Assembly: GCF_007197995.1 (NCBI RefSeq)
Contig: NZ_VKKH01000005.1
Span: 1-64,000 of the forward strand
DNA from: Aliiglaciecola sp. M165
GTDB lineage: Bacteria > Pseudomonadota > Gammaproteobacteria > Enterobacterales > Alteromonadaceae
Direction: 5' to 3'
DNA length: 64,000 nucleotides
Both the position numbers and the translations under genes were made by a program. The notes under the pieces were generated by a model. That model was not told the DNA's origin and did no database searches. It saw only the letters and a list, made by a program, of their open reading frames with translations. Below are positions 1-64,000 of this stretch, one piece after another (within the stretch, counting starts at the first letter, position 1; each line of letters starts with the position of its first letter).

Positions 1-310
1 CCAACTTTTACAAACCTCGTAACGCATTGTATTTATTGAGTTTTATAAATCGGCAAGATAATAGACTTAAATAATGAAACAACAAAATTAAAATATGAAT
101 CAATATGTGAATAGTTAATTCATATTTTAAGTCAACTTTCGCAGCGCAATTAAATTACCTGGAAGATTTTTACTCTGGAGTTTGTGAAAATTCTGACTCA
201 TTAACGATTAGTGACTGATTTAACGGCATTTTACTAAGAATAAGTCATTGTGATGGTCGAGCTGCGCCGTTATGCTTGGCGGGTATTTAGAAATAAAGAG
301 GATTTTTATC
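1..310. other. AT-rich intergenic region upstream of gspC-like gene
   Basis: No supportable coding frame is seen. The stretch is strongly AT-rich and holds a 13-bp perfect inverted repeat, listed separately. A promoter for the following plus-strand gene probably lies here, but I could not identify a convincing -35/-10 pair. Confidence 0.5.
88..130. repeat. 13-bp perfect inverted repeat
   Basis: The arms TTAAAATATGAAT (88-100) and ATTCATATTTTAA (118-130) are exact reverse complements separated by 17 nt. It could be a weak cruciform, an operator dyad or a terminator arm for a gene left of the window. There is no GC-rich stem or U-tract, so a terminator is unlikely. Confidence 0.6.
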
Positions 311-1132
311 GTGAGTGACAATGCAGGGTCTGCCAGCAAAATTATCTTAGCTACACTTGTTTTGGCAATTGCGGTGTTAAGTTACTTTTTGTTCTCGCAA
401 AATGAACACCAGCCGATTGAATTATCCGACGAAGCAAAATCAAGTTTTTTGGACGACAGTGATGAACCACTCAGTGCTGCAGAGATTGCTCATTCCACTG
501 ACACATTGCCAGAAAGCAATTATCCAAACGCCGAACCGACCAAATTGGAGTTGACCCTATTGGGTGTTGTGGCAAGCAATATAGAAACAGAATCATCAGC
601 CACGATTCAATCTCGTCTGCAAGTTCGAACTTACTTCATTGAGGATCAAATTGCTTACACAAACGCCATCATCAAAGAAATACGAAATGATCGAGTGGTA
701 CTTGATAATGATGGAAAAATCGAAGTCCTCAGACTTCAAGGCACAAAGACGAGCGAAGGTGATATCAGCACTAATAATGAAACTCGTGAAACAACTGAGC
801 AAGATCAATCTCTAGAACAAGCAATTGGGAACCGTCCCAAGGAACTGGAACACATTGTTCGTTTAGTCCCCGTTGATGAGAACAATTCATCGCAAGGCTA
901 CAGCGTAGTGCCTGGCCTTAATCCGAAACTATTCAGAGCTGCACGTTTTCAACCTGGTGACGTTTTACAAACTGTAAATGGAATAGACGTGAATACTGAA
1001 GAGGGTCTCGAACAAATACAACAACTGATTCCGAACGCGATGACACTGGTATTTAGCGTGTTAAGAGGAGGAAGAACCATCAATTTGTATTTGGATATTC
1101 CTTCGGAAGGATTGAATATTAAGAAAAACTAA
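311..1132 (+). CDS. GspC-like type II secretion inner-membrane protein with C-terminal PDZ domain (orphan)
   Basis: The GTG at 311 is preferred because AGAGGA lies about 8 nt upstream. An in-frame upstream ATG at 272 has no such site. The protein (273 aa) has a short cytoplasmic N-terminus, one transmembrane helix (about residues 10-29) and an acidic linker. A GspC homology-region block follows (about 78-145, with LTLLGVVAS and RVVLDNDGK), then a PDZ domain (about 195-265, with RFQPGDVLQTVNGIDV). GspC normally links the inner-membrane platform to the GspD secretin and is the first gene of a gsp operon. Here no gspD follows; the next locus is an opposing tRNA operon. It may serve a remote secretion system or have a different clamp role. 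The family call is good; the function is inferred. Confidence 0.7.
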   Translation: MSDNAGSASKIILATLVLAIAVLSYFLFSQNEHQPIELSDEAKSSFLDDSDEPLSAAEIAHSTDTLPESNYPNAEPTKLELTLLGVVASNIETESSATIQSRLQVRTYFIEDQIAYTNAIIKEIRNDRVVLDNDGKIEVLRLQGTKTSEGDISTNNETRETTEQDQSLEQAIGNRPKELEHIVRLVPVDENNSSQGYSVVPGLNPKLFRAARFQPGDVLQTVNGIDVNTEEGLEQIQQLIPNAMTLVFSVLRGGRTINLYLDIPSEGLNIKKN

Positions 1133-1163
1133 CACTGAAAGTGTTTGAATGGACGAGCAAGGG

Positions 1164-1206
1164 AAAAAATCCGCTCTAAGGCAGCAAACTGCTAAGTAAT
1201 GGATTT
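1164..1206 (-). terminator. Rho-independent terminator of the tRNA operon
   Basis: Read on the minus strand just after tRNA-Leu, AAATCC pairs with GGATTT around an inner GCAG-TTTG-CTGC hairpin. It ends in a run of six Ts. The position directly behind the last tRNA fits the 3' end of the tRNA transcript. Confidence 0.65.
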
Positions 1207-1225
1207 ATACTGAACGTCAACAAGA

Positions 1226-1310
1226 TGGTGCGGAAGGAGAGACTTGAACTCTCACGCCGTGAAGCACTGGAACCTAAATCCAGCGTGTCTACCAATTCCA
1301 CCACTTCCGC
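1226..1310 (-). tRNA. tRNA-Leu (anticodon UAG)
   Basis: A full cloverleaf can be drawn: acceptor GCGGAAG with CTTCCGC, discriminator A and encoded CCA, a long class II variable arm, and anticodon loop TTTAGGT giving UAG. The length of 85 nt is normal for tRNA-Leu. It is the last gene of a four-tRNA minus-strand operon, 3 nt after tRNA-His. Confidence 0.95.
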
Positions 1311-1313
1311 AAG

Positions 1314-1390
1314 TGGGGTGGGCGATGGGGCTTGAACCCACGACCACCGGAATCACAATCCGGGGCTCTACCAACTGAGCTACGCCCACC
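1314..1390 (-). tRNA. tRNA-His (anticodon GUG)
   Basis: Acceptor GTGGGCG pairs with CGCCCAC. The extra 5' G (G-1) faces the C73 discriminator, the hallmark recognised by histidyl-tRNA synthetase. The anticodon loop TTGTGAT gives GUG, and CCA is encoded. It lies between tRNA-Arg and tRNA-Leu. Confidence 0.95.
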
Positions 1391-1473
1391 ACTGTGTTTA
1401 CCTGTTTTACACTATTTTATTTTTACTTGCCAGATTTTTGCGAGCCCTTAAGATTTTAATCCTTCCGGTCGCA

Positions 1474-1550
1474 TGGCGCGTCCGGCAGGATTCGAACCTG
1501 CGACCACCCGCTTAGAAGGCGGGTGCTCTATCCAGCTGAGCTACGGACGC
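1474..1550 (-). tRNA. tRNA-Arg (anticodon UCU)
   Basis: Acceptor GCGTCCG pairs with CGGACGC, the discriminator is G and CCA is encoded. Anticodon loop CTTCTAA gives UCU, which reads AGA and AGG codons. The length is 77 nt. It is the second gene of the tRNA operon. Confidence 0.95.
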
Positions 1551-1576
1551 TCGACGAATCAAAGCAAATAAAAAAA

Positions 1577-1653
1577 TGGTCGGTGAGACAGGATTCGAAC
1601 CTGCGACCCCTTGGACCCAAACCAAGTGCGCTACCAAGCTGCGCTACTCACCG
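1577..1653 (-). tRNA. tRNA-Pro (anticodon UGG)
   Basis: Acceptor CGGTGAG pairs with CTCACCG, the discriminator is A and CCA is encoded. Anticodon loop TTTGGGT gives UGG. It is the promoter-proximal gene of the Pro-Arg-His-Leu operon. E. coli has a related group (argX-hisR-leuT-proM) in a different order. Confidence 0.95.
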
Positions 1654-1693
1654 AACCTACGTAGCAATAATTCCTCATCGCTACGGGGGGCGC

Positions 1694-1722
1694 ATATTAC
1701 CCACTTGCCCTAATGTCGTCAA
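1694..1722 (-). promoter_or_regulatory. Sigma-70 promoter of the tRNA operon with GC-rich discriminator
   Basis: On the minus strand TTGACG (1717-1722) is followed by a 17-nt spacer and TAATAT (1694-1699), then GCGCCCCCC. Near-consensus hexamers at ideal spacing plus a GC-rich discriminator are typical of stable-RNA promoters under ppGpp/DksA (stringent) control. The first tRNA begins about 40 nt downstream. Confidence 0.85.
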
Positions 1723-1813
1723 ACACTTTTTTCGACAAACTTTCTAGTTGCTTGTTTTTAACTCAATTTCATCCTTTTTTGAGCTAAATTGCATTGCATT
1801 TCTTCAAACAGGA

Positions 1814-2074
1814 TTATTGCAATAACTCATGGCTCGCTGGCAATTTATTTTTTACCCAGACCGCCAAACGATGTTTCATACTGAGTAAATCTTCTGAGTC
1901 ACTGGGTAAAGGAGCAACCAATTTATCATTGACCAACAATCGATAAATAATTTCGACTTTTTCTTTTTGTCCCATCGTTGCGCTAAACCCGGTGTAACCA
2001 CGGTTTTTTGAATAGGTTTCTCCCACAGAGAGCGCGAGCTTTAGAAGTTGTGCCTCATTTTTAAGCTTTTTCAT
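1814..2074 (-). CDS. Small DUF5062-like protein
   Basis: An 86-aa, lysine-rich soluble protein with no signal peptide or membrane segment. Its general pattern (N-terminal KNEAQLLKLAL, central KVEIIYRLLVNDKL, C-terminal MKHRLAVWV) resembles the DUF5062 family found in Vibrionales and Alteromonadales, whose function I do not know. It starts 9 nt after the stop of the YgjV/GNAT-like gene in the same direction, so the two are probably cotranscribed. The family name is from recall. Confidence 0.55.
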   Translation of the reverse strand: MKKLKNEAQLLKLALSVGETYSKNRGYTGFSATMGQKEKVEIIYRLLVNDKLVAPLPSDSEDLLSMKHRLAVWVKNKLPASHELLQ

Positions 2075-2083
2075 TTATTCAAC

Positions 2084-2719
2084 TCAATTTGTTTGCCCAT
2101 CATAGGACCATATACCATTCTTCTTTGGAGAAAAACCAAGTTGTTGTAAATAGTGTTCGTGCTCTGTGCTATCTGCTTTGGCAAAAATTTGTTCGTAGCC
2201 CGTAACTTTTTTAAGCTGCTGACCTTGCGCAAGCACAAACTGACCAAGTCGACACTCACGGTATTCAGGCACGACAAAATCAAAGTCGACCATAAAGCTG
2301 TTTTCTTCAACCGGGAAACCCGACAATAAACCAACAACTTCGGTGTTTTCCATCATGAAATAATAGCGTCGATTTGGCTCATCCATTTTTTTGAAAAAAC
2401 GCGGAAAAAAATGATCAACTTCAGCTTTGTGATAATTTAAGAAGAAATCAACATAGTTAGAGGGCATGCTGACTTCCAGTACCGAAAAGTGAGTTTCAGC
2501 CTGTAATAGCATCTTACGCAAATACACAATGTTGGTTAAGGCTATGAAGCCGTTGAGCAATGCAACGGGCGTGGCGCCAATGATCACTCCGTAGACACAA
2601 AACGATGATGCGCCAAACAAATTAAACCATCTGAGCTTAATGATAGAACTGCGTGTTAATGAATAAGCGATAAGAGCCGATGCGCAATAACCGAAGATTT
2701 CAACGCCTGAAAATTCCAA
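2084..2719 (-). CDS. YgjV-like membrane domain fused to a GNAT-type acetyltransferase domain
   Basis: In this 211-aa protein the N-terminal 75 residues form about three hydrophobic helices (starting EIFGYCASALIAYSLTRSS) that resemble the small inner-membrane YgjV family. The C-terminal 130 residues resemble a GNAT fold, with a beta-strand pattern around YYFMMENTEVVGLL and FDFVVPEYRECRLGQFVL and a terminal LGFSPKKNGIW. The classic GNAT R/QxxGxG/A acetyl-CoA loop is degenerate (RECRLGQ), so activity is uncertain. It lies upstream of the DUF5062-like gene and is divergent from folD. The substrate is unknown. Confidence 0.6.
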   Translation of the reverse strand: MEFSGVEIFGYCASALIAYSLTRSSIIKLRWFNLFGASSFCVYGVIIGATPVALLNGFIALTNIVYLRKMLLQAETHFSVLEVSMPSNYVDFFLNYHKAEVDHFFPRFFKKMDEPNRRYYFMMENTEVVGLLSGFPVEENSFMVDFDFVVPEYRECRLGQFVLAQGQQLKKVTGYEQIFAKADSTEHEHYLQQLGFSPKKNGIWSYDGQTN

Positions 2720-2893
2720 TGATTCTGTTCCTTTACGAATGTCTTAATACGTTCTACACATTATATTGCGAGCGTAAAAATGATGAGACCGCAAATTATA
2801 CTGCATTTTTGAATGGGTCAGTGTGAATATTTGAACCATCAGCGTTGCGATAATCCCTCAGGGTATGGGACAATATCCTAATTCTCCTTTTCA

Positions 2894-3760
2894 ATGTCTC
2901 AAAAAATGCCAGCTCAAATTATCAATGGAAAATCTATCGCCAAACAAGTGCGTGAAAACGTAGCCTCCCAGGTTGAAGCAATAACCGCCGCGGGGAAACG
3001 CGCGCCGGGTTTAGCGGTCATTAAAGTCGGTAGCGATCCGGCTTCAGGGGTGTACGTTGCCAATAAGCGCAGAGCTTGCGAAGAAGTTGGCTTTGTTGAT
3101 CGAGCTTACGATTTACCAGCCAATACGTCACAAAGTGATTTGCTTAACTTGGTTGATGACTTAAACAAAGATGACAACGTAGACGGCATACTTGTGCAGT
3201 TACCACTTCCAGCTGGCTTAAACGCTGAGCAAGTTTTGGAAAGAATACAACCCGATAAAGATGTTGATGGCTTCCATCCATACAATATCGGCCGTCTGGT
3301 GCAGCGTATGCCCGCACTGAGGCCTTGCACGCCTAAAGGCATAATGACCTTAATTGAGTCTACAAAACGCCCTGCAAAAGGCCTGGATGCGGTCATAGTT
3401 GGAGCTTCCAACATTGTTGGACGTCCAATGTCATTGGAGCTGCTTTTAGCCGGATGCACAGTGACCACTTGTCATAAGTTCACCCAGGATCTAAAAAGTC
3501 ATGTAGAACGTGCAGACATACTTGTGGTTGCCGTAGGTAAAGCCGAATTTATTCCGGGCGATTGGGTTAAACCTGGTGCAATCGTAATCGATGTTGGCAT
3601 TAACCGCCAAGCAGATGGTTCATTGGTTGGTGATGTAGAGTTTGATGTTGCTAAAGACAGAGCGGGTTGGATAACGCCCGTGCCCGGCGGTGTTGGTCCT
3701 ATGACGGTCGCCAGCCTGATCGAAAACACCTTGGAAGCCTACGTAAAATATCGCTCGTAA
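2894..3760 (+). CDS. folD: Bifunctional methylenetetrahydrofolate dehydrogenase / methenyltetrahydrofolate cyclohydrolase FolD
   Basis: FolD interconverts 5,10-methylene-, 5,10-methenyl- and 10-formyl-tetrahydrofolate in the cytoplasm using NADP. The 288-aa length is normal. The catalytic pair Tyr54 and Lys58 is in [10 protein letters not shown]. The Rossmann segment is [11 protein letters not shown], and the family signature [10 protein letters not shown] is near the C-terminus. The ATG at 2894 has a weak ribosome-binding site; a second in-frame ATG is at 2906. The stop codon overlaps the next start (TAATG), so translation of the DUF1415 gene is probably coupled. Confidence 0.96.
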
Positions 3761-4323
3761 TGTCACAGCACACACCTAGCGAATCGGAACAGGCGATTGG
3801 CGCCACTAAGGCGTGGGTTGATGCTGTAGTTGTTGGCCTTAATTTCTGCCCATTTGCGAAACGTGAAGTGGTTGCCAACAGCATTCGCTATGAATACTTG
3901 CATAAATACCAAAAAAGTCATTTAAAACAATTCCTTGAACGTGAGATACAGCTTTTAAACGCTAATACAGATATTGAGACCACTCTGCTGATCTTTGGTA
4001 CAGGATTGGAAGGCTTCTATGATTATTTGGATGCGTTAGATATCGCAGATGAATGGATAGATAATTCAGGCCACAGGGGCACTTATCAAATCGCTAGCTT
4101 TCATCCCGACTATATTTTTGAAGGTGAATTGTCTAATTCGCCAGCAAATTACACAAATCGTTCGCCTTTTCCTATGTTTCATCTTCTCCGAGAGAGCAGT
4201 TTGGAAAAAGCCATTCATGCCCACAAAAACCCTGAGCAGATCCCCATCGACAATATCCGTATGGCGACCAGTTTAGGCGAAGACAAACTAAAAGCCCTGT
4301 TAAGAGCTTGTTTAGCTCAATAA
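3760..4323 (+). CDS. DUF1415 family protein
   Basis: A 187-aa protein whose ATG shares one base with the folD stop codon (TAATG). This coupling decides the start over an upstream in-frame frame that would overlap folD. It carries the conserved LNFCPFAKREV motif with a cysteine near residue 27, and SFHPDYIFEG and NRSPFPMFHLLRE blocks typical of DUF1415. It is cytoplasmic and of unknown function. A hairpin terminator follows at once, so folD-DUF1415 is a two-gene operon. Confidence 0.85.
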   Translation: MSQHTPSESEQAIGATKAWVDAVVVGLNFCPFAKREVVANSIRYEYLHKYQKSHLKQFLEREIQLLNANTDIETTLLIFGTGLEGFYDYLDALDIADEWIDNSGHRGTYQIASFHPDYIFEGELSNSPANYTNRSPFPMFHLLRESSLEKAIHAHKNPEQIPIDNIRMATSLGEDKLKALLRACLAQ

Positions 4324-4359
4324 AAAAGCCGCTTAACTCAATGAGCTAAACGGCTTTTA
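4323..4359. terminator. Bidirectional Rho-independent terminator
   Basis: AAAAGCCG pairs with CGGCTTTT around an inner TTA-CTCA/TGAG-TAA stem, flanked by A and T tracts on both sides. It separates the plus-strand folD operon from the convergent metalloprotease gene and can serve both. Confidence 0.8.
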
Positions 4360-4377
4360 AATTTGCTTGATAGGGTG

Positions 4378-5565
4378 TTATTTGGCTTTATTTCTTCTAC
4401 GTGACGTTGCGCCGAACAGGCCAAGGCCGAGCAACATGATAGATACGGTCGCAGGTGCGTTAACCGATGTCACACCAAATAACTCTGTACCTGCAAAGGT
4501 ACGATCTCTGTCATTGAACACGTCATAGCTAATATTCCAACCCATTGCATCGTATGCAGCCAAATCAAGCGAAGTGACTTCAGTACCTGTACCAAAACTC
4601 ACAGTTGGATCAAGCAGACCCAAGGGTGGAGCTATATCTTTCCAGTGACTTGCCTGACGCCCGTCTCCGAAGGTTCTACCCGTAGAGAAGAAACCGGCTC
4701 CTGAGCCTGCAGTAAAAACAGAGGCTCCACCATCAATGGAAAAGTAAGGTGCTTCATTCGTCATAAAGTCTCCACCAACCGCCCAATCCAAAGCGCCCTG
4801 AGCTGCACTGTCAGCACTATAGCGGAATAGATCTAATGCACTCATGATGGCGAAATTACCAATATCTCCCCCAAAGCCAGTGTTTATATCATAAACATCG
4901 ACCCCAGAGACAAAGCCTAGTGCATGTCCAATTTCATGAATTGCTACACCAATAAAATCGATTTTGTCTCCATCAATGCCGTCTTGCGGATTAAAATCAA
5001 AAGCAAAATCACTACTGAATGTCACAGTTCCATCAGCCCCAGCAGCATCCGCTGCCAGCAAACCAACGGCTTTTAACACAGCAGTATTAGCGGCCAAAAA
5101 TGAGTTGTTAGCTCCACCATCACTGTCGAGAGCACGGGATACAGGCAAAGCGACACCTGTACCATCGGGACGCGGAGCGGAAATTAAAGCGTCTACTGCC
5201 GCTGAGCCACCAGCGGTGGACGCTACCAAATTCGGCATTACTAAATTTGAGTCCAAATTTGTTGTACCTGTGGCCTGAAGGGCATTAACAAATTGTCCAA
5301 GGTCTGCGACTAATCGAGAACTACCTGTAGAGCCCAAAACATTGGGTGGAAGCCCTCCAAAACCGACATCTAGATTAACTTCAACGTCGTTTGAGATGAC
5401 ATTTTCCCAAAACGCGCTGGCTACTGAGAATCCATAAAACGCTTGGGTTCCCATTTCAACACCGCCAGTGTTGTTTAAATTGATCACAAGTGCTTGTGCG
5501 GGTGACAAGGCAGCGGCACTGCATAAGGCTGCGACACTGACGCTGAGTAATTTTAATTTCTTCAC
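4378..5565 (-). CDS. Exported HEIGH-type metalloprotease with PEP-CTERM-like sorting tail
   Basis: The start is GTG at 5565 with AGAGGT just upstream. The 395-aa product has a Sec signal peptide (MKKLKLLSVSVAALCSAAAL, probable cleavage after PAQA). It has a zinc-protease motif HEIGHALGF (about residues 211-219), and DAMGWNI near residue 343 as seen in secreted PEP-CTERM metalloproteases. The tail reads NAPATVSIMLLGLGLFGAT then SRRR: a short motif, a hydrophobic helix and an arginine cluster. This is the exosortase-recognised architecture, although the usual PEP triplet is replaced by APA. It is probably processed at the inner membrane and released or surface-attached. Substrate unknown. Confidence 0.85.
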   Translation of the reverse strand: MKKLKLLSVSVAALCSAAALSPAQALVINLNNTGGVEMGTQAFYGFSVASAFWENVISNDVEVNLDVGFGGLPPNVLGSTGSSRLVADLGQFVNALQATGTTNLDSNLVMPNLVASTAGGSAAVDALISAPRPDGTGVALPVSRALDSDGGANNSFLAANTAVLKAVGLLAADAAGADGTVTFSSDFAFDFNPQDGIDGDKIDFIGVAIHEIGHALGFVSGVDVYDINTGFGGDIGNFAIMSALDLFRYSADSAAQGALDWAVGGDFMTNEAPYFSIDGGASVFTAGSGAGFFSTGRTFGDGRQASHWKDIAPPLGLLDPTVSFGTGTEVTSLDLAAYDAMGWNISYDVFNDRDRTFAGTELFGVTSVNAPATVSIMLLGLGLFGATSRRRNKAK

Positions 5566-5828
5566 AACTTACCTCTTTTTCCATTCTTTGTGGCTTGCGA
5601 CTGGGTCAGTAAAGTACAACTCCATCTCTTTACGGTCATTTTTTTAACCCTACAAAATGCAGCAATATATGGACCACCAAATGTAGTCTATTGAAATATA
5701 AAGAATTTAAAATTTATGTCGCGATTTAGCAGCACTGTACTCGCCTGAAATGTAAAAATAGTTGACACTTCTATTGAGTAGTAAACATGATGATTAATTG
5801 TGGCTTTGATGTCGATGTGTAACAACGT
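5566..5828. other. Intergenic region between metalloprotease and Gld-type operon
   Basis: No coding frame is supportable. It contains the promoter region of the metalloprotease, including a candidate sigma-54 element listed separately, and borders the terminator of the ABC operon. Confidence 0.5.
5661..5676 (-). promoter_or_regulatory. Candidate sigma-54 (-24/-12) promoter for the PEP-CTERM-like metalloprotease
   Basis: On the minus strand TGGTCCATATATTGCT has the invariant GG and GC dinucleotides separated by exactly 10 nt and a perfect TTGCT -12 box; the -24 box matches 4 of 6 (TGGTCC against TGGCAC). It lies about 95 bp upstream of the GTG start. RpoN-dependent control of PEP-CTERM genes is known in Zoogloea. 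A single short match can arise by chance. Confidence 0.4.
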
Positions 5829-5865
5829 AAAAGAACTGCTTTTAAGTGCGGGCAGTTAAAAGCAG
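5829..5865 (-). terminator. Terminator of the Gld-type ABC operon
   Basis: A 10-bp perfect stem CTGCTTTTAA / TTAAAAGCAG with a 10-nt loop is followed on the minus strand by TTCTTTTA. It lies 12 nt after the DUF4340 gene stop. Confidence 0.65.
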
Positions 5866-5877
5866 CTCATTTGTAAC

Positions 5878-6915
5878 TTAATCGCCAGATGGCGCTTCAC
5901 CTTCGTCAATAGAAGGTATTTCTGGAGTATCGGATTCAACGGCAGGGATTTCAACGAAGTCATCCAATCCTTTGTTAAGTTGACCAAATGCAAAGCTAGA
6001 AATTTTGTACGTTTGGCCATTCCAATAACGGGCGGCATCTGGATTGACAGATTCAAACTTCGCAAAATACTGTTCATCGATTTCAGTAACCGACAGTAAA
6101 ATTGTCAGGCCATCATCCATCGAGACCTCAAAACTGGCGTCGATGTCATTCGCTTGCCAAAGCTCATTCTCGAGGTTTTCAATTCCGTCAAAATTTAACG
6201 AGGTGATATTGTTAACAAAGCCATCAAGAATCGAATCGTATTTGAGTGTTTGACCTTCAGGAATGTCAGATAAAGCAAAAGTCATTTCGTCATTTTGCTG
6301 TTTGATAATTGAAAAAGATTTAGAGTCGGTTCGCTTCACAGCGATTATGCTTTGAGGATCGACATCCAAAATAGGTTGTTTGAGCCAATCCACTTTATCT
6401 GTAGGTAGATTTATCACCCTATCAAGCAACCAGGTTTGGTTTTCGCCAACTTTTCTTATGTAAGAACCTTGCCCGGAGTTGGCCACTATTCCCACTAAGA
6501 CCTGGTAACTATCACCTGCAGCTTCGATTTGAATCAACGCTGCTTGGCTATCAGTTTGCTCAACGTCCAACAGCCCTAAACGTGAAAAGTTTTCCGATTT
6601 TGCAGTTTTTGATTCAAATAAAACGGCCCTAGTTAGGCTCTCGGCCAAATCAGTTAGCGACTGTTGGTCAATAGGATAATTAATTGTTGGCTGTTGAAGC
6701 TGTGTTCGCCAACCATCACGAGTGCGCCTGGCGTCGATCACTACACCGTCGGCTCTCGACACTTTAACCCGGTCTATCTTGTCTGCATTTTCAAGCAACC
6801 TGGGATAGAGCAAGGTTTTTTCCGGCGCTTGCTCCATTGACTTGATATACAAGAAATATGCTGCAGCACACACACTGACCAATAAAACCAGAAGGGATAA
6901 AATTTGTTTATTCAT
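5878..6915 (-). CDS. DUF4340 domain protein, last gene of Gld-type ABC operon
   Basis: A 345-aa protein with one N-terminal membrane anchor (about residues 4-22), then a large extracytoplasmic domain. The pattern (ADKIDRVKVSRADGVVIDARR, WLLDRVINLPTDKVDWLKQPILDVD) fits DUF4340, a beta-rich repeat domain commonly encoded behind GldG-like proteins. Its start overlaps the gldG-like stop by one base (TAATG). It is probably an accessory periplasmic subunit of the ABC system; the biochemical role is unknown. The C-terminus is acidic and low in complexity. Confidence 0.8.
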   Translation of the reverse strand: MNKQILSLLVLLVSVCAAAYFLYIKSMEQAPEKTLLYPRLLENADKIDRVKVSRADGVVIDARRTRDGWRTQLQQPTINYPIDQQSLTDLAESLTRAVLFESKTAKSENFSRLGLLDVEQTDSQAALIQIEAAGDSYQVLVGIVANSGQGSYIRKVGENQTWLLDRVINLPTDKVDWLKQPILDVDPQSIIAVKRTDSKSFSIIKQQNDEMTFALSDIPEGQTLKYDSILDGFVNNITSLNFDGIENLENELWQANDIDASFEVSMDDGLTILLSVTEIDEQYFAKFESVNPDAARYWNGQTYKISSFAFGQLNKGLDDFVEIPAVESDTPEIPSIDEGEAPSGD

Positions 6916-8771
6916 TACGACAACCCTTCTTTATTTTTCGACGTTGTGCGCAACAACCTTGCTAATAGCATTAGTAACAGCATCAAAGCAAAAGGTGCTA
7001 CGGCAATATTGGTGAATTTTAACCAATTGCCGAGTTTTTCAATATCTTTGTCTAATTGATGACGCACATCGCGCAGTTCTTTTCGAATCTCAACCTTCTT
7101 ATCAACGAAGTCATCTATGGCTTGCTGCTGTTCAGCAGACAGCACCAAAGCAGCGCCTTCTGTTTGTTGAGATTGCAATTGAGCAAGTTGTGCTTCAGTT
7201 TCGTCCAATTGTTGCTGAAGAATTTGTTCCTGTTCACGGAATTTTCGCTCAGCTTCAACGGTTAGAGCGTCTACAGTTGTAAACGGCCGCGCAAAGGTTC
7301 CTCTGCTGCGAATACTGATTAAAGCGTCACTACCGGCCAAGTTTTCAACGGCATTTGTGACAAAATCGCCGTTATTGGCAAAAGGTGTATAAACCGTCTG
7401 TCCGAAAAAATTTGCCTGTTGTACCCAAAATCTGTCTGCCAACATATCTGTATCGCCAACCACAATCGCATTAAGTTGAGTGGTGTAGGAGACAAAATCT
7501 TGTTGCGCTGCACCCTCTGGTGCTGTTTCAAATGCAGAATTTGCAGCACCACTTATTCTAGCGGCTAAAATATGTCTGCTGTTTTCGCTTGAAAACTCTC
7601 TCGCTAAAGATTGCGGATCGCGGTTCATAGAATAAGGTGCAACAGCCATCAAGTCGGTATCATCGGATGACGTCATCAATGGTAACCATTCAAGTTGACT
7701 ATCCTCAGTGCGACCAAAGACACCAAAAGATGCACCGTTGATAATTTCCAAACTCGCAGTTGTCACGTCATCGCGATCCAATTGCTGCGCCCCAACACCT
7801 ACGAAACCAAAGTGCCTGGAAACACCACCATCTGCTGTGCGAATATCTAGTCCTAATTCTGCATCGAGTAATACTTCGTCGCTGTTAAAAGACAGTCCCC
7901 AGGCAGAAAACAGTTGTTGCAAATTAGAGCTGTTGGGGCCCATTGCCCCCATCCCGGCCATCATCGCCATGGGATCCGATTCATTGTTTGGATCAACAAA
8001 TGCCAATAGCTTGCCACCTTTCATCACATATTGGTCGATGGCATACATTAGTGACTCGTTGAGAGCCTTAGGATGCACTAGGATCAAAACATCAGTTTGC
8101 TCAGGCAAAGCGTCAGCGTTGTTTGCGATTTTTTCTACCGAGTACAATTGTTCGAGTTGCGATAAAAACGTCCAAGCGGGGTCAAATTGCCCCGTCATTG
8201 GATTTTGTCCACCAGAAAGCGGTAAGTCACTTATCAAGGTGACATTAACGGATGCAGGTTTCGATAAGGTGTGAATAAGTTTACTAATTTCATATTCAAG
8301 AAATTTCTCTTTTTGCGGGTCAAAAAAAGCGATGACTTCTTGATCATCAAGGGCATTCGTTGCTGCCAAGCCTAAATAAATAGAATCACCCAGATTACCC
8401 AGGGTTGCCGCAGTTAAGCCAAATTGATTGGCCTGGTCCTCTGCTTCAGAAAACGGCTCCGGATCGATCACATTCAGTTTGATTTTTCCTGGCGCAGCAT
8501 TGGCATATTCCCTAAGCATACTCTCAACTCGGCTCGCATAATTGCGCAGCGTTGTCATGCCTTTGGAAGATTTGTCAGAATAAAAGAAATAGAAATTGAT
8601 CGGCTCATCAATACTTTCGACTATTTGCTTACTACCAGAAGAAAGTGAATACACTTTGTTTTCGGTCAAATCTAAGCGCACCGGGGAAAGCAACTGATTG
8701 TTTAATATGGTCAAAGCAAAAAACAGCACTGCCAATAAAATCAAAATTAAAGAGGTGGAGAATTTATTCAT
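6915..8771 (-). CDS. GldG-like ABC transporter auxiliary protein
   Basis: In this 618-aa protein an N-terminal transmembrane helix (about 5-25) precedes a long periplasmic GldG/ABC-type uncharacterised domain with LDLTENKVYSLSSGSKQIVE, the typical start of this family. Further blocks are VLILVHPKALNESLMYAIDQ and GGKLLAFVDPNNE. Residues about 505-580 form a glutamine-rich coiled coil (EQEQILQQQLDETEAQLAQL), followed by a C-terminal membrane helix and basic tail. It pairs with the adjacent permease and ATPase. In Bacteroidetes GldA/F/G is linked to gliding; in gammaproteobacteria the role is not established. Confidence 0.85.
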   Translation of the reverse strand: MNKFSTSLILILLAVLFFALTILNNQLLSPVRLDLTENKVYSLSSGSKQIVESIDEPINFYFFYSDKSSKGMTTLRNYASRVESMLREYANAAPGKIKLNVIDPEPFSEAEDQANQFGLTAATLGNLGDSIYLGLAATNALDDQEVIAFFDPQKEKFLEYEISKLIHTLSKPASVNVTLISDLPLSGGQNPMTGQFDPAWTFLSQLEQLYSVEKIANNADALPEQTDVLILVHPKALNESLMYAIDQYVMKGGKLLAFVDPNNESDPMAMMAGMGAMGPNSSNLQQLFSAWGLSFNSDEVLLDAELGLDIRTADGGVSRHFGFVGVGAQQLDRDDVTTASLEIINGASFGVFGRTEDSQLEWLPLMTSSDDTDLMAVAPYSMNRDPQSLAREFSSENSRHILAARISGAANSAFETAPEGAAQQDFVSYTTQLNAIVVGDTDMLADRFWVQQANFFGQTVYTPFANNGDFVTNAVENLAGSDALISIRSRGTFARPFTTVDALTVEAERKFREQEQILQQQLDETEAQLAQLQSQQTEGAALVLSAEQQQAIDDFVDKKVEIRKELRDVRHQLDKDIEKLGNWLKFTNIAVAPFALMLLLMLLARLLRTTSKNKEGLS

Positions 8772-8775
8772 TTTA

Positions 8776-9510
8776 TTAGTCCGCCTTTTTGTGTTCGATA
8801 ATCAACAAGCTGGCGTACAGCCAAATCGCAATAGATAAAAGGAAATAACCCACGTCGTTAAGTGCAATAACGCCTTTGGCTATGGATTCAAAATGAGTCA
8901 GGAAACTGAAGGATGCCACCGTATCGATGACAATTGATGGTGCCCAGTCTTTGAAAGCATCGAGTACAATATTACTGCCACTGACGACAAATAGAAAACA
9001 TATGACTACAGCCAAGATAAAAGCCACAACCTGATTTTTGGTCAACGCCGACATACACATGCCAATCGCCAGGAATGCCCCGGCCATTAGCCAGCTTCCA
9101 ATGTAAGCGGCAATGATTACGCCATTGTCGGGATTTCCAAGATAATTTACCGTTATCCATAATGGAAAAGTCAAAAGCAGCGACAACCCCAAGACTGCCC
9201 AAGACGCTAGGAATTTTCCTAATACAGCCTGCAGTGAGCTGATTGGCAGCGTCATCAATAATTCAATGGTGCCGCTTTTGCGCTCTTCTGACCAGGTTCT
9301 CATGGCAATGGCAGGTACTAAGAACAAGTACAGCCAAGGATGAAAATTAAAAAATGGCAGTAAATCAGCTTGCCCTCTTTCGTAAAGGCTGCCGATAAAA
9401 AATGCAAAAACCCCGGATAGGATCAAGAATATTGTAATAAAAACGTACGCCACAGGTGTAGCAAAGAAACTAGAAAGCTCTCGTTTAAATAAGGTTGCAA
9501 CCATTCCCAT
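8776..9510 (-). CDS. GldF-like ABC-2 type permease
   Basis: A 244-aa protein with about six transmembrane helices and no hydrophilic domain. The N-terminal FKRELSSFFATPVAYVFI and the RTWSEERKSGTIELLMTLP loop are characteristic of ABC-2 permeases of the GldF/NosY type. It sits between the ATPase gene, whose stop overlaps its start by one base, and the GldG-like gene 4 nt downstream. This places it as the membrane channel of the complex. The transported substrate cannot be deduced. Confidence 0.88.
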   Translation of the reverse strand: MGMVATLFKRELSSFFATPVAYVFITIFLILSGVFAFFIGSLYERGQADLLPFFNFHPWLYLFLVPAIAMRTWSEERKSGTIELLMTLPISSLQAVLGKFLASWAVLGLSLLLTFPLWITVNYLGNPDNGVIIAAYIGSWLMAGAFLAIGMCMSALTKNQVVAFILAVVICFLFVVSGSNIVLDAFKDWAPSIVIDTVASFSFLTHFESIAKGVIALNDVGYFLLSIAIWLYASLLIIEHKKAD

Positions 9511-10433
9511 TATGCCTGCTCTCCTTGGGTTAATTCTCTAAAAACTTGGTCTAAACGGCCCTGCTCTACAAACATGGTATCCACAGGCAATCGCCTCTCT
9601 TTTATATGTTCGGTCACAGAGTGCAGCACATCGGCTCCGTTTCGGGTGATCAAGGTTACCTTGCTGTTAGGTAGGTCGTCTTCGATGTCAATCACATTGT
9701 CCAGCTCTAAAAACCCAGAGGTGTCCGATGGGTAACTAAGATGAAGTGTTACCGCATTATGGTATTTCGATTTTCTAAGTAAGGCTTTTGGAGTGTCGTC
9801 AAACATCAGCTGTCCAGCAGAAATAATCATAACGCGATTACATACAGCCGTTACTTCTTCAAGAATGTGGGTGGAAATCACCACGATTTTATCTTTGGAA
9901 AGGTTCTGGATGAGTTCTCTGACTTGATGTTTTTGATTTGGGTCTAAGCCATCTGTGGGCTCATCTAAAATCAAAATTTGTGGATCATGCAAAATCGCTT
10001 GCGCCAGCCCCACCCTTCTTTTAAAGCCTTTAGACAAATTTTCGATTGGCTTGTCCAATACCGACTGCAGCTCAATTTGTTTAACGACGGTGCTAATCCG
10101 CTCGTCTTTGTGCTGCCCTTTTAAACCGCGAACTTTAGCGATGAATTCCAAAAATTGCAGAGGTGTCATATCCCCGTATGCTGGCGCGCCTTCAGGCAAG
10201 TAGCCAATCATCTGTTTGATTTTTTTGGCGTCGTCGACAATGGACAAATCGGCAATTTGTATTTCCCCGCCCGTTGGCGCAAGAAATCCAGTCAACATTT
10301 TCATCGTAGTGGATTTTCCCGCACCGTTTGGACCTAAAAAACCCACCACGTCTCCGGGTTGGATATTAAAAGAAAGGTCATTAACCGCGACAAAATCACC
10401 AAACGTTTTAGACAAATTATTTACATAGATCAT
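9510..10433 (-). CDS. ABC transporter ATP-binding protein (GldA-like)
   Basis: A 307-aa cytoplasmic ATPase. Walker A is GPNGAGKST (residues 34-42), the ABC signature is LSKGFKRRVGLAQ (about 133-145), and Walker B is ILILDEPTDGLDP followed by the switch histidine in VISTHILEE. The C-terminal 80 residues form the extra domain seen in ABC-2 exporters (CcmA/NatA/GldA type). It is the first gene of the four-gene minus-strand operon, with the permease directly coupled. It powers the GldF/GldG-like complex. Confidence 0.9.
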   Translation of the reverse strand: MIYVNNLSKTFGDFVAVNDLSFNIQPGDVVGFLGPNGAGKSTTMKMLTGFLAPTGGEIQIADLSIVDDAKKIKQMIGYLPEGAPAYGDMTPLQFLEFIAKVRGLKGQHKDERISTVVKQIELQSVLDKPIENLSKGFKRRVGLAQAILHDPQILILDEPTDGLDPNQKHQVRELIQNLSKDKIVVISTHILEEVTAVCNRVMIISAGQLMFDDTPKALLRKSKYHNAVTLHLSYPSDTSGFLELDNVIDIEDDLPNSKVTLITRNGADVLHSVTEHIKERRLPVDTMFVEQGRLDQVFRELTQGEQA

Positions 10434-10562
10434 ACTATTCCCATAATGATCAACGAGTTAACGAAATCCACTGGATATATGGTGTTCGCAAAAAAGAATT
10501 CAAGGATTGATCGCGACAATTTCTGTCGAAATCCAGGTCAAAATTTTGAGGGTAAGCATACT

Positions 10563-10613
10563 AAAAAAAATGACTTAAACCAGAACTAATGCGACGATTA
10601 GTCAGGTTTAAGC
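10563..10613 (-). terminator. Minus-strand intrinsic terminator with no known gene upstream
   Basis: Read on the minus strand, GGCTTAAACC...GGTTTAAGTC forms a hairpin of about 9 bp with an inner ATTAG/CTAAT-like stem. It is followed by CA and eight Ts. The divergent trmO gene begins on the other side, so no minus-strand coding gene ends here. It may be an attenuator in the leader of the ABC operon or the end of a small RNA. Confidence 0.6.
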
Positions 10614-10699
10614 CAATATTGGTCCGGGAAGTGAACAAGGACTAGTCTACGCCTAAAGTATGTCGAATTCGTGTCATATCCGGAGATAAGTTTTACAAA

Positions 10700-11404
10700 A
10701 TGTGTCAAATAACCATAGATCCAATTGCCATTATCCATACTCCGTTTAAAGAAAAGTTTGCGATCCCGCGTCAACCGGGCCTTGCGTCAGAAGCAAAAGG
10801 ACATATCGTTTTTCGAGCAGATTATTCCTCCGCGGATTTTGTGCGTGGACTGGACCAGTTCAGCCATATCTGGTTGATGTTTCAATTTCACCAAACCGCT
10901 AAGCCATCTCACCCTCCATTGGTGAGGCCTCCCAGATTGGGCGGAAACAAAAAAATCGGCGTGTTTGCTTCCCGCAGCACGCATCGTCCTAACAACCTTG
11001 GCATGAGCGTAGTCAAACTCGATTCGGTAACACTTAAGGATAACGCGGTGAGTTTATTGGTTTCAGGCGTGGATTTGCTCGACGGAACGCCAATAATAGA
11101 TATTAAGCCCTATATTCCTTACAGTGACGCAATACCTGAGGCCATGGCCGGATACGCGCAACAGGCACCTAGAGCACATTTGCATGTTCAGTTTGAAGAA
11201 AGCGCAAAATCGCAACTCATTGAGCAAAAAACTAAACATACTGATTTGGAATTACTGATCAGACAGGTATTGGCGCAAGATCCTCGCCCCGCATATCACC
11301 AACAAAAAACTTCTGATCGGGTGTATGGCGTCAGTTTGTATGACCTCAATATTCAATGGAGAGTCGAAGACGACCAGTGCATCGTTACCAACATTTCAGG
11401 CTAA
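10700..11404 (+). CDS. trmO: tRNA (N6-threonylcarbamoyladenosine(37)-N6)-methyltransferase TrmO
   Basis: TrmO (TsaA/YaeB family) methylates t6A37 to m6t6A in threonine tRNAs, using S-adenosylmethionine bound by a single-sheet beta-barrel. The 234-aa protein begins with the typical IDPIAIIHTPFKEKFAIPRQ. It carries GVFASRSTHRPNNLGMSVV and the LLDGTPIIDIKPYIPYSDA block, all diagnostic. It is next to proS, as in E. coli (yaeB near proS), supporting orthology. It is divergent from the ABC operon. Confidence 0.93.
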   Translation: MCQITIDPIAIIHTPFKEKFAIPRQPGLASEAKGHIVFRADYSSADFVRGLDQFSHIWLMFQFHQTAKPSHPPLVRPPRLGGNKKIGVFASRSTHRPNNLGMSVVKLDSVTLKDNAVSLLVSGVDLLDGTPIIDIKPYIPYSDAIPEAMAGYAQQAPRAHLHVQFEESAKSQLIEQKTKHTDLELLIRQVLAQDPRPAYHQQKTSDRVYGVSLYDLNIQWRVEDDQCIVTNISG

Positions 11405-11554
11405 TACCAATTCCAATGAGTATAAAGTTTACTTGGCTAAGCCACTAAAGCACTTATTGATGACATTATTCCTTTGGCCTTTTCAGTGGTGCTGTTAGAA
11501 TGTCGCCCGCCCAAAAAAGTTTGAATTTTGTGAAGATAAGGAACTGCACAGACA

Positions 11555-13270
11555 ATGCGTACTAGCCAATATTTATTGTCCACCCAAAAAGAAACTCCAG
11601 CAGATGCTGAGGTGATTAGTCATCAACTTATGTTACGGGCGGGAATGGTTCGCAAACTCGCATCTGGCTTATACACCTGGCTACCGACTGGCCTTCGGGT
11701 ATTAAATAAAGTAGCAAATATTGTACGCGAAGAAATGAATAAAGCAGGCTCAATTGAAATGTTGATGCCCGTCGTGCAACCTGCTGATTTATGGCAGGAA
11801 AGTGGTCGCTGGGAAGAATACGGCCCAGAGTTGCTTCGTATTAAAGACCGCCATCACAGAGATTTTGTTTTGGGACCCACTCACGAAGAAGTCATCACCG
11901 CGTTAGTGAAAAACGAAATTAGTAGCTATAAACAGTTACCGCTCAACCTGTACCAAATTCAAACCAAATTCCGAGACGAAGTGCGACCGCGATTTGGCAT
12001 CATGCGTGGACGAGAGTTCACCATGAAAGACGCTTACTCCTTCCACACCGCGCAAGAATCATTGGAAGACACCTACAAAGACATGTTTACCGCCTATTGC
12101 AATATTTTTGATCGCATGGGCTTGGAATATCGTCCCGTCATTGCTGATTCTGGCTCCATTGGTGGTGCTGTATCACATGAATTTCATGTATTGGCTGAAT
12201 CTGGCGAAGATGCCATCGCTTTTAGCGATTCTTCGGACTATGCAGCAAATGTCGAAATGGCTGAGGCCATCGCACCGCAAGTTAGTGCCGCTGAGGCAAC
12301 AGAAGAAAAAAGTCAGATTGATACACCAGACGTGTCAAGCATCGAAGATGTCACTAATTTTTTCCAGATCAGTGCAGACAAGGTAGCAAAAACGATCGTT
12401 GTGCTGGGTGAGGCCGATGAAAATGGTAAACAAGGGCTTGTCGCGCTTGTGTTACGCGGTGATCATCAGTTAAACGAGATAAAAGCTGAAAAATTAGAAG
12501 GTGTAGCTATCCCGCTCGCGTTGGCTAACAATGATAAAATTGTAGCTGAACTGGGATGCGAAATAGGTTCCCTTGGACCTGTGGACTTAAATATTCCAGT
12601 GTTTGCTGATCGCAGTGCGGCTGTGTTAAGTGATTTTATCTGTGGCGCAAATATTACGGGTAAACACTTAAAAGGTGTGAACTGGGATCGTGATGTAAGT
12701 GAATATCAGGTCGCGGATTTACGTAACATTGAAGCAGGTGATCCCTCACCCGACGGCGAAGGAAAGCTCGAAATCAAACGAGGGATAGAAGTCGGTCACA
12801 TTTTCCAGCTGGGTGACAAATATTCAAAGGCCATGGGTTGTGGCGTACTGAATGAACAAGGCAAGCACCAAATCCTAACGATGGGTTGTTATGGGATTGG
12901 GGTGTCAAGAATAGTCGCTGCCGCCATTGAACAAAATCACGACAAATATGGCATTATCTGGCCAGACGCAATCGCGCCATTTAAAATTGCACTGATCCCG
13001 ATGAACATGCATAAATCTCATCGCATACAGCAAGTTGCAGAGAAAATGTATGATGAACTAATAGCAGCGGGTATCGATGTGCTGTTTGATGATCGCAAGG
13101 AACGCCCAGGTGTCATGTTCAATGATATGGAACTTGTTGGTGTACCCCATACAATAGTGATTGGCGAAAGAAATCTTGACGAAAATAAAGTGGAATATAA
13201 AAACCGTCGCTCTGGAGAAAAGCAGCTTCTGGATATTGACGGTATCCTTGAATGGGTGAAAACCCTGTAG
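11555..13270 (+). CDS. proS: Prolyl-tRNA synthetase (bacterial type with INS editing domain)
   Basis: This 571-aa cytoplasmic class IIa synthetase charges tRNA-Pro. The N-terminal [21 protein letters not shown] is the standard opening. Motif 2 lies around [20 protein letters not shown], the INS editing domain occupies about 224-407, and motif 3 is [16 protein letters not shown]. The anticodon-binding domain includes [23 protein letters not shown] lies about 12 nt before the ATG. The INS domain clears Ala-tRNA-Pro. Confidence 0.97.
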
Positions 13271-13283
13271 ACCTCTAAAGGAC

Positions 13284-13320
13284 TTTCCGCAGAGATTTCA
13301 ACAAGAGATCTCTGTGGAAA
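13284..13320. other. Stable hairpin at the proS / MBL-hydrolase junction
   Basis: Arms TTTCCGCAGAGAT (13284-13296) and ATCTCTGTGGAAA (13308-13320) pair over 13 bp, with one G-U on the plus strand and an 11-nt loop. It lies between convergent genes but lacks a U-tract on either side. It may slow polymerase or protect 3' ends; a true terminator is not shown. Confidence 0.5.
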
Positions 13321-13332
13321 AAAGCACCACCG

Positions 13333-14172
13333 CTACAAATCTATTGCCAAGCCTTCTGCAGCAGCAAACACTTGTAAATCATCTTCAGCGATAGCAATCA
13401 CTTCTTGGCAGTGACTTTCAATTGCCGCAATTTGCTCGTCGGTACGAATATGATCATGGCTATACAAGGCCAAACGCTTAGCGCGGCTTGCTAACGCTAA
13501 CTTGACGGCTTCTTCAGCCACTGAGTGTCCCCAACCTGATTTTGCGGGCATGTCTGACAACATGTATTGCGCATCATGAATAATGATATCTGCACTCATC
13601 GCAAAATCGACCCATTGTAAAAAGTCTGTTTCCTTTCGATAAGGAGGATACAGCTCGTTGTCGGTGATATATGCGACCTTGGCGCCGTCCGCTTCGATCA
13701 CGTATGAACTTCCACTTCCTGGGTGATTCATAGCATGACGATAGATGGTCGCACCATTTATTTGCCAGCTATTGATTTCTTCATCTATGGCTTCAAGCAC
13801 GATATTGGATTGCAATGATTTGTGGTGAACCGGGAAGTAACTGCCGGTCATCTGTTTTAAAATTGCATCGTGTTCATCATAAGTAGTCATTCCCGGGGTG
13901 ATAAAAATGTTACGCCCTGGCTGATAGATAGGAGAAAAAAACGGAAACCCTTGAATATGGTCCCAATGATTGTGAGTCAATAATAAATGGATATCCGATT
14001 GCTTAGAAATAAGCTGTTGACCAAGATTTTTAATCCCCGTACCTGCATCGAGAACGATGTCCGTGCCATCGTCCAACTGGATGTGCACGCACGCCGTATT
14101 TCCACCGTATTTCGCGAACTCTGGTCCAGGCGAAGGAATTGACCCCCTAACTCCAAAAAAGGTTAGTCGCAT
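13333..14172 (-). CDS. MBL-fold metallo-hydrolase (RNase Z / cAMP-phosphodiesterase-like)
   Basis: The start at 14172 (MRLTFFGVRGS) is chosen because AAGAGA precedes it and because the family begins with this strand; an upstream frame adds nine residues without a site. The 279-aa protein contains the metallo-beta-lactamase motif LTHNHWDHIQGFP, a second histidine in AMNHPGSGSSY, an aspartate in YITDNELYP, and a terminal LYSHDH, together a complete two-zinc site. Relatives hydrolyse phosphodiester bonds, but the substrate here is unknown. It follows the diguanylate cyclase on the same strand after about 340 bp. Confidence 0.82.
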   Translation of the reverse strand: MRLTFFGVRGSIPSPGPEFAKYGGNTACVHIQLDDGTDIVLDAGTGIKNLGQQLISKQSDIHLLLTHNHWDHIQGFPFFSPIYQPGRNIFITPGMTTYDEHDAILKQMTGSYFPVHHKSLQSNIVLEAIDEEINSWQINGATIYRHAMNHPGSGSSYVIEADGAKVAYITDNELYPPYRKETDFLQWVDFAMSADIIIHDAQYMLSDMPAKSGWGHSVAEEAVKLALASRAKRLALYSHDHIRTDEQIAAIESHCQEVIAIAEDDLQVFAAAEGLAIDL

Positions 14173-14297
14173 ATCTAGTCTCTTGGTTTGGCCTCGCAAC
14201 TACGAAGCAATCAGTGTTATTAGCATAGCGTAACACTATTGTATTGAACAAATAAGATATGAAGTTATGCAAAGTTATTGAAATTTATATGGAAATT

Positions 14298-14534
14298 TTA
14301 ATACAAAAAATATCTATGGACTTTTTCGGTGTAAGCAAACTTAGAGGTATTAACTTTACTGCTCTTGCTCAGCCTTTTTAGGTCCCTAAAGGCACAGACT
14401 ACATGGCACTCGCCTAATCTCGGAGTCGCATTTACAGATAAGTTTTGGTACGCAAAAGCGGTAAGGATCTGCCCAAGAGCGGTTAGCCCTGCAGATTTTT
14501 GCCTTAATTCGTCTTTTAGGCCGCTTTGTAGCAC
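14298..14534 (-). other. Open frame in intergenic region, possible dispersed repeat or decayed element
   Basis: The 343-bp gap between the diguanylate cyclase and the MBL gene (14173-14515) holds a 78-codon frame starting with GTG inside the 3' end of the cyclase gene. The peptide has protein-like blocks (LTALGQILTAFAYQNLSVNA, then TPRLGECHVVCAFRDLKRLS) but no domain I can name. A second open frame runs on the opposite strand, and there is no ribosome-binding site. An imperfect palindrome GCCTTTTTAGGTCCCTAAAGGC lies inside. A repeated sequence seems more likely than a gene. Confidence 0.3.
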
Positions 14535-15439
14535 GCCCTACCATTTTGTTTGGCTTGATAAAGGGCACTGTCAGCACGATTAAAAATATCTTGCTCACTG
14601 TCGTTCGCTAGATAAACCGTACTGCCAATACTGCAGGACACTGCATGTCGAGACAGTACTGGATCGCTTTTCATAAGCAATTGAATCCTTTGGGCTATTT
14701 TACTGTTGGTAGCAATTTGACTACCAGGTAACAGACAACAAAATTCATCACCGCCAAAACGAAATGCATAGTCAGTATCACGTAAGGAGTGACGCAGAAC
14801 TTCAGCAACTGCTATAAGTACTTTGTCCCCTTCATGATGTCCAAAGGTATCGTTGATGTGTTTAAATTTATCCATATCGATGACCAGTAGTCCAAACCCT
14901 TCCCCATAACGATGGGCTTGGCTGATCAAACGCAGCAGTGTTTCCTGATAGTTGGCGCGATTACCCAATGACGTCAAATGATCTTTTAACGCCAATTGTT
15001 TGATACTGTGATACTCCAGAGCATTGTTCAGTGGAAACTTAAATAGCCGATGTAGCTCAATTAAGATGGCGTGTTCGCGCATGCTCAACACTTTTGAAAA
15101 TGAATACACCAAGGTTGCGAATATTTTGCGGTTTATCGACTGGTCGAGAGACTTAGATGTCGCATTTTCTGGCGCTTCACCTATGGTTATCAGGCCAGTT
15201 GGAAACTTAATCGTGACAGCATCAATGTTCAATTTACTTTTCAATTGATTGTAATACAACGATGCCAATTTATGCAGATCAATACTTGACGCTAGCTGTT
15301 GCATCACAATATTTGACTCGTGCTGCTTCATGCCTTTAGGCGCAGTATCACTTGTGAACAAATGGTCATTAATAGTGTCGTCGTATAATTGGCTGATCTG
15401 TTCCAATTGTCGCTCCTGCCAAAAAATTGGCGAATTCAT
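14516..15439 (-). CDS. Diguanylate cyclase (GGDEF) with uncharacterised N-terminal sensor
   Basis: It makes cyclic di-GMP from two GTP. The ATG at 15439 (MNSPIFWQ) is preferred over a TTG 24 nt upstream; neither has a good ribosome-binding site. The 307-aa protein has an N-terminal region of about 150 residues resembling a GAF-like sensor without a recognisable motif. A full GGDEF domain follows: DHLTSLGNRANYQE, DMDKFKHINDTFGHHEGD and FRFGGDEFCCLLPG. An inhibitory I-site RDTD sits five residues before GGDEF, so product feedback is expected. No membrane helix is seen. Divergent from the CPA2 antiporter. Confidence 0.88.
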   Translation of the reverse strand: MNSPIFWQERQLEQISQLYDDTINDHLFTSDTAPKGMKQHESNIVMQQLASSIDLHKLASLYYNQLKSKLNIDAVTIKFPTGLITIGEAPENATSKSLDQSINRKIFATLVYSFSKVLSMREHAILIELHRLFKFPLNNALEYHSIKQLALKDHLTSLGNRANYQETLLRLISQAHRYGEGFGLLVIDMDKFKHINDTFGHHEGDKVLIAVAEVLRHSLRDTDYAFRFGGDEFCCLLPGSQIATNSKIAQRIQLLMKSDPVLSRHAVSCSIGSTVYLANDSEQDIFNRADSALYQAKQNGRACYKAA

Positions 15440-15556
15440 GTGTAAAAACGGCCCAAAAGGCAATATACAAAAGAATTTGCAATTGCTGTGCCATCGGACC
15501 TTTTTTTACTTTTAGTTGGTGTACACTTAAGGTTCACGATTAGGGATCTGCCACGT

Positions 15557-17527
15557 ATGCACGTCAGTTTTGCGAGTATTTTGATTTTGATGACTGCCGC
15601 CGTATTTGCGGTTTGGCTATTCAAACGTGTCAATCTCCCCCCGATCCTCGCCTATTTAGTTTGTGGTATTTTTGCTGGTCCGCACATGCTGGCAGTTATC
15701 GACAATCCCGAAGAAATTCACTTTTTTGCCGAATTAGGTATTGTTTTTTTGCTTTTTTCCCTAGGTTTAGAGTTTTCTTTACCCAAAGTGCTCGCCATGC
15801 GCCATCTGGTTTTTGGTATTGGCTTGGGGCAAATGTTATTTACCACTTTGGTATTTATGGGGCTTGCCATTCTCGTCGGTTTTGACGCCAAAGCGTCTTT
15901 GATCATAGGAGGGATGGTGGCACTGTCATCGACGGCAATAGTCATTAAACAGATGAGCGAAAAAGGCTCTCTAAATACAACCCGTGCACAAATGGTTGTC
16001 AGTATTTTGTTATTTCAAGACTTGGCAGTTGTTCCTTTACTCATTCTTGTGCCCCTGCTATCCAGTGATACACAGTCTAGCATGTGGATTGCCATCACTA
16101 TGGCGCTGCTCAAAGGGACTATCGTCGTGGCGCTTTTGTTATCGGTGGGCAAATGGTTATTACCTAGAGTATTCAACGAAGTGGCCCGGACACGCACAGA
16201 TGAACTTTTTGTACTTACCACCATTCTAGTGGCGTTGATTGCAGCCGGGATCACCTACTCTTTTGGGTTATCTATGGCATTAGGGGCTTTTTTGGCTGGC
16301 ATGATGCTAAGTGAAAGCCAATATCGCCACCAGCTTGAAGCGGATATCAGGCCGTTTCGAGACATTTTGATGGGTTTGTTTTTTATTACCGTTGGAATGC
16401 GATTTGAAATGCAAATTTTGGTAAGCCAATTCCATTGGATTCTGGTTGGCTTGATCACCATATTGGTATTAAAAACCTTGATTGTTCGCGCATGCGCTTG
16501 GTTGTACAGATGTGATAAAACAGATGCCTGGGCAGCCGGTTTAAAACTTTGTCAAATGGGTGAGTTTAGTTTTGTGTTAGCCGCATTGGCGGTTAATCAT
16601 GATGTCATCAGTGCGGCCCATGGCTCAGTATTGTTGGCTATTGGTGTATTGAGTATGGCTGTCACACCTTGGTTAGTCGACAATGGGTTACTGTTCGCGA
16701 AAAAAATCGTCGGTGAGCCACAAGTTACCCCCGATCCTTTAGACGAAGATGTGTATCAACCTAACATGACCGATCACGTTCTGATATTTGGTTATGGACG
16801 TGTGGGCCAATCAGTAAGTCGCCTACTCACAATAGAAAAAATCCCCTATCTAGTTGTCGACGCTGATGCGGTGCGTGTTAACGAAAGTCGAGGGGCTGGC
16901 CAACCTGTATTTTTTGGTGACGTAAGTCAAAAAGACATTTTACGAGCAGTAGGTATTGACTCAGCTAAGCTAGTGTTAATTACCTTCGACGAACATCAAA
17001 AAGCACTTAATGTCATTAAAACTCTCGCCGAACTCAGGCCCGGCTTGCCGATTGTTGTCAGGACAAGAAAAGACTATCACCTAGAAGAACTGTATGCTGC
17101 AGGCGCGACGCAAGTGGTACCCGAAATCCTTGAAGGTAGTTTAATGTTGGTATCACAAATACTGCATCTGTCGGGGATCCCTATGTCGCGCATCCTCAAA
17201 AGAGTGCGCTCTGAACGCAAAGATCACTATCGCCACATGCACGGATTTTTCCCTGGTGAAACCACTGAAATCACCTACGGGACAAAAGATAAACTGGAAT
17301 TTATGCATGCTATTGTGTTGTCTCGGGAAGCCTTTGCAGTGGGCAAAAGCATCACTCAACTCAATTTATTGCAAAAGCGCATAACTTTGCAGGGTTTGCG
17401 ACGCAACAACCTAGAGATATCAGACCCAGACCCGGATGAGCCATTGAAGCCTAATGATGTATTGGTGATATCTGGCAAGCCTAGACGGGTAGAACGAACA
17501 GAGCGCTTTTTACTTGAAGGGCATTAA
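15557..17527 (+). CDS. CPA2-family monovalent cation:proton antiporter with RCK domain (KefB/KefC-like)
   Basis: The ATG at 15557 is chosen: AGGGA lies 10 nt upstream, and a longer frame from 15488 would add non-family residues. The 656-aa protein has about 12 transmembrane helices (to about residue 380) with GMVALSSTAIVIKQMSEKG and AFLAGMMLSESQYRHQLE typical of CPA2. A Rossmann RCK-N domain follows (VLIFGYGRVGQSVSRLL), then a C-terminal TrkA-C domain (about 565-650). It is likely a ligand-gated K+/H+ or Na+/H+ exchanger. The glutathione-binding features of true KefB/KefC were not established. Confidence 0.85.
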   Translation: MHVSFASILILMTAAVFAVWLFKRVNLPPILAYLVCGIFAGPHMLAVIDNPEEIHFFAELGIVFLLFSLGLEFSLPKVLAMRHLVFGIGLGQMLFTTLVFMGLAILVGFDAKASLIIGGMVALSSTAIVIKQMSEKGSLNTTRAQMVVSILLFQDLAVVPLLILVPLLSSDTQSSMWIAITMALLKGTIVVALLLSVGKWLLPRVFNEVARTRTDELFVLTTILVALIAAGITYSFGLSMALGAFLAGMMLSESQYRHQLEADIRPFRDILMGLFFITVGMRFEMQILVSQFHWILVGLITILVLKTLIVRACAWLYRCDKTDAWAAGLKLCQMGEFSFVLAALAVNHDVISAAHGSVLLAIGVLSMAVTPWLVDNGLLFAKKIVGEPQVTPDPLDEDVYQPNMTDHVLIFGYGRVGQSVSRLLTIEKIPYLVVDADAVRVNESRGAGQPVFFGDVSQKDILRAVGIDSAKLVLITFDEHQKALNVIKTLAELRPGLPIVVRTRKDYHLEELYAAGATQVVPEILEGSLMLVSQILHLSGIPMSRILKRVRSERKDHYRHMHGFFPGETTEITYGTKDKLEFMHAIVLSREAFAVGKSITQLNLLQKRITLQGLRRNNLEISDPDPDEPLKPNDVLVISGKPRRVERTERFLLEGH

Positions 17528-17535
17528 ATGACGCA

Positions 17536-17560
17536 AAATCGGGAGAGCATTCTCTCCCGT
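17536..17560. terminator. Bidirectional terminator between antiporter and aminotransferase genes
   Basis: CGGGAGAG / CTCTCCCG is a perfect 8-bp stem with a four-base loop. On the minus strand it is followed by ATTTTGC, and on the plus strand by an AT-rich stretch. It lies 12 nt after one convergent gene and 10 nt from the other. Confidence 0.7.
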
Positions 17561-17569
17561 AAAGTACTG

Positions 17570-18565
17570 TTAAATTTTCGTTAGCCATCCATGAGTGTCA
17601 GCAGCTTGACCCCATTGAATTTCGTTAAGCGCTTTGCGTAACTTCATTGTCGTTGGCCCGGCTTCACCAGTACCTACGCTAAACTCCTGATTGTCTTTAA
17701 TCAGTGTACCAACAGGCGTTAACACCGCTGCGGTTCCCGATAGTGCCGCTTCGGTTCCTGGCTTAGCAGAACGCTCTAAGAGTTCATCTACAGACAGCTC
17801 TCTTTCACTGACTGTCATGCCCATATCTGCGGCAATTTGCAGCAAGGAAGCTCGAGTGATGCCGTGTAAAAAGGTACTATCCAATGCCTTAGTGATAATT
17901 TCATTGCCATCAATCAGTACAAAATTAGCGGCACCGGTTTCCTGCACATCGCCATCTGGGCAAAACAGGATTTGATCGGCATTGACATCCGCTCTGGCTT
18001 TAAGAATCGGTCCCAAAGCACTTGCATAGTTACCACCACTTTTGATCATCCCCATATGCGGCGCACAACGCATACCATCGTTTGCCAACAGCAATCGTAG
18101 AGGTTTCGCGCCACCAGAAAAATAATCCCCTACAGGAGACAACAAAACATATAACATCGAATTTGCCGATGGCGCAGCCGCTTTTCCGATCGCTGCATCA
18201 GTACCAAAATGAGTTGGACGAATATACATGGAACCGGGAGGCGCAGGTACTTCGTCTTGATATTTTTTAACGACGTCGATAATCATTGACGATAGCAACT
18301 CAGTATCTATGGCAGGGAGATTAAGCAGCTTACTGCTTTGTGCCATACGCTTCACATTTTCATCCATGCGGAAAATGTTTATTGAGCCATCTTCATGCTT
18401 AAACGCTTTTAGACCCTCAAAACAAGTACTTGAGTAGTGCAATACATGGGCACCAGGATGCATTTGAATGCTATTTGAACTGACAAAACTAGCTTCGCTC
18501 CATTGATTATTTTCAAAGGTTGCTAGTGCCATTTCTGGCATAAAGACGGTACCAAAGGCTGCCAT
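17570..18565 (-). CDS. ilvE: Branched-chain amino acid aminotransferase
   Basis: A PLP enzyme (fold type IV) for the last step of valine, leucine and isoleucine synthesis and the first step of their breakdown. The start at 18565 (MAAFGTVFMPEMALATF) gives 331 aa; a frame from 18601 adds 12 atypical residues. Diagnostic segments are YSSTCFEGLKAFKHEDGS, the catalytic-lysine block MIKSGGNYASALGP, and ETGAANFVLIDG. Its length and sequence suit the longer eukaryote-like BCAT group rather than E. coli IlvE. It lies downstream of tilS on the same strand after a 147-bp gap. Confidence 0.87.
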   Translation of the reverse strand: MAAFGTVFMPEMALATFENNQWSEASFVSSNSIQMHPGAHVLHYSSTCFEGLKAFKHEDGSINIFRMDENVKRMAQSSKLLNLPAIDTELLSSMIIDVVKKYQDEVPAPPGSMYIRPTHFGTDAAIGKAAAPSANSMLYVLLSPVGDYFSGGAKPLRLLLANDGMRCAPHMGMIKSGGNYASALGPILKARADVNADQILFCPDGDVQETGAANFVLIDGNEIITKALDSTFLHGITRASLLQIAADMGMTVSERELSVDELLERSAKPGTEAALSGTAAVLTPVGTLIKDNQEFSVGTGEAGPTTMKLRKALNEIQWGQAADTHGWLTKI

Positions 18566-18712
18566 AACTACTTTTACACTCCTGTATCCTGTTAAGCACA
18601 TTGTTTAATGCACATCTAAGTCGTGGATTTTACGTCAGATACCACCAAAAACACTAGTGCCCAGCAGCTTGTTTTTTAGATTATTTTGTAAAGCAGAATC
18701 GACAAAGGAAGA

Positions 18713-20032
18713 TCACAGCGCAGGCTCAATAGGCTGCCATTGCATTTTATCAATGAAAACAGGTGGCATATGCACTGAAAAAATAACGTTTTCCGCTACC
18801 CAAATTGCCACAGGAAGGCCATCAAACGTCACGGTTAGGCTTTGTTCTCTTGTCCACGGTGCGATGTCCCAGGTTTTAAACCACTGTTTCAACGGTTTGG
18901 ACATCGCTGCATCTTGAGGTTTGAATTTTTCACTGAAGACACTTTTATGTGCTTCGATCGAGCCGACATTTTTAGTAGCAGACGATGAAAAGATCAGCTG
19001 ACCAAATCCATTGGGGTGTATAAGTTTTCCATGTTTGAGCGCAATTTTGCTTCCCGCTTTAAGCGCCTCACAATGCTTTATACAGAACAGTTTGTTTCGA
19101 AAGCGCCGAAATTGCCATTCTTGCCATTGTAAAATCGGCTCTGCATCATGTTTTGCATTCAATACCTGCTGCAATTCATCCAAAACCGCTTTCGACGGCA
19201 TGGACACATTTTTTTGCTCCAGCCACGTACGCACGAGTTGATGCTGCCAAGCAATAGAGTATTCGTTAAGACTATCAATATTTAGCGAATCGTTTTCATC
19301 AGTAATCGATTGTAAGCGTGCATCGCAAACCTCATATAGTAAGGCTTGTTGTTGTGCAGACAGTGAGGCGCTGCGCGCAACTGCCTGACTGAATCCAGGC
19401 CAGCGTTGAGACAATAAAGGCATAATTTTGTGACGCAGAAAATTTCTATCGTATCGACTATCTTGATTAGACGGATCTTCAATCCATTGAAGTTGGTTAT
19501 CACTAGCATAAGCGACGAGTTGCTCACGGCTTATATGTAATAACGGGCGCGAAAAAATCACGCCGGAATGGTGCTGATGACATTCTGGCATCGCTGATAA
19601 TCCCTTTGGCCCAGCCCCTCTTTTTAATTGCAGCAAAACCGTTTCTGCCTGATCGTCCAGATGTTGGCCTAAAAAAATAATTGAACCATGATCGGCACAA
19701 TTGATTAACGCTTGATAGCGTTGTTCCCGAGCCGCGGCTTCAATGCCTTTTTTGCTTTTTACATCGATATGAACTCGAACGCTTTTAAATGGTATGCCTA
19801 GTGCTTCGCATTGTGTCTTACAATGCTGCTCCCAGCTATTAGCCTGTTCTTGTAATCCGTGATTAATGTGTACCGCAAGAAAGTCATGTTGGGGATATTT
19901 GGGGTGCAATGACGCAACACAATGCAACATAACTTGGGAATCAACACCGCCGCTGTAAGCTACAATAATTTGCTTGCCGTCACCGGCTAAATACTCGGTT
20001 ATATTGGCGACTACAGTTTCAATTGCGTTCAT
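18713..20032 (-). CDS. tilS: tRNA(Ile)-lysidine synthase TilS
   Basis: It converts C34 of the minor tRNA-Ile(CAU) to lysidine using ATP and lysine. The start at 20032 (MNAIETVVANITEYL) is preferred over a TTG at 20059 that lies inside a terminator hairpin. The 439-aa protein has the PP-loop motif IIVAYSGGVDSQVML (SGGVDS at about 27-32), HINHGLQEQANSWEQHC, and GQHLDDQAETVLLQLKRGAG. The TilS substrate-binding and C-terminal domains follow. Its likely ribosome-binding site AAGGCGG lies in the 3' arm of the accA terminator. Confidence 0.93.
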   Translation of the reverse strand: MNAIETVVANITEYLAGDGKQIIVAYSGGVDSQVMLHCVASLHPKYPQHDFLAVHINHGLQEQANSWEQHCKTQCEALGIPFKSVRVHIDVKSKKGIEAAAREQRYQALINCADHGSIIFLGQHLDDQAETVLLQLKRGAGPKGLSAMPECHQHHSGVIFSRPLLHISREQLVAYASDNQLQWIEDPSNQDSRYDRNFLRHKIMPLLSQRWPGFSQAVARSASLSAQQQALLYEVCDARLQSITDENDSLNIDSLNEYSIAWQHQLVRTWLEQKNVSMPSKAVLDELQQVLNAKHDAEPILQWQEWQFRRFRNKLFCIKHCEALKAGSKIALKHGKLIHPNGFGQLIFSSSATKNVGSIEAHKSVFSEKFKPQDAAMSKPLKQWFKTWDIAPWTREQSLTVTFDGLPVAIWVAENVIFSVHMPPVFIDKMQWQPIEPAL

Positions 20033-20036
20033 AAGC

Positions 20037-20068
20037 AAAAAACCGCCTTGGGTAAACAAGGCGGTTTT
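20037..20068 (-). terminator. Terminator after accA, overlapping the tilS translation start region
   Basis: ACCGCCTTG pairs with CAAGGCGGT (9 bp, 6-nt loop), followed on the minus strand by TTTTTTGC. It lies 22 nt behind accA. The tilS ATG follows within five bases, so the hairpin also contains the only plausible tilS ribosome-binding site. On the plus strand a TTTT run also follows. Confidence 0.85.
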
Positions 20069-20089
20069 GTCGTAAGCAGTTTAGTAATT

Positions 20090-21046
20090 TTAACAGTAAC
20101 CAAACGACATAAGTCTTTCATAGCGCTGCTCAAGCAAGTCTTCTTTAGACAAGCTCATCAATTGAGACAGTTGCTGCTTTAACGTCGCTTTTAGATTGGC
20201 AGCCATAGCATCATGATTACGATGAGCACCTCCTAAAGGTTCCTCAATAATGTTATTGATCAACCCCAGTTCTTTAATTTGACCGGCACTGACACCCATA
20301 GCCTCGGCCGCGAGCGGAGCTTTTTCTGCGCTTTTCCACAAAATAGACGCACAACCTTCTGGTGAAATAACCGAATAGGTACTGTATTGCAGCATATTGA
20401 CCCGATCACCCACACCAATTGCTAATGCCCCACCCGAGCCGCCTTCACCGATAACGGTACAAATGATCGGCACACTGAGTTCAGCCATTTCTTTAAGATT
20501 TTTCGCAATGGCTTCACTTTGTCCACGCTCTTCTGCGCCAACACCTGGATAAGCGCCAGGTGTGTCAATGAAGGTGATGATTGGTAAATTGAAACGTTCC
20601 GCCATGTGCATCAAGCGTAACGCTTTGCGATACCCTTCTGGTTTAGGCATACCAAAGTTGCGACGAATTTTCTCGTGGGTATCACGGCCTTTTTGATGAC
20701 CAATTACCATGACCGGTTGTCCATCAAATTCCGCAAGCCCACCCACGATGGCCTTATCATCAGCAAAGGCACGATCCCCAGCCAGCTCATCGAATTCGTC
20801 AAATAAATGAGGAATATAATCCAATGTATAAGGACGCATAGGATGACGTGCCAACTGTGACACCTGCCAGGCACCTAAGTCTGCGAAAATTTTGCGCGTT
20901 AACTCTGCACTTTTTTCACGTAACTTAGTGATATCTTCTTCCATGCCGACATCGAACTCACCACCTTGGTTTACCAGGCGCAGTTCCTCTATCTTCGCTT
21001 CTAAATCAGCTATCGGCTTTTCGAAATCAAGGTAATTTAAACTCAT
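20090..21046 (-). CDS. accA: Acetyl-CoA carboxylase carboxyltransferase subunit alpha
   Basis: With AccD this subunit transfers CO2 from carboxybiotin to acetyl-CoA, the committed step of fatty acid synthesis. The ATG at 21046 ([16 protein letters not shown]) matches the family start and has AAGG upstream; the frame from TTG 21052 adds two residues. At 318 aa the length is standard. Key blocks are [35 protein letters not shown] and [15 protein letters not shown]. It follows dnaE by 39 bp as in E. coli. Confidence 0.96.
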
Positions 21047-21085
21047 CCCCAACCTTTTAAATTAAGTATTTTGACGGTACTACCA

Positions 21086-24000
21086 TCAACTGAATTGCAG
21101 TTGTACACACTCAGGTGTTAACACTTGCTGCAATTCGTAAATTAACTGATCTTCAGGTGTCACGTACCATTGTGCTCCAAATGCTAATGTCATCTCAGCA
21201 TCTGGATGAATCACCCGCATATTAATTGGGCAACTACCACCTTGATAATTCTGTAAAATTGCTTGCAGTTTAGACACACTTGCGTCGTTACACCAGTTTG
21301 ATTGCACTTCTAAACCTAAACATTTAACGTTTTTCTCCCGAGCTTGGACGATGTCCATGGCATCACGGGCCGATATTGTATTGCCACCAGAGAAATCATC
21401 AAAGCTGACCTGTCCAGATATGAGCAAAATTCGGTCAGGTTGCAGCAGTTCCTCGTATTTTTCATACATATCAGGGAAGAATCGTGCATCCATTCTTGCA
21501 CTTTTATCGTCCAAGGTCACGATCGCCCATCGACGCCCTTTTTTGTTTACCATGACACGAACCCCCAACACCAAACCCACCGCCGTTGAGGTGGTATCTT
21601 TATTGGTCGGCTTCAAATCTACTAGTCGCCCAGAACTATAATTCTTTATCTCTTGAGCGTACTGATTGATCGGGTGCCCGGTTAAGTATAGGCCAAGGGT
21701 TTCTTTTTCACCTTCCAGCCATATTTTCTCTGGCCAATGGGGCACATTCGAAAAGGCTTGCTCAACCTGTTCAGGTTCGGTGGTCAACAAACCAAACATA
21801 TCCGATTGTCCATGAGATTCTGCTTTGGCGTGTTGATCGGCGGCAGCAATTGCTTCTGGCAAAGTTGCCATCAAACAAGCTCGATGCGGTCCAAGATTAT
21901 CCATGGCGCCCGACAAGACCAGCTTTTCTAACACTCTTTTGTTGACCTTTTTTAAATCAACTTTAGCGCAAAAATCGAATAAATCGGAAAATGTCTCTTT
22001 TTCCTTACGTGCAGCAATAATCGCTTCAATCGGACCTTCACCCACACCTTTTATCGCGCCTATTCCGTAGACAATTCGCCCTTGCTCATCAACGGTAAAC
22101 TTGTACTGGCCGGCATTCAAATCAGGTGGCAATATGGTGATGCCCATGCGTTCGCATTCATCGACCAAGGTTACAATTTTGTCAGTGTTATCCATATCAG
22201 CAGACATTACCGCTGCCATGAATTCTGCTGGATAATGTGCTTTCAACCACAAGGTTTGATATGAGACTAACGCATAGGCTGCTGAGTGAGACTTGTTAAA
22301 ACCGTACCCGGCGAATTTCTCCACCAGATCGAAGATTTTCATTGCAAGATCGGGATCGATATTGTTGTTTTTGGAACCATCAGCAAAAACGGAACGTTGC
22401 TTTTCCATCTCTTCAGGTTTTTTCTTGCCCATTGCGCGACGCAACAAATCGGCGCCACCCAAACTGTATCCTGCCATTTCTTGAGCGATTTGCATCACCT
22501 GTTCTTGGTACAGAATAATACCGTAAGTTGGCTCAAGGATTTCTTTGAGACAGTCGTGCTGATAATCTGCATCTGGATAAGAAATTTCTTCACGACCATG
22601 TTTTCGGTCAATAAAGTTATCTACCATGCCCGATTGAAGGGGGCCTGGTCTGAATAGGGCCACCAAAGCGATAATGTCTTCAAAACAATCGGGTTTAAGT
22701 CGTTTAATCAGGTCTTTCATACCGCGAGATTCCAACTGGAATACTGCGGTAGTCTCTGCATTTTGTAGCACTCGGAAACTACGCGGATCTTCCAAAGGGA
22801 TGGCAGAGATATCAATTTGTTTGCCCTGACCTTCGGCAATCATGTCAATTGCCCATTGAATAATGGTCAGTGTGCGTAACCCCAGGAAGTCAAATTTCAC
22901 GAGTCCTGCAGTTTCAACGTCGTTTTTATCAAATTGTGTAACCGGGTTTTTACCTTCGTCGTCACAGTACAAAGGTGCGAAGTCGGTAATTTGAGTTGGG
23001 GCGATGACCACTCCACCCGCATGTTTGCCGGCATTTCTGGTCACACCCTCGAGGATCCTCGCCATATCAATGAGATCTTTAACTTCTTCATCTTGATCAT
23101 AGAGCTCAGGAAGCCGAGGTTCTACGGCAAAGGCTTTTTCCAAAGTCATGCCCGGATCAGATGGAATGAGCTTAGAGATCCTATCAACAAAGCCATAAGG
23201 ATGGCCAAGCACCCGACCAACATCTCGCACAACGGCTTTAGCAGCCATTGTTCCAAATGTAATGATTTGTGAAACCGCCTGACGGCCGTACATGTCAGCC
23301 ACATGATCGATCACCTCGTCACGCCTGTCCATGCAAAAATCGACATCAAAGTCAGGCATCGAGACCCGTTCAGGATTCAAGAAACGTTCAAATAGCAAAT
23401 CAAATTCTAGTGGATCGAGATCAGTGATATCTAGCGCATAAGCTACCAACGACCCAGCACCTGAACCACGTCCCGGTCCGACAGGAATACCGTGATCTTT
23501 ACTCCATTGAATAAACTCCATGACGATCAAGAAGTAGCCAGGGAATCCCATTTGGTTGATAACGGTAAGTTCGATTTCCAAACGTTCATCATATTCAGGG
23601 CGTTTTTCTTTACGCTCTTCTTCGTCAGGAAACAAAAATTCAAGACGACGCTCCAAACCTTCCCAGGATACTTTTACCAGGTAATCGGCGTCGGACATAC
23701 CACCAGTTGGAAATTTTGGCAGAAAGTATTCGTTCAGCTTGACGGTAACATTACAGCGTTTTGCGATTTCCACAGAGTTTTGTAATGCCTCTGGAATATC
23801 ACTAAACAACTCGCACATTTCCTCTGCGCTACGCAGATATTGTTGCTCGCTGTAAAGTTTCGGGCGTCGCTTGTCTTCTAATGTATAGCCGTCATGGATA
23901 GACACGCGAATTTCGTGAGCGGCAAATCGGTCTTTGTCCAAGAAACACACTTCATTGGTGGCAACCAAGGGTAACTCATGATCGACTGACCACTGACAAG

Positions 24001-24571
24001 CTCGCTGAATATACTCATTTTCACCTGGACGTGCGGTTCGAGTCACTTCTAGATAAAAACGGTCAGGAAAATGCTGCTGATAAAACGCACTGATGTCTTG
24101 TGCAAGGGGCATATTGCCTTTAGTCAACGCAATCCCCAAGTCGCCATGCAAACCACCAGAGATAATAAGCACACCTTCTTGATGCTCAGCCAACCAGTCT
24201 TTGTCAATCACTGCACGGTTTTGAAGATGTCCCCGTTGATACGCTTTGGAAATGAGCAGCGTGATGTTTTTGTAGCCTTGATTGTTCATTGCCAGCAAAG
24301 TAAGACGGAATAATTGTTCTCCAAGCTCTTCACTTGTCACCCAAAAGTCGGTACCGATTATAGGTTTTATTCCACTCGCGTGGGCAGTTTCATAATACTT
24401 GACCAGACCACACATGTTCATCTGGTCGGTAATAGCCACCGCAGGCATATTCATTTCTTTGACCCGCGCTAAAATCGGTTTGACCTTATTCAAACCATCC
24501 ATCATCGAAAAATCGCTATGGACACGCAGATGGACAAATTGGCACGTAGTGTCTTGAACTTCAGACGACAT
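21086..24571 (-). CDS. dnaE: DNA polymerase III subunit alpha
   Basis: The catalytic subunit of the replicative polymerase. The ATG at 24571 ([20 protein letters not shown]) has GGAG 6-7 nt upstream and overlaps the rnhB 3' end by 11 nt; an ATG four codons earlier is less likely. The 1161-aa protein starts with a PHP domain ([14 protein letters not shown]). The C-family palm has [20 protein letters not shown] and the catalytic aspartates of [13 protein letters not shown]. Further on are helix-hairpin-helix, OB-fold (about 960-1060) and C-terminal tau-binding regions. Confidence 0.97.
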
Positions 24572-25157
24572 GAATTGCTCCATTATGTTGCGACAAAGCT
24601 TGTTGCACGGGTTTAAAACTCATTCTATAGGCTTGATTGGGTCCCAACTCATAGAGTTTTTGCAAGTGTGCTTGCGTCGGATAACCTTTGTGCTGACGAT
24701 ACCCATATTCTGGGAACTGCTCGTCAAGGGCAAGCATTTCACGATCTCGAGTAACTTTGGCAAGTATCGATGCAGCGGAAATCTCTGCGACGCTGCCATC
24801 CCCCTTTACGATAGCTTCACTGGGATATTGCCAATCGGGTAATCGGTTGCCATCGACCTTAACAAAATCCGGCTTAATCGATAGTCCGTCAACGGCTCTT
24901 TTCATGGCTAACATGGTTGCATGCAAAATGTTGATTTGGTCTATCTCTTGCGGTGTCGCCCGGCCTATTGACCAGCACAATGCAGACTGAATGACTTCAT
25001 CAAACAAAACTTCACGTTTTTTTTCGCTAATTTTTTTCGAATCGTTTAATCCGACAATTTGCCTATCTGGGTGCAGTATAACCGCTGCTGTCACGACATC
25101 GCCAACCAAGGGACCTCGCCCAACTTCATCTACACCGGCGACTAAAACCTTATTCAT
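24561..25157 (-). CDS. rnhB: Ribonuclease HII
   Basis: It cleaves the RNA strand of RNA-DNA hybrids and removes single ribonucleotides from DNA. The ATG at 25157 ([20 protein letters not shown]) overlaps the lpxB stop by 8 nt and has GGA upstream. A longer frame would add 27 residues that are simply lpxB sequence in another frame. The 198-aa protein has the catalytic Asp10-Glu11 pair in GVDEVGRGP, a further aspartate in [12 protein letters not shown], and [14 protein letters not shown]. It is tightly coupled between lpxB and dnaE, as in other gammaproteobacteria. Confidence 0.96.
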
Positions 25158-26328
25158 TGGCAATTCCAATAAGCTCAAGTACTGCGTTGGCTGATTGTAC
25201 ATCAGCGCCTTGCTGCAGCATTTGATGTAATTCGACAAACTTGTCTGTCACTTGGCTTGTTTCTCCCTCAAGCATGGGCGTCAAGTAGCTAGCGATCTTA
25301 TCTGGATTAACATCTTGTTGCAGCAATTCAGGGACGATTTTTTCATCTGCTAGCAAATTTGGTAATGCAAAGTACTTAGCTTTATAAAGCACCTTCATCA
25401 TCTGATGTGTCAGCCATTTTAACCGATAAGCGACAACCATGGGGCGCTTGCACAACATGGCTTCCAGTGATGCCGTACCGGAAGCGAGTAAAATCGCATC
25501 AGAGGCGATCATGACTTGCCTTGACTGGCGCAATAAAACTGCAATTTCAAGCTCTTCAGGCAAAAGACCATCTTCTACCATTGCCGCAATTTTTTGTTCA
25601 ATCTGCTGTTTACGCACATCATTAACCGCGGGAATTACGACTTGGAGTGAGCCCACGTTTTTAGCAACTATCGCAGCGCTTTGAATAAAGATATCTAACA
25701 ACATATTGACTTCACCAGCACGACTGCCAGGCAACAAAGCCAACACCTTTTGACCAGGTTTTATATTAACCCCGTCCAGCATTTCACGGGCGCTATCGCT
25801 ATCTGGGTGTAACGGAATATCATCAGCCATTGTATGGCCAACAAATTTACACGGAAATCCGTGTTTATCGTAAACCTGTTTTTCGAAAGGAAAAATACTC
25901 AGTACAAGGTTGGTCGCTTCACCAATACCGTAGATACGATTTTCACGCCAAGCCCAAACCGTTGGACTGACGTAGTGCACCGTCTTAATTCCAAGCTTTT
26001 TCAGTTTTTTTTCTAACGGAAGATTAAAGTCTGGCGCGTCTACACCAATAAAAACGTCAGGGGGATTGTCTTTAAAATGTTGCAAAATAGTTTTACGAAT
26101 ATGCAATAGTCGACGAATTCTTGATAACACCTCGACCAGCCCCATCACCGATAACTCTTCCATCTCAAACAACGTTGAGCAACCTTGTTCAAGCATGTTT
26201 GGTCCGGCGATGCCTTCGAACACGGCGTCAGGAAACCGTTTGCGGATTTTTTTGATTAAGCCCGCAGCAAGCACATCACCAGATGCCTCACCAGCGACGA
26301 TACCGATTCGTAATGGAGGAGTTGCCAT
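25150..26328 (-). CDS. lpxB: Lipid-A-disaccharide synthase
   Basis: An inner-membrane peripheral glycosyltransferase (GT19) that condenses UDP-2,3-diacylglucosamine with lipid X. At 392 aa it has the usual length. Family blocks are [18 protein letters not shown] at the N-terminus, [30 protein letters not shown]-like [15 protein letters not shown], and [14 protein letters not shown]. It sits 31 nt after lpxA and overlaps rnhB by 8 nt. Confidence 0.97.
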
Positions 26329-26359
26329 AGATGCTATGTATCAAGCAAGAGGTGTCATG

Positions 26360-27130
26360 TTAACGAATGATACCCCGAGTTGATTCAGCAACAAAGTCTG
26401 CCATGATGCCGACTTGTGGTGTGTTTTGTGCCATCTCACGTAATTGCTCGACAGCCTGTTCGGCTCGATTGCCACTTCGGTACAGCACTTTGTAAGCACG
26501 TTTTATTTGCATAATTACGTCTTTATCAAAACCACGGCGTCGTAATCCCTCAGAATTTATTCCTGCTGGTGTGTTGTCTGTACCACTGACCATAACATAA
26601 GGTGGAATATCTCTAAGTATGATACTTCCTCCCCCAGTGAAACAATGTGAGCCAATGTGACAGAATTGGTGAACCGCGGTAAGACCGCCTAAAATGACAC
26701 TATTGCCAACATGAACATGACCGGCCAATGTTGCATTATTGGCCAAAATATTGTCATCACCAACTATGCAATCGTGAGCGATATGCACATAGGCCATGCA
26801 TAAATTTCCAGAGCCAACTTTAGTCAAACTTTGATCTTGTGTTGTGCCACGATGGACGGTGACACATTCTCTAAAAATATTGTTATCCCCAATTTCTAAG
26901 CGAGTATTTTCGCCAGCATATTTTTTATCCTGGCACTCTTCGCCGATTGAAGAAAATTGGAAAAAGCGGTTGTTAGAACCGATTTTCGTCGGCCCTTTAA
27001 TTACCACATGAGACTCAATCACGGTGCCGCTGCCTATTTCAACATCTTCCCCTATCAAAGAGTAAGCGCCTACATGAACATCTGCCGCAAGTTTGGCTGA
27101 AGGGTGGATAATTGCTGTTTCGTGGATCAC
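26360..27130 (-). CDS. lpxA: UDP-N-acetylglucosamine O-acyltransferase
   Basis: The first step of lipid A synthesis, moving a hydroxyacyl chain from ACP to UDP-GlcNAc. The 256-aa protein begins MIHETAIIHPSAKLAADVHV and forms a left-handed beta-helix with hexapeptide repeats. The catalytic histidine is in MAYVHIAHDCIVGD, and NLEGLRRRGF-like GINSEGLRRRGFDKDVI marks the C-terminal helical domain. It begins 3 nt after fabZ, so the two are translationally linked. Confidence 0.97.
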   Translation of the reverse strand: MIHETAIIHPSAKLAADVHVGAYSLIGEDVEIGSGTVIESHVVIKGPTKIGSNNRFFQFSSIGEECQDKKYAGENTRLEIGDNNIFRECVTVHRGTTQDQSLTKVGSGNLCMAYVHIAHDCIVGDDNILANNATLAGHVHVGNSVILGGLTAVHQFCHIGSHCFTGGGSIILRDIPPYVMVSGTDNTPAGINSEGLRRRGFDKDVIMQIKRAYKVLYRSGNRAEQAVEQLREMAQNTPQVGIMADFVAESTRGIIR

Positions 27131-27133
27131 AGG

Positions 27134-27580
27134 TTACATTTTCCTCATTGCACACATAAACGACGCGCTACAACACTCTTTTCCATCCACGCTGGCAACA
27201 CCTTGGAATTTCCATATACCGCGTTTTTCTTTTATCAATTTGACGTCAAAATCCAGTCTGTCACCGGGTACCACTGGATGCTTAAAGCGCGCACTGTCTA
27301 TACCAGCGTATAAGTATAGTTCATCTGAATTACCCGCCGTTTTAAACCCTAATACGCCAGCAGCTTGCGCCATAGCTTCGAGAATTAACACCCCTGGGAA
27401 AATGGGTTTGCCAGGAAAATGCCCAGTAAAACATGGCTCGTTAAAGGTAATATTCTTGAAGGCTTTTATTGATTCACCAAGGGTGTAATCAGTCACTCTA
27501 TCGAGAAGTAAAAATGGATATCGATGAGGCAATAACTCGAGAATTTCTTCAATCTCAATAGTTTTCATTTGTTCGGACAA
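27134..27580 (-). CDS. fabZ: 3-hydroxyacyl-[acyl-carrier-protein] dehydratase FabZ
   Basis: It dehydrates 3-hydroxyacyl-ACP in fatty acid elongation and competes with LpxA for 3-hydroxyacyl-ACP. The 148-aa hot-dog-fold protein has [17 protein letters not shown], catalytic His in [14 protein letters not shown] and catalytic Glu in [11 protein letters not shown]. It lies between lpxD and lpxA, the conserved order. Confidence 0.97.
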
Positions 27581-27636
27581 CGGTATATCTCCTTTGTACA
27601 GCGCCTAAATTAGGATTAAAACGCTATTTGACACGG

Positions 27637-28656
27637 TCATTTTTCCAATGCTTTGACACGTTGTGCGATAGAGGCAAGCTGCCGGAGTTGAACAGCGTTT
27701 TTACGCCATTCACGGTTCGGCACGGCAGGCATCCCGGAAGAGTAAACACCAGGTTCAGTAATGCTTTTTGTGACCATACTCATACCCGTAAAGTGGACAT
27801 TATCGCAGATCTCAATATGGCCATTAATACCGCATAATCCGGCAATGGAACAATTACTACCTATTGTCGTGCTTCCTGCAATCACTGAACACGCCGCCAT
27901 AGCAGTGTTTTCACCGATTTTAACGTTATGTGCTATCTGCAATTGGTTATCAAGTATTACACCATCTGCAATTACAGTATCTTCCAGCGCACCACGATCA
28001 ATGGTTGTGCTAGCACCAATTTCCACGCGGTCACCGATGACGACTCGACCAAGTTGCGGAATTTTAATCCACTTACCTTTGTCATTAGCGTAACCGAAAC
28101 CATCACTTCCGATAACCGTCGCTGATTGCACCAAGCAACGCTCACCAATAACAGTATTGTGGTAGATGGTCACATTGGCCCACAGCTTAGTGTGACGGCC
28201 AATTTCACTATTCTTTCCAATGAAAGTCCCTGCACCAACCTGCACATTGTCTCCCAGCTTTACGCCGGACTCTATCACTGCATTTGCCCCCAAGTGCACA
28301 TTAGTGCCCATTTCCACATCATCCGCTATTACAGCACTTGGATGTATACCGCATGCAGCATCAGGTGTGCTGTCAAGAGCTTGGGCTGCCAACGCAAACC
28401 CAACATAAGGGTTTTCGTGTACGAGTGCAGAACCTGGACAATGCGAAAGTTCGTCGGGGTGCAAAATAACGGCTTGTGCCGTCGTATCAGCAAGCTGGCT
28501 ACGATACTTGCTATTGGACAAAAAGGAAATCTGACCAATGCCTGCATTTGCCAGCGTACTCAAACTATCAATCTGAGTTTGCTCAGTGTCATCAGCTGAT
28601 AAATGCAGCGTGGCGCCGATTTTTTCCGCTAACTCTTTTAAACTGATTGACTTCAT
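27637..28656 (-). CDS. lpxD: UDP-3-O-(3-hydroxyacyl)glucosamine N-acyltransferase
   Basis: The third lipid A enzyme, N-acylating UDP-3-O-acylglucosamine from ACP. The 339-aa protein has an N-terminal uridine-binding domain and about ten coils of hexapeptide repeats. The catalytic histidine is in LQIAHNVKIGENTAMAA, and SDGFGYANDKGKWIKIPQLG is diagnostic. It starts 15 nt after skp. A C-terminal helix ends the protein. Confidence 0.97.
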   Translation of the reverse strand: MKSISLKELAEKIGATLHLSADDTEQTQIDSLSTLANAGIGQISFLSNSKYRSQLADTTAQAVILHPDELSHCPGSALVHENPYVGFALAAQALDSTPDAACGIHPSAVIADDVEMGTNVHLGANAVIESGVKLGDNVQVGAGTFIGKNSEIGRHTKLWANVTIYHNTVIGERCLVQSATVIGSDGFGYANDKGKWIKIPQLGRVVIGDRVEIGASTTIDRGALEDTVIADGVILDNQLQIAHNVKIGENTAMAACSVIAGSTTIGSNCSIAGLCGINGHIEICDNVHFTGMSMVTKSITEPGVYSSGMPAVPNREWRKNAVQLRQLASIAQRVKALEK

Positions 28657-28671
28657 GCAGGCTCCAAAGGC

Positions 28672-29187
28672 TTATTTCATTTGGCTGACTTTTTTCAATA
28701 CTTTTTCAGAGATGTCGTGCGCAGGTGTAGCAAATACAACCGCCTGACGATCCAAAACCAACTCTAATCCCTCTTCGTCAATCACAGCTTGAATGGCTTG
28801 ATTAAGTAGATTTAAAACTTTCACGTTTTCTTCTTGTCTGCGTTGCTGAAGCTTTTCTTGAAGCGGCTTAGCAAGCGCTTCATATTCTGTATTTACGCCT
28901 TGTAAACGTGCTTGTTCAGCTTGGATTTGAGCCTCACTCATAGTGGGTGCGTCTTTACGCAACTTTTCTAAATCTGCTGCCATCTGTTGACGCATAGCGT
29001 CGATTTTTGCACCTTCATCTTTAAATTCAATTTGCAATGCTTGCTGGCTGGCAATGGCTTGAGGCATTTGCTGAACAATCGCTTCGCGATTGATGACACC
29101 AATTTTTTGCTGTGCTTGGGCAACCGAACTGATCAGGGCACTGGTAATAAGGGCCGTAGCAAAAAGGGTTTTAAATAACTGTTTCAA
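28672..29187 (-). CDS. skp: Periplasmic chaperone Skp (OmpH family)
   Basis: A trimeric jellyfish-shaped chaperone holding unfolded outer-membrane proteins on the way to BamA. The 171-aa precursor has a signal peptide (MKQLFKTLFATALITSALIS, cleaved near AQAQ). The core strand QKIGVINREAIVQQMPQ follows, then long charged helices (about 50-130) predicted to form coiled-coil arms. It lies between bamA and lpxD as in E. coli. Confidence 0.94.
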   Translation of the reverse strand: MKQLFKTLFATALITSALISSVAQAQQKIGVINREAIVQQMPQAIASQQALQIEFKDEGAKIDAMRQQMAADLEKLRKDAPTMSEAQIQAEQARLQGVNTEYEALAKPLQEKLQQRRQEENVKVLNLLNQAIQAVIDEEGLELVLDRQAVVFATPAHDISEKVLKKVSQMK

Positions 29188-29243
29188 GGGATACTCCTTC
29201 CTATGTTTTTGTTTTTCCGATTAACGTACATGCTAACCTAAGT

Positions 29244-31715
29244 TTAAAATGTTTGTCCGATATTAAATGAGAAGAAATCGACGTCGTCTCCATCTCGTTC
29301 TTGAATAGCTCTTGAGAAACTAAACACCATGGGTCCCATTGGTGATAGCCATTGTATCGAAAGTCCTCCAGAAGCTCTATAGCGAGTCCAATCGCTGTAA
29401 TCAGCAACTGCGTCTGGACTGTTGGGATTCAACTCGAGATCGCGATACTCGTTAAAATCAAATTCAGTGTCCCAAACGTTACCTGCATCGACAAAGAAGC
29501 TAGTTCGAACGGAATTGTCATACTCTTCTCCTACAAACGGAGTGGGAACGATTAATTCGATCCCCCCTAGCACCATAGCATTGCCGCCCAATGAACGAGA
29601 TGATACTGATACTTGGTCTGCTTCTGGACCGAGAAATATGGTGCTACCGTCGGGCCCAATGATATTTCTCGCTTGTCTTTGCACGCCGCGAGGACCAACT
29701 GTGTTGTTTTCGAAGCCACGCAATGTGTCGCTACCACCGGCAGTGAAGTTTTGTGTAAAGGGTAATATTTGTTCTACGCCGTTAGTTTCACCATAACCAT
29801 TACCATAACCAGCTCTGAATCGAGCAAGCACAGACCAACGTTGACTTTGTGACAACGGGAAGTAGAACTTACTGTCGAATATTGTCTTGAAATAGTTTAC
29901 GTCAGAGTTTGGCGTTGTGACGCTAAATGAAGCACTTTGTGATGAACCTGCGGTCGGAAAGATACCACGATTTAGCGTGCTTCGGCTCCACGTCACGGAC
30001 GCAAGGAAATTGTCATAGTTTATCGGTGCATCAGGGTTTTGTGGATCAATAAACTGGCTATAGAAACGGTCGGTTTGTTCAAACGAACTACGACGAGACA
30101 ATTCAACATCACTGTAAGAAAGACCAAACCCGATACGGTTGAACTCATTGATAGGATATCCTACGTTCACTCCCAGGGTGTATTGCTTACTGTTGAATTG
30201 AATTAAGTTGGCGCTACCCGCATCAAATTCACTGTATGCAATACTGCCGCCCAAGCTAATACCATCAATGGTGAAATAAGGGTCTGTGTAAGAAATCTGC
30301 ACGCTTTTTTGGAACGAAACGGTACTGATATTAAACGCAAGTCTCTTACCTGTTCCCAAGAAGTTATCTTGTTGGATACCTGCTTGCAGACTCAATTTCG
30401 TTCTATCGCCGTAACCAATACCTGCGTTAAAGGAACCAGCAGGTTGCTCACTCACTTTATAGATCACATCAACTTTGTCTTCTTCTCCAGGCAAACGGAT
30501 GGTTTCAAAGTCAACTTCTTCCATGTAGGTTAATCGAGAAAGGCTGTTTTTAGATGACTCCAGCAAACTGTTAGATAACCAAGCACCTTCCATTTGCGAA
30601 ACATTTTGACGCAATACGTCATCTGCGGTGACCACGTTCCCTTCAAAATTGATTCGTCTCACATAAATCCGTTTCCCAGGGTCAACAGATAAGGTCAATT
30701 TGACAGTTTTATCTTCGTCATTGATTTCAGGTATGGTTGTGACTTCAGGATAAGCGTAACCGAAACGACCAAGGTAGTTACTGATAAACTCTTCCGTGTA
30801 GGTAACTTCAGCTTGGTTATATAGCTCACCTGGCGTGAGAGGTAATAACGCGTTGATGTATTCTTCATTACCGAGAAGGTCACCCACCAATTCCACTTCT
30901 GAAATTGTATACTGCTCACCTTCAGTTACATTTAAGGTAATATAAATGCCGTCTTTTTCAGGGGTCATTGATACCTGAGTAGAATCTACCGTGTAACGCA
31001 AATAACCTCTATCAAGGTAATAACTGCGCAGAGTTTCCATGTCACCAGAAAGCGTTTGTTTTTGGTAACGTGTTTCAGACAAGAAATCCCACCAAGGCGT
31101 ATTGAACTTTAACTCCATTTGCAGTAAAAGTTCGGCATCGGAAAACACCTCATTACCAACAATATTGATTTGTTGGATTTTTGCAGAATCACCCTCTTCA
31201 AAAAGCAATTTCAGGTCAACACGATTTCGCGGCAGAGGCGTTACGATGGCACTTACGTCAGCGTTATATTTTCCGATGCTGTAAAAGAAGTCTTTTAATC
31301 CGTTCTCAATACCTGTCAAAACAGTTTTATCCAATGGTTCCCCTACTTGGATATTATTACCGTCTAAACTTTCTTGAAGCTGCTCGTCTTTAATATCATC
31401 ATTTCCTTCGAAAATGATATTACTGATCGTTGGGCGCTCTTTAACTTTAACAACGAGTACCGTTCCATCACGCAATATCTCGATATTTTCAAAGTGCGTT
31501 GACGAATACAAACTGCGAATTAATTGCGAGGTTCGGAAACTATTTATACGGTCGCCGATTTGGATTGGGAGATAGGTTAACGCAGCACCGAGTGCTACAC
31601 GTTGTAATCCTTCGACTCGAATGTCGGTTACCACAAACTCATCGTCGTTGGCACCAAAGGCTAAGCTAGCACTGGATAACAATAACCCGGCTACAACTAA
31701 CTGTTTAAACTTCAT
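29244..31715 (-). CDS. bamA: Outer membrane protein assembly factor BamA
   Basis: The central Omp85 insertase of the BAM complex. The 823-aa precursor has a signal peptide (cleavage after about residue 21, LAFGA), then five POTRA domains (about 24-420; [20 protein letters not shown] opens POTRA1). A 16-strand barrel has the loop-6 motif [15 protein letters not shown] and a C-terminal phenylalanine (SFNIGQTF), itself a BAM signal. It is placed between rseP and skp in the classical order. The 62-bp gap upstream could hold an envelope-stress promoter, but I see no clear sigma-E match. Confidence 0.97.
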
Positions 31716-31777
31716 TTATTAATATTCTTCCTAAGCACTCAATGCTAGCGGTGGCGTAGCTCACTCGCCCGAACACG

Positions 31778-33121
31778 TTAAAGTCGTGCGATATCGTTAT
31801 AAAAGGCGATAGTCATTAGCAATAACAAAATCACGCCACCAATTTTAAACCCTATTTCCTGTACCGATTCAGGCACCGGTCGGCCAGTTAAAAGCTCTAT
31901 AAAATAATAGAGTAAATGGCCGCCATCAAGCACTGGCAAAGGCAATAGGTTAATTATTCCCAAATTTACGCTGATTAAAGCCAAAAAGCCTAAAAACGCA
32001 ACAATTCCAAAACTAGCGCTCATACCGGCGCCTTGGGCGATGGAAATGGGTCCACTTAAATTTTTCACAGACACATCACCGGTAAACAACTTACCGAGCA
32101 TATCCAAACTTAAAGTGAATAAACGCCAAGTTTCCTTCGCTCCCTCAAACACAGCATCAACTGGTCCGAATTTCTTCGTAAACAAGTGTGTAGCTGGCCA
32201 GGGCTCTTGGAAAGGGATGATCCCTAAGAATCCTGTTTCTTGCTCATCAGGCTTGACACCTACTGCCCCGTTTAGCAGAACTTCGGTGCCACTTCTTTCG
32301 ACCAAGATAGTAACATTTTGTCGTGGTCGTTGCTTGATAAGCTCAACTATTTGTTCCCAATTTTCGACAGTAGTTCCATCGAAGGCCAGAATTATGTCAT
32401 TAATCTGCAATCCAGCCTGGTCTCCTGGAGAAGATTCTTCTACAAATGCGACTTTTTTGGTGATGCCCGGACGATATGGCACTAACCCCAAACTCGAGAT
32501 TGGCGACTCTTTATCTGGGTCCAAATTCCACTGTTGCAAATTTAAAGTGATGTCTCTGGTTAAGCCACTTGTCGACAACACCTCCAATTTCGCTTCATTG
32601 TCGCCGATCGCGCGCATAATTGCATAGTTAACGCCTTGCCAATCTCGGATGTCTCTGCCTTCAAAAGACACAATCTGGTCACCCGGCTTTAACCCACTGG
32701 CTGAAACAATTGAATTGGCTTTCACTCCGCCCACTATGGGTTTCGCTGCCTGTTCCCCAATCATTAACAGCATCCACATAGCAAATACGGCAAAAATAAA
32801 ATTGACCATAGGGCCAGCTGCGACGATAGCAATTCGTTTCAAGACATGCTGCCGATTAAACGCAAACGGTAAATCCGCCTCACTAACCTGCTCAACTCGC
32901 TCATCCAGCATTTTTACGTAACCGCCTAAAGGAATCGCTGCGACGACATATTCAGTGCCTAACTTGTCAGTCGTACCCCAAAGTTTTTTGCCAAAACCAA
33001 TTGAGAAACGCTCGACCTTAACACCGCAGCGACGAGCAACCCAGAAGTGACCCCATTCATGCACGGCGACTAAAATACCTAGAGCAATAATAAAAAAGGC
33101 AATATTCCAAATAATTCCCAT
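31778..33121 (-). CDS. rseP: RIP metalloprotease RseP (site-2 protease)
   Basis: It cleaves the anti-sigma factor RseA after DegS and removes signal-peptide remnants. The ATG at 33121 shares a base with the dxr stop (TGATG); an earlier in-frame TTG adds one residue. The 447-aa protein has the zinc motif HEWGH in its first helix (VAVHEWGHFWVARRCG), two PDZ domains (about 120-290), and the second active-site motif PVLDGGHLLYYFIELL near the C-terminus. About four transmembrane helices are expected. It lies directly upstream of bamA. Confidence 0.96.
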   Translation of the reverse strand: MGIIWNIAFFIIALGILVAVHEWGHFWVARRCGVKVERFSIGFGKKLWGTTDKLGTEYVVAAIPLGGYVKMLDERVEQVSEADLPFAFNRQHVLKRIAIVAAGPMVNFIFAVFAMWMLLMIGEQAAKPIVGGVKANSIVSASGLKPGDQIVSFEGRDIRDWQGVNYAIMRAIGDNEAKLEVLSTSGLTRDITLNLQQWNLDPDKESPISSLGLVPYRPGITKKVAFVEESSPGDQAGLQINDIILAFDGTTVENWEQIVELIKQRPRQNVTILVERSGTEVLLNGAVGVKPDEQETGFLGIIPFQEPWPATHLFTKKFGPVDAVFEGAKETWRLFTLSLDMLGKLFTGDVSVKNLSGPISIAQGAGMSASFGIVAFLGFLALISVNLGIINLLPLPVLDGGHLLYYFIELLTGRPVPESVQEIGFKIGGVILLLLMTIAFYNDIARL

Positions 33122-34308
33122 CAACTCGCACTCCGCAGTAAATATTGTTGCGCCAAACTGCGAGCTTCGGCGTCAAGGGCGAGTATTGCTTCGACATCAG
33201 CTAATTTTTGCGCTGGCACACTATCTGTAACAGCTTGATTGATAGAAGCTATATCGGTAAAGCGGATTCGCCCATCAAGAAACGCAGCAACCGACACTTC
33301 GTTTGCTGCATTCAAAGCCGTTGTCGCATACTGACCGGCTTTACAGGCTTCTATTGCCGTTTGTAAATTTGGATAGCGTTCGAAATCGGGTTTAGTAAAG
33401 GTGAAATCAGCGAGACGGTTAAAATCCAAATGAGATACTCCTGAATCAATTCGCTTTGGATAGCTCAAACAATGAGCTATCGGTGTGCGCATATCAGGGT
33501 TACCTAGCTGTGCTAAAACAGAGCCATCGGTGTATTGCACCATCGAGTGAATGATGCTTTGTGGATGCAGCACAATGTCAATATCTTCACAAGCCACACC
33601 AAACAACCACTTAGCTTCAATAAACTCTAACCCCTTATTCATCATAGTCGCAGAGTCGACTGAAATTTTCCGCCCCATGTCCCAATTCGGGTGGGCACAG
33701 GCTTGTTCTGGGGTGATATTTTCGAAGTGATTTAACGGCGTTGTTAGAAATGGACCGCCAGAGCCAGTTAAAAGAATTTTGGCGATACCTGAAGCTGCGA
33801 TATTCCCGTATTCGTAATCTGCGGGGAGACATTGAAAGATAGCATTATGTTCGCTATCAATCGGCAGAAGCTGTGCGCCGCTTCGATTGACTTCATTGAC
33901 AAATATTTCGCCGCACATCACCAACGCTTCTTTATTGGCTAACATGACTTTTTTACCCGCTTTTACTGCGGACAATGTTGGTAATAATCCGGCCGCTCCG
34001 ACGATGGCCGCCATGACACTGTCGACACTATCTAAAGAGGCAATCTGGCACAGTCCTTCATTTCCAGACAATACTTCGCAAGTCAAACCTGCTTGTTGCA
34101 CTTTGTTTTTAGCATCTGTAAATAGCGATTCGTCTGATACTACAATGTATTGCGCATCAAACTGCTTCGCCTGAGCGACTAATATATCGATATTTTTATG
34201 CGCACTAAGTCCAACAATCTTAAATTTGTTAGGGTGACGACTCACCACGTCTAAAGTACTCTGCCCAATCGAGCCCGTTGCGCCTAAAATTGATAATTGT
34301 TGCATCAT
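33121..34308 (-). CDS. dxr: 1-deoxy-D-xylulose 5-phosphate reductoisomerase
   Basis: The second enzyme of the MEP isoprenoid pathway, converting DXP to MEP with NADPH. Two adjacent ATGs (34308 and 34305) are possible; the first forms an ATGA overlap with the cdsA stop. A longer frame from 34329 is not favoured. The 395-aa protein has the NADPH loop LSILGATGSIGQSTLDVV, LPIDSEHNAIFQCL with metal ligands, and HPNWDMGRKISVDSATMMNK. Coupled to rseP by a TGATG overlap. Confidence 0.96.
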   Translation of the reverse strand: MMQQLSILGATGSIGQSTLDVVSRHPNKFKIVGLSAHKNIDILVAQAKQFDAQYIVVSDESLFTDAKNKVQQAGLTCEVLSGNEGLCQIASLDSVDSVMAAIVGAAGLLPTLSAVKAGKKVMLANKEALVMCGEIFVNEVNRSGAQLLPIDSEHNAIFQCLPADYEYGNIAASGIAKILLTGSGGPFLTTPLNHFENITPEQACAHPNWDMGRKISVDSATMMNKGLEFIEAKWLFGVACEDIDIVLHPQSIIHSMVQYTDGSVLAQLGNPDMRTPIAHCLSYPKRIDSGVSHLDFNRLADFTFTKPDFERYPNLQTAIEACKAGQYATTALNAANEVSVAAFLDGRIRFTDIASINQAVTDSVPAQKLADVEAILALDAEARSLAQQYLLRSAS

Positions 34309-35168
34309 GCCATCCAGAGAACATAGCAATAAGCAAACACCGGAAACGCGGCAGTTAAGCTGTCTATTCGGTCTAAAATTCCGCCATGACCAGGGAGGAT
34401 TTTTCCACTGTCTTTGATGCCGGCACAGCGTTTAAACATGCTTTCATTTAAATCACCCAGCGCTGAGACACCGACGGTTAACCCACCTATTAGCACATGC
34501 AACCATATACGAGTAGGATCAACTTGATAATGCGTCGCCGCAAAGGCAATAATGGCCGTCGAAGCAGCCACGCCGCCGAGGAGACCTTCAAGGGTTTTAC
34601 CTGGTGAAACGTTAGGGCGAAGTTTATGGCGACCAAACTTTACTCCCACGAAGAAGGCTCCGATATCCGCAGCCCAGACAATACCTAGCACGTAAAAGAT
34701 TAACGAGACACCGTAAAAAGGATCGATTTCGTACATATGAGATCGAAGTGATACCACGGCAACCCAAGTAGGGATCAAGGTTAAGACACCAAACAAACTG
34801 CGGATCATTTTGCTGTTTCGCCAAAAAGATGAAAAGCGCGGATACGCCAATATCATCAACAACGAAACTGCCCACCAGATGGCTGCTACACCTAAAATAT
34901 ATTGATAAATTTCGTTTAAAGCACCCTGAAACCAAATAAGTTCAGTGGGTACCCAATAGGTTAAAAATAAACAACCTGAAAAAATGAACCCTGCATAAAT
35001 GGCTTTTTGCACACGAGGTAACACCCCGGACATGTTTGCCCATTCATAGGCGCCAAGCCCAACAACAACTGCAATGAATAATTCGAAACCTAGCAAAGGA
35101 AGAAACAAAATAGCGAGGATCGCCAGTGGTGCCAGAATTAGCGCAGTAATAATTCTCTGCTTTAGCAT
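34305..35168 (-). CDS. cdsA: Phosphatidate cytidylyltransferase
   Basis: An inner-membrane enzyme making CDP-diacylglycerol from phosphatidic acid and CTP. The 287-aa protein is very hydrophobic with about eight transmembrane helices. The CDS signature is near the C-terminus: KRCAGIKDSGKILPGHGG followed by ILDRIDSL, with the metal-binding aspartates. It sits between uppS and dxr, the usual order, and overlaps dxr by 4 nt. Confidence 0.95.
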   Translation of the reverse strand: MLKQRIITALILAPLAILAILFLPLLGFELFIAVVVGLGAYEWANMSGVLPRVQKAIYAGFIFSGCLFLTYWVPTELIWFQGALNEIYQYILGVAAIWWAVSLLMILAYPRFSSFWRNSKMIRSLFGVLTLIPTWVAVVSLRSHMYEIDPFYGVSLIFYVLGIVWAADIGAFFVGVKFGRHKLRPNVSPGKTLEGLLGGVAASTAIIAFAATHYQVDPTRIWLHVLIGGLTVGVSALGDLNESMFKRCAGIKDSGKILPGHGGILDRIDSLTAAFPVFAYCYVLWMA

Positions 35169-35199
35169 TCTCTAGTCCTCACTGTCATGTTGATACGCT

Positions 35200-35928
35200 T
35201 CACTTGGTCTCAACCTGTTCGCCAGTCATACCAAATCTTCTTTGTCTGTCGGCAAAATCATTAACCGCCAATTGAAACGCCTGCTCATCAAAATCTGGCC
35301 ACAAAGTATCGGTAAAGTACAACTCAGCATAGGCGCATTGCCACATTAAAAAATTACTAATGCGATGTTCTCCCCCCGTACGAATCAAAAGATCCAATTC
35401 TGGCTGGTCAGCCAAAGAGGTAAACTGGTTGAATTTGTGTTCGTCGATTTGCGCGCTATCTAGCTCACCGCTGGCGACTTTTTCAGAAATTTGTTTAGCT
35501 GCATTCACAATGTCCCAACGACCACCGTAGTTTGCTGCAATATTCAGGATCAGCGACGAATTGTGCTGCGTCATTTCTTCGGCTTTGTTGATCTTATCGA
35601 CGAGTTTCTGATCGAAGCGCGAGGTATCACCAATCACTTTTAAACGAACGTCATTTTTATTGAGCTTTTTAGCTTCGCTATTGAGAACCAGATTAAATAA
35701 ATCCATTAACACACCCACTTCTTCAGCAGGTCTGTTCCAGTTTTCGCTACTAAAAGCGAAAAGAGTAAGTGATTCAATATTGTTTTGACGCGCAAAACGC
35801 ACAGCCGCACGCACAGATTCAACGCCTGCTTTATGGCCAAAAGTGCGAATCTTGCCTTTCTTTTTGGCCCAACGACCGTTGCCATCCATAATGATGGCAA
35901 CATGTTTTGGCATTTTATTTTGTGTCAT
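35200..35928 (-). CDS. uppS: Undecaprenyl diphosphate synthase (cis-prenyltransferase)
   Basis: It builds the C55 lipid carrier for cell-wall and O-antigen synthesis from FPP and IPP. The 242-aa protein has the catalytic Asp in HVAIIMDGNGRWAKKKG, SLTLFAFSSENWNRP, YGGRWDIVNAAKQ and LLIRTGGEHRISNFLMWQ. It lies between frr and cdsA. Confidence 0.97.
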   Translation of the reverse strand: MTQNKMPKHVAIIMDGNGRWAKKKGKIRTFGHKAGVESVRAAVRFARQNNIESLTLFAFSSENWNRPAEEVGVLMDLFNLVLNSEAKKLNKNDVRLKVIGDTSRFDQKLVDKINKAEEMTQHNSSLILNIAANYGGRWDIVNAAKQISEKVASGELDSAQIDEHKFNQFTSLADQPELDLLIRTGGEHRISNFLMWQCAYAELYFTDTLWPDFDEQAFQLAVNDFADRQRRFGMTGEQVETK

Positions 35929-35956
35929 AAAATTGTTTGGAAATCGTCAATTAAGA

Positions 35957-36514
35957 CTAAATTTCCATTAGCTCTTTTTCTTTATCTTGCAACACAGCAT
36001 CAATAACTTTGACAAATTCATCAGTGAGCTTTTGAATTTGCTCTTCTGCCTTGTGGCTATCGTCCTCACCAATTTCTTTTTCTTTGAGCAACTCTTTTAC
36101 GTCGCTGTTCGCGTCACGACGAATATTTCTGACGCTTACTCGCCCCTGCTCCGCTTCGTTTCGTACGACACGGATAAGATCTTTACGACGCTCTTCTGTT
36201 AAAGCTGGCAATGGGATACGAATCGCTGTACCAGAACTCATTGGGTTTAAGCCCAAATCAGATTGCATGATGGCTTTTTCTACAGCTGCGGCAGCGCTTT
36301 TGTCAAACACAGTTAGTGCCAATGTACGCGCATCTTCAGCAAAAATATTGGCCAATTGCTTGAGGGGTGTATCAGTACCGTAATAAGGTACCATGATGCT
36401 GTCTAGCAATGCGGGATGAGCTCTTCCTGTTCTAATTTTGCTTAACTGGCCTTTTAGCACAGTAACGCTTTTATCCATGCGTTGTTTTGCGTCATCAAGA
36501 ATATCGTCAATCAC
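35957..36514 (-). CDS. frr: Ribosome recycling factor
   Basis: It splits post-termination ribosomes with EF-G. The 185-aa length is exact for the family. A three-helix bundle is interrupted by a small alpha/beta domain. Typical blocks are [39 protein letters not shown] and [18 protein letters not shown]. It follows pyrH by 23 nt. Confidence 0.97.
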
Positions 36515-36537
36515 TGCAGTCTCCGTAATTTTTATTG

Positions 36538-37275
36538 TTAGTTAGTCGCTTGGTGAGAAATTGTGGTGCCTTCATCTTCACCTAGAACAACTCTTCGTAA
36601 GCATCCAGGTGTATTCATATTGTAGACACGAATCGGTAAGCTATGATCTCTAGCAAGAGTAAAAGCGGCCAGATCCATGACTTTTAGTTCTTTTTCCAGT
36701 ACTTCTTGATAGCTGACATTTTTTAGCAGCACCGCATCGGGATTTTTTACCGGATCATCACTGAAAACGCCGTCTACTTTTGTACCTTTTAATACGGCAT
36801 CAGCTTCTATTTCAATGCCCCGCAAACATGCTGCCGAGTCAGTAGTAAAAAATGGGTTTCCGGTTCCTGCCGAGAAAATCACCACACGACCTGATTTGAG
36901 TAAACTAATGGCTTCGGTCCAGTTATACGCATCACAGACTCCATTCAATGGAATCGCTGACATTAAACGCGCATTGACAAAGGCACGATGCAGAGCGTCT
37001 CGCATTGCCAAGCCATTCATTACCGTGGCTAGCATTCCCATATGGTCGCCAACGACGCGATTCATACCAGCTTTGGCAAGGCCTTCACCGCGAAACAAGT
37101 TTCCACCACCGATGACAAGCCCAACTTGTACACCCATTTCAACAAGTTCTTTGATTTCCTGAGCCATGCGATCAAGTACTTTGGGATCGATGCCAAAACC
37201 TTCTTCTCCCATAAGGGCTTCGCCACTTAATTTTAAAAGGATTCTGCGATAGGCAGACTTGGGTGCAATACTCAT
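36538..37275 (-). CDS. pyrH: UMP kinase
   Basis: It phosphorylates UMP to UDP; bacterial enzymes are hexameric, activated by GTP and inhibited by UTP. The 245-aa amino-acid-kinase fold has [38 protein letters not shown] and [19 protein letters not shown]. It lies 142 bp after tsf, behind a terminator, so it is probably transcribed from its own promoter plus read-through. Confidence 0.97.
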
Positions 37276-37346
37276 TGATCGGCGTTTCCTTTAGGTTACG
37301 GCTTGGGAACTATGGCCCTAGCAAGTCTAGTCTTTAATTAACATAC

Positions 37347-37372
37347 AAAAAGGCACCTCAATTTGAGGTGCC
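37347..37372 (-). terminator. Rho-independent terminator after tsf
   Basis: GGCACCTCAAATTGAGGTGCC is a perfect hairpin followed on the minus strand by five Ts. It lies about 45 nt past the tsf stop, separating rpsB-tsf from pyrH. Confidence 0.9.
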
Positions 37373-37417
37373 AATAGTTTATATGACAATGGCTTTACGC
37401 AAAAGCGAAAGGCGCAA

Positions 37418-38290
37418 TTATTTCTTTGCTGCCGCCATTTGTGCCGCAACTTCTGCTGCGAAATCTTCTTCTTTCTTCTCGATACCTTCGCCAACTTCAA
37501 AACGCACGAAGTTAACTACGTCGGCACCTTTAGACTTAAGCATGTCACCAACTGATGTAGAAGGATCTTTAACAAAAGGCTGTCCAGTCAAGCTGATTTC
37601 ACCGGTGAATTTCTTCATGCGGCCAGAGACCATTTTCTCAGCAATATCAGCCGGCTTACCAGACTGAATAGCAATCTCAACTTGGATTTCTTTCTCTTTT
37701 GCAACAACCTCAGCAGGAACATCTTCAGGCTTAACGAATTGAGGACTCGCAGCAGCAACATGCATTGCAACATCTTTAGCAAGCTCTTCATCACCACCAT
37801 TAAGGATAGCAATAACACCAATACGTCCACCGTGGACGTAAGCGCCCAAGTTTTCGCCTTCAACAGAGATAACACGACGAGGAGAGATATTCTCACCAAT
37901 CTTAGCAACTAAAGTTTCACGTGCTTCGGTTACTTTAACGCCGTCAATCTCACTGTTGTTCAGTGTATCCATATCATTGATTTTGTTTGCAGACGCAAGA
38001 TCAACAAGCTTGTTAGCAAATGATAGGAAACCTTCGTCACGAGCAACAAAGTCAGTTTCACTGTTAATTTCCATCATAGTAGCAACACCATTTGCTACTT
38101 TAGTCATGATCACGCCTTCTGCAGCAATACGACCCGCTTTTTTAGCGGCTTTTGCTTGACCAGATTTACGCATATTTTCGATCGCTAGCTCGATGTCACC
38201 GTCTGTTTCAACAAGTGCTTTTTTACAATCAAGCATACCAGCGCCTGTGCGCTCGCGAAGTTCTTTAACTAGGGCTGCTGTCACTGCCAT
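37418..38290 (-). CDS. tsf: Translation elongation factor Ts
   Basis: The guanine nucleotide exchange factor for EF-Tu. The 290-aa protein opens with a UBA-like domain ([19 protein letters not shown]). The EF-Tu contact motif [17 protein letters not shown] follows, then coiled-coil and dimerisation regions. It lies 148 bp after rpsB in the same transcription unit, with several hairpins in between. Confidence 0.97.
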
Positions 38291-38334
38291 TTTGGATTCC
38301 TCAGCAATAAATAGTGTTCTTAATTTATGAAATA

Positions 38335-38432
38335 GGGGCCGTAATAAATTACCGCCCCTTTTAGAATTTGAGTGTCATGTTGTTACAGATAACCTTGCAA
38401 CACCATGACACAACCGCAACCTAACGTTGCGT
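38335..38432 (-). promoter_or_regulatory. Hairpin-rich rpsB-tsf intercistronic region
   Basis: Three stems can be drawn on the transcript. GTGTCATG-TGTT pairs with AACA-CATGACAC (38372-38411, 12 of 13 positions). GGGGC-GTAAT pairs with ATTAC-GCCCC (38335-38358). CGCAAC-GTTGCG lies just behind the rpsB stop (about 38415-38431). E. coli also has partial termination between these genes. Likely roles are attenuation or RNA processing that sets the S2 to EF-Ts ratio. Confidence 0.5.
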
Positions 38433-38438
38433 TACAGA

Positions 38439-39170
38439 TTACTCTGCAGCTTCAACGAAGTCGTCTTGTTCAGCTTGAACTTCAAGGTTCTGTTCACGAC
38501 CTTGAGATACAGCATTAGCCGCTGCGTTCAAGTAAAGCTGAATTGCACGGATTGCATCGTCGTTACCTGGGATAATGTAATCAACACCGTCTGGATTAGA
38601 GTTAGTATCAACAACAGAGATAACAGGGATACCAAGATTACGTGCTTCAGTGATAGCGATGTGCTCGTGATCAGCATCAACAACAAATAAACAGTCAGGC
38701 AGACCGCCCATGTCTTTGATACCACCTAAGCTGCTTTCTAGCTTAGTCATTTCACGTTGAAGCATAAGTACTTCTTTTTTGGTCAACTTTTCAAACGTGC
38801 CGTCTTGAGACTGCTGCTCAAGCTCTTTAAGACGTTTGATTGACTGACGAACTGTTTTCCAGTTAGTCAACATACCGCCCAACCAACGCTTGTTCACGTA
38901 GAACTGGTCACATTTCTGTGCAGCTTCTTTAACGGCATCACTTGCTGCACGCTTGGTGCCAACAAACAATACTTTACCTTTCTTAGCAGATACACCACTA
39001 ATGTAGTTCAATGCTTCATTGAACAAAGGAACGGTTTTTTCAAGGTTGATGATATGAACTTTGTTACGAGCGCCAAAGATGAAAGGCTTCATTTTTGGGT
39101 TCCAGTAACGAGTCTGGTGACCGAAGTGCACGCCCGCCTGGAGCATGTCACGCATAGATACGTTTGCCAT
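38439..39170 (-). CDS. rpsB: 30S ribosomal protein S2
   Basis: The ATG at 39170 ([20 protein letters not shown]) is chosen because GAGGAAA lies just upstream and the family starts here; a longer open frame reads into the leader. The 243-aa protein has [35 protein letters not shown] and [18 protein letters not shown] leader of about 160 nt lies between the predicted promoter and the ATG. In E. coli such a leader mediates autoregulation by S2. Confidence 0.97.
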
Positions 39171-39342
39171 TATAATTTCCTCAATTGGGGTTAGGCCTCC
39201 ATACATCCCATCTGTCGATCCATTCGAGCGGCAAAACCCGTTGTGGACACCCCGACACATGTGTCGATGTATGTGTGTTATTTAAAGTTTATTTTCGCGA
39301 TATAGAGCAACCAAACAGAGTTACCCTTAAATTGCGGTGCGC

Positions 39343-39371
39343 TTTATATCACGTCGAGCGTTGACACGCAA
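39343..39371 (-). promoter_or_regulatory. Predicted rpsB-tsf promoter with GC-rich discriminator
   Basis: On the minus strand TTGCGT (39366-39371), a 17-nt spacer and TATAAA (39343-39348) are followed by GCGCACCGC. The discriminator is that of growth-rate and stringently regulated ribosomal promoters. It implies a leader of roughly 160 nt before rpsB. Confidence 0.55.
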
Positions 39372-39544
39372 ACAGATTCGCTCTTTTCACAAGTTTTCGT
39401 TATATCAATTGTTTCCAAATCGACATCATCCCGGTGACAAAAGGACTAGGTTCTATACAACGGTTTTGCGAGAAGTTACAATCCGCATTCTGAATTTTTG
39501 CGAAACATCGATGTGTGAGCATCTGCTCGATAGGAAAAACCGCT

Positions 39545-40336
39545 TTGACAATTACCATCAAAACACCAGAAGAGATTGAAAAAATGCGCGTGGCGGGTCG
39601 TTTGGCCGCTGAAGTACTGCAGATGATCGGGCCTCATGTGAAAAAGGGTGTCACCACTGATGAACTCAATCAAATCTGTCATAATTACATTGTTAATGAG
39701 CAACAAGGGATCCCAGCGCCGTTAAATTACGGTAATCCGCCTTTTCCTAAATCCATCTGTACGTCAGTAAATCATGTGATTTGCCATGGCATCCCAGCAG
39801 ACAAAAAACTTAAAGATGGCGATATCGTTAACATCGACGTGACGGTAATTAAAGATGGCTATCACGGTGACACGTCAAAAATGTTTGTGGTGGGTAAACC
39901 CAGTATCTTGGCAGAACGTTTAATCCGCGTGACCCAAGAAAGTTTGTACATGGCAATTAAGCTGGTAAAACCTGGCACTCGATTGGGTGACATTGGCCAT
40001 ATCATTCAACAACATGCCGAAAAACATAATTATTCGATTGTCAGAGAATATTGTGGTCATGGGATTGGAGCCAATTTCCATGAAGAACCCCAGGTCGTGC
40101 ATTATGGTCGGCCCAACACTGGCGAAGTTCTAAAAGAAGGCATGTGTTTTACTATTGAGCCGATGGTCAATGCAGGTAAACGTTACTCAAAGATCCTCCC
40201 GGATCAATGGACGGTGGTGACTAAAGATCGAAGCTTAAGCGCCCAATGGGAGCACACCCTTCTAGTGACAAGTGACGGCGTAGAAATCCTAACCCTGCGA
40301 GAAGACGAGCAAATTGATCGAGTCATATCGCACTAA
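39545..40336 (+). CDS. map: Methionine aminopeptidase, type I
   Basis: It removes the initiator methionine from nascent proteins. A TTG start at 39545 is preferred: AGGA lies about 9 nt upstream and the protein then begins MTITIKTPEEIEKMRVAGR, the family start. A GTG at 39515 would add ten non-family residues. The 263-aa enzyme has all five metal ligands: two Asp in NIDVTVIKDGYHGDTSKMF, His in YCGHGIGANFHEEP, Glu in CFTIEPMVNAG and Glu in QWEHTLLVT. It is divergent from rpsB, as in E. coli. Confidence 0.95.
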   Translation: MTITIKTPEEIEKMRVAGRLAAEVLQMIGPHVKKGVTTDELNQICHNYIVNEQQGIPAPLNYGNPPFPKSICTSVNHVICHGIPADKKLKDGDIVNIDVTVIKDGYHGDTSKMFVVGKPSILAERLIRVTQESLYMAIKLVKPGTRLGDIGHIIQQHAEKHNYSIVREYCGHGIGANFHEEPQVVHYGRPNTGEVLKEGMCFTIEPMVNAGKRYSKILPDQWTVVTKDRSLSAQWEHTLLVTSDGVEILTLREDEQIDRVISH

Positions 40337-40534
40337 AATTGACTATCTTGGGTAATTGTCAAAAAAGATAACACATCATTTTCATACACTTATGAAGATT
40401 GATTATGACTCACCTATTTTAGTTATTTGCCTAAACCTTGCGCTTGTTAGACACTTCGACATCATTTTTCTTTGGATGAGAGCATAATAGCACTTCGTCC
40501 AATCAACAATTCGCGTGCAGCCTGAGGTATTCTT

Positions 40535-43180
40535 TTGTCGTTGACAGATCTAATTAACAAAGTTGAAGCCATAGACGATATCAACAATCTTCCCGCATTC
40601 AAGCAATGTGTTGCCGACAGCTATACCTGGTTGGAAGAAAATTTTGACCAAGTCGCCGTTGACCAGCTTGTGCACGAGCGTGCCTCTTTTGTTGATGCCT
40701 TGCTTCGTCATGCATGGGTGTTAATTGGTTTAGATAACATAAAAGGGCTAACCTTAATCGCTGTTGGGGGCTATGGTCGAGGACAGTTGCAACCCCATTC
40801 AGATGTCGATTTACTCATTCTAAGTCCCAAAGCTATCAATAAGTCTGCACAGGACAAAGTCAGTCAATTCATTACCTTATTATGGGACATGAAGTTAGAT
40901 ATCGGCCAATCGGTGCGAACGGTAAAAGAAACCTTCAAACTGGCAAGCACTGATATCACCATCGCTACAAATCTCGTCGAGTCTAGGCTGTTGACCGGTG
41001 ATCTAGATACCTTTGAATCCTTGCAGAAAAAACTGCTGGGCAAAGGCTATTGGAGCAGTAAAGATTTTTTCACTGCTAAATATCAAGAACAGAAAGATCG
41101 CCACAGCAAATTCAACGATACGTCTTACAACCTTGAACCAAACGTAAAAGAAAACCCAGGATGCCTGCGTGACATTCAATCTATAGGTTGGGTAGCTAAG
41201 CAGCATTTCAATGTTTGGAATGGCCGAGAATTAGTTGAGCATGGCTATTTTACTGAGAGTGAATGGGCGGAATTGATTGAGTGTCGATCACACTTATGGC
41301 GAATTCGCTTTGCCTTGCACATGGTATCTGGTCGCAGCGAAAACCGCTTATTATTTGACTACCAGGCCGATGTGGCGGAAAAACTCGGATACGGTAACGG
41401 CAAACCTGCTGTGGAAAAAATGATGAAAGCATTTTTTCGCATTGTCCGTCGCGTTAGTGAACTTAATGAAATGCTTCTGCAATATTTCAAACAAGATATT
41501 TTGGACGTTAAGGTTAAACATGTCTGCATAGTCGACCAAGATTTTGAGCTGGCCGACGGCTTAATCGCCACGCGACAAGACAAGGTGTTTGAATCGCCAG
41601 AGCACATTTTGAGGTTTTTGCTGCTTGTCGCCAATACACCGGAATGCACAGGCCTGCATTCTAGTTGTTTAAGACAATTACGCAACGCTCGCCGAGCATT
41701 CAGTCAACAATACTTTTGTGAACGGAAAGAATGTCGCAAGTTATTTATGCAATTGATGAGGCATCCTGACTTCTTCGGGTTAGCCTGGGACTTGATGTAT
41801 AAACACGGAATATTGCAGGCGTATTTACCTCAATGGGATCACATCGTCGGCATGATGCAATTTGACTTGTTCCACGCTTACACAGTTGATGAACACACCC
41901 ATCGTTTGGTTAAAAACGTCTATCGTTACCATTTAGACGACAACAAAGAATTTCCTCGCTGTAAGCGGATTGTCCGAGAAGCCGACAAACCAGAACTACT
42001 CTATATTGCTGCGATTTTTCATGATATTGGTAAAGGCCGAAATGGCGATCACTCCGTATTGGGTGCCCAAGATGTGATTGAATTTTGCCAAATGCATGAT
42101 ATTGACGGTGACGATGCTGAACTGATTCGATGGTTAGTCGCCAGTCACTTGTTAATGTCGGTCGTTGCCCAGCGCAGAGATATTTACGATCCAGACATTA
42201 TTGGTGAATTCGCTGCAGCAGTAAAAAGTCACAATCATCTTAAACATCTTTATGCCCTGACGTTGGCAGATATTCGAGCGACTAATAATAACTTGTGGAA
42301 TGATTGGAAGGCGTCATTGCTCAGAGAACTTTACCTATTGACACAAAAAGCCCTGGATAACGGATTGCAGTGCGGAGCGACATTGATAGAACGGGTTAAC
42401 AAGCACCAATTAGAAGCGCGGGATTTGCTCAAAGAGCATGGCCTTAGTGCCAACGACATCGATCAATTTTGGCGCAGATTAAACAACGATTATTTTGCAC
42501 GATTCAGCCCAGCACAACTAGCCTGGCATACACAAGAAGTGGCAAAAGCTAACATTGCCGACAACCATACATTGACGGTAGCCCTAAACGATTCAACCAC
42601 TAAAGCAGGTACTGAATTGTTGGTATACGGAAAGAATCGTCCGGCTTTATTTGCACAAATTGCTTCGGTGCTAGACAGCCGCAACTGTAGTATTCATGAC
42701 GCTCAGATCACTATCACCAGCGATGATTATGTTTTCGATAGCTTTATTTTGTTGGAACAAGATGGATCACGCATTAGTTCGCCGAGCCGAATGAAGAGCC
42801 TCAAAACAGCCATTGAAACGCAATTAGCGAAACCCGGAAAAGAACACAGTAATAAGCGTAAGATGTCTCGTCGTATGAAACAATTGGACGTCAAAACCAA
42901 AGTGCGCTTCTACCAAAGCAGTTCAGATGTCACCATGATGGAATTGGAAGCATTGGACGCCCCTGGGCTTTTGGCAAAAGTTGGTCATCTATTCGTGGAC
43001 CTTAACCTGACTCTGCATATGGCAAAAATCACCACTATTGGTGAGCGCGCAGAAGATTTATTTATTATCGCCAATCAAGATGAAAAAGCGGTAACAACCG
43101 AACAACAAGTACAACTTAAAAAACGATTATCTCAATTATTAGATCAACCTCAGAATAACGGTGAAACATGTCCGACCTAA
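40535..43180 (+). CDS. glnD: Bifunctional uridylyltransferase / uridylyl-removing enzyme GlnD
   Basis: The glutamine sensor that adds or removes UMP on PII proteins. The start is TTG at 40535, with GAGG about 8 nt upstream. The 881-aa protein has the nucleotidyltransferase motif [20 protein letters not shown] (about 75-94). An HD domain for UMP removal follows ([18 protein letters not shown], about 495-512), and two ACT domains lie at the C-terminus (about 690-770 and 805-875) that sense glutamine. It overlaps dapD by 13 nt. The order map-glnD-dapD matches E. coli. Confidence 0.97.
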
Positions 43181-43992
43181 AAAACAAAATTGAATCCGCG
43201 TTTGAACAACGCGCCTCTATCACAGCTGCTAACGTCGATGCTGAAACAAAGAACGCAGTATTAGACGCTATTGCAATGTTAAACTCTGGCGAAGCTAGAG
43301 TTGCTGAAAAGATTGCTGGGGAGTGGGTCGTTCATCAATGGCTGAAAAAAGCCGTGTTGTTGTATTTTCGTATCAACGACAACGACGTAATGGAAGGAGC
43401 AGAAAGTCGCTTCTATGACAAAGTGCCTTTAAAATACGCAGACTATACTAAAGCCAAGTTTGCTGAAGAAGGTGTTCGTGTTGTGCCACCTGCGGCAGTA
43501 CGAACCGGCTCTTTTGTAGGTAAAAACGTTGTATTAATGCCCTCTTACGTCAATATCGGGGCTTTTGTTGACGAAGGCACCATGGTCGATACCTGGGCGA
43601 CGGTTGGCTCTTGTGCACAAATCGGTAAAAATGTTCATCTTTCTGGTGGTGTAGGCATAGGGGGGGTCCTTGAACCACTCCAAGCCAACCCGACGATTAT
43701 TGAAGATAACTGTTTCATCGGCGCACGCTCAGAAATCGTCGAGGGCGTTGTAGTAGAGGAAGGCGCGGTAATTTCGATGGGCGTATATATCGGCCAAAGC
43801 ACGCGCATTTATGACCGGGAGACAGGTGAAATCCATTATGGTCGAGTCCCAGCAGGCTCAGTTGTAGTTTCGGGTAGCTTGCCAAGTAAGGATGGTAAAT
43901 ACAGTTTGTATGCTGCCGTTATCGTGAAAAAAGTGGATGCGCAGACACGCTCAAAAGTGGGAATTAACGCACTACTGAGAGCCGCTGAATAA
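43168..43992 (+). CDS. dapD: 2,3,4,5-tetrahydropyridine-2,6-dicarboxylate N-succinyltransferase
   Basis: It succinylates tetrahydrodipicolinate in the lysine/meso-DAP pathway that feeds peptidoglycan. The 274-aa trimeric left-handed beta-helix enzyme has [40 protein letters not shown] and [20 protein letters not shown]. The start lies inside the glnD 3' end, so expression is translationally coupled. A terminator follows. Confidence 0.97.
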
Positions 43993-44008
43993 TATCCAAT
44001 CCAATACT

Positions 44009-44034
44009 GGGGTAATCAAATTTGATTGCCCCTT
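44009..44034 (+). terminator. Terminator after dapD
   Basis: GGGG-AATCAAATTTGATT-CCCC forms a hairpin followed by TTCTAACTATTTTT. It ends the map-glnD-dapD region and faces a convergent amidohydrolase gene. Confidence 0.65.
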
Positions 44035-44038
44035 CTAA

Positions 44039-45400
44039 CTATTTTTCTACTAACTCTCCGTCAGACACCCAGATTTTGCCGTCTTTTATCACCATATCGA
44101 CGTATTTCAACATATTGATATCGAATAGTGGATCACCGTCAACAATCAAAACATCAGCCAATTTACCGGGCTCGAGAGTGCCTAACATTCTACCCTGCCC
44201 TAAAATCTCTGCGTTCGTTTTGGTCGCTGCTGTAATGACCCTTGATGGTGACATCCCACTATCCACCAGTGCAGACATTTCTCGCCAAATCGCATCATTG
44301 TGAAAATTCAATGGGCTCGCAGCATCAGTGCCAACCCCAATGTACGCATTGGCTTGAATAAACTGTTTTGCATTGATCTGAGCGTGACGAATTTCATCAG
44401 GCGTATCATGAAAATAGGACAACCTATGAAATTGTTTAAAACTTCGTTGTAACTCCTGATAAAGATCCTCTGGCATGTCTCCTTGCATTTGAGGCGTATC
44501 TAATCGACCAGGGTTGTTTAAGGTAGCAGGGTACACCCAGATCCTATGCGCAATCGTTTGAATAACCGGAGTGCGAGACTCAGCAATGCGTCTGATAAGT
44601 TCATCAGGGTAAGGCGGCATTTTTGCACTACCTACATGTTGCAATACGTCCACCCCGGCATTAAGTGCTTTTTCGATTGCGTCGACTTTATACAGGTGAG
44701 CATGGACTTTTACGCCGCGCTCATGGGCGACTTTCACCACGGCTTGATAATCTTGCAAGGTAAGACCCAGCCAAAGTTTGATCACATCTACCCCTTGGTC
44801 GATTAGGTACTTTGCCTGTTTCGCTGCTTGTTTGGGGGAATTCACTACCAGCTGATATTCATCTGGCACACCATCCAATTTAATGCGGGTGATCCAGGGG
44901 CCGGACACAGTCAACCGCGGACCTGGGATTTGCCCAGCTTCGATGCGCGCCTTGGTATCAAGAATAGAAAGTGGACTGCCCAAATCCACCGCAGAAGTTA
45001 CGCCCGCCCGCAACATTTGTTTCGCCGCGATGGGCATTATCTCATCCAGCCGTTTGGTACCGCCAATAAAGCGATAATACTGGTCGTAATCACCGTGACC
45101 AATCAAATCCAGATGCATGTGCAAATCGATTAACCCAGGTAAAACCGTTTTACCCCGGGCATCAATGATCTGCGCATCTTTGGGGATCGAAACCTCATGT
45201 TTCGACCCTGCGGCAGTGATTTTATTACCTTGGATCAGCACCACCGAGTGATGAATGGCGGGTGTTTCATAGCCATCTAAAAGCATTCCGCCAACAATCG
45301 CAATCGTTTTGGGTTGATTGTCTCCACCTGCTACAGCAGCAGTAAAAATCAGCACAACAAAGATTAGGCAGCTTTTAAACTGCCAACTAAAAGGATTCAT
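44039..45400 (-). CDS. Exported metal-dependent amidohydrolase (imidazolonepropionase-like)
   Basis: Two consecutive ATGs follow AAGGAGG; the second (45400) has the better spacing. The 453-aa product has a signal peptide (hydrophobic LIFVVLIFTAAVAGG), so it is probably periplasmic. It has the amidohydrolase opening GKTVLPGLIDLHMHLDLIGH (HxH metal motif), VKVHAHLYKVDAIEKALNAG, GVDVLQHVG, GVGTDAASPLNF (metal Asp) and LEPGKLADVLIVDGDPL. Related secreted enzymes act on prolyl dipeptides or organophosphates; the substrate is not predictable. It stands alone between dapD and the truC group. Confidence 0.85.
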   Translation of the reverse strand: MNPFSWQFKSCLIFVVLIFTAAVAGGDNQPKTIAIVGGMLLDGYETPAIHHSVVLIQGNKITAAGSKHEVSIPKDAQIIDARGKTVLPGLIDLHMHLDLIGHGDYDQYYRFIGGTKRLDEIMPIAAKQMLRAGVTSAVDLGSPLSILDTKARIEAGQIPGPRLTVSGPWITRIKLDGVPDEYQLVVNSPKQAAKQAKYLIDQGVDVIKLWLGLTLQDYQAVVKVAHERGVKVHAHLYKVDAIEKALNAGVDVLQHVGSAKMPPYPDELIRRIAESRTPVIQTIAHRIWVYPATLNNPGRLDTPQMQGDMPEDLYQELQRSFKQFHRLSYFHDTPDEIRHAQINAKQFIQANAYIGVGTDAASPLNFHNDAIWREMSALVDSGMSPSRVITAATKTNAEILGQGRMLGTLEPGKLADVLIVDGDPLFDINMLKYVDMVIKDGKIWVSDGELVEK

Positions 45401-45470
45401 CATCGCCTCCTTAGAAGCTGTGCTTTGTGATTATCAATGTGCTCAAGCGTATTCGTATACCCAGTGAATA

Positions 45471-45920
45471 TTAAGCGACAAGTTGCGGCAGCAATGTCTC
45501 AACCCAGGGCACAACGTCACCTTCTGGCTCTAAAGTTTCCATCGCATCAACGATAAGCAGATCCGCTGCCGGTTTGCCTTGTAATTCTAGCAAAACCTCA
45601 AAAATCTGTTTTCCAGCGCCACAAAATGTATCACCGTAACTACTGTCACCCAACCCAGCCACAGCAAAAGGTTTTTGCGCCATTAACGGCATCTTGTCGC
45701 GAAGATCCATCACAAAGAATTCTATGTTTTGTGGTAAATCTCCCTGTCCTGTGGTTGAGCTAACAAATAAAACGGATTTGCTTGAGGTGAAGTCTTCAAT
45801 AGTGGGGTCGGTGAACACTTCTACACTGTGACCTTTACCTGCGATCATATCTTCAACCTGCTCAGCTACGTGCTGGGCGTTGCCATACACTGAACCGACA
45901 AAAATACCTACATCTGCCAT
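45471..45920 (-). CDS. Flavodoxin (YqcA/MioC-like)
   Basis: A 149-aa FMN electron carrier. The phosphate loop is in VGSVYGNAQHVAEQVEDM, the FMN-contacting loop in VSSTTGQGDLPQNIEFF, and a third loop in GLGDSSYGDTFCGAGK. Its ATG shares one base with the truC stop (TAATG). The order yqcC-truC-flavodoxin is that of E. coli yqcC-truC-yqcA, which supports YqcA identity. The redox partner is unknown. Confidence 0.85.
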   Translation of the reverse strand: MADVGIFVGSVYGNAQHVAEQVEDMIAGKGHSVEVFTDPTIEDFTSSKSVLFVSSTTGQGDLPQNIEFFVMDLRDKMPLMAQKPFAVAGLGDSSYGDTFCGAGKQIFEVLLELQGKPAADLLIVDAMETLEPEGDVVPWVETLLPQLVA

Positions 45921-46678
45921 TAACGGGTTTCCTCTTGATGAATTGATTGGTGTAACTGTGAAGGGGTCATTCCCCAGGAATAAAGTAAATCTGCCATTCT
46001 TTTGTCGAAATGGCTACGTAAAATCAGTGGATTTTTTTCTACCGGATGCATTAACGCCATTTCAAAGCAGGTCAACGCCATGCCTTCAAAGTTATACTGC
46101 AGACGCACAAATTGATTTTGTTTTCCATCACCATGAGTGGTATCTCCCACGATTGGGTGGCGAATATGCGCCATATGGCGTCTAAGTTGATGCTTTCTCC
46201 CCGTTTTAGGCATTAGCTTAATAAGGCTATATCGAGCAGATTGATAACGACCGACCGGAAAAGGTAGCTCAAACGATTGTAGAGTTTGAAAATCAGTCAG
46301 TGCATCTTGCGGCGCTTTGTCTTGGCGCGCTTTTTTATCGGCGATTTTGTCGAGTTTTTCTTTTAACGCATAATCGATTTGCCCTTGCTCGGGACTATAA
46401 CCTCGAACAATTGCGTAATAGGTTTTAGATACGTGTTTAAGGGTGAGCTGTTCTGTCAACATTCGTGCTACATCGGATGACAAGGCAAACAACAAGACAC
46501 CTGAAGTGGGACGATCCAATCTATGCACAGGAAACACGTGCTGATTAATCTGATCACGCAGCATTTGCATGGCGAAGACGGTTTCGCGTTTATCGATTAA
46601 ACTTCTGTGCACCAACAATCCAGCAGGTTTATGAATAGCGACAACATGTTCATCCTGATATATCACCTCTAACATCAT
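45920..46678 (-). CDS. truC: tRNA pseudouridine(65) synthase TruC
   Basis: It makes pseudouridine 65 in certain tRNAs. The 252-aa RluA-family protein has the catalytic aspartate in FPVHRLDRPTSGVLLFAL. The opening LEVIYQDEHVVAIHKPAGLL and the C-terminal GRKHQLRRHMAHIRHPIVGD are typical. Its start overlaps the yqcC stop (ATGA) and its stop overlaps the flavodoxin start. Confidence 0.92.
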   Translation of the reverse strand: MMLEVIYQDEHVVAIHKPAGLLVHRSLIDKRETVFAMQMLRDQINQHVFPVHRLDRPTSGVLLFALSSDVARMLTEQLTLKHVSKTYYAIVRGYSPEQGQIDYALKEKLDKIADKKARQDKAPQDALTDFQTLQSFELPFPVGRYQSARYSLIKLMPKTGRKHQLRRHMAHIRHPIVGDTTHGDGKQNQFVRLQYNFEGMALTCFEMALMHPVEKNPLILRSHFDKRMADLLYSWGMTPSQLHQSIHQEETR

Positions 46679-47013
46679 TTATTCTCCACGCCCGATGCAA
46701 ACTGCGCGTCAATATCGGCAATTATCTGAAGAACTCCGTTATGTGTTTTAGAACAAAATTGCCCCTCAGCTGCGGGTAACAAACACAAAGCATTGGGCAT
46801 TGGCGCGTCAGACTCAATAATGATGGTCATTTTTGGGATAAAAACAAATTGCAACCACTGCTCAAATGTCATCACATTGCAGGCAAAAGGCACACCTTGT
46901 GTCATAGCCTGATGCAGGGTGGAATCACAAATAGGCGTTAACGACCATAAGCCACAGGCCTTCATGTGTTCAGCTAAATGATTGAGTAACGATAATAAAA
47001 CGTGCTTGTACAT
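46675..47013 (-). CDS. yqcC: YqcC family protein (DUF446)
   Basis: The start at 47013 (MYKHVLLSLLNHLAEHMK) gives 112 aa, close to E. coli YqcC; a longer frame adds 30 residues of intergenic sequence. The conserved core is VMTFEQWLQFVFIPKMTIII followed by a P-N-ALCLLPAAE stretch. It is a small helical protein of unknown function, always linked to truC. The ATGA overlap with truC shows coupling. Divergent from the DUF3549 gene. Confidence 0.82.
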   Translation of the reverse strand: MYKHVLLSLLNHLAEHMKACGLWSLTPICDSTLHQAMTQGVPFACNVMTFEQWLQFVFIPKMTIIIESDAPMPNALCLLPAAEGQFCSKTHNGVLQIIADIDAQFASGVENK

Positions 47014-47117
47014 TAAATATGGGACTTTTATGTTTGCTTTCTTTTGATTTAGTGGTGCAAACAGTATAATCCTGCCTGCCTTTAAAACGACTAACGATAT
47101 CATAACGTAAAGCCCCT

Positions 47118-48158
47118 ATGAGCAGCAGCCAAATCTCAACAATCAGTGAGTTTTTATTACACGCCGGTACCGATTATCGTGTTTTTGACATGGGTCGAGG
47201 AATTAGAGCGCTAGAAACACAAGCCTTCCTAGATTTGGAGAGTGGAAAACACGCTGCACCTTATCCGCGTAATCAGCATGCATGGTTTGGGATCGTTTTT
47301 TGGGACAAAACCCGTTCCACGCAACAATACATTTGGTTCGTTAAGTTACCCTTGGACGAACAAGGTTTAATCGTAGGTGCTTCGCGCAATCACTTTTTGC
47401 AGATTATCGTTGATGCCCTAGGTAGCCAGCTTGAAAATACCGAAGCCAAAAACGGGCAATTACCAGAAAATCTCTACACGTTCATTCCTAATCAGCACCA
47501 ACTAGCGGATTTTAATAGCATTAGTCGAGCAACCCTTAATCTCGGACATTCACAATTTCACACTGCAGCCTGGGCATATTTACAAGCTCCTCTTGTGCTC
47601 GATTGGCAAGGGGTTGCGTTGCAAGGAATCGCCGATGTGGTGTCTCAGATGCAAGAGCCTGACGTAAAACAGGTCATTGCACAGCACCTGACTCGATACC
47701 CTACTCAGGTTGTTTTTTCTTTGTTGGTGAGTTTAGAGAATCAAACTACTGACCAAAAAGTTTTTGAAGCCATTCATAGTTGGATTCTTGACCACAAGCA
47801 AGATCCCATCGCGTGGCAACATGGTTTAAGGGCATTAAGTCGTAACGAATTTAGAACTGGTGTTAAGCAACTTTTGGAAAACGTGCTGGCTAGCGAAGTC
47901 GCCAACGACCCAAATACTCTTTTAGTGATAAGTGGCAGGCTTTGGCAGCATTTGTCAGAGCCTGGTCTGCTGCAAAGCTTTATGCAAAAAACCGCCGACG
48001 TCGACCCAAGCTATGCCTTATTTCAGGGTGTATTTCGTGATTTGGTGCAAGTGCCTGATCTTAGAAACGCCATGCTAATGCTATTGAGATTGCCTGAAAA
48101 ACCCCCAGTATTAGCGCAGGCCATTGGTAGCCTGTTTCAAAACCCTAAAGGCAGTTAA
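47118..48158 (+). CDS. DUF3549 family protein
   Basis: A 346-aa soluble protein. The opening SSQISTISEFLLHAGTDYRV and the FDMGRGIRAL and NQHAWFGIVFWDK segments mark DUF3549, a gammaproteobacterial family of unknown function. The C-terminal half is helical, with repeats resembling a HEAT-like array (LTRYPTQVVFSLLVSLENQ). It precedes DUF3301 by 2 nt, the same pairing seen in Vibrio and Shewanella. Confidence 0.85.
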   Translation: MSSSQISTISEFLLHAGTDYRVFDMGRGIRALETQAFLDLESGKHAAPYPRNQHAWFGIVFWDKTRSTQQYIWFVKLPLDEQGLIVGASRNHFLQIIVDALGSQLENTEAKNGQLPENLYTFIPNQHQLADFNSISRATLNLGHSQFHTAAWAYLQAPLVLDWQGVALQGIADVVSQMQEPDVKQVIAQHLTRYPTQVVFSLLVSLENQTTDQKVFEAIHSWILDHKQDPIAWQHGLRALSRNEFRTGVKQLLENVLASEVANDPNTLLVISGRLWQHLSEPGLLQSFMQKTADVDPSYALFQGVFRDLVQVPDLRNAMLMLLRLPEKPPVLAQAIGSLFQNPKGS

Positions 48159-48160
48159 GC

Positions 48161-48472
48161 ATGCAGTTCAATTTAGCAGATATCCTATTGCTGGCAGTTA
48201 TCATTGCCATCGGAATTCAATTCTGGCGCATTAGAGCAATCTCAGAACAGGCCAAGCGCTATCTCGAACGCTACTGTGATTCTCAAGGATTGCAATTGAT
48301 TAGCGTAGCCCGAAGTAAAACACGCTTAACCTTCCACAAAGCAAAGCTAGATTGGCGCACAGAATTTAACTTTGAATTCTCCAGCACTGGCGAAGAACGC
48401 TATTTGGGTAAATTGTGCATGCGTGGTTTGACGGTAGTCGACACCGAGATGCCCGCCTATCGCATAAACTGA
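48161..48472 (+). CDS. DUF3301 family membrane-anchored protein
   Basis: A 103-aa protein with a single N-terminal transmembrane helix (about residues 6-22, ILLLAVIIAIGIQFW). A basic segment follows (RIRAISEQAKRYLERYC), then a beta-rich cytoplasmic domain including LDWRTEFNFEFSSTGEERYL. This is the DUF3301 pattern. It is directly behind DUF3549 and so probably acts with it. Function unknown. Convergent with the AlkC-like gene 6 nt away. Confidence 0.85.
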   Translation: MQFNLADILLLAVIIAIGIQFWRIRAISEQAKRYLERYCDSQGLQLISVARSKTRLTFHKAKLDWRTEFNFEFSSTGEERYLGKLCMRGLTVVDTEMPAYRIN

Positions 48473-48478
48473 ACCTGT

Positions 48479-49609
48479 TTAGCCTTTCATGACAAGCTCA
48501 AATTGTTGTTTGTGCAGAATTTGTCCATTGATGATGACCTCCACAAAGTGTGTCCCTGGATAATAGACTCGGGTGGTTATTGGCTTAATTCCATGGTTCT
48601 TTTGTAAAACAAGCGATTTGCCAGCGGCCACTTCGATATTTTTCCACTTAAAGACCTTTGCAGTGCGGGTACCATTCGCTTTGAGATGATGGATCGCATA
48701 GTCAATCATCAAACGTTGAGGGCGCTCGGTGCCATTGGTTAATGACAAGGTGAAAGTCAACACATCGCCAAAATGCAACTGGGTTTTGTTCAGGTCCAAT
48801 TTGATTGAATTTAAAACCGCAGGGTGAAAACCGAAACTCTTCAATACCCGTGGATGACCTTGTTTAAGTAATGTTCGGCATCCGTGCTTAACAAGCCTTT
48901 GTCGATTTTTATCCGCTTTCAGCAGCCAATCTGCCGCAATAGTTGCAACCAAATCAGGATGGTCCTTTGCGATATCGTTGAGATTGTTAGCGACAGATCG
49001 TCGAACATATTCGTCAGGATCATCTTTGAGTTTTTCTAACAGAGCAATGATTGGACTGGGATCAGCAACAAACTTTTTTAGTTGCATGCCCCAGGGTAAG
49101 CGCGGACGCGTACCTTCTGATACCAACCTTCTAACATGCACATTGTTATGCGCACACCAATCGTGTAATACCGGCAACACATTCTCGGCATATTCATCCA
49201 GAAATGGGCGGATGGCAAACTCTGCCGAAAAGCGCATGGTAAGTTGTTGTAAAAGTGAAAGCGACCGTTCTAAATGTGTTTGGCCTCGCAAAGCGACATA
49301 GTCCGCCATCGGCATAATCGCCCACCCCCTTAGCCCAGTATTCAGCTCGTCCGTTGGATGTTTTTCTTCAATACTTGGTGGTGCCAATGAGCCTTCAATA
49401 AATTGCGTAGCAGCTAAAAAATCTTCAGGTAAATACGCACACATTGCTTCAACAATTTGATTTGAGCGGGCTTTAAGCTCTAAAGAATTAAAATCTTTTG
49501 TGGCGTGCTGACAAAAACCCTGCTGATCAAACTTGTTATCCTGCTTGGCAAAATGGACTGCCATGTTGTTCACAAGTTTTATATTAAATACGTTCTTAAA
49601 CGGCTCCAT
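48479..49609 (-). CDS. AlkC-like DNA alkylation repair glycosylase with C-terminal Ig-like domain
   Basis: AlkC/AlkD proteins remove alkylated bases with a HEAT-like repeat scaffold. This 376-aa protein has the family-specific VHVRRLVSEGTRPRLPWG block (about residues 156-173), followed by repeats such as YVRRSVANNLNDIAKDHPDL. The final 110 residues (from LNKTQLHFGDVLTFTLSLTN) form a beta-sandwich like the Ig-like domain of the AlkC-alpha subtype. AlkC prefers N3-methyladenine and N3-methylcytosine. It sits next to the LysR gene on the same strand, 29 nt downstream, without evident functional link. Confidence 0.82.
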   Translation of the reverse strand: MEPFKNVFNIKLVNNMAVHFAKQDNKFDQQGFCQHATKDFNSLELKARSNQIVEAMCAYLPEDFLAATQFIEGSLAPPSIEEKHPTDELNTGLRGWAIMPMADYVALRGQTHLERSLSLLQQLTMRFSAEFAIRPFLDEYAENVLPVLHDWCAHNNVHVRRLVSEGTRPRLPWGMQLKKFVADPSPIIALLEKLKDDPDEYVRRSVANNLNDIAKDHPDLVATIAADWLLKADKNRQRLVKHGCRTLLKQGHPRVLKSFGFHPAVLNSIKLDLNKTQLHFGDVLTFTLSLTNGTERPQRLMIDYAIHHLKANGTRTAKVFKWKNIEVAAGKSLVLQKNHGIKPITTRVYYPGTHFVEVIINGQILHKQQFELVMKG

Positions 49610-49638
49610 TTAATCCTCTCAAAAAAAGTAAGTGCACA

Positions 49639-50550
49639 CTAACTTTTTATCATAATTTTAGCTATCAGATCTCTAAACCACAGCAATGCGTGGTCATGCT
49701 GGGTGTTTTGATGCCAATAAAGATGGGTCTCAATGTTGGGCATCTTAAATGGCAGTGCCAAAACACTCAGATGCTCGTCACAGAGTCTATGGGCAAGCGC
49801 AGTGGGTAAGGTTAACAGCATGGGCACATCCGTTAACATATCTCTAGCGGCATAATAATTTTGACAACGGATCGCTACGTTGCGAGAAAGCCCTTGCCCT
49901 TGCAGAATAAGATCTTCTACAGCAGCGCCAGTTGGCCGATGAGAAACGCTAATATGCCGTTTAGAAAAATACTCTTTTTGGGTTAATGCTTTTTCTTTTA
50001 ACAATGACTTATCTACCAATATACTGAAGCTATCGTCCAGCATGCGCTGGTGCAAAATGGGTGATTTCATCGGCATAGCCACATCAAAAACCATATCCAC
50101 CTGACCTGCCGTTAGCATCCTACCAAGCTGATTGCGCTCAACTTTAATACTCGCTAATGTGGTGCCTGGAGCGATCTCAGACATTTTCCGTATGATTTTT
50201 GGCAGTATAGCGGGCTCTAACGCATCGTGAATGCCAATACGAAAATGGTGTTGGCTAGTGCCGGGGTCGAAGTCCCCCCATTGTTGAAGCATTTGTCGAA
50301 GTCGCGACAAATTATCAATGATCAAAGGTGCCATTCGCTGGCAAGCTGGTGTCGGCAACATTTGATTTTTACTGCGTACAAATAAAGGATCTTGCAGGCA
50401 CTCCCGCAATCTTTTTATCGCATGGCTAACAGCTGAGGGCGTAATATGCATTTGCTCGGCCGTTCGCGTCATATTCTGCTCTTGGTAAAGACTTTCAAAT
50501 ACTTTGAGCAAATTGAGATCAAGTTGTTGGATTTCTCGTTGATGTTTCAT
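49639..50550 (-). CDS. LysR-family transcriptional regulator
   Basis: A 303-aa protein with an N-terminal winged helix-turn-helix (LDLNLLKVFESLYQEQNMTR, AEQMHITPSAVSHAIKRLRE) and a periplasmic-binding-protein-like effector domain (about 95-300). It is divergent from the acyl-CoA dehydrogenase operon with a 104-bp shared intergenic region containing a dyad. This is the normal layout for LysR control of the divergent pathway. The inducer is probably a pathway acyl compound, by inference only. Confidence 0.88.
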   Translation of the reverse strand: MKHQREIQQLDLNLLKVFESLYQEQNMTRTAEQMHITPSAVSHAIKRLRECLQDPLFVRSKNQMLPTPACQRMAPLIIDNLSRLRQMLQQWGDFDPGTSQHHFRIGIHDALEPAILPKIIRKMSEIAPGTTLASIKVERNQLGRMLTAGQVDMVFDVAMPMKSPILHQRMLDDSFSILVDKSLLKEKALTQKEYFSKRHISVSHRPTGAAVEDLILQGQGLSRNVAIRCQNYYAARDMLTDVPMLLTLPTALAHRLCDEHLSVLALPFKMPNIETHLYWHQNTQHDHALLWFRDLIAKIMIKS

Positions 50551-50560
50551 GACAAAAGCA

Positions 50561-50575
50561 ATGAATTTAGTTCAT
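50561..50575. promoter_or_regulatory. Candidate LysR-box dyad
   Basis: ATGAATTTAGTTCAT has perfect 5-bp arms around a 5-nt centre and contains the T-N11-A pattern of LysR-type operators. It lies 10 bp from the LysR start and 80 bp from the acyl-CoA dehydrogenase start. A weak -10-like TATGCT (50622-50627) with TTCATT 18 nt upstream may be the operon promoter. Confidence 0.45.
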
Positions 50576-50654
50576 AGTTACTTGATACTATATTTCATTT
50601 CATTCAAATACAAACTTCCGCTATGCTGGTTGCAAATTGACATTGGAGAAGACC

Positions 50655-51884
50655 ATGGATTTTCAACCTAGCAGCAAAGGCCAAGAGTATCTAGCGCAAC
50701 TAAAAGCGTTCATGAATGAACATGTGTACCCGATAGAAAATCAAATCTATTCTGAGTTGGAAGAACTTAACCCAACGGGGGATTGGAAGAATTGGAAAGT
50801 CCATCCCAAGATCGATGAACTCAAAGCGTTGGCAAAACAGCAAGGTTTGTGGAATTTGTTTTTACCTGACGATGAGTTGGGTAAAGGACTCAGTTGCATT
50901 GAATACGCGCCACTGGCGGAAGAAATGGGGCGCGTGCCTTTTACGCCGGAAATCTTTAACTGTAATGCGCCAGATACAGGCAATATGGAAGTGCTTTATC
51001 ATTTCGGCTCACAGCAGCAAAAACAGACTTGGTTAACCCCTCTGCTAGCTGGCAAGATTCGCTCGGTATTTGGTATGACCGAACCCGATGTGGCTTCCTC
51101 TGATGCCACAAACATGGCTGCCACCATTGAACTGGACGGCGATGAGGTGGTGATAAACGGTAAAAAATGGTGGAGCACAGGACTAGGACACCCTAATGCC
51201 AAGGTGACCATTTTTATGGGCTTATCAAACCCAGAAAATGACCGCCACGCGCAACACAGCATGGTGATCGTTCCGTTGGACACCCCAGGTATTGAAATCA
51301 AAAGAATGCTGACGGCCTATGGCGATTATGATGCCCCCTTCGGCCATGGTGAAATGCATTTTACCAACGTTCGCGTTCCCAAAGAAAACATCATTATGGG
51401 ACTTGGAAAAGGCTTCGCCATTGCCCAGGGGCGCTTAGGTCCTGGTCGCATTCATCATTGTATGCGTGCAATCGGTATGGCCGAAAAAGCGCTGGAGCTG
51501 GCGATCAAACGTGGAGCATCGCGCACAGCGTTTGGCAAGCCTTTGATCAAGCTGGGAGGCAATGGAGAACGCATTGCCGACGCTAGAATGGCGATTGATC
51601 AAGCCCGCCTTCTAACCTTGAATGCTGCATGGAAAATCGATGCCGTTGGCGTAAAAAATGCCATGACAGAAATTTCAGCAATCAAAGTTGTGGTGCCGCG
51701 TATGTTACAAAGTGTTGTCGATATGGCTATCCAGATGCATGGTGGAGCGGGCATGTGCAATGACTTCCCATTAGCTCGATTTGCTGCGGGAGCTCGGGCA
51801 TTGAGATTGGCCGATGGCCCAGATGAAGTGCATCAAGGTATGGTGACACGTTTAGAGTTGGCCAAATATAAACCTAAGAACTAA
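50655..51884 (+). CDS. ACAD10/11-like acyl-CoA dehydrogenase family protein
   Basis: The ATG at 50655 is chosen because GGAGA lies 6 nt upstream; an earlier TTG at 50637 adds six residues. The 409-aa FAD protein strongly resembles the ACAD domain of ACAD10/ACAD11: FGMTEPDVASSDATNMAAT, INGKKWWSTGLGHP, GFAIAQGRLGPGRIHHCMR and ALRLADGPDEVHQ. In the last, the usual catalytic Glu position of medium-chain enzymes appears to hold Asp (DGPDEVH). In ACAD11-type and LvaC-type proteins this fold eliminates phosphate from 4-phosphoacyl-CoA. First gene of a seven-gene operon with an APH kinase. Confidence 0.85.
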   Translation: MDFQPSSKGQEYLAQLKAFMNEHVYPIENQIYSELEELNPTGDWKNWKVHPKIDELKALAKQQGLWNLFLPDDELGKGLSCIEYAPLAEEMGRVPFTPEIFNCNAPDTGNMEVLYHFGSQQQKQTWLTPLLAGKIRSVFGMTEPDVASSDATNMAATIELDGDEVVINGKKWWSTGLGHPNAKVTIFMGLSNPENDRHAQHSMVIVPLDTPGIEIKRMLTAYGDYDAPFGHGEMHFTNVRVPKENIIMGLGKGFAIAQGRLGPGRIHHCMRAIGMAEKALELAIKRGASRTAFGKPLIKLGGNGERIADARMAIDQARLLTLNAAWKIDAVGVKNAMTEISAIKVVVPRMLQSVVDMAIQMHGGAGMCNDFPLARFAAGARALRLADGPDEVHQGMVTRLELAKYKPKN

Positions 51885-51905
51885 CCCTAAAGAGCACAGC
51901 CATAC

Positions 51906-52691
51906 ATGAAACATGTTTTAATCACCGGCGCAGGTTCCGGATTAGGTAAAGCCATAGCCCAGCAATATGTTGGGATGGATGTCTCGTTGTGTATTGCCGA
52001 TGTCAATGCAGACGCCGCACAACAAAGCGCTCAAGCGCTAGTCAGTCTGGGCCAGGATGCTTGGAGCATCGCCTGCGATATTACTAGTGAAAAAGATATT
52101 GAAGCCTTGATTGCCGAGGTAACTAATCGCTGGGGAAGTATCGATGTATTGGTCAACAATGCAGGTGTAGCCACCGGCGGGGCCTTGGAATTCGAAGATA
52201 TCGATCAGTGGCAATGGGTGATGAATATCAATCTGTTAGGTATGGTAAGAATGACCCGTGCCTGCGTTCCCCTGATGCAACCTGGCGCAAAAATCATCAA
52301 TATTGCCTCGCAGGCGGGCATTACACCTATCCCACTTATGGGGAGTTACAATGCGAGCAAGGCTGCGGTTGTCAGCTTTTCAGAAACCATGCATCTAGAA
52401 TTGGCACATCAAGGTATACATGTGAGTGTCGCCTGCCCGTCATTTTTCCCGACAAACCTGGATAAATCGTTACGCAGTAAACAGCCGGGAATCGGCTCGC
52501 TAGTAAGCAAAATGCTTAGCAAGTCAGACATGGATGCAAACCAGGTTGCCAAAGCAATTATTCAGCAGGCAAATGCAGGCAGATTCATGATATTGACTCA
52601 CAAGGATGGCAAAACCGCTTATACTCTGAAACGATTTTTACCGACAAAAACCTATCTGAATATGATTAAACAAAAAACCAAAAAAAATTGA
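51906..52691 (+). CDS. Short-chain dehydrogenase/reductase (SDR)
   Basis: A 261-aa classical SDR. NAD(P) motif TGAGSGLGKAIA (residues 7-18), structural NNAGVATGG, Ser in NIASQAG and the active-site YNASK. An acidic residue (D in CIADVNAD) ends the second strand, suggesting NAD(H) over NADPH. It lies between the ACAD and APH genes, so it may interconvert a hydroxyl and a keto group on the same acyl-CoA. The substrate is inferred only. The C-terminus is basic (KQKTKKN). Confidence 0.85.
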   Translation: MKHVLITGAGSGLGKAIAQQYVGMDVSLCIADVNADAAQQSAQALVSLGQDAWSIACDITSEKDIEALIAEVTNRWGSIDVLVNNAGVATGGALEFEDIDQWQWVMNINLLGMVRMTRACVPLMQPGAKIINIASQAGITPIPLMGSYNASKAAVVSFSETMHLELAHQGIHVSVACPSFFPTNLDKSLRSKQPGIGSLVSKMLSKSDMDANQVAKAIIQQANAGRFMILTHKDGKTAYTLKRFLPTKTYLNMIKQKTKKN

Positions 52692-52710
52692 TGAATATAA
52701 GAGGTCATCA

Positions 52711-53817
52711 ATGAACCAAGCGGACAATCTTGACGCCCAAAGCAACACAAAAAATACTGCCATAGATACAGCCGGAAACGTAAGACGTGGCGAAGAGCTT
52801 GATTTGCAAAAGCTCAATCCATGGTTAGTTGAGCAGCTTGGTGATGTCTCTGGCATACCTGAGGTAACGCAATATTCTGGCGGCGCATCCAACTGGACTT
52901 ATTGTCTTGTTTATCCAGAAAAAGAAGTCATTTTGCGCCGCGCACCAAAAGGCACAAAAGCTAAAGGTGCCCATGATATGGGCCGTGAATACCGTCTGCA
53001 AAAAGCCCTGAAGCCTGTTTATCCTTATGTTCCAGAGATGCTTGCCCACAGTGATGATGATTCACTGATTGGTAGCGAATTTTATGTGATGGAAAAATTT
53101 ACCGGCCTGATCCCTCGTAAAAATCTACCAAGAGGTGTTTCGCTGGATAAAGCGCAAACACGAGAATTATGCTTGAAGGCTCTAGACAGTCTGATTGAGT
53201 TGCACCAAGTCGATTACAAAGCGGCAAACCTCGAACATTTAGGCAAGGGGGTGGGTTACACTCAACGTCAGATCGAAGGTTGGACTGCCCGTTACTCCAA
53301 GGCTAAAACCTGGAATGTGCCCAAAGCCAAATACGTGATGAATTGGCTCAGAAACAATATTCCAGCCAATGAGCATATTTGCATTACACACAATGACTTT
53401 CGTTTTGACAACCTGGTGTTAGATGCCGAGCAACCCACCAACATTCTCGGTGTGCTAGATTGGGAACTTGCTACCTTGGGGGATCCACTAATGGACTTAG
53501 GCAACAGTTTAGCCTATTGGGTAGAAGCAGGTGATGACCGTATCGCCAAAGGAACACGAAGACAACCCACTCACCTTGACGGAATGTTAACTCGCCAAGA
53601 GGTGATCGATTATTATCTTCAAAAAACCGGTTTTAAGGTAGATGATTTTACATTTTATGAAGTCTATGGCCTGTTCCGTTTAGCCGCAATCGCTCAGCAG
53701 ATCTATTACCGATATCATCATAAGCAAACCGATAATCCGGCCTTCAAGAATATCTGGTTCTTTGTGCATTACTTGCTTTGGCGTTGTAAAAAGGCCATAA
53801 AACGAGGCCAGTCATGA
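52711..53817 (+). CDS. APH-fold kinase of the ACAD10/11 / LvaA type
   Basis: A 368-aa aminoglycoside phosphotransferase-fold protein. The nucleotide loop is YSGGASNWTYCL, the lysine-equivalent strand is VILRRAPKGTKAKGAHD, and the catalytic loop (Brenner motif) is ITHNDFRFDNLVLD, where HGD is replaced by HND. The metal-binding segment is LGVLDWELATLGDPLMDLGN. The overall pattern, including GSEFYVMEKFTGLIPRK, is that of the N-terminal kinase domain of ACAD10/ACAD11, which phosphorylates the 4-hydroxyl of 4-hydroxyacyl-CoA. Aminoglycoside resistance is unlikely. Overlaps the next gene by 4 nt. Confidence 0.85.
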   Translation: MNQADNLDAQSNTKNTAIDTAGNVRRGEELDLQKLNPWLVEQLGDVSGIPEVTQYSGGASNWTYCLVYPEKEVILRRAPKGTKAKGAHDMGREYRLQKALKPVYPYVPEMLAHSDDDSLIGSEFYVMEKFTGLIPRKNLPRGVSLDKAQTRELCLKALDSLIELHQVDYKAANLEHLGKGVGYTQRQIEGWTARYSKAKTWNVPKAKYVMNWLRNNIPANEHICITHNDFRFDNLVLDAEQPTNILGVLDWELATLGDPLMDLGNSLAYWVEAGDDRIAKGTRRQPTHLDGMLTRQEVIDYYLQKTGFKVDDFTFYEVYGLFRLAAIAQQIYYRYHHKQTDNPAFKNIWFFVHYLLWRCKKAIKRGQS

Positions 53818-54515
53818 CCATTATTTACCTTATTAGGCACGGGCAGGCGTCTTTTGGAAAACAAAACTACGATAACCTTTCCGAACATGGCCACCAACAA
53901 GCCAGAATTTTAGGTGAGTCATTACAATCTCGAGTGGGTCAGTTTGATAAGCTTGTTTTGGGCAGTATGCTCCGTCATCGGCAAACACTAGAAAATTGTC
54001 TCAATGCAATGCAGCATGCATTCGATGAAGACGACCTGCGGATAGAAGCTGGCTGGAACGAGTATGATCACAATGACATTCTTGCTCAGTTAGGCCCTGA
54101 GTTTTGTGATGCGCCATCAATCGAGCGCTGGGTGCGCAGTCAAACGCATCCTAAGAAGGCCTTCGAGTCGATGTTCAATCGTGCAATGGACCGTTGGATA
54201 GCGGGAGAGCACGATGATGAGTATGTCGAATCCTGGCAGCACTATCAGCAGCGGATCAGACAGGCGCTTAGTAATACAATTGACTATGCGGGTGAGGCAA
54301 AGCATGTCGCGGTATTTTCTTCAGGCGGGCCAATATCTGTAGTCAGTCAGGCATTGCTCGGTGTCGACCCAAGCAAAGTCATGCAGGTCAACTGGACGTT
54401 GGTGAATTGTGGTATCACCAAGCTTGTCAGTACAGGATCTCGTCTTTTTGTTTCGACGTTAAATGATCACAGTCATTTTGAGGGCAAAGACAAAGCCCTT
54501 ATAACCTACAAATAA
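53814..54515 (+). CDS. Histidine phosphatase family protein
   Basis: A 233-aa branch-1 histidine phosphatase (phosphoglycerate-mutase fold). The phosphohistidine motif is IYLIRHGQASFGKQNYD at the N-terminus; the second arginine is in LGSMLRHRQTLENCL, Glu in AGWNEYDHND, and the distal histidine region is VAVFSSGGPISVVSQALLG, where the usual H of the SHG motif is S. This suggests altered or weak phosphatase activity. The 4-nt ATGA overlap with the kinase gene links it to phosphate chemistry of the same pathway. Confidence 0.8.
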   Translation: MTIIYLIRHGQASFGKQNYDNLSEHGHQQARILGESLQSRVGQFDKLVLGSMLRHRQTLENCLNAMQHAFDEDDLRIEAGWNEYDHNDILAQLGPEFCDAPSIERWVRSQTHPKKAFESMFNRAMDRWIAGEHDDEYVESWQHYQQRIRQALSNTIDYAGEAKHVAVFSSGGPISVVSQALLGVDPSKVMQVNWTLVNCGITKLVSTGSRLFVSTLNDHSHFEGKDKALITYK

Positions 54516-54537
54516 AACAAAATAAGAATCAAATCAT

Positions 54538-55287
54538 ATGCTAAGAAAAAATATTCTCATTACAGGTGCCAGCTCCGGCCTTGGTAAAGGTATGGCAATT
54601 GAATTTGCCAGGATGGGGCGAAATTTGGCGCTTTGTGCCCGTCGTGTCGAACGATTAGAAGAGTTAAAGGCTGAGCTGCAATCCATCAACCCAGACATCA
54701 AAATCTCGGTGATGCCTCTCGATGTGGACAACCACGACCAGGTATTTGAAGTGTTTCAAGCATTTAAACAAGAATTTGGCGAGATTGATCGGATCATAGT
54801 CAACGCAGGTATGGGCAAAGGCGCTTCTATCGGTACCGGCTACTTTTATGCTAATAAACAAACTGCTGTCACTAATTTCGTTTCAGCATTGGCCCAGTGT
54901 GAAGCAGCGATGGAGATTTTCAGGGAGCAAAATGCCGGGCACTTAGTGACAATATCTTCAATCAGTGCATTTCGTGGCGCGCGCCGCGCTATGACTGTCT
55001 ATGCCGCGACCAAAGCTGGCTTAAGCAGTATGACTGAGGGATTACGCATTGATGTGCTGGGAACACCCATAAAAGTGTCTACAGTACACCCGGGGTTCAT
55101 ACGCAGTGAAATCAATGAAAAAGTGAAAAAAGTCCCTTTTATTGTCGATACTGAAACAGGCTGCAAAGCGATGGTTAAAGCGATTGAAAAAGAAGGCGGA
55201 AATAGCTATGTACCCGTTTGGCCTTGGGCATTTATGCGCTTTATTCTAAAAATAGCTCCGCTTAGCTGGCTCAAGAAAATGAGCTAA
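54538..55287 (+). CDS. Short-chain dehydrogenase/reductase (SDR)
   Basis: A 249-aa classical SDR distinct from the other one in this operon. TGASSGLGKGMAIEFARMG binds the nucleotide; an Arg-Arg pair (LCARRVERLEEL) after the second strand suggests NADPH preference. Further motifs are IIVNAGMGKG, catalytic Ser in VTISSISAFRG and YAATK, and a C-terminal hydrophobic stretch (WPWAFMRFILKIAPLSWL) that may attach it to the membrane. It might reduce a keto-acyl substrate in the direction opposite to the first SDR. Substrate unknown. Confidence 0.83.
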   Translation: MLRKNILITGASSGLGKGMAIEFARMGRNLALCARRVERLEELKAELQSINPDIKISVMPLDVDNHDQVFEVFQAFKQEFGEIDRIIVNAGMGKGASIGTGYFYANKQTAVTNFVSALAQCEAAMEIFREQNAGHLVTISSISAFRGARRAMTVYAATKAGLSSMTEGLRIDVLGTPIKVSTVHPGFIRSEINEKVKKVPFIVDTETGCKAMVKAIEKEGGNSYVPVWPWAFMRFILKIAPLSWLKKMS

Positions 55288-55316
55288 TTGAAGGTTCACA
55301 TCAAGGTGTATATGTG

Positions 55317-56177
55317 ATGCAAGATTCATTTTTGACCCAGACAGCGTTGCCGATCATCATTGCACTGATCATGTTTGGCATGGGCCTGAGTTTAGTGGTT
55401 GGAGACTTCCTACGGGTCGTCAAAATGCCAAAAGCCATTGCGGCGGGTCTACTAGGGCAAATCATTTTAATGCCAGCCCTAGCCTTTGTGATTGCTATCG
55501 GGTTTGAACTGAGCACACCTTTGGCGATTGGCTTAATGATTTTAGCGGCTTGCCCTGGCGGTACTATGTCCAATGTTATCAGTCATATTGCGCGAGCAAA
55601 CTTAGCGCTTTCGGTGACGATGACCTCTATATCGACGGTAATCTGTGTATTTTCGACGCCATTTATCATTGCATTGGCGATAAGGTATTTCTCTCAATCG
55701 GACATTCAAGACTTTTCGATTGGGCACACCACTGTGTCATTGATCATGATTACTTTAATCCCTGTGTCCATTGGTTTGTTTGTTCGACACAAATTCGAAG
55801 CAACCGCCCTTTACCTTGAACCCTACTTTAGACGATTCTCCAGCGTCTTTATTGCCTTGATGATAGTGGCAATATCTATCGAAGAACGTAACACTTTAAT
55901 CTCGTCTTTTTCATCAGTCTTTATGGCGACACTCGGTCTAAACTTATTAGCAATCGGTGTAGGGCTCGCCCTTGGCTGGATAACGAAATTGCCGGCGATT
56001 GATGGAGTCACCCTGGGCATTGAAGTGGGTATTCAAAATGCTGCGTTAGCAATTTTGATTGCAGTATCTATCCTAAAACATCCTGACTATGCCATTTCAG
56101 CAGGCGTATATGGAGTGACCATGTATATAGGTGCCTTTTTATTGGCTATACTGGCTAAAAAAACCCACAACAGGTAA
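55317..56177 (+). CDS. BASS-family (bile acid:sodium symporter-like) transporter
   Basis: The ATG at 55317 is chosen, with AAGGTG about 8 nt upstream; a GTG one codon earlier is possible. The 286-aa protein is very hydrophobic with about nine or ten transmembrane helices. GLLGQIILMPALAFVIAIGF, ILAACPGGTMSNVISHIARA and EVGIQNAALAILIAVSIL are the BASS sodium and substrate motifs. It is likely a Na+-coupled uptake system for an organic anion used by the operon. Confidence 0.87.
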   Translation: MQDSFLTQTALPIIIALIMFGMGLSLVVGDFLRVVKMPKAIAAGLLGQIILMPALAFVIAIGFELSTPLAIGLMILAACPGGTMSNVISHIARANLALSVTMTSISTVICVFSTPFIIALAIRYFSQSDIQDFSIGHTTVSLIMITLIPVSIGLFVRHKFEATALYLEPYFRRFSSVFIALMIVAISIEERNTLISSFSSVFMATLGLNLLAIGVGLALGWITKLPAIDGVTLGIEVGIQNAALAILIAVSILKHPDYAISAGVYGVTMYIGAFLLAILAKKTHNR

Positions 56178-56186
56178 TGCCAAACT

Positions 56187-57101
56187 ATGAGCAACCCATC
56201 AGATAAGCTGATTTCCAACGATTGCGAAAAAGCCCCCTGCCCTGCGATTAAACTGCTCATCCACCCAAAAGAGAAGGACATTGGTGATTTCTCTGTTAGA
56301 CGGCTATTACCCTTTGCAAAACAGCGTATGGTTGGCCCTTGGATTTTCTTCGATCACATGGGTCCTGCTGACTTTTCACCTGGTCAGGGCATTAACGTTC
56401 GCCCTCACCCTCATATAAATCTGGCTACCGTTACCTACTTGTTTGAAGGAGAAATCCTACACAGGGACTCTTTAGGGTATAAACAAGCCATTAAACCTGG
56501 CGACATTAATTTAATGGTTGCGGGTAAAGGCATTGTGCATTCTGAACGCGAACGTCCGGAGGTCCATCAGCAATCGCACAGATTACATGGGTTACAATTA
56601 TGGATGGCTTTGCCCGAAGCAGATGAGGAAATTGACCCGGCCTTTTATCACTACCCCGACAAAGATATTCCTCATATTGATTTAAATGGTGTTGCGGTAA
56701 AAGTAATGATCGGCAGTGCCTACGGCCTTACATCGCCGGTAAAGACATTTGCCGATACTCTTTACATCGAGGCTCATCTTTCTGATGGACTGCAATTAGA
56801 TTTACCCAATGCGCAGCAGCGGGCTTTGTACGTAGCACAAGGAAAGATAGAGATAGCGGGTGTGGAAGTGAAGCAATACGAAATGGCAATTTTGAACAAT
56901 AGTGACACGCACTCGGTTGTTGCCACACAAGATGCCCGAATCGCTCTGATTGGTGGTGAAGAAATGTCTCCTCGCCATATGTATTGGAATTTTGCCTCCT
57001 CGTCCTTGGAACGTATTGAGCAAGCCAAACGCGACTGGCAACAAGGTAAATTTCCGAAAGTCCCAGGTGATGACAAGGAATTTATTCCTTTGCCCGAATA
57101 A
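56187..57101 (+). CDS. Pirin family protein
   Basis: A 304-aa bicupin. The N-terminal cupin contains VRPHPHINLATVTYLFEGEI, HRDSLGYKQAIKPGDINLMV and AGKGIVHSERE with the His, His, His, Glu iron ligands. The second cupin is degenerate. Some bacterial pirins have quercetinase activity or modulate metabolic enzymes such as pyruvate dehydrogenase. It is the last gene of the operon, 9 nt after the transporter gene. The role here is unknown. Confidence 0.87.
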   Translation: MSNPSDKLISNDCEKAPCPAIKLLIHPKEKDIGDFSVRRLLPFAKQRMVGPWIFFDHMGPADFSPGQGINVRPHPHINLATVTYLFEGEILHRDSLGYKQAIKPGDINLMVAGKGIVHSERERPEVHQQSHRLHGLQLWMALPEADEEIDPAFYHYPDKDIPHIDLNGVAVKVMIGSAYGLTSPVKTFADTLYIEAHLSDGLQLDLPNAQQRALYVAQGKIEIAGVEVKQYEMAILNNSDTHSVVATQDARIALIGGEEMSPRHMYWNFASSSLERIEQAKRDWQQGKFPKVPGDDKEFIPLPE

Positions 57102-57151
57102 AGCTTTCACACTCTACTACCACTAAAATTTGAACTGAGAACTGGCTATTT

Positions 57152-57180
57152 GGCAGCACTAAAGTGCGCAGATGCCTTTT
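57152..57180 (+). terminator. Probable terminator after the ACAD-pirin operon
   Basis: GGC-A-GCACT-AA-AGTGC-...-GCC forms an imperfect hairpin followed by TTTT. It lies about 50 nt past the pirin stop. Pairing in the lower stem is interrupted, so confidence is modest. Confidence 0.45.
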
Positions 57181-57252
57181 AATACCAATCCACACTTTTT
57201 TACCATCAATTTAATAATTTTCTTTTCATTTTCATTATTTCAGTCTATAAAA

Positions 57253-57278
57253 TGTATACATTTTTATTTTTGTATACT
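57253..57278. promoter_or_regulatory. Paired GntR-type operator at the benE-like promoter
   Basis: Two GTATAC palindromes, TGTATACA (57253-57260) and TGTATACT (57271-57278), are centred 18 bp apart. They lie just downstream of a TATAAA -10-like box (57246-57251) and 6 bp before the benE-like ATG. Many FadR/FCD-subfamily GntR regulators bind TNGTATACNA sites, and such a regulator is encoded in the same operon. Confidence 0.65.
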
Positions 57279-57283
57279 TTGGA

Positions 57284-58450
57284 ATGGATCAATTTTTAAA
57301 AGATACATCCCTGTCAGCAATTTCAGCGGGGTTTATTGCCGTGGTAGTTGGCTTTGCCAGCGCCATGGCCATAGTATTTCAAGCAGCACAAGCCGCCGGG
57401 GCTAACACACTTCAAATTGAATCTTGGGTGTGGGCCTTGGGCTTAGGCATGGGCATAAGCACTTTGGCTTTGTCTTTGTGGTACAAGCGACCGCTGATTA
57501 TCGCTTGGTCTACCCCCGGTGCAGCGTTGCTGGCAACCAGTTTAACCACAACCAATCTTGCGCAAACCACCGGGACTTTTTTATTTGTGGGCGCGCTGAT
57601 TTTTATTGTCGGTATAACGGGGATTTTTAGCCGAATCGGCCGCAGCATTCCATTACCAATAGCCTCTGCCATGCTCGCCGGAGTGTTAGTGCAATTTGGT
57701 CTTGGTCTGTTTACTGCAATCGAGCAGCAAGCGAGTTTGGTGTTGCTACTCATTTCGTCATTTCTCTTATTAAAACGCGTTGTCCCTCGTTATGCAGTGC
57801 CATTGGTTCTGGTCATTGGCACGATATTTTGCATTTGGAACGGCACTTTCCAATCACAGGCTTTGTCATTAAACTTAGCCTCACCGGAGTTTGTCATGCC
57901 GGAATTTTCGTTATCCTCGATGTTAGGGATTGGTATTCCGTTGTTCATCGTGACCATGACCTCACAAAATTTGCCAGGGGTCGCCATTTTAAAAAGCTGT
58001 GGTTATACCCAACAACGTATTTCACCGCTAATTACCACCACTGGGATCACCACGCTGATCTTTGCGCCTTTTGGAGGTTTCACCTATAACCTCGCGGCAA
58101 TTACCGCAGCGATATGCGCTAGTAAGGAGTCCCACCCGGATCCTGATAAGCGATATATTGCAGGTGTGTCTGTAGGTGTCTTTAACATTATCGCCGGATT
58201 GTTTGGAACAGCTGTAGTGGGGCTATTTGCAGCGTTTCCCCAAGCGTTAGTTGCAAGCATCGCCGGACTCGCTTTGTTGTCTACAATTTCAAGCAGTTTC
58301 CACAATGCTTTTGAAAAACCTCAATATCGAGAAGCTGCAATGTTAACCTTCTTATTAACCGCCTCAGGTATAAGCTTTTTTGGCATTGCGTCGGCTTTTT
58401 GGGGTATTGTATTAGGATTACTTACTGTCATGATTTCAGCTAAAAACTAG
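57284..58450 (+). CDS. BenE-like benzoate/H+ symporter family transporter
   Basis: A 388-aa protein with about 11-12 transmembrane helices. The opening SLSAISAGFIAVVVGFASAM, the motif AWSTPGAALLATS, and MTSQNLPGVAILKSCGY followed by APFGGFTYNLAAITAAICA are characteristic of BenE. It takes up benzoate or a related small organic acid with protons. Its start is only 6 bp from the operator pair, implying a very short leader. A GntR gene follows after 1 nt. No aromatic ring-degrading gene is nearby, so the substrate need not be benzoate. Confidence 0.85.
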   Translation: MDQFLKDTSLSAISAGFIAVVVGFASAMAIVFQAAQAAGANTLQIESWVWALGLGMGISTLALSLWYKRPLIIAWSTPGAALLATSLTTTNLAQTTGTFLFVGALIFIVGITGIFSRIGRSIPLPIASAMLAGVLVQFGLGLFTAIEQQASLVLLLISSFLLLKRVVPRYAVPLVLVIGTIFCIWNGTFQSQALSLNLASPEFVMPEFSLSSMLGIGIPLFIVTMTSQNLPGVAILKSCGYTQQRISPLITTTGITTLIFAPFGGFTYNLAAITAAICASKESHPDPDKRYIAGVSVGVFNIIAGLFGTAVVGLFAAFPQALVASIAGLALLSTISSSFHNAFEKPQYREAAMLTFLLTASGISFFGIASAFWGIVLGLLTVMISAKN

Positions 58451-58451
58451 T

Positions 58452-59099
58452 ATGCAAAAACAACCTGCACAGCAGTTATATGCAAAAATTAAACTGGATA
58501 TTCGCAGTAACCAGCTTCCAGTTGGTGAGCCGTTAAAACAAGAAGCCTTGTCAAAACGTTATGGCGTCAGCCGCATTCCTATTCGAGACGTTTTGCAGCG
58601 CTTAAAAAATGAAGGCTGGTTAACAGGCAGTGGCAAACGAGGAGTAATGGTTCCTCCTTTCACAGCAGGAGAAGCCGAAGATCTTTACATGATGAGAATG
58701 TACCTGGAACCTCTGTTGCTCGGCCACGCCATCCCAAAGTTAAACCAACAAACTCTTGGCAAAGCAGCGGATTTTCTAGCGGTGATTGATCAAAGTAAGG
58801 GATTGACGATTGAAGAGTTAGGTGAGCTAAATTGGCAGTTCCATGCCTGTTTATATGAAGCAGCCAATAGGCCCACCTTGTTCAACACTGTCGCCGCCTT
58901 ACATCAACAATGCGGAAGATATATTGGTTTCCATAGTCAAAAACTCAATTACTTAGAAGCAAGTCAAAAGGAACATTATCAATTACTCGACGCCGTGAAA
59001 CAAAAACAACTCAATCGCGGCAAAAATATATTAAAAGCACACATATCCGATGCAGGTGAAATACTTGTTGAATACCTTTTACAATCTTTACACTTTTAA
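58452..59099 (+). CDS. GntR-family regulator, FCD subfamily
   Basis: A 215-aa protein. The N-terminal winged helix has LKQEALSKRYGVSRIPIRD and VLQRLKNEGWLT. The C-terminal FCD effector domain has the expected metal-ligand histidines in NWQFHACLYEAANRPTL, QKEHYQLLDAV and LKAHISDAGEILVEYLL. It is separated from the transporter stop by 1 nt and is presumably an autoregulated repressor acting at the GTATAC pair upstream of the operon. The ligand is probably the transported acid. Confidence 0.88.
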   Translation: MQKQPAQQLYAKIKLDIRSNQLPVGEPLKQEALSKRYGVSRIPIRDVLQRLKNEGWLTGSGKRGVMVPPFTAGEAEDLYMMRMYLEPLLLGHAIPKLNQQTLGKAADFLAVIDQSKGLTIEELGELNWQFHACLYEAANRPTLFNTVAALHQQCGRYIGFHSQKLNYLEASQKEHYQLLDAVKQKQLNRGKNILKAHISDAGEILVEYLLQSLHF

Positions 59100-59257
59100 T
59101 TCAGTCTTTTTTACCAAGTATTTGCCCAGCCGCATTGCTGCTTTATCGTTATGTTTAATAAGGAATAATTTGAATTCGGTATAACATATAGCCAACTAGC
59201 ATGTAAGCAAACCTGATCTAAATCGGTTAAGTGGATGTAAATGCTGGGGCTAAAATA

Positions 59258-60502
59258 ATGTCAACGAATCAATTAAATCAAACTGCTTTACTATCATTGC
59301 TGAATCAAATATCAGACGCTACGGCTATGCTCGACCAACAAGGCAATTTAGTGTTTAGCAATGCCGTATTTGATAAGCTTCCCGAACAATTCAAACATTC
59401 AATGTTAGAACATTCAAAGCAACGTTTAACCACACTTCCGGGTTTTTTCGATTTTCTAGGTTACAAAATTAAAATGACCCGTGAACATGACTACACCAGT
59501 CTCATTGTTGATATGTCATATTCTCATCGCACCTTGTCGGTCTTCACACTAAAACACATGACCGACTTACTTAAAAAGTCAGACGACATTTATTACGCTG
59601 CAGCAAAAGCGATACAAGACAGTTTAGGCTGGAAATGGGTCGCGATAACACGATTTAGAGAAAAAGGTCGACTCGAAGTCTTATCCTACCTTGATAACTA
59701 TTTAAAGGTAGACAATTTCGAATATGACATCGTGGGTACGCCTTGCCAGGCCGTTGTTGATACCAATCGCTTCACTATGTTTGAAGATGTCACTAAAGCA
59801 TTTCCCAATTATCAGGCACTCCAAGATCTGGGCGTTAAAACCTATGCAGGACTAGTATTTAGAGGACCAAATGGTAAACCTATTGGACACATAATGGCCA
59901 TGCACGACAGTAGTGACGTCAACTTTGCCCATGCTGAGGAAGTCATCGATATCGCTACTATGGCACTGTCCTCACATTTCCAATTACGCAGCGCTACTGA
60001 TCAACTTGAAGAGGTGAAAATTTTGGCTGACAAAGATCCCCTCACTGGTATCGCAAATCGCAGTGCATACGAAAAAACTTTGGAAAAAATTAACAGTGCA
60101 TATAAAAAGCGTGTTTATGATGACTGGAGTATCGCCATCATTGATTTAGACCACTTGAAGCCATTGAATGACTCGTTAGGTCATAAGGCAGGTGACCAAT
60201 TTATTCGGTTAATGGCAGTTGAATTGAGTCAATTAGGACGTCAAACCGACAGTGCATTTCGCATTGGTGGAGACGAATTTGCGTTGCTGTTCTCACAAAA
60301 TGCCACGCCTTTTATCGAATCGATTTTGGCGCGGTTCAACAACGCAATTAGCAGGATCAGTAAACTACTAAATTTCCCGGTAGGCGCAAGCATCGGTTTT
60401 GCAGCCCTTTCAGAAACCCAAGGTGATACTAACCAATGGGTGCAGTTAGCCGATCACCGTATGTATCAAGACAAACGTAATAAAAAACAAGTGGTGTCCT
60501 AA
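59258..60502 (+). CDS. PAS-like/GAF diguanylate cyclase
   Basis: The ATG at 59258 has GGGG 8 nt upstream; a GTG at 59231 is the alternative. The 414-aa cytoplasmic protein has a short PAS-like region (ISDATAMLDQQGNLVFSNAV, about 14-33). A GAF domain follows (about 100-245, WKWVAITRFREKGRLEVLSY, VGTPCQAVVDTNRF). The GGDEF domain is complete (DPLTGIANRSAYEK, FRIGGDEFALLF). An I-site RQTD lies five residues before GGDEF. It is followed after 1 nt by the AhpD-like gene, so the two are likely cotranslated. The signal sensed is unknown. Confidence 0.88.
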   Translation: MSTNQLNQTALLSLLNQISDATAMLDQQGNLVFSNAVFDKLPEQFKHSMLEHSKQRLTTLPGFFDFLGYKIKMTREHDYTSLIVDMSYSHRTLSVFTLKHMTDLLKKSDDIYYAAAKAIQDSLGWKWVAITRFREKGRLEVLSYLDNYLKVDNFEYDIVGTPCQAVVDTNRFTMFEDVTKAFPNYQALQDLGVKTYAGLVFRGPNGKPIGHIMAMHDSSDVNFAHAEEVIDIATMALSSHFQLRSATDQLEEVKILADKDPLTGIANRSAYEKTLEKINSAYKKRVYDDWSIAIIDLDHLKPLNDSLGHKAGDQFIRLMAVELSQLGRQTDSAFRIGGDEFALLFSQNATPFIESILARFNNAISRISKLLNFPVGASIGFAALSETQGDTNQWVQLADHRMYQDKRNKKQVVS

Positions 60503-60503
60503 C

Positions 60504-61088
60504 ATGAGCAATTACCTTCCAGTTGATTATCAATCTGCACCATTAGAACTGCGAGAGATCTACGATGAAATTTGCTTGACCATGAACGTTGATGAACCTC
60601 CTTCTTGGGCAACGTGTTTGGGAGGCGCAACCCATCTAGTTAAAGGCATGTGGGCAATGCTTAAACACTGCGTGGTCGAAAGTCACTTGCCGCCACTATT
60701 AAAAGAATTGATATTTTTCGCTGTGGCGTACCACAGAACCGTGCCCTACTGCATGAACATACACGCCAAGAATATTCTTCGCATGACCGAGCACTTAGCA
60801 TTTTGCGACTTAAAAGATATAGTAGAGAACAAATCCAGAGGCGTGATCCCCAACTCCTATCAGGTAGCTATCAATTTGGCGACCAAGCTGAGTAAAAGTG
60901 ATTGCTCGCTGCAAAAAGCGGATTTTAAACTATTGGAAAAAGCCGGTTTTGACGATGTGGAATCCATGGAAATAGCGACGCAGGTTTCCGCCGCTTTGTA
61001 TTTTAATGTACTGACCTTTGCAGCTGATTTACCGATACCCAATTATCTGAAAAATGATCGACAACATTGGCGAGAAAGTGTTCGCTAG
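60504..61088 (+). CDS. Carboxymuconolactone decarboxylase / AhpD-like protein lacking the CxxC pair
   Basis: A 194-aa all-helical CMD-fold protein resembling peroxidase-related AhpD family members (PPLLKELIFFAVAYHRTVPY then CMNIHAKNI). The family active site is normally CxxC followed by a proton-relay His. Here only the second Cys and the His remain (VPYCMNIH), so a disulfide-based peroxidase cycle seems impossible. It may have another activity or bind a ligand. It is coupled to the GAF-GGDEF gene with a 1-nt gap. Confidence 0.75.
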   Translation: MSNYLPVDYQSAPLELREIYDEICLTMNVDEPPSWATCLGGATHLVKGMWAMLKHCVVESHLPPLLKELIFFAVAYHRTVPYCMNIHAKNILRMTEHLAFCDLKDIVENKSRGVIPNSYQVAINLATKLSKSDCSLQKADFKLLEKAGFDDVESMEIATQVSAALYFNVLTFAADLPIPNYLKNDRQHWRESVR

Positions 61089-61396
61089 CGGGACTTTACT
61101 TTTTTGCTAAATCATATCGCTTAGAGAGATTTCCGTATGCGTCTTTATTTCGACCGACAGGTGTCTTTTAGCGAATTGTACATCGTTAAGAAGCAAACTT
61201 TCACCTCCTATTCGCTTTTGCCAAATATTACAGAAATTACCTAAGCAATTGCTATTGTTGAATAAAATTATTCATTGCATGTTAGTCTACGGCGCTTTTT
61301 AGTTTGTGAGCACCGCGCATTCGCCGCAGTGCACTCCTAATAATCTGAAAATCCTTGCGCCGCAGCAATCAACAATGGAGTGAAATATTTTACTAA
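61089..61396. other. Intergenic region before the S41 peptidase gene
   Basis: Over 300 bp with no supportable gene. AT-rich in the middle and GC-richer near 61310-61370. I see no clear terminator or promoter. A Shine-Dalgarno-like AGGAGG on the minus strand leads only into a 19-codon frame. Confidence 0.5.
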
Positions 61397-62758
61397 ATGA
61401 AAAAAACGATCTTTATAATTCTTTTATTTGTCACCTTCAGCTCAAATACATTATTAGCTAATGACAGTATAAAAAGCCTAGAAAAAATCCTTACTCCAGA
61501 ACAAATGAATGAGGATTTGAAATCTTGGCGAGACTGGCTGACTAACACACATCCCGATCTGAACATTCGCATAGACGACTTGGCTCAATTTGATGCGAAT
61601 ATTAAAAAAATAACAAATGAAACCGTCCGTCCAGCAAACGTAAAAACGTTTCTTTCAGAAATATCTATTTTTAATAGCCAGTTCAACGATGGCCATATGA
61701 ATATTATGGTTCAAAGTCAGGGGAAACTTATCAATGCTATTGTTAAGGAAGACAATGGGTTGTTTCCATTTGAAGTCATCGTCAGTAAAGAAAAGGTATA
61801 TATTTCAACAAAACTGGGCGGCGCAAGTAGCCCGTTAACAATGGCTGAAATATCTAGCATTAATGGTATGGCTATAGCGGATATTTATGGGAAATTAATA
61901 ACTAGGATGTATGGTGATAGCACTCGTCATAGAGAGAGCTTACTATCAGATAAATTTGCCTTATTTTATTGGTTATTCATAAAACAAAGCGATAGTTTTT
62001 CAATTGTGTACAAAAAAGCGGGTAAGACTGAGGAACGAGTATTTCAGTCAACAAGATCGCTGCCTAAAGCAATATCTAATGAATCGTTCGAAGAATTGTT
62101 TAAATTTGAATTACTGGACGACAAACAAGCATTGTTAACCATCAATCTATTTTGGTGGCAGGACAAAGAACGTTTTTATCAGTTTACTAGAAATGCTTTC
62201 CAAACAATTAAAGACAGTAATATTGAACATCTCATCATTGATGTCCGCAAAAACCCCGGAGGGGATGATGATATGTGGAAAAATGGTTTGTTGACTTATA
62301 TTGCAGATAAGCCATATCGACATACAAGTAGATATACTAAAAAGATTATCGCGAAATATATGGATGAAGGCGAAACAGAAGGAGATGTTGTTACAGCTGA
62401 TTATGACAAATTTGAAGCACCCTTAGACAACGAGCCGCTTAAATTCAAAGGTAAGGTTTCTGTTGTGGTGGGCAAGGTTACCTATTCTTCGGCAATCGTA
62501 TTCGCAAACACTGTTCAAGACTTTGGATTTGGCAAAATTGTTGGGGAAGCTTCTGCGGGCTATTCATGGCAAACTGGCGGTATTCAGTTTTTTACCTTCC
62601 CTCATTCTGGGCTAAAAGCTGTGAGTCCCAGGTTTTATTTATCTAGACCTAGCGGTAACGGTCGTGGGCAGCCTGTTTTACCCGATTTCCCGTTGTACGA
62701 TAATCCGCTCAATGAGCGAGATTTAGTCAATGAGATTGTCAATAAATACGATAAATAG
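61397..62758 (+). CDS. S41 family peptidase (C-terminal processing protease-like), exported
   Basis: A 453-aa precursor with a signal peptide (hydrophobic IFIILLFVTFSSNTLLA, cleaved near residue 21). The C-terminal S41 domain includes LIIDVRKNPGGDDDMWKNG and the catalytic-serine segment VGKVTYSSAIVFANTVQDF (Ser at about 364). It continues with KIVGEASAGYSWQTGG and the C-terminal GQPVLPDFPLYDNP. No clear PDZ domain is present. It is probably periplasmic or a lipoprotein-like secreted peptidase; no lipobox is seen. GGAG lies 15 nt before the ATG, a weak site. Stands alone; substrate unknown. Confidence 0.85.
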   Translation: MKKTIFIILLFVTFSSNTLLANDSIKSLEKILTPEQMNEDLKSWRDWLTNTHPDLNIRIDDLAQFDANIKKITNETVRPANVKTFLSEISIFNSQFNDGHMNIMVQSQGKLINAIVKEDNGLFPFEVIVSKEKVYISTKLGGASSPLTMAEISSINGMAIADIYGKLITRMYGDSTRHRESLLSDKFALFYWLFIKQSDSFSIVYKKAGKTEERVFQSTRSLPKAISNESFEELFKFELLDDKQALLTINLFWWQDKERFYQFTRNAFQTIKDSNIEHLIIDVRKNPGGDDDMWKNGLLTYIADKPYRHTSRYTKKIIAKYMDEGETEGDVVTADYDKFEAPLDNEPLKFKGKVSVVVGKVTYSSAIVFANTVQDFGFGKIVGEASAGYSWQTGGIQFFTFPHSGLKAVSPRFYLSRPSGNGRGQPVLPDFPLYDNPLNERDLVNEIVNKYDK

Positions 62759-62766
62759 TTTTCTTG

Positions 62767-62970
62767 CTAATTAGGGTAGCTGGAGGCTTCTAGTCTCCTA
62801 CTACCCGCATACATCTCTATAAAGAATCGTCCTGTTGGCTTAGCGACCTTTAAAACAACCTTCGCACCGTGAATAAAGTTCCTCGAATATCGGTAGAGAA
62901 ACGTTAGAGCCTCATTTGTCACTCCCGTTAGTAATGCTGCCTCTATGCTGAAACCGGTTCTTACACCGAT
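62767..62970 (-). pseudogene. Frameshifted coding remnant or dispersed-element fragment
   Basis: A 67-codon minus-strand frame, closed by TAG at 62767-62769, reads GVRTGFSIEAALLTGVTN, then TFLYRYSRNFIHGAKVVLKV, then GRFFIEMYAGSRRLEASS. It has good protein-like composition but no ATG. Immediately upstream, in another frame, is a short open stretch ending HTDFREGESV. One frameshift near 62965-62972 would join the two. The 3' end forms an imperfect hairpin (62774-62806, GGGTAG/CTACCC). I cannot name the family; it could be a relic of a mobile element or gene. Confidence 0.4.
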
Positions 62971-63018
62971 TCACCTTCTCGGAAGTCCGTGTGAATGTGA
63001 GACGCTTCTTATTTGGCG

Positions 63019-63555
63019 TCAAAAACCAGAATTAGGTTGTTTTAAAAAAGCAATTTCTTCCTCGGTAGATGGCCGACCTAAAATATGATTTCGATGAGGA
63101 TAACGACCAAACCTGTCGATGATTGCCTTGTGTTGTAGCTCGAAGTCCAAGGTATTGGCGTCACCAAATTCAGTAATTAACTCAACTGCTATATCATGTA
63201 TGTCTACCGATTCGCTATGCATATAGGGCATAAATAAAAAACACCTGTGTTCAATCGACATTTTCAGATGTAAGCCTTTTTCAACCGCCACTTGAGCCAG
63301 GACTAAAGCAACTGAATCATAGGCAAAAGCCTGTGCAGTATCACGAAATATATTTCGAGAGAACTGGTCCAAAAGGATCACTTCCGCCAACGCCCCATCA
63401 GGATTTTTTCGCCAATCAAAAAGTTCGCCTCGGGCAGCTTTTTGCTGCCAATCACCAAATCTTGTTTTGATTGTTAAATCAAGTTCATCAGATTTTTGCC
63501 AATGCTGATCCGGAGTTAGCTCATGAAACCAAAAATCCAAAATGTTTTGATACAT
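63019..63555 (-). CDS. DUF924 family protein
   Basis: A 178-aa helical soluble protein. The opening ILDFWFHELTPDQHWQKSDE, then EVILLDQFSRNIFRDTAQAF and FLFMPYMHSESVDIHD, and FGRYPHRNHILGRPSTEEE at the C-terminus are the conserved DUF924 blocks. The fold is TPR-like; the function is not known to me. It follows the cyclotransferase-like gene on the same strand after about 60 bp. Confidence 0.88.
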   Translation of the reverse strand: MYQNILDFWFHELTPDQHWQKSDELDLTIKTRFGDWQQKAARGELFDWRKNPDGALAEVILLDQFSRNIFRDTAQAFAYDSVALVLAQVAVEKGLHLKMSIEHRCFLFMPYMHSESVDIHDIAVELITEFGDANTLDFELQHKAIIDRFGRYPHRNHILGRPSTEEEIAFLKQPNSGF

Positions 63556-63615
63556 CTCTTTTCCTTTGACCTACATAAATTGCGTAAATAAATAATACTA
63601 TCCACAGAGCATAGG

Positions 63616-64000
63616 CTATTTACGCCATGCATTTATTTCTTCGATATAGTCCTTGGGCAAAGCAAGGCTTTTAGCGACAATGGCTAAAGATTTGGCATAC
63701 TCAACGTTTTTTCCTTGCAGCTTTTCAACTGGTAGGACATAAGTGACCGCCGACAAACTTTCACCCGTTAACGCTGTTGCTACAACTTCTTCAGGTATGT
63801 ATTCAGCGACGCTTGGTTCGCTGTATAGAGTTTGGAGTTCGTCATTTTGTAACTGCATCACAGTGCCATAACAACGCTCATCAACAGATTTAATTAATGT
63901 GGCGCGATTTCCTATCCTTAAAGCATATCCATCTACGCGAGCCAATTTGACATGCTTAGGCGCCAGGCCTTTTTGTCTCAACAGATTTTCATCCATAAAC
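63616..64000 (-). CDS. Gamma-glutamylcyclotransferase-like protein (cut by window edge)
   Basis: About 127 residues are visible. The pattern MDENLLRQKGLAPKHVKLAR then GYALRIGNRATL and ERCYGTVMQLQNDELQTLYS fits the GGCT/AIG2-like fold (beta-barrel with V-W-G-like CYGTVMQL). The family normally begins with a YFAYGSNM-like glycine loop just before this methionine, so the true start probably lies beyond position 64000; the codon before the ATG is Phe. It may act on glutamyl dipeptides. The N-terminus, which holds the substrate loop, cannot be judged. Confidence 0.6.
   Translation of the reverse strand, partial: FMDENLLRQKGLAPKHVKLARVDGYALRIGNRATLIKSVDERCYGTVMQLQNDELQTLYSEPSVAEYIPEEVVATALTGESLSAVTYVLPVEKLQGKNVEYAKSLAIVAKSLALPKDYIEEINAWRK

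Follow-up and report, generated by a model that had tools for sequence, protein, structure and literature searches.

The window analysed here, a stretch of 64,000 nucleotides from Aliiglaciecola sp. M165, contains a same-strand run of open reading frames encoding, in this order, an ACAD, a first SDR (SDR1), an APH-fold kinase, a histidine-phosphatase-like protein (HP), a second SDR (SDR2), a BASS transporter and a pirin, with a LysR-type gene on the opposite strand (Table 1). All of these genes were found where the original prediction had placed them, and their families were assigned by scores over the Pfam cut-offs. For ACAD, the APH kinase and HP only generic Pfam or NCBIfam names were obtained, and none of the three reached the cut-off of an NCBIfam equivalog. 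From ACAD to pirin, the gaps are 21, 19, -4, 22, 26 and 9 bp, the sole overlap (4 bp) being that between the kinase and HP genes. Since no gap exceeds 26 bp, there is no room within the operon for an LvaB-sized gene, and the earlier statement that an LvaB-like small subunit is missing was borne out. The LysR-type protein probably regulates the operon; a LysR gene is present at 21 of the 67 named kinase loci with full flanks and also stands beside the same operon in further loci. A pattern scan gave one weak promoter-like match at the LysR-ACAD intergenic region, starting at 50549, and 19 such matches over the whole scanned region versus 14.3 (sd 3.1) in shuffles; terminators in the same region showed no excess (8 versus 7.8 in shuffles). 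The last two genes were dropped as core parts. The BASS protein possibly imports an organic acid; a BASS gene lies close to the kinase in only 5 of the 80 named loci (e.g. L152) and also at L109-L111, from the same taxonomic family as Aliiglaciecola, its presence at mapped loci being mostly confined to near relatives. Pirin adjoins the kinase at no other mapped locus, and its link to the pathway is unsupported.

Table 1. Genes and other features of the operon region (positions in the window)
Feature	Position	Strand	Basis
LysR-type regulator, divergent	49639..50550	-	Pfam HTH_1 and LysR_substrate
Divergent intergenic region, 104 bp, probable operator/promoter	50551..50654	.	Inferred from sequence
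ACAD of the ACAD10/11-LvaC kind, predicted 4-phosphoacyl-CoA eliminase	50655..51884	+	Pfam, PDB match, active-site residues
SDR1, PRK05650 family, predicted NAD(H) type	51906..52691	+	327.7 bits (cut-off 297)
APH-fold kinase, predicted 4-hydroxyacyl-CoA kinase	52711..53817	+	Pfam, PDB match, residues, tree
HP, histidine-phosphatase-like protein	53814..54515	+	Pfam His_Phos_1
SDR2, PRK08251 family, predicted NADP(H) type	54538..55287	+	411.7 bits (cut-off 253)
BASS/SBF family transporter	55314..56177	+	Pfam SBF
Pirin, final gene of the same-strand run	56187..57101	+	Pfam

With ACAD as query, a sequence search of the PDB returned the M. abscessus structure 4hr3 first and ACAD11 (8v3u, E = 1.1e-129) second. 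In the alignment, R260, H268, R271 and D387 of ACAD (numbered from the ATG at 50655) correspond to R626, H634, R637 and D753 of ACAD11 at a constant offset of 366. The ACAD11 study reports that substitution of R626, H634 and R637 abolished or impaired 4-phosphoacyl-CoA processing and that D753 is the catalytic base (PMC12440821). Among the 49 ACADs scoring at least 300 at the 80 named loci, the Arg-His-Arg motif is present as written in 48, the remaining one keeping Arg, His and Arg, and the catalytic Asp was found by pattern in 44. The Asp pattern had no match in two divergent operon ACADs (L041 and L044), and an ACAD near a kinase at L136 lacks the whole motif. In a tree with long outgroup branches, from which LvaC and ACAD10 were left out, the Aliiglaciecola ACAD and ACAD11 fall inside one 41-row group (support 100/100), apart from ordinary ACADs. 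Because ACAD possesses all four ACAD11 active-site residues, the chemistry of the operon is likely to be phosphorylation of a 4-hydroxyacyl-CoA followed by elimination of phosphate, and to this extent the motif and the catalytic Asp support what had been predicted. LvaA/LvaC and ACAD10/11 are the known examples of such phosphorylation-then-elimination chemistry.

For the kinase partner, the best PDB sequence match is 9o56 (E = 5.3e-74), followed by ACAD11 (8v3v, E = 1.7e-46). The catalytic Asp and Asn of the APH fold, D229 and N234, align with D220 and N225 of ACAD11, R92 and R186 are likewise paired with ACAD11 residues, and all four are invariant in 20/20 aligned kinases. By fold, the top match is 3dxp (Z 32.8, 320 aligned residues, rmsd 2.5) and the second the 25-hydroxysteroid kinase 9fsg (Z 25.1, 328 aligned, rmsd 3.6); the comparison with ACAD11 gave Z 19.6 over 228 aligned residues (rmsd 2.8). 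The original prediction saw in the two proteins a split ACAD10/11-like pair. The pairing of an ACAD with an APH kinase is real, and in phylogenies run against ACAD11 alone ACAD does group with ACAD11, but the operon kinase groups with 9o56, opposite ACAD11 across a 100/100 split of the midpoint-rooted tree, which excludes its placement on the ACAD11 side. Given this strong split, the substrate of the operon kinase may differ from that of ACAD11. The ACAD11 side is itself represented in Aliiglaciecola sp. M165 by a second kinase (L011), and an ACAD-kinase pair of this side is encoded elsewhere in the genome (G000:C28). The operon shares with mammalian ACAD11/ACAD10 the four ACAD residues, the kinase catalytic residues and the pairing itself, whereas kinase and ACAD form one chain in mammals and two open reading frames here, and two SDRs are added.

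The two SDRs are distinguished by residues near strand 2. SDR1 has an Asp at the end of this strand, kept in 38/38 relatives scoring at least 150 bits, and SDR2 has Arg-Arg after it, kept in 51/51 relatives scoring at least 200 bits. By these residues SDR1 looks NAD-type and SDR2 NADP-type, which suggests that the pair interconverts C4 isomers; the idea that the SDRs could act at the 4-oxo/4-hydroxy position thereby gains support. As to stereochemistry, the ACAD10 kinase is reported to favour R over S about fourfold (PMC11342911).

Of the 137 loci mapped in other genomes, all picked by a kinase or HP match, 16 have the order ACAD-SDR1-kinase-HP-SDR2. Seven of these 16 are among the 80 named loci and represent three phyla; the other 9 are among the remaining 57. 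The operon therefore represents more than a chance association. It encodes a pathway of a known type that is laid out in another way; the arrangement is indeed different from that of lva, as had been surmised, but it is not peculiar to this genome. Linkage is variable: at the 67 full-flank named loci, ACAD is within reach of the kinase in 43, HP in 37 and SDR2 in 36, neither ACAD nor HP is near it in 16, and Pseudomonas-like genomes show no linkage of the kinase to ACAD. HP, listed originally as an unexplained extra part, is extra but not random, for it tracks these kinases across genomes. Among 398 genomes, the kinase is present in 68 of the 70 that have HP (Fisher p = 4.8e-37, relatedness uncorrected), and HP is absent, at the threshold used, from 63 of the 131 kinase genomes, 61 of these 63 being outside Gammaproteobacteria. 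Within Alteromonadaceae, 8 genomes have both HP and kinase and 7 others listed have neither. In two genomes (G285 and G527), HP adjoins the second ACAD-kinase pair and not the first. The chemistry itself does not require HP, since nearly half of the kinase genomes lack it and ACAD10/11 function in vitro with no phosphatase present.

What, then, might HP do? With branch-1 histidine phosphatases such as PGAM5, PhoE, RosC and CobC it shares the fold and the RHG nucleophile, Arg and acidic residue of the pattern: R8, H9, R54 and E83 are invariant in 32 aligned rows, and G10 is present in at least 90%. Although a sequence search of the PDB gave no match at E 0.01, the predicted structure is a canonical histidine phosphatase fold of high confidence (pLDDT 94.7), matching PGAM5 (Z 22.0, 175 aligned, rmsd 2.5) and PhoE (Z 21.2, 201 aligned, rmsd 3.4). 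In contrast to those enzymes, HP has Ser170 at the position of the second catalytic His. The same substitution was seen in 39/39 HPs of one set and in 42/42 HPs of the 80 named loci, 40 of them by pattern and two (ATSGG) by eye, while three other HPs of Aliiglaciecola sp. M165 (of four, L104 being left out) have His. The invariance of Ser170 together with R8, H9, R54 and E83 rules out a decaying relic. The intact remainder of the active site and the canonical fold would also fit a conventional, active phosphatase for which hydrolysis of 4-phosphoacyl-CoA is one step of the pathway, a suggestion made for Pseudomonas citronellolis. However, every HP read has the Ser, plain hydrolysis would reverse the kinase and waste ATP, and many kinase genomes do without HP. 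It is because of the Ser substitution that we keep this explanation as a rival only, and an unlikely one.

Our preferred explanation, to which we assign a probability of roughly 0.7, is that the operon feeds 4-hydroxyacyl-CoAs into beta-oxidation and that HP is an accessory dedicated to the kinase step. The BASS transporter may import the acid, which would be activated to its CoA form by a ligase encoded elsewhere. The kinase would phosphorylate the C4 hydroxyl of the acyl-CoA. If ACAD works as ACAD11 does, D387 would take the alpha proton, R260, H268 and R271 would hold the 4-phosphate, and phosphate would be eliminated with a redox-cycling FAD to yield a 2-enoyl-CoA. SDR2 would reduce a 4-oxoacyl-CoA with NADPH, and SDR1 may use NAD+ to oxidise the C4 isomer poorly used by the kinase, making both isomers usable. 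For HP, with Ser replacing the second catalytic His, the likeliest roles would be either to clear or proofread stalled 4-phospho intermediates or to hold the kinase in check, a part played in ACAD10 by its degenerate HAD domain. Judged by descriptions of ACAD10, the operon has HP where that protein has this domain.

A rival explanation is that the operon is specific for levulinate degradation and that HP takes the place of LvaB. The levulinate operon of P. putida is given as lvaRABCDEFG (PMC6692424, PMC11342911). It likewise combines a kinase, an ACAD and an SDR, a likeness taken from descriptions of that operon; unlike it, the present operon has no LvaB and no LvaE-type ligase, has HP and a second SDR, and is accompanied by LysR instead of the sigma-54 regulator LvaR. 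The argument for levulinate is the cluster of P. citronellolis LA18T, which, like our operon, includes homologues of LvaA, LvaC and LvaD and a histidine phosphatase and has no lvaB (PMC6692424), although its order is kinase-HP-ACAD-SDR. That HP may nevertheless belong to another subfamily, because in a Pseudomonas-type genus exactly one Ser-type HP was found in each of 25/25 genomes, and in the three mapped (G322, G326 and G407) it lies upstream of a kinase of the same type as that of our operon. A kinase match was found in 194/199 Pseudomonas-type genomes, where a search for LvaA and LvaB, with one genome opened, did not identify LvaA; the opened genome has a second locus type, LysR followed by HP-ACAD-kinase. 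Moreover, the ten proteins scanned gave no Pfam or NCBIfam match to an LvaE CoA ligase or sigma-54 LvaR and included no ActP-type protein. With LvaE-, LvaR- and LvaB-type genes all missing from the operon, levulinate as the specific substrate is disfavoured and appears quite improbable.

Still harder to uphold is the idea that the kinase primes another alcohol for elimination, as the 25-hydroxysteroid kinase does in a pathway described as ATP-dependent dehydration (PMC8449060). That enzyme, 9fsg, is the second fold match, and both kinases combine the APH fold with phosphorylation of an alcohol before dehydration. Yet its substrate is a steroid tertiary alcohol, its sequence match is weak (E = 1.8e-6, far from the values for ACAD11 and 9o56), and the adjoining ACAD has the 4-phosphate residues. 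Finally, an ordinary fatty-acid operon, in which ACAD would work as a standard FAD/ETF dehydrogenase while the kinase and HP modified some unrelated target, fits the generic family names but is least probable of all, given the catalytic Asp and Arg-His-Arg cluster, the conserved linkage and the inactivity of ACAD10/11 on the plain acyl-CoAs tested in the ACAD11 study (PMC12440821).

Within the preferred explanation of 4-hydroxyacyl-CoA use, we tentatively propose a more specific role for HP. The Ser-type HP might be the dedicated partner of the 4-hydroxyacyl-CoA kinase, binding either 4-phosphoacyl-CoA or the kinase itself through its altered phosphatase site and so setting kinase output. In the open-access literature searched we found no link of HP to the kinase beyond PMC6692424. 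If the proposal is true, HP would play in bacteria the part that falls elsewhere to LvaB and to the degenerate HAD domain of ACAD10, though unrelated to them in fold; the same kinase would then have acquired different regulators, phosphatase-like or small, in separate lineages. The mammalian 4-hydroxy fatty acid enzymes were not reported until 2024-2025 (PMC11342911, PMC12440821). A bacterial version, in which each part is a separate gene and an HP tracks the kinase, offers a simple system for testing how a phosphorylated intermediate is controlled. It also provides predicted functions for conserved, generically named families: the PRK05650- and PRK08251-type SDRs, HP and the APH kinase.

The eight genes of the operon lie where the original prediction had placed them, each with Pfam support. 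LysR diverges from ACAD across 104 bp, and the seven plus-strand genes (ACAD, SDR1, kinase, HP, SDR2, BASS and pirin) are separated by 9–26 bp, except that kinase and HP overlap by 4 bp. We adopted the ATG as the ACAD start because the alignment with 4hr3, an ACAD structure from M. abscessus, begins at that Met; the reading frame also offers an alternative TTG upstream. The next gene, 182 bp past the operon end, encodes a BenE-family transporter and is followed by a GntR-regulator-like gene; this pair probably represents a separate unit. On the other side, LysR adjoins a protein with weak matches to DNA-alkylation-repair and HEAT-repeat families.

Coordinates of the operon features and of related loci
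Feature	Sequence	Positions	Strand
Operon, ACAD to pirin	window	50655-57101	
ACAD start, ATG	window	50655	+
ACAD alternative start, TTG	window	50637	+
Kinase	window	52711-53817	+
HP	window	53814-54515	+
BenE and GntR-like genes	window	57284-59099	
Protein adjoining LysR	window	48479-49609	-
Second ACAD-kinase pair	G000:C28 (the window's genome)	209843-212045	
Second pair and quinone-reductase-like gene	L011 (G000:C28:200000-219000)	9832-13113	
104-residue gene	L124	7685-7999	

The closest PDB matches of ACAD are 4hr3 (E 3.7e-171) and mouse and human ACAD11 (1.1e-129 and 2.2e-127), after which the next ACAD drops to 7.8e-42. In the tree of 49 ACADs, the window protein, 4hr3 and operon relatives form a group of 20 rows (100/100), and a wider 41-row group around it (100/100) also takes in ACAD11 and the second ACAD of the same genome. 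According to PMC12440821, substitutions of R626, H634 and R637 disrupt the ACAD activity of ACAD11, and D753 is the catalytic base. These residues align with R260, H268, R271 and D387 of ACAD at a constant offset of 366. The best-80 loci contain 49 ACADs with scores of 300 or more, of which 48 have the Arg-His-Arg motif as written and the remaining one also retains Arg, His and Arg; the catalytic Asp was found by pattern in 44. Within the tree set, the divergent ACADs of L041 and L044 have the motif but gave no pattern match for the Asp, and the motif is absent from the L136 ACAD, which lies close to another kinase. The motif points to a phosphate at C4 of the substrate, because the ACAD mechanism, as described in PMC11342911, acts at C2-C3 and expels the leaving group from C4.

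The kinase is closest among solved sequences to 9o56 (E 5.3e-74), followed by ACAD11 (1.7e-46) and 3dxp (2.4e-44). Its predicted fold (pLDDT 89.8, below 50 for residues 1-17) matches 3dxp (Z 32.8), the 25-hydroxysteroid kinase (Z 25.1) and ACAD11 (Z 19.6 over 228 residues). The kinase tree has 52 rows, and a single 100/100 branch parts 18 of them, including ACAD11, 3dxp and the other kinase of the genome, from the 34 that include the window kinase and 9o56. The tree is rooted at its midpoint and gives no order of age between the two sides; L044_3133 and L136 have long branches.

As a rule among SDRs, a strand 2 ending in Asp goes with NAD(H) and Arg-Arg with NADP(H). Strand 2 ends in Asp in 38/38 SDR1 relatives, and SDR2 relatives have Arg-Arg in 51/51, with no relative left out of either count; by this rule, SDR1 would be an NAD(H) and SDR2 an NADP(H) type. 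NAD-linked oxidation together with NADPH-linked reduction at C4 could supply the preferred isomer from the one that is poorly used. Many mapped loci carry just one of the two SDRs. ACAD10 favours the R isomer about fourfold, as reported in PMC11342911.

The order ACAD-SDR1-kinase-HP-SDR2 recurs in 7 of 80 loci: Paraglaciecola L152 (where BASS follows), L156, Shewanella L158 and L161, Pyxidicoccus L168, and Kribbella L192 and L194. This set leans toward close kinases, having been chosen as the best 80 of 552 candidates. The same order is found in 9/57 further loci (L030-L034, L109, L112-L114) and in Pseudoalteromonas L150, and spans Pseudomonadota, Myxococcota and Actinomycetota. In the 67 of the 80 loci with full flanks, the genes near the kinase are ACAD (43), HP (37), SDR2 (36), LysR (21), SDR1 (20) and BASS (4). 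A Deinococcus plasmid has SDR-kinase-HP. In the Pseudomonas-like layout, ACAD lies at a separate place beside a LysR gene, and in some cases HP is also elsewhere; L124 has HP, a 104-residue gene, kinase and SDR. The 104-residue protein, presumably SCP2-like, is near the size reported for LvaB. L154, L157, L227 (Alteromonas) and L111 have SDR1-kinase-SDR2 without adjoining ACAD or HP; the ACAD of the L111 genome (G285) is at another place, beside LysR (L248). A 58% kinase match also comes from NZ_CP064203.1, a 3.97-Mb Acinetobacter baumannii record that is filed as a plasmid and resembles a chromosome. The split ACAD/kinase arrangement is widespread.

HP co-occurs with the kinase. In a 398-genome phylum sample, searched with the window kinase (E <=1e-30), which picks up both sides of the kinase tree, and with an HP profile (E <=1e-25), the kinase was found in 131 genomes, HP in 70 and both in 68. 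HP occurred without the kinase in G465 and G495, and the kinase without HP in 63 genomes. Within the window's class, HP is present in 49/51 kinase genomes, which places 61 of the 63 genomes with the kinase alone in other classes. Fisher values for the co-occurrence ignore genome relatedness. HP is single-copy in 67/70 genomes. In a 274-genome class sample, where HP was sought by a less sensitive single-protein search, the kinase is present in 16/18 HP genomes, and 15/31 kinase genomes lack HP; one of the two HP-only genomes, G087, carries a partial kinase at a contig end. Of 18 loci (the window and 17 around other HP matches in this sample), 14 contain the kinase, ACAD or both besides HP. In the window's family, eight genomes have both genes and seven listed have neither, one genus having genomes on both sides.

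The HP active site is conserved yet altered. From alignment and general knowledge of the family, we take the position of Ser170 to be that of the second catalytic His. Ser occupies it in 39/39 HPs and in 42/42 of the best-80 loci (two judged by eye), and is invariant in 32-row and 28-row alignments; the window genome's other histidine phosphatases have His there in all three read, of four. R8, H9, R54 and E83 are invariant like the Ser and the model has the standard HP fold, so the site is altered rather than decaying.

The window's genome has a second ACAD-kinase pair (53% and 33% identity to the first for ACAD and kinase, respectively), with a kinase of the ACAD11 side, a zinc-type quinone-reductase-like gene after it and no HP at this locus. 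It adjoins an opposite-strand gene resembling a TonB receptor. In two genomes of the window's family, G285 and G527, the window-type operon lacks HP, which instead stands beside the second pair in the order HP-ACAD-kinase-quinone-reductase-like (L249 and L250). One HP therefore seems to serve whichever pair adjoins it, or both.

For HP, the ACAD10 HAD domain offers an analogy and no more: according to PMC11342911, this domain is missing one of the DxD aspartates, shows negligible phosphatase activity and holds the kinase back, and HP is likened to it on these grounds. The P. citronellolis HP is proposed in PMC6692424 as a possible remover of phosphate from the 4-phospho intermediate; it may or may not be of the Ser type. 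A single Ser-type HP was detected in each of 25 genomes of a Pseudomonas-type genus. The pathway of the 25-hydroxysteroid kinase is one of ATP-dependent dehydration (PMC8449060). The pathway type is already known; what is new, and open to testing, is the HP partner.
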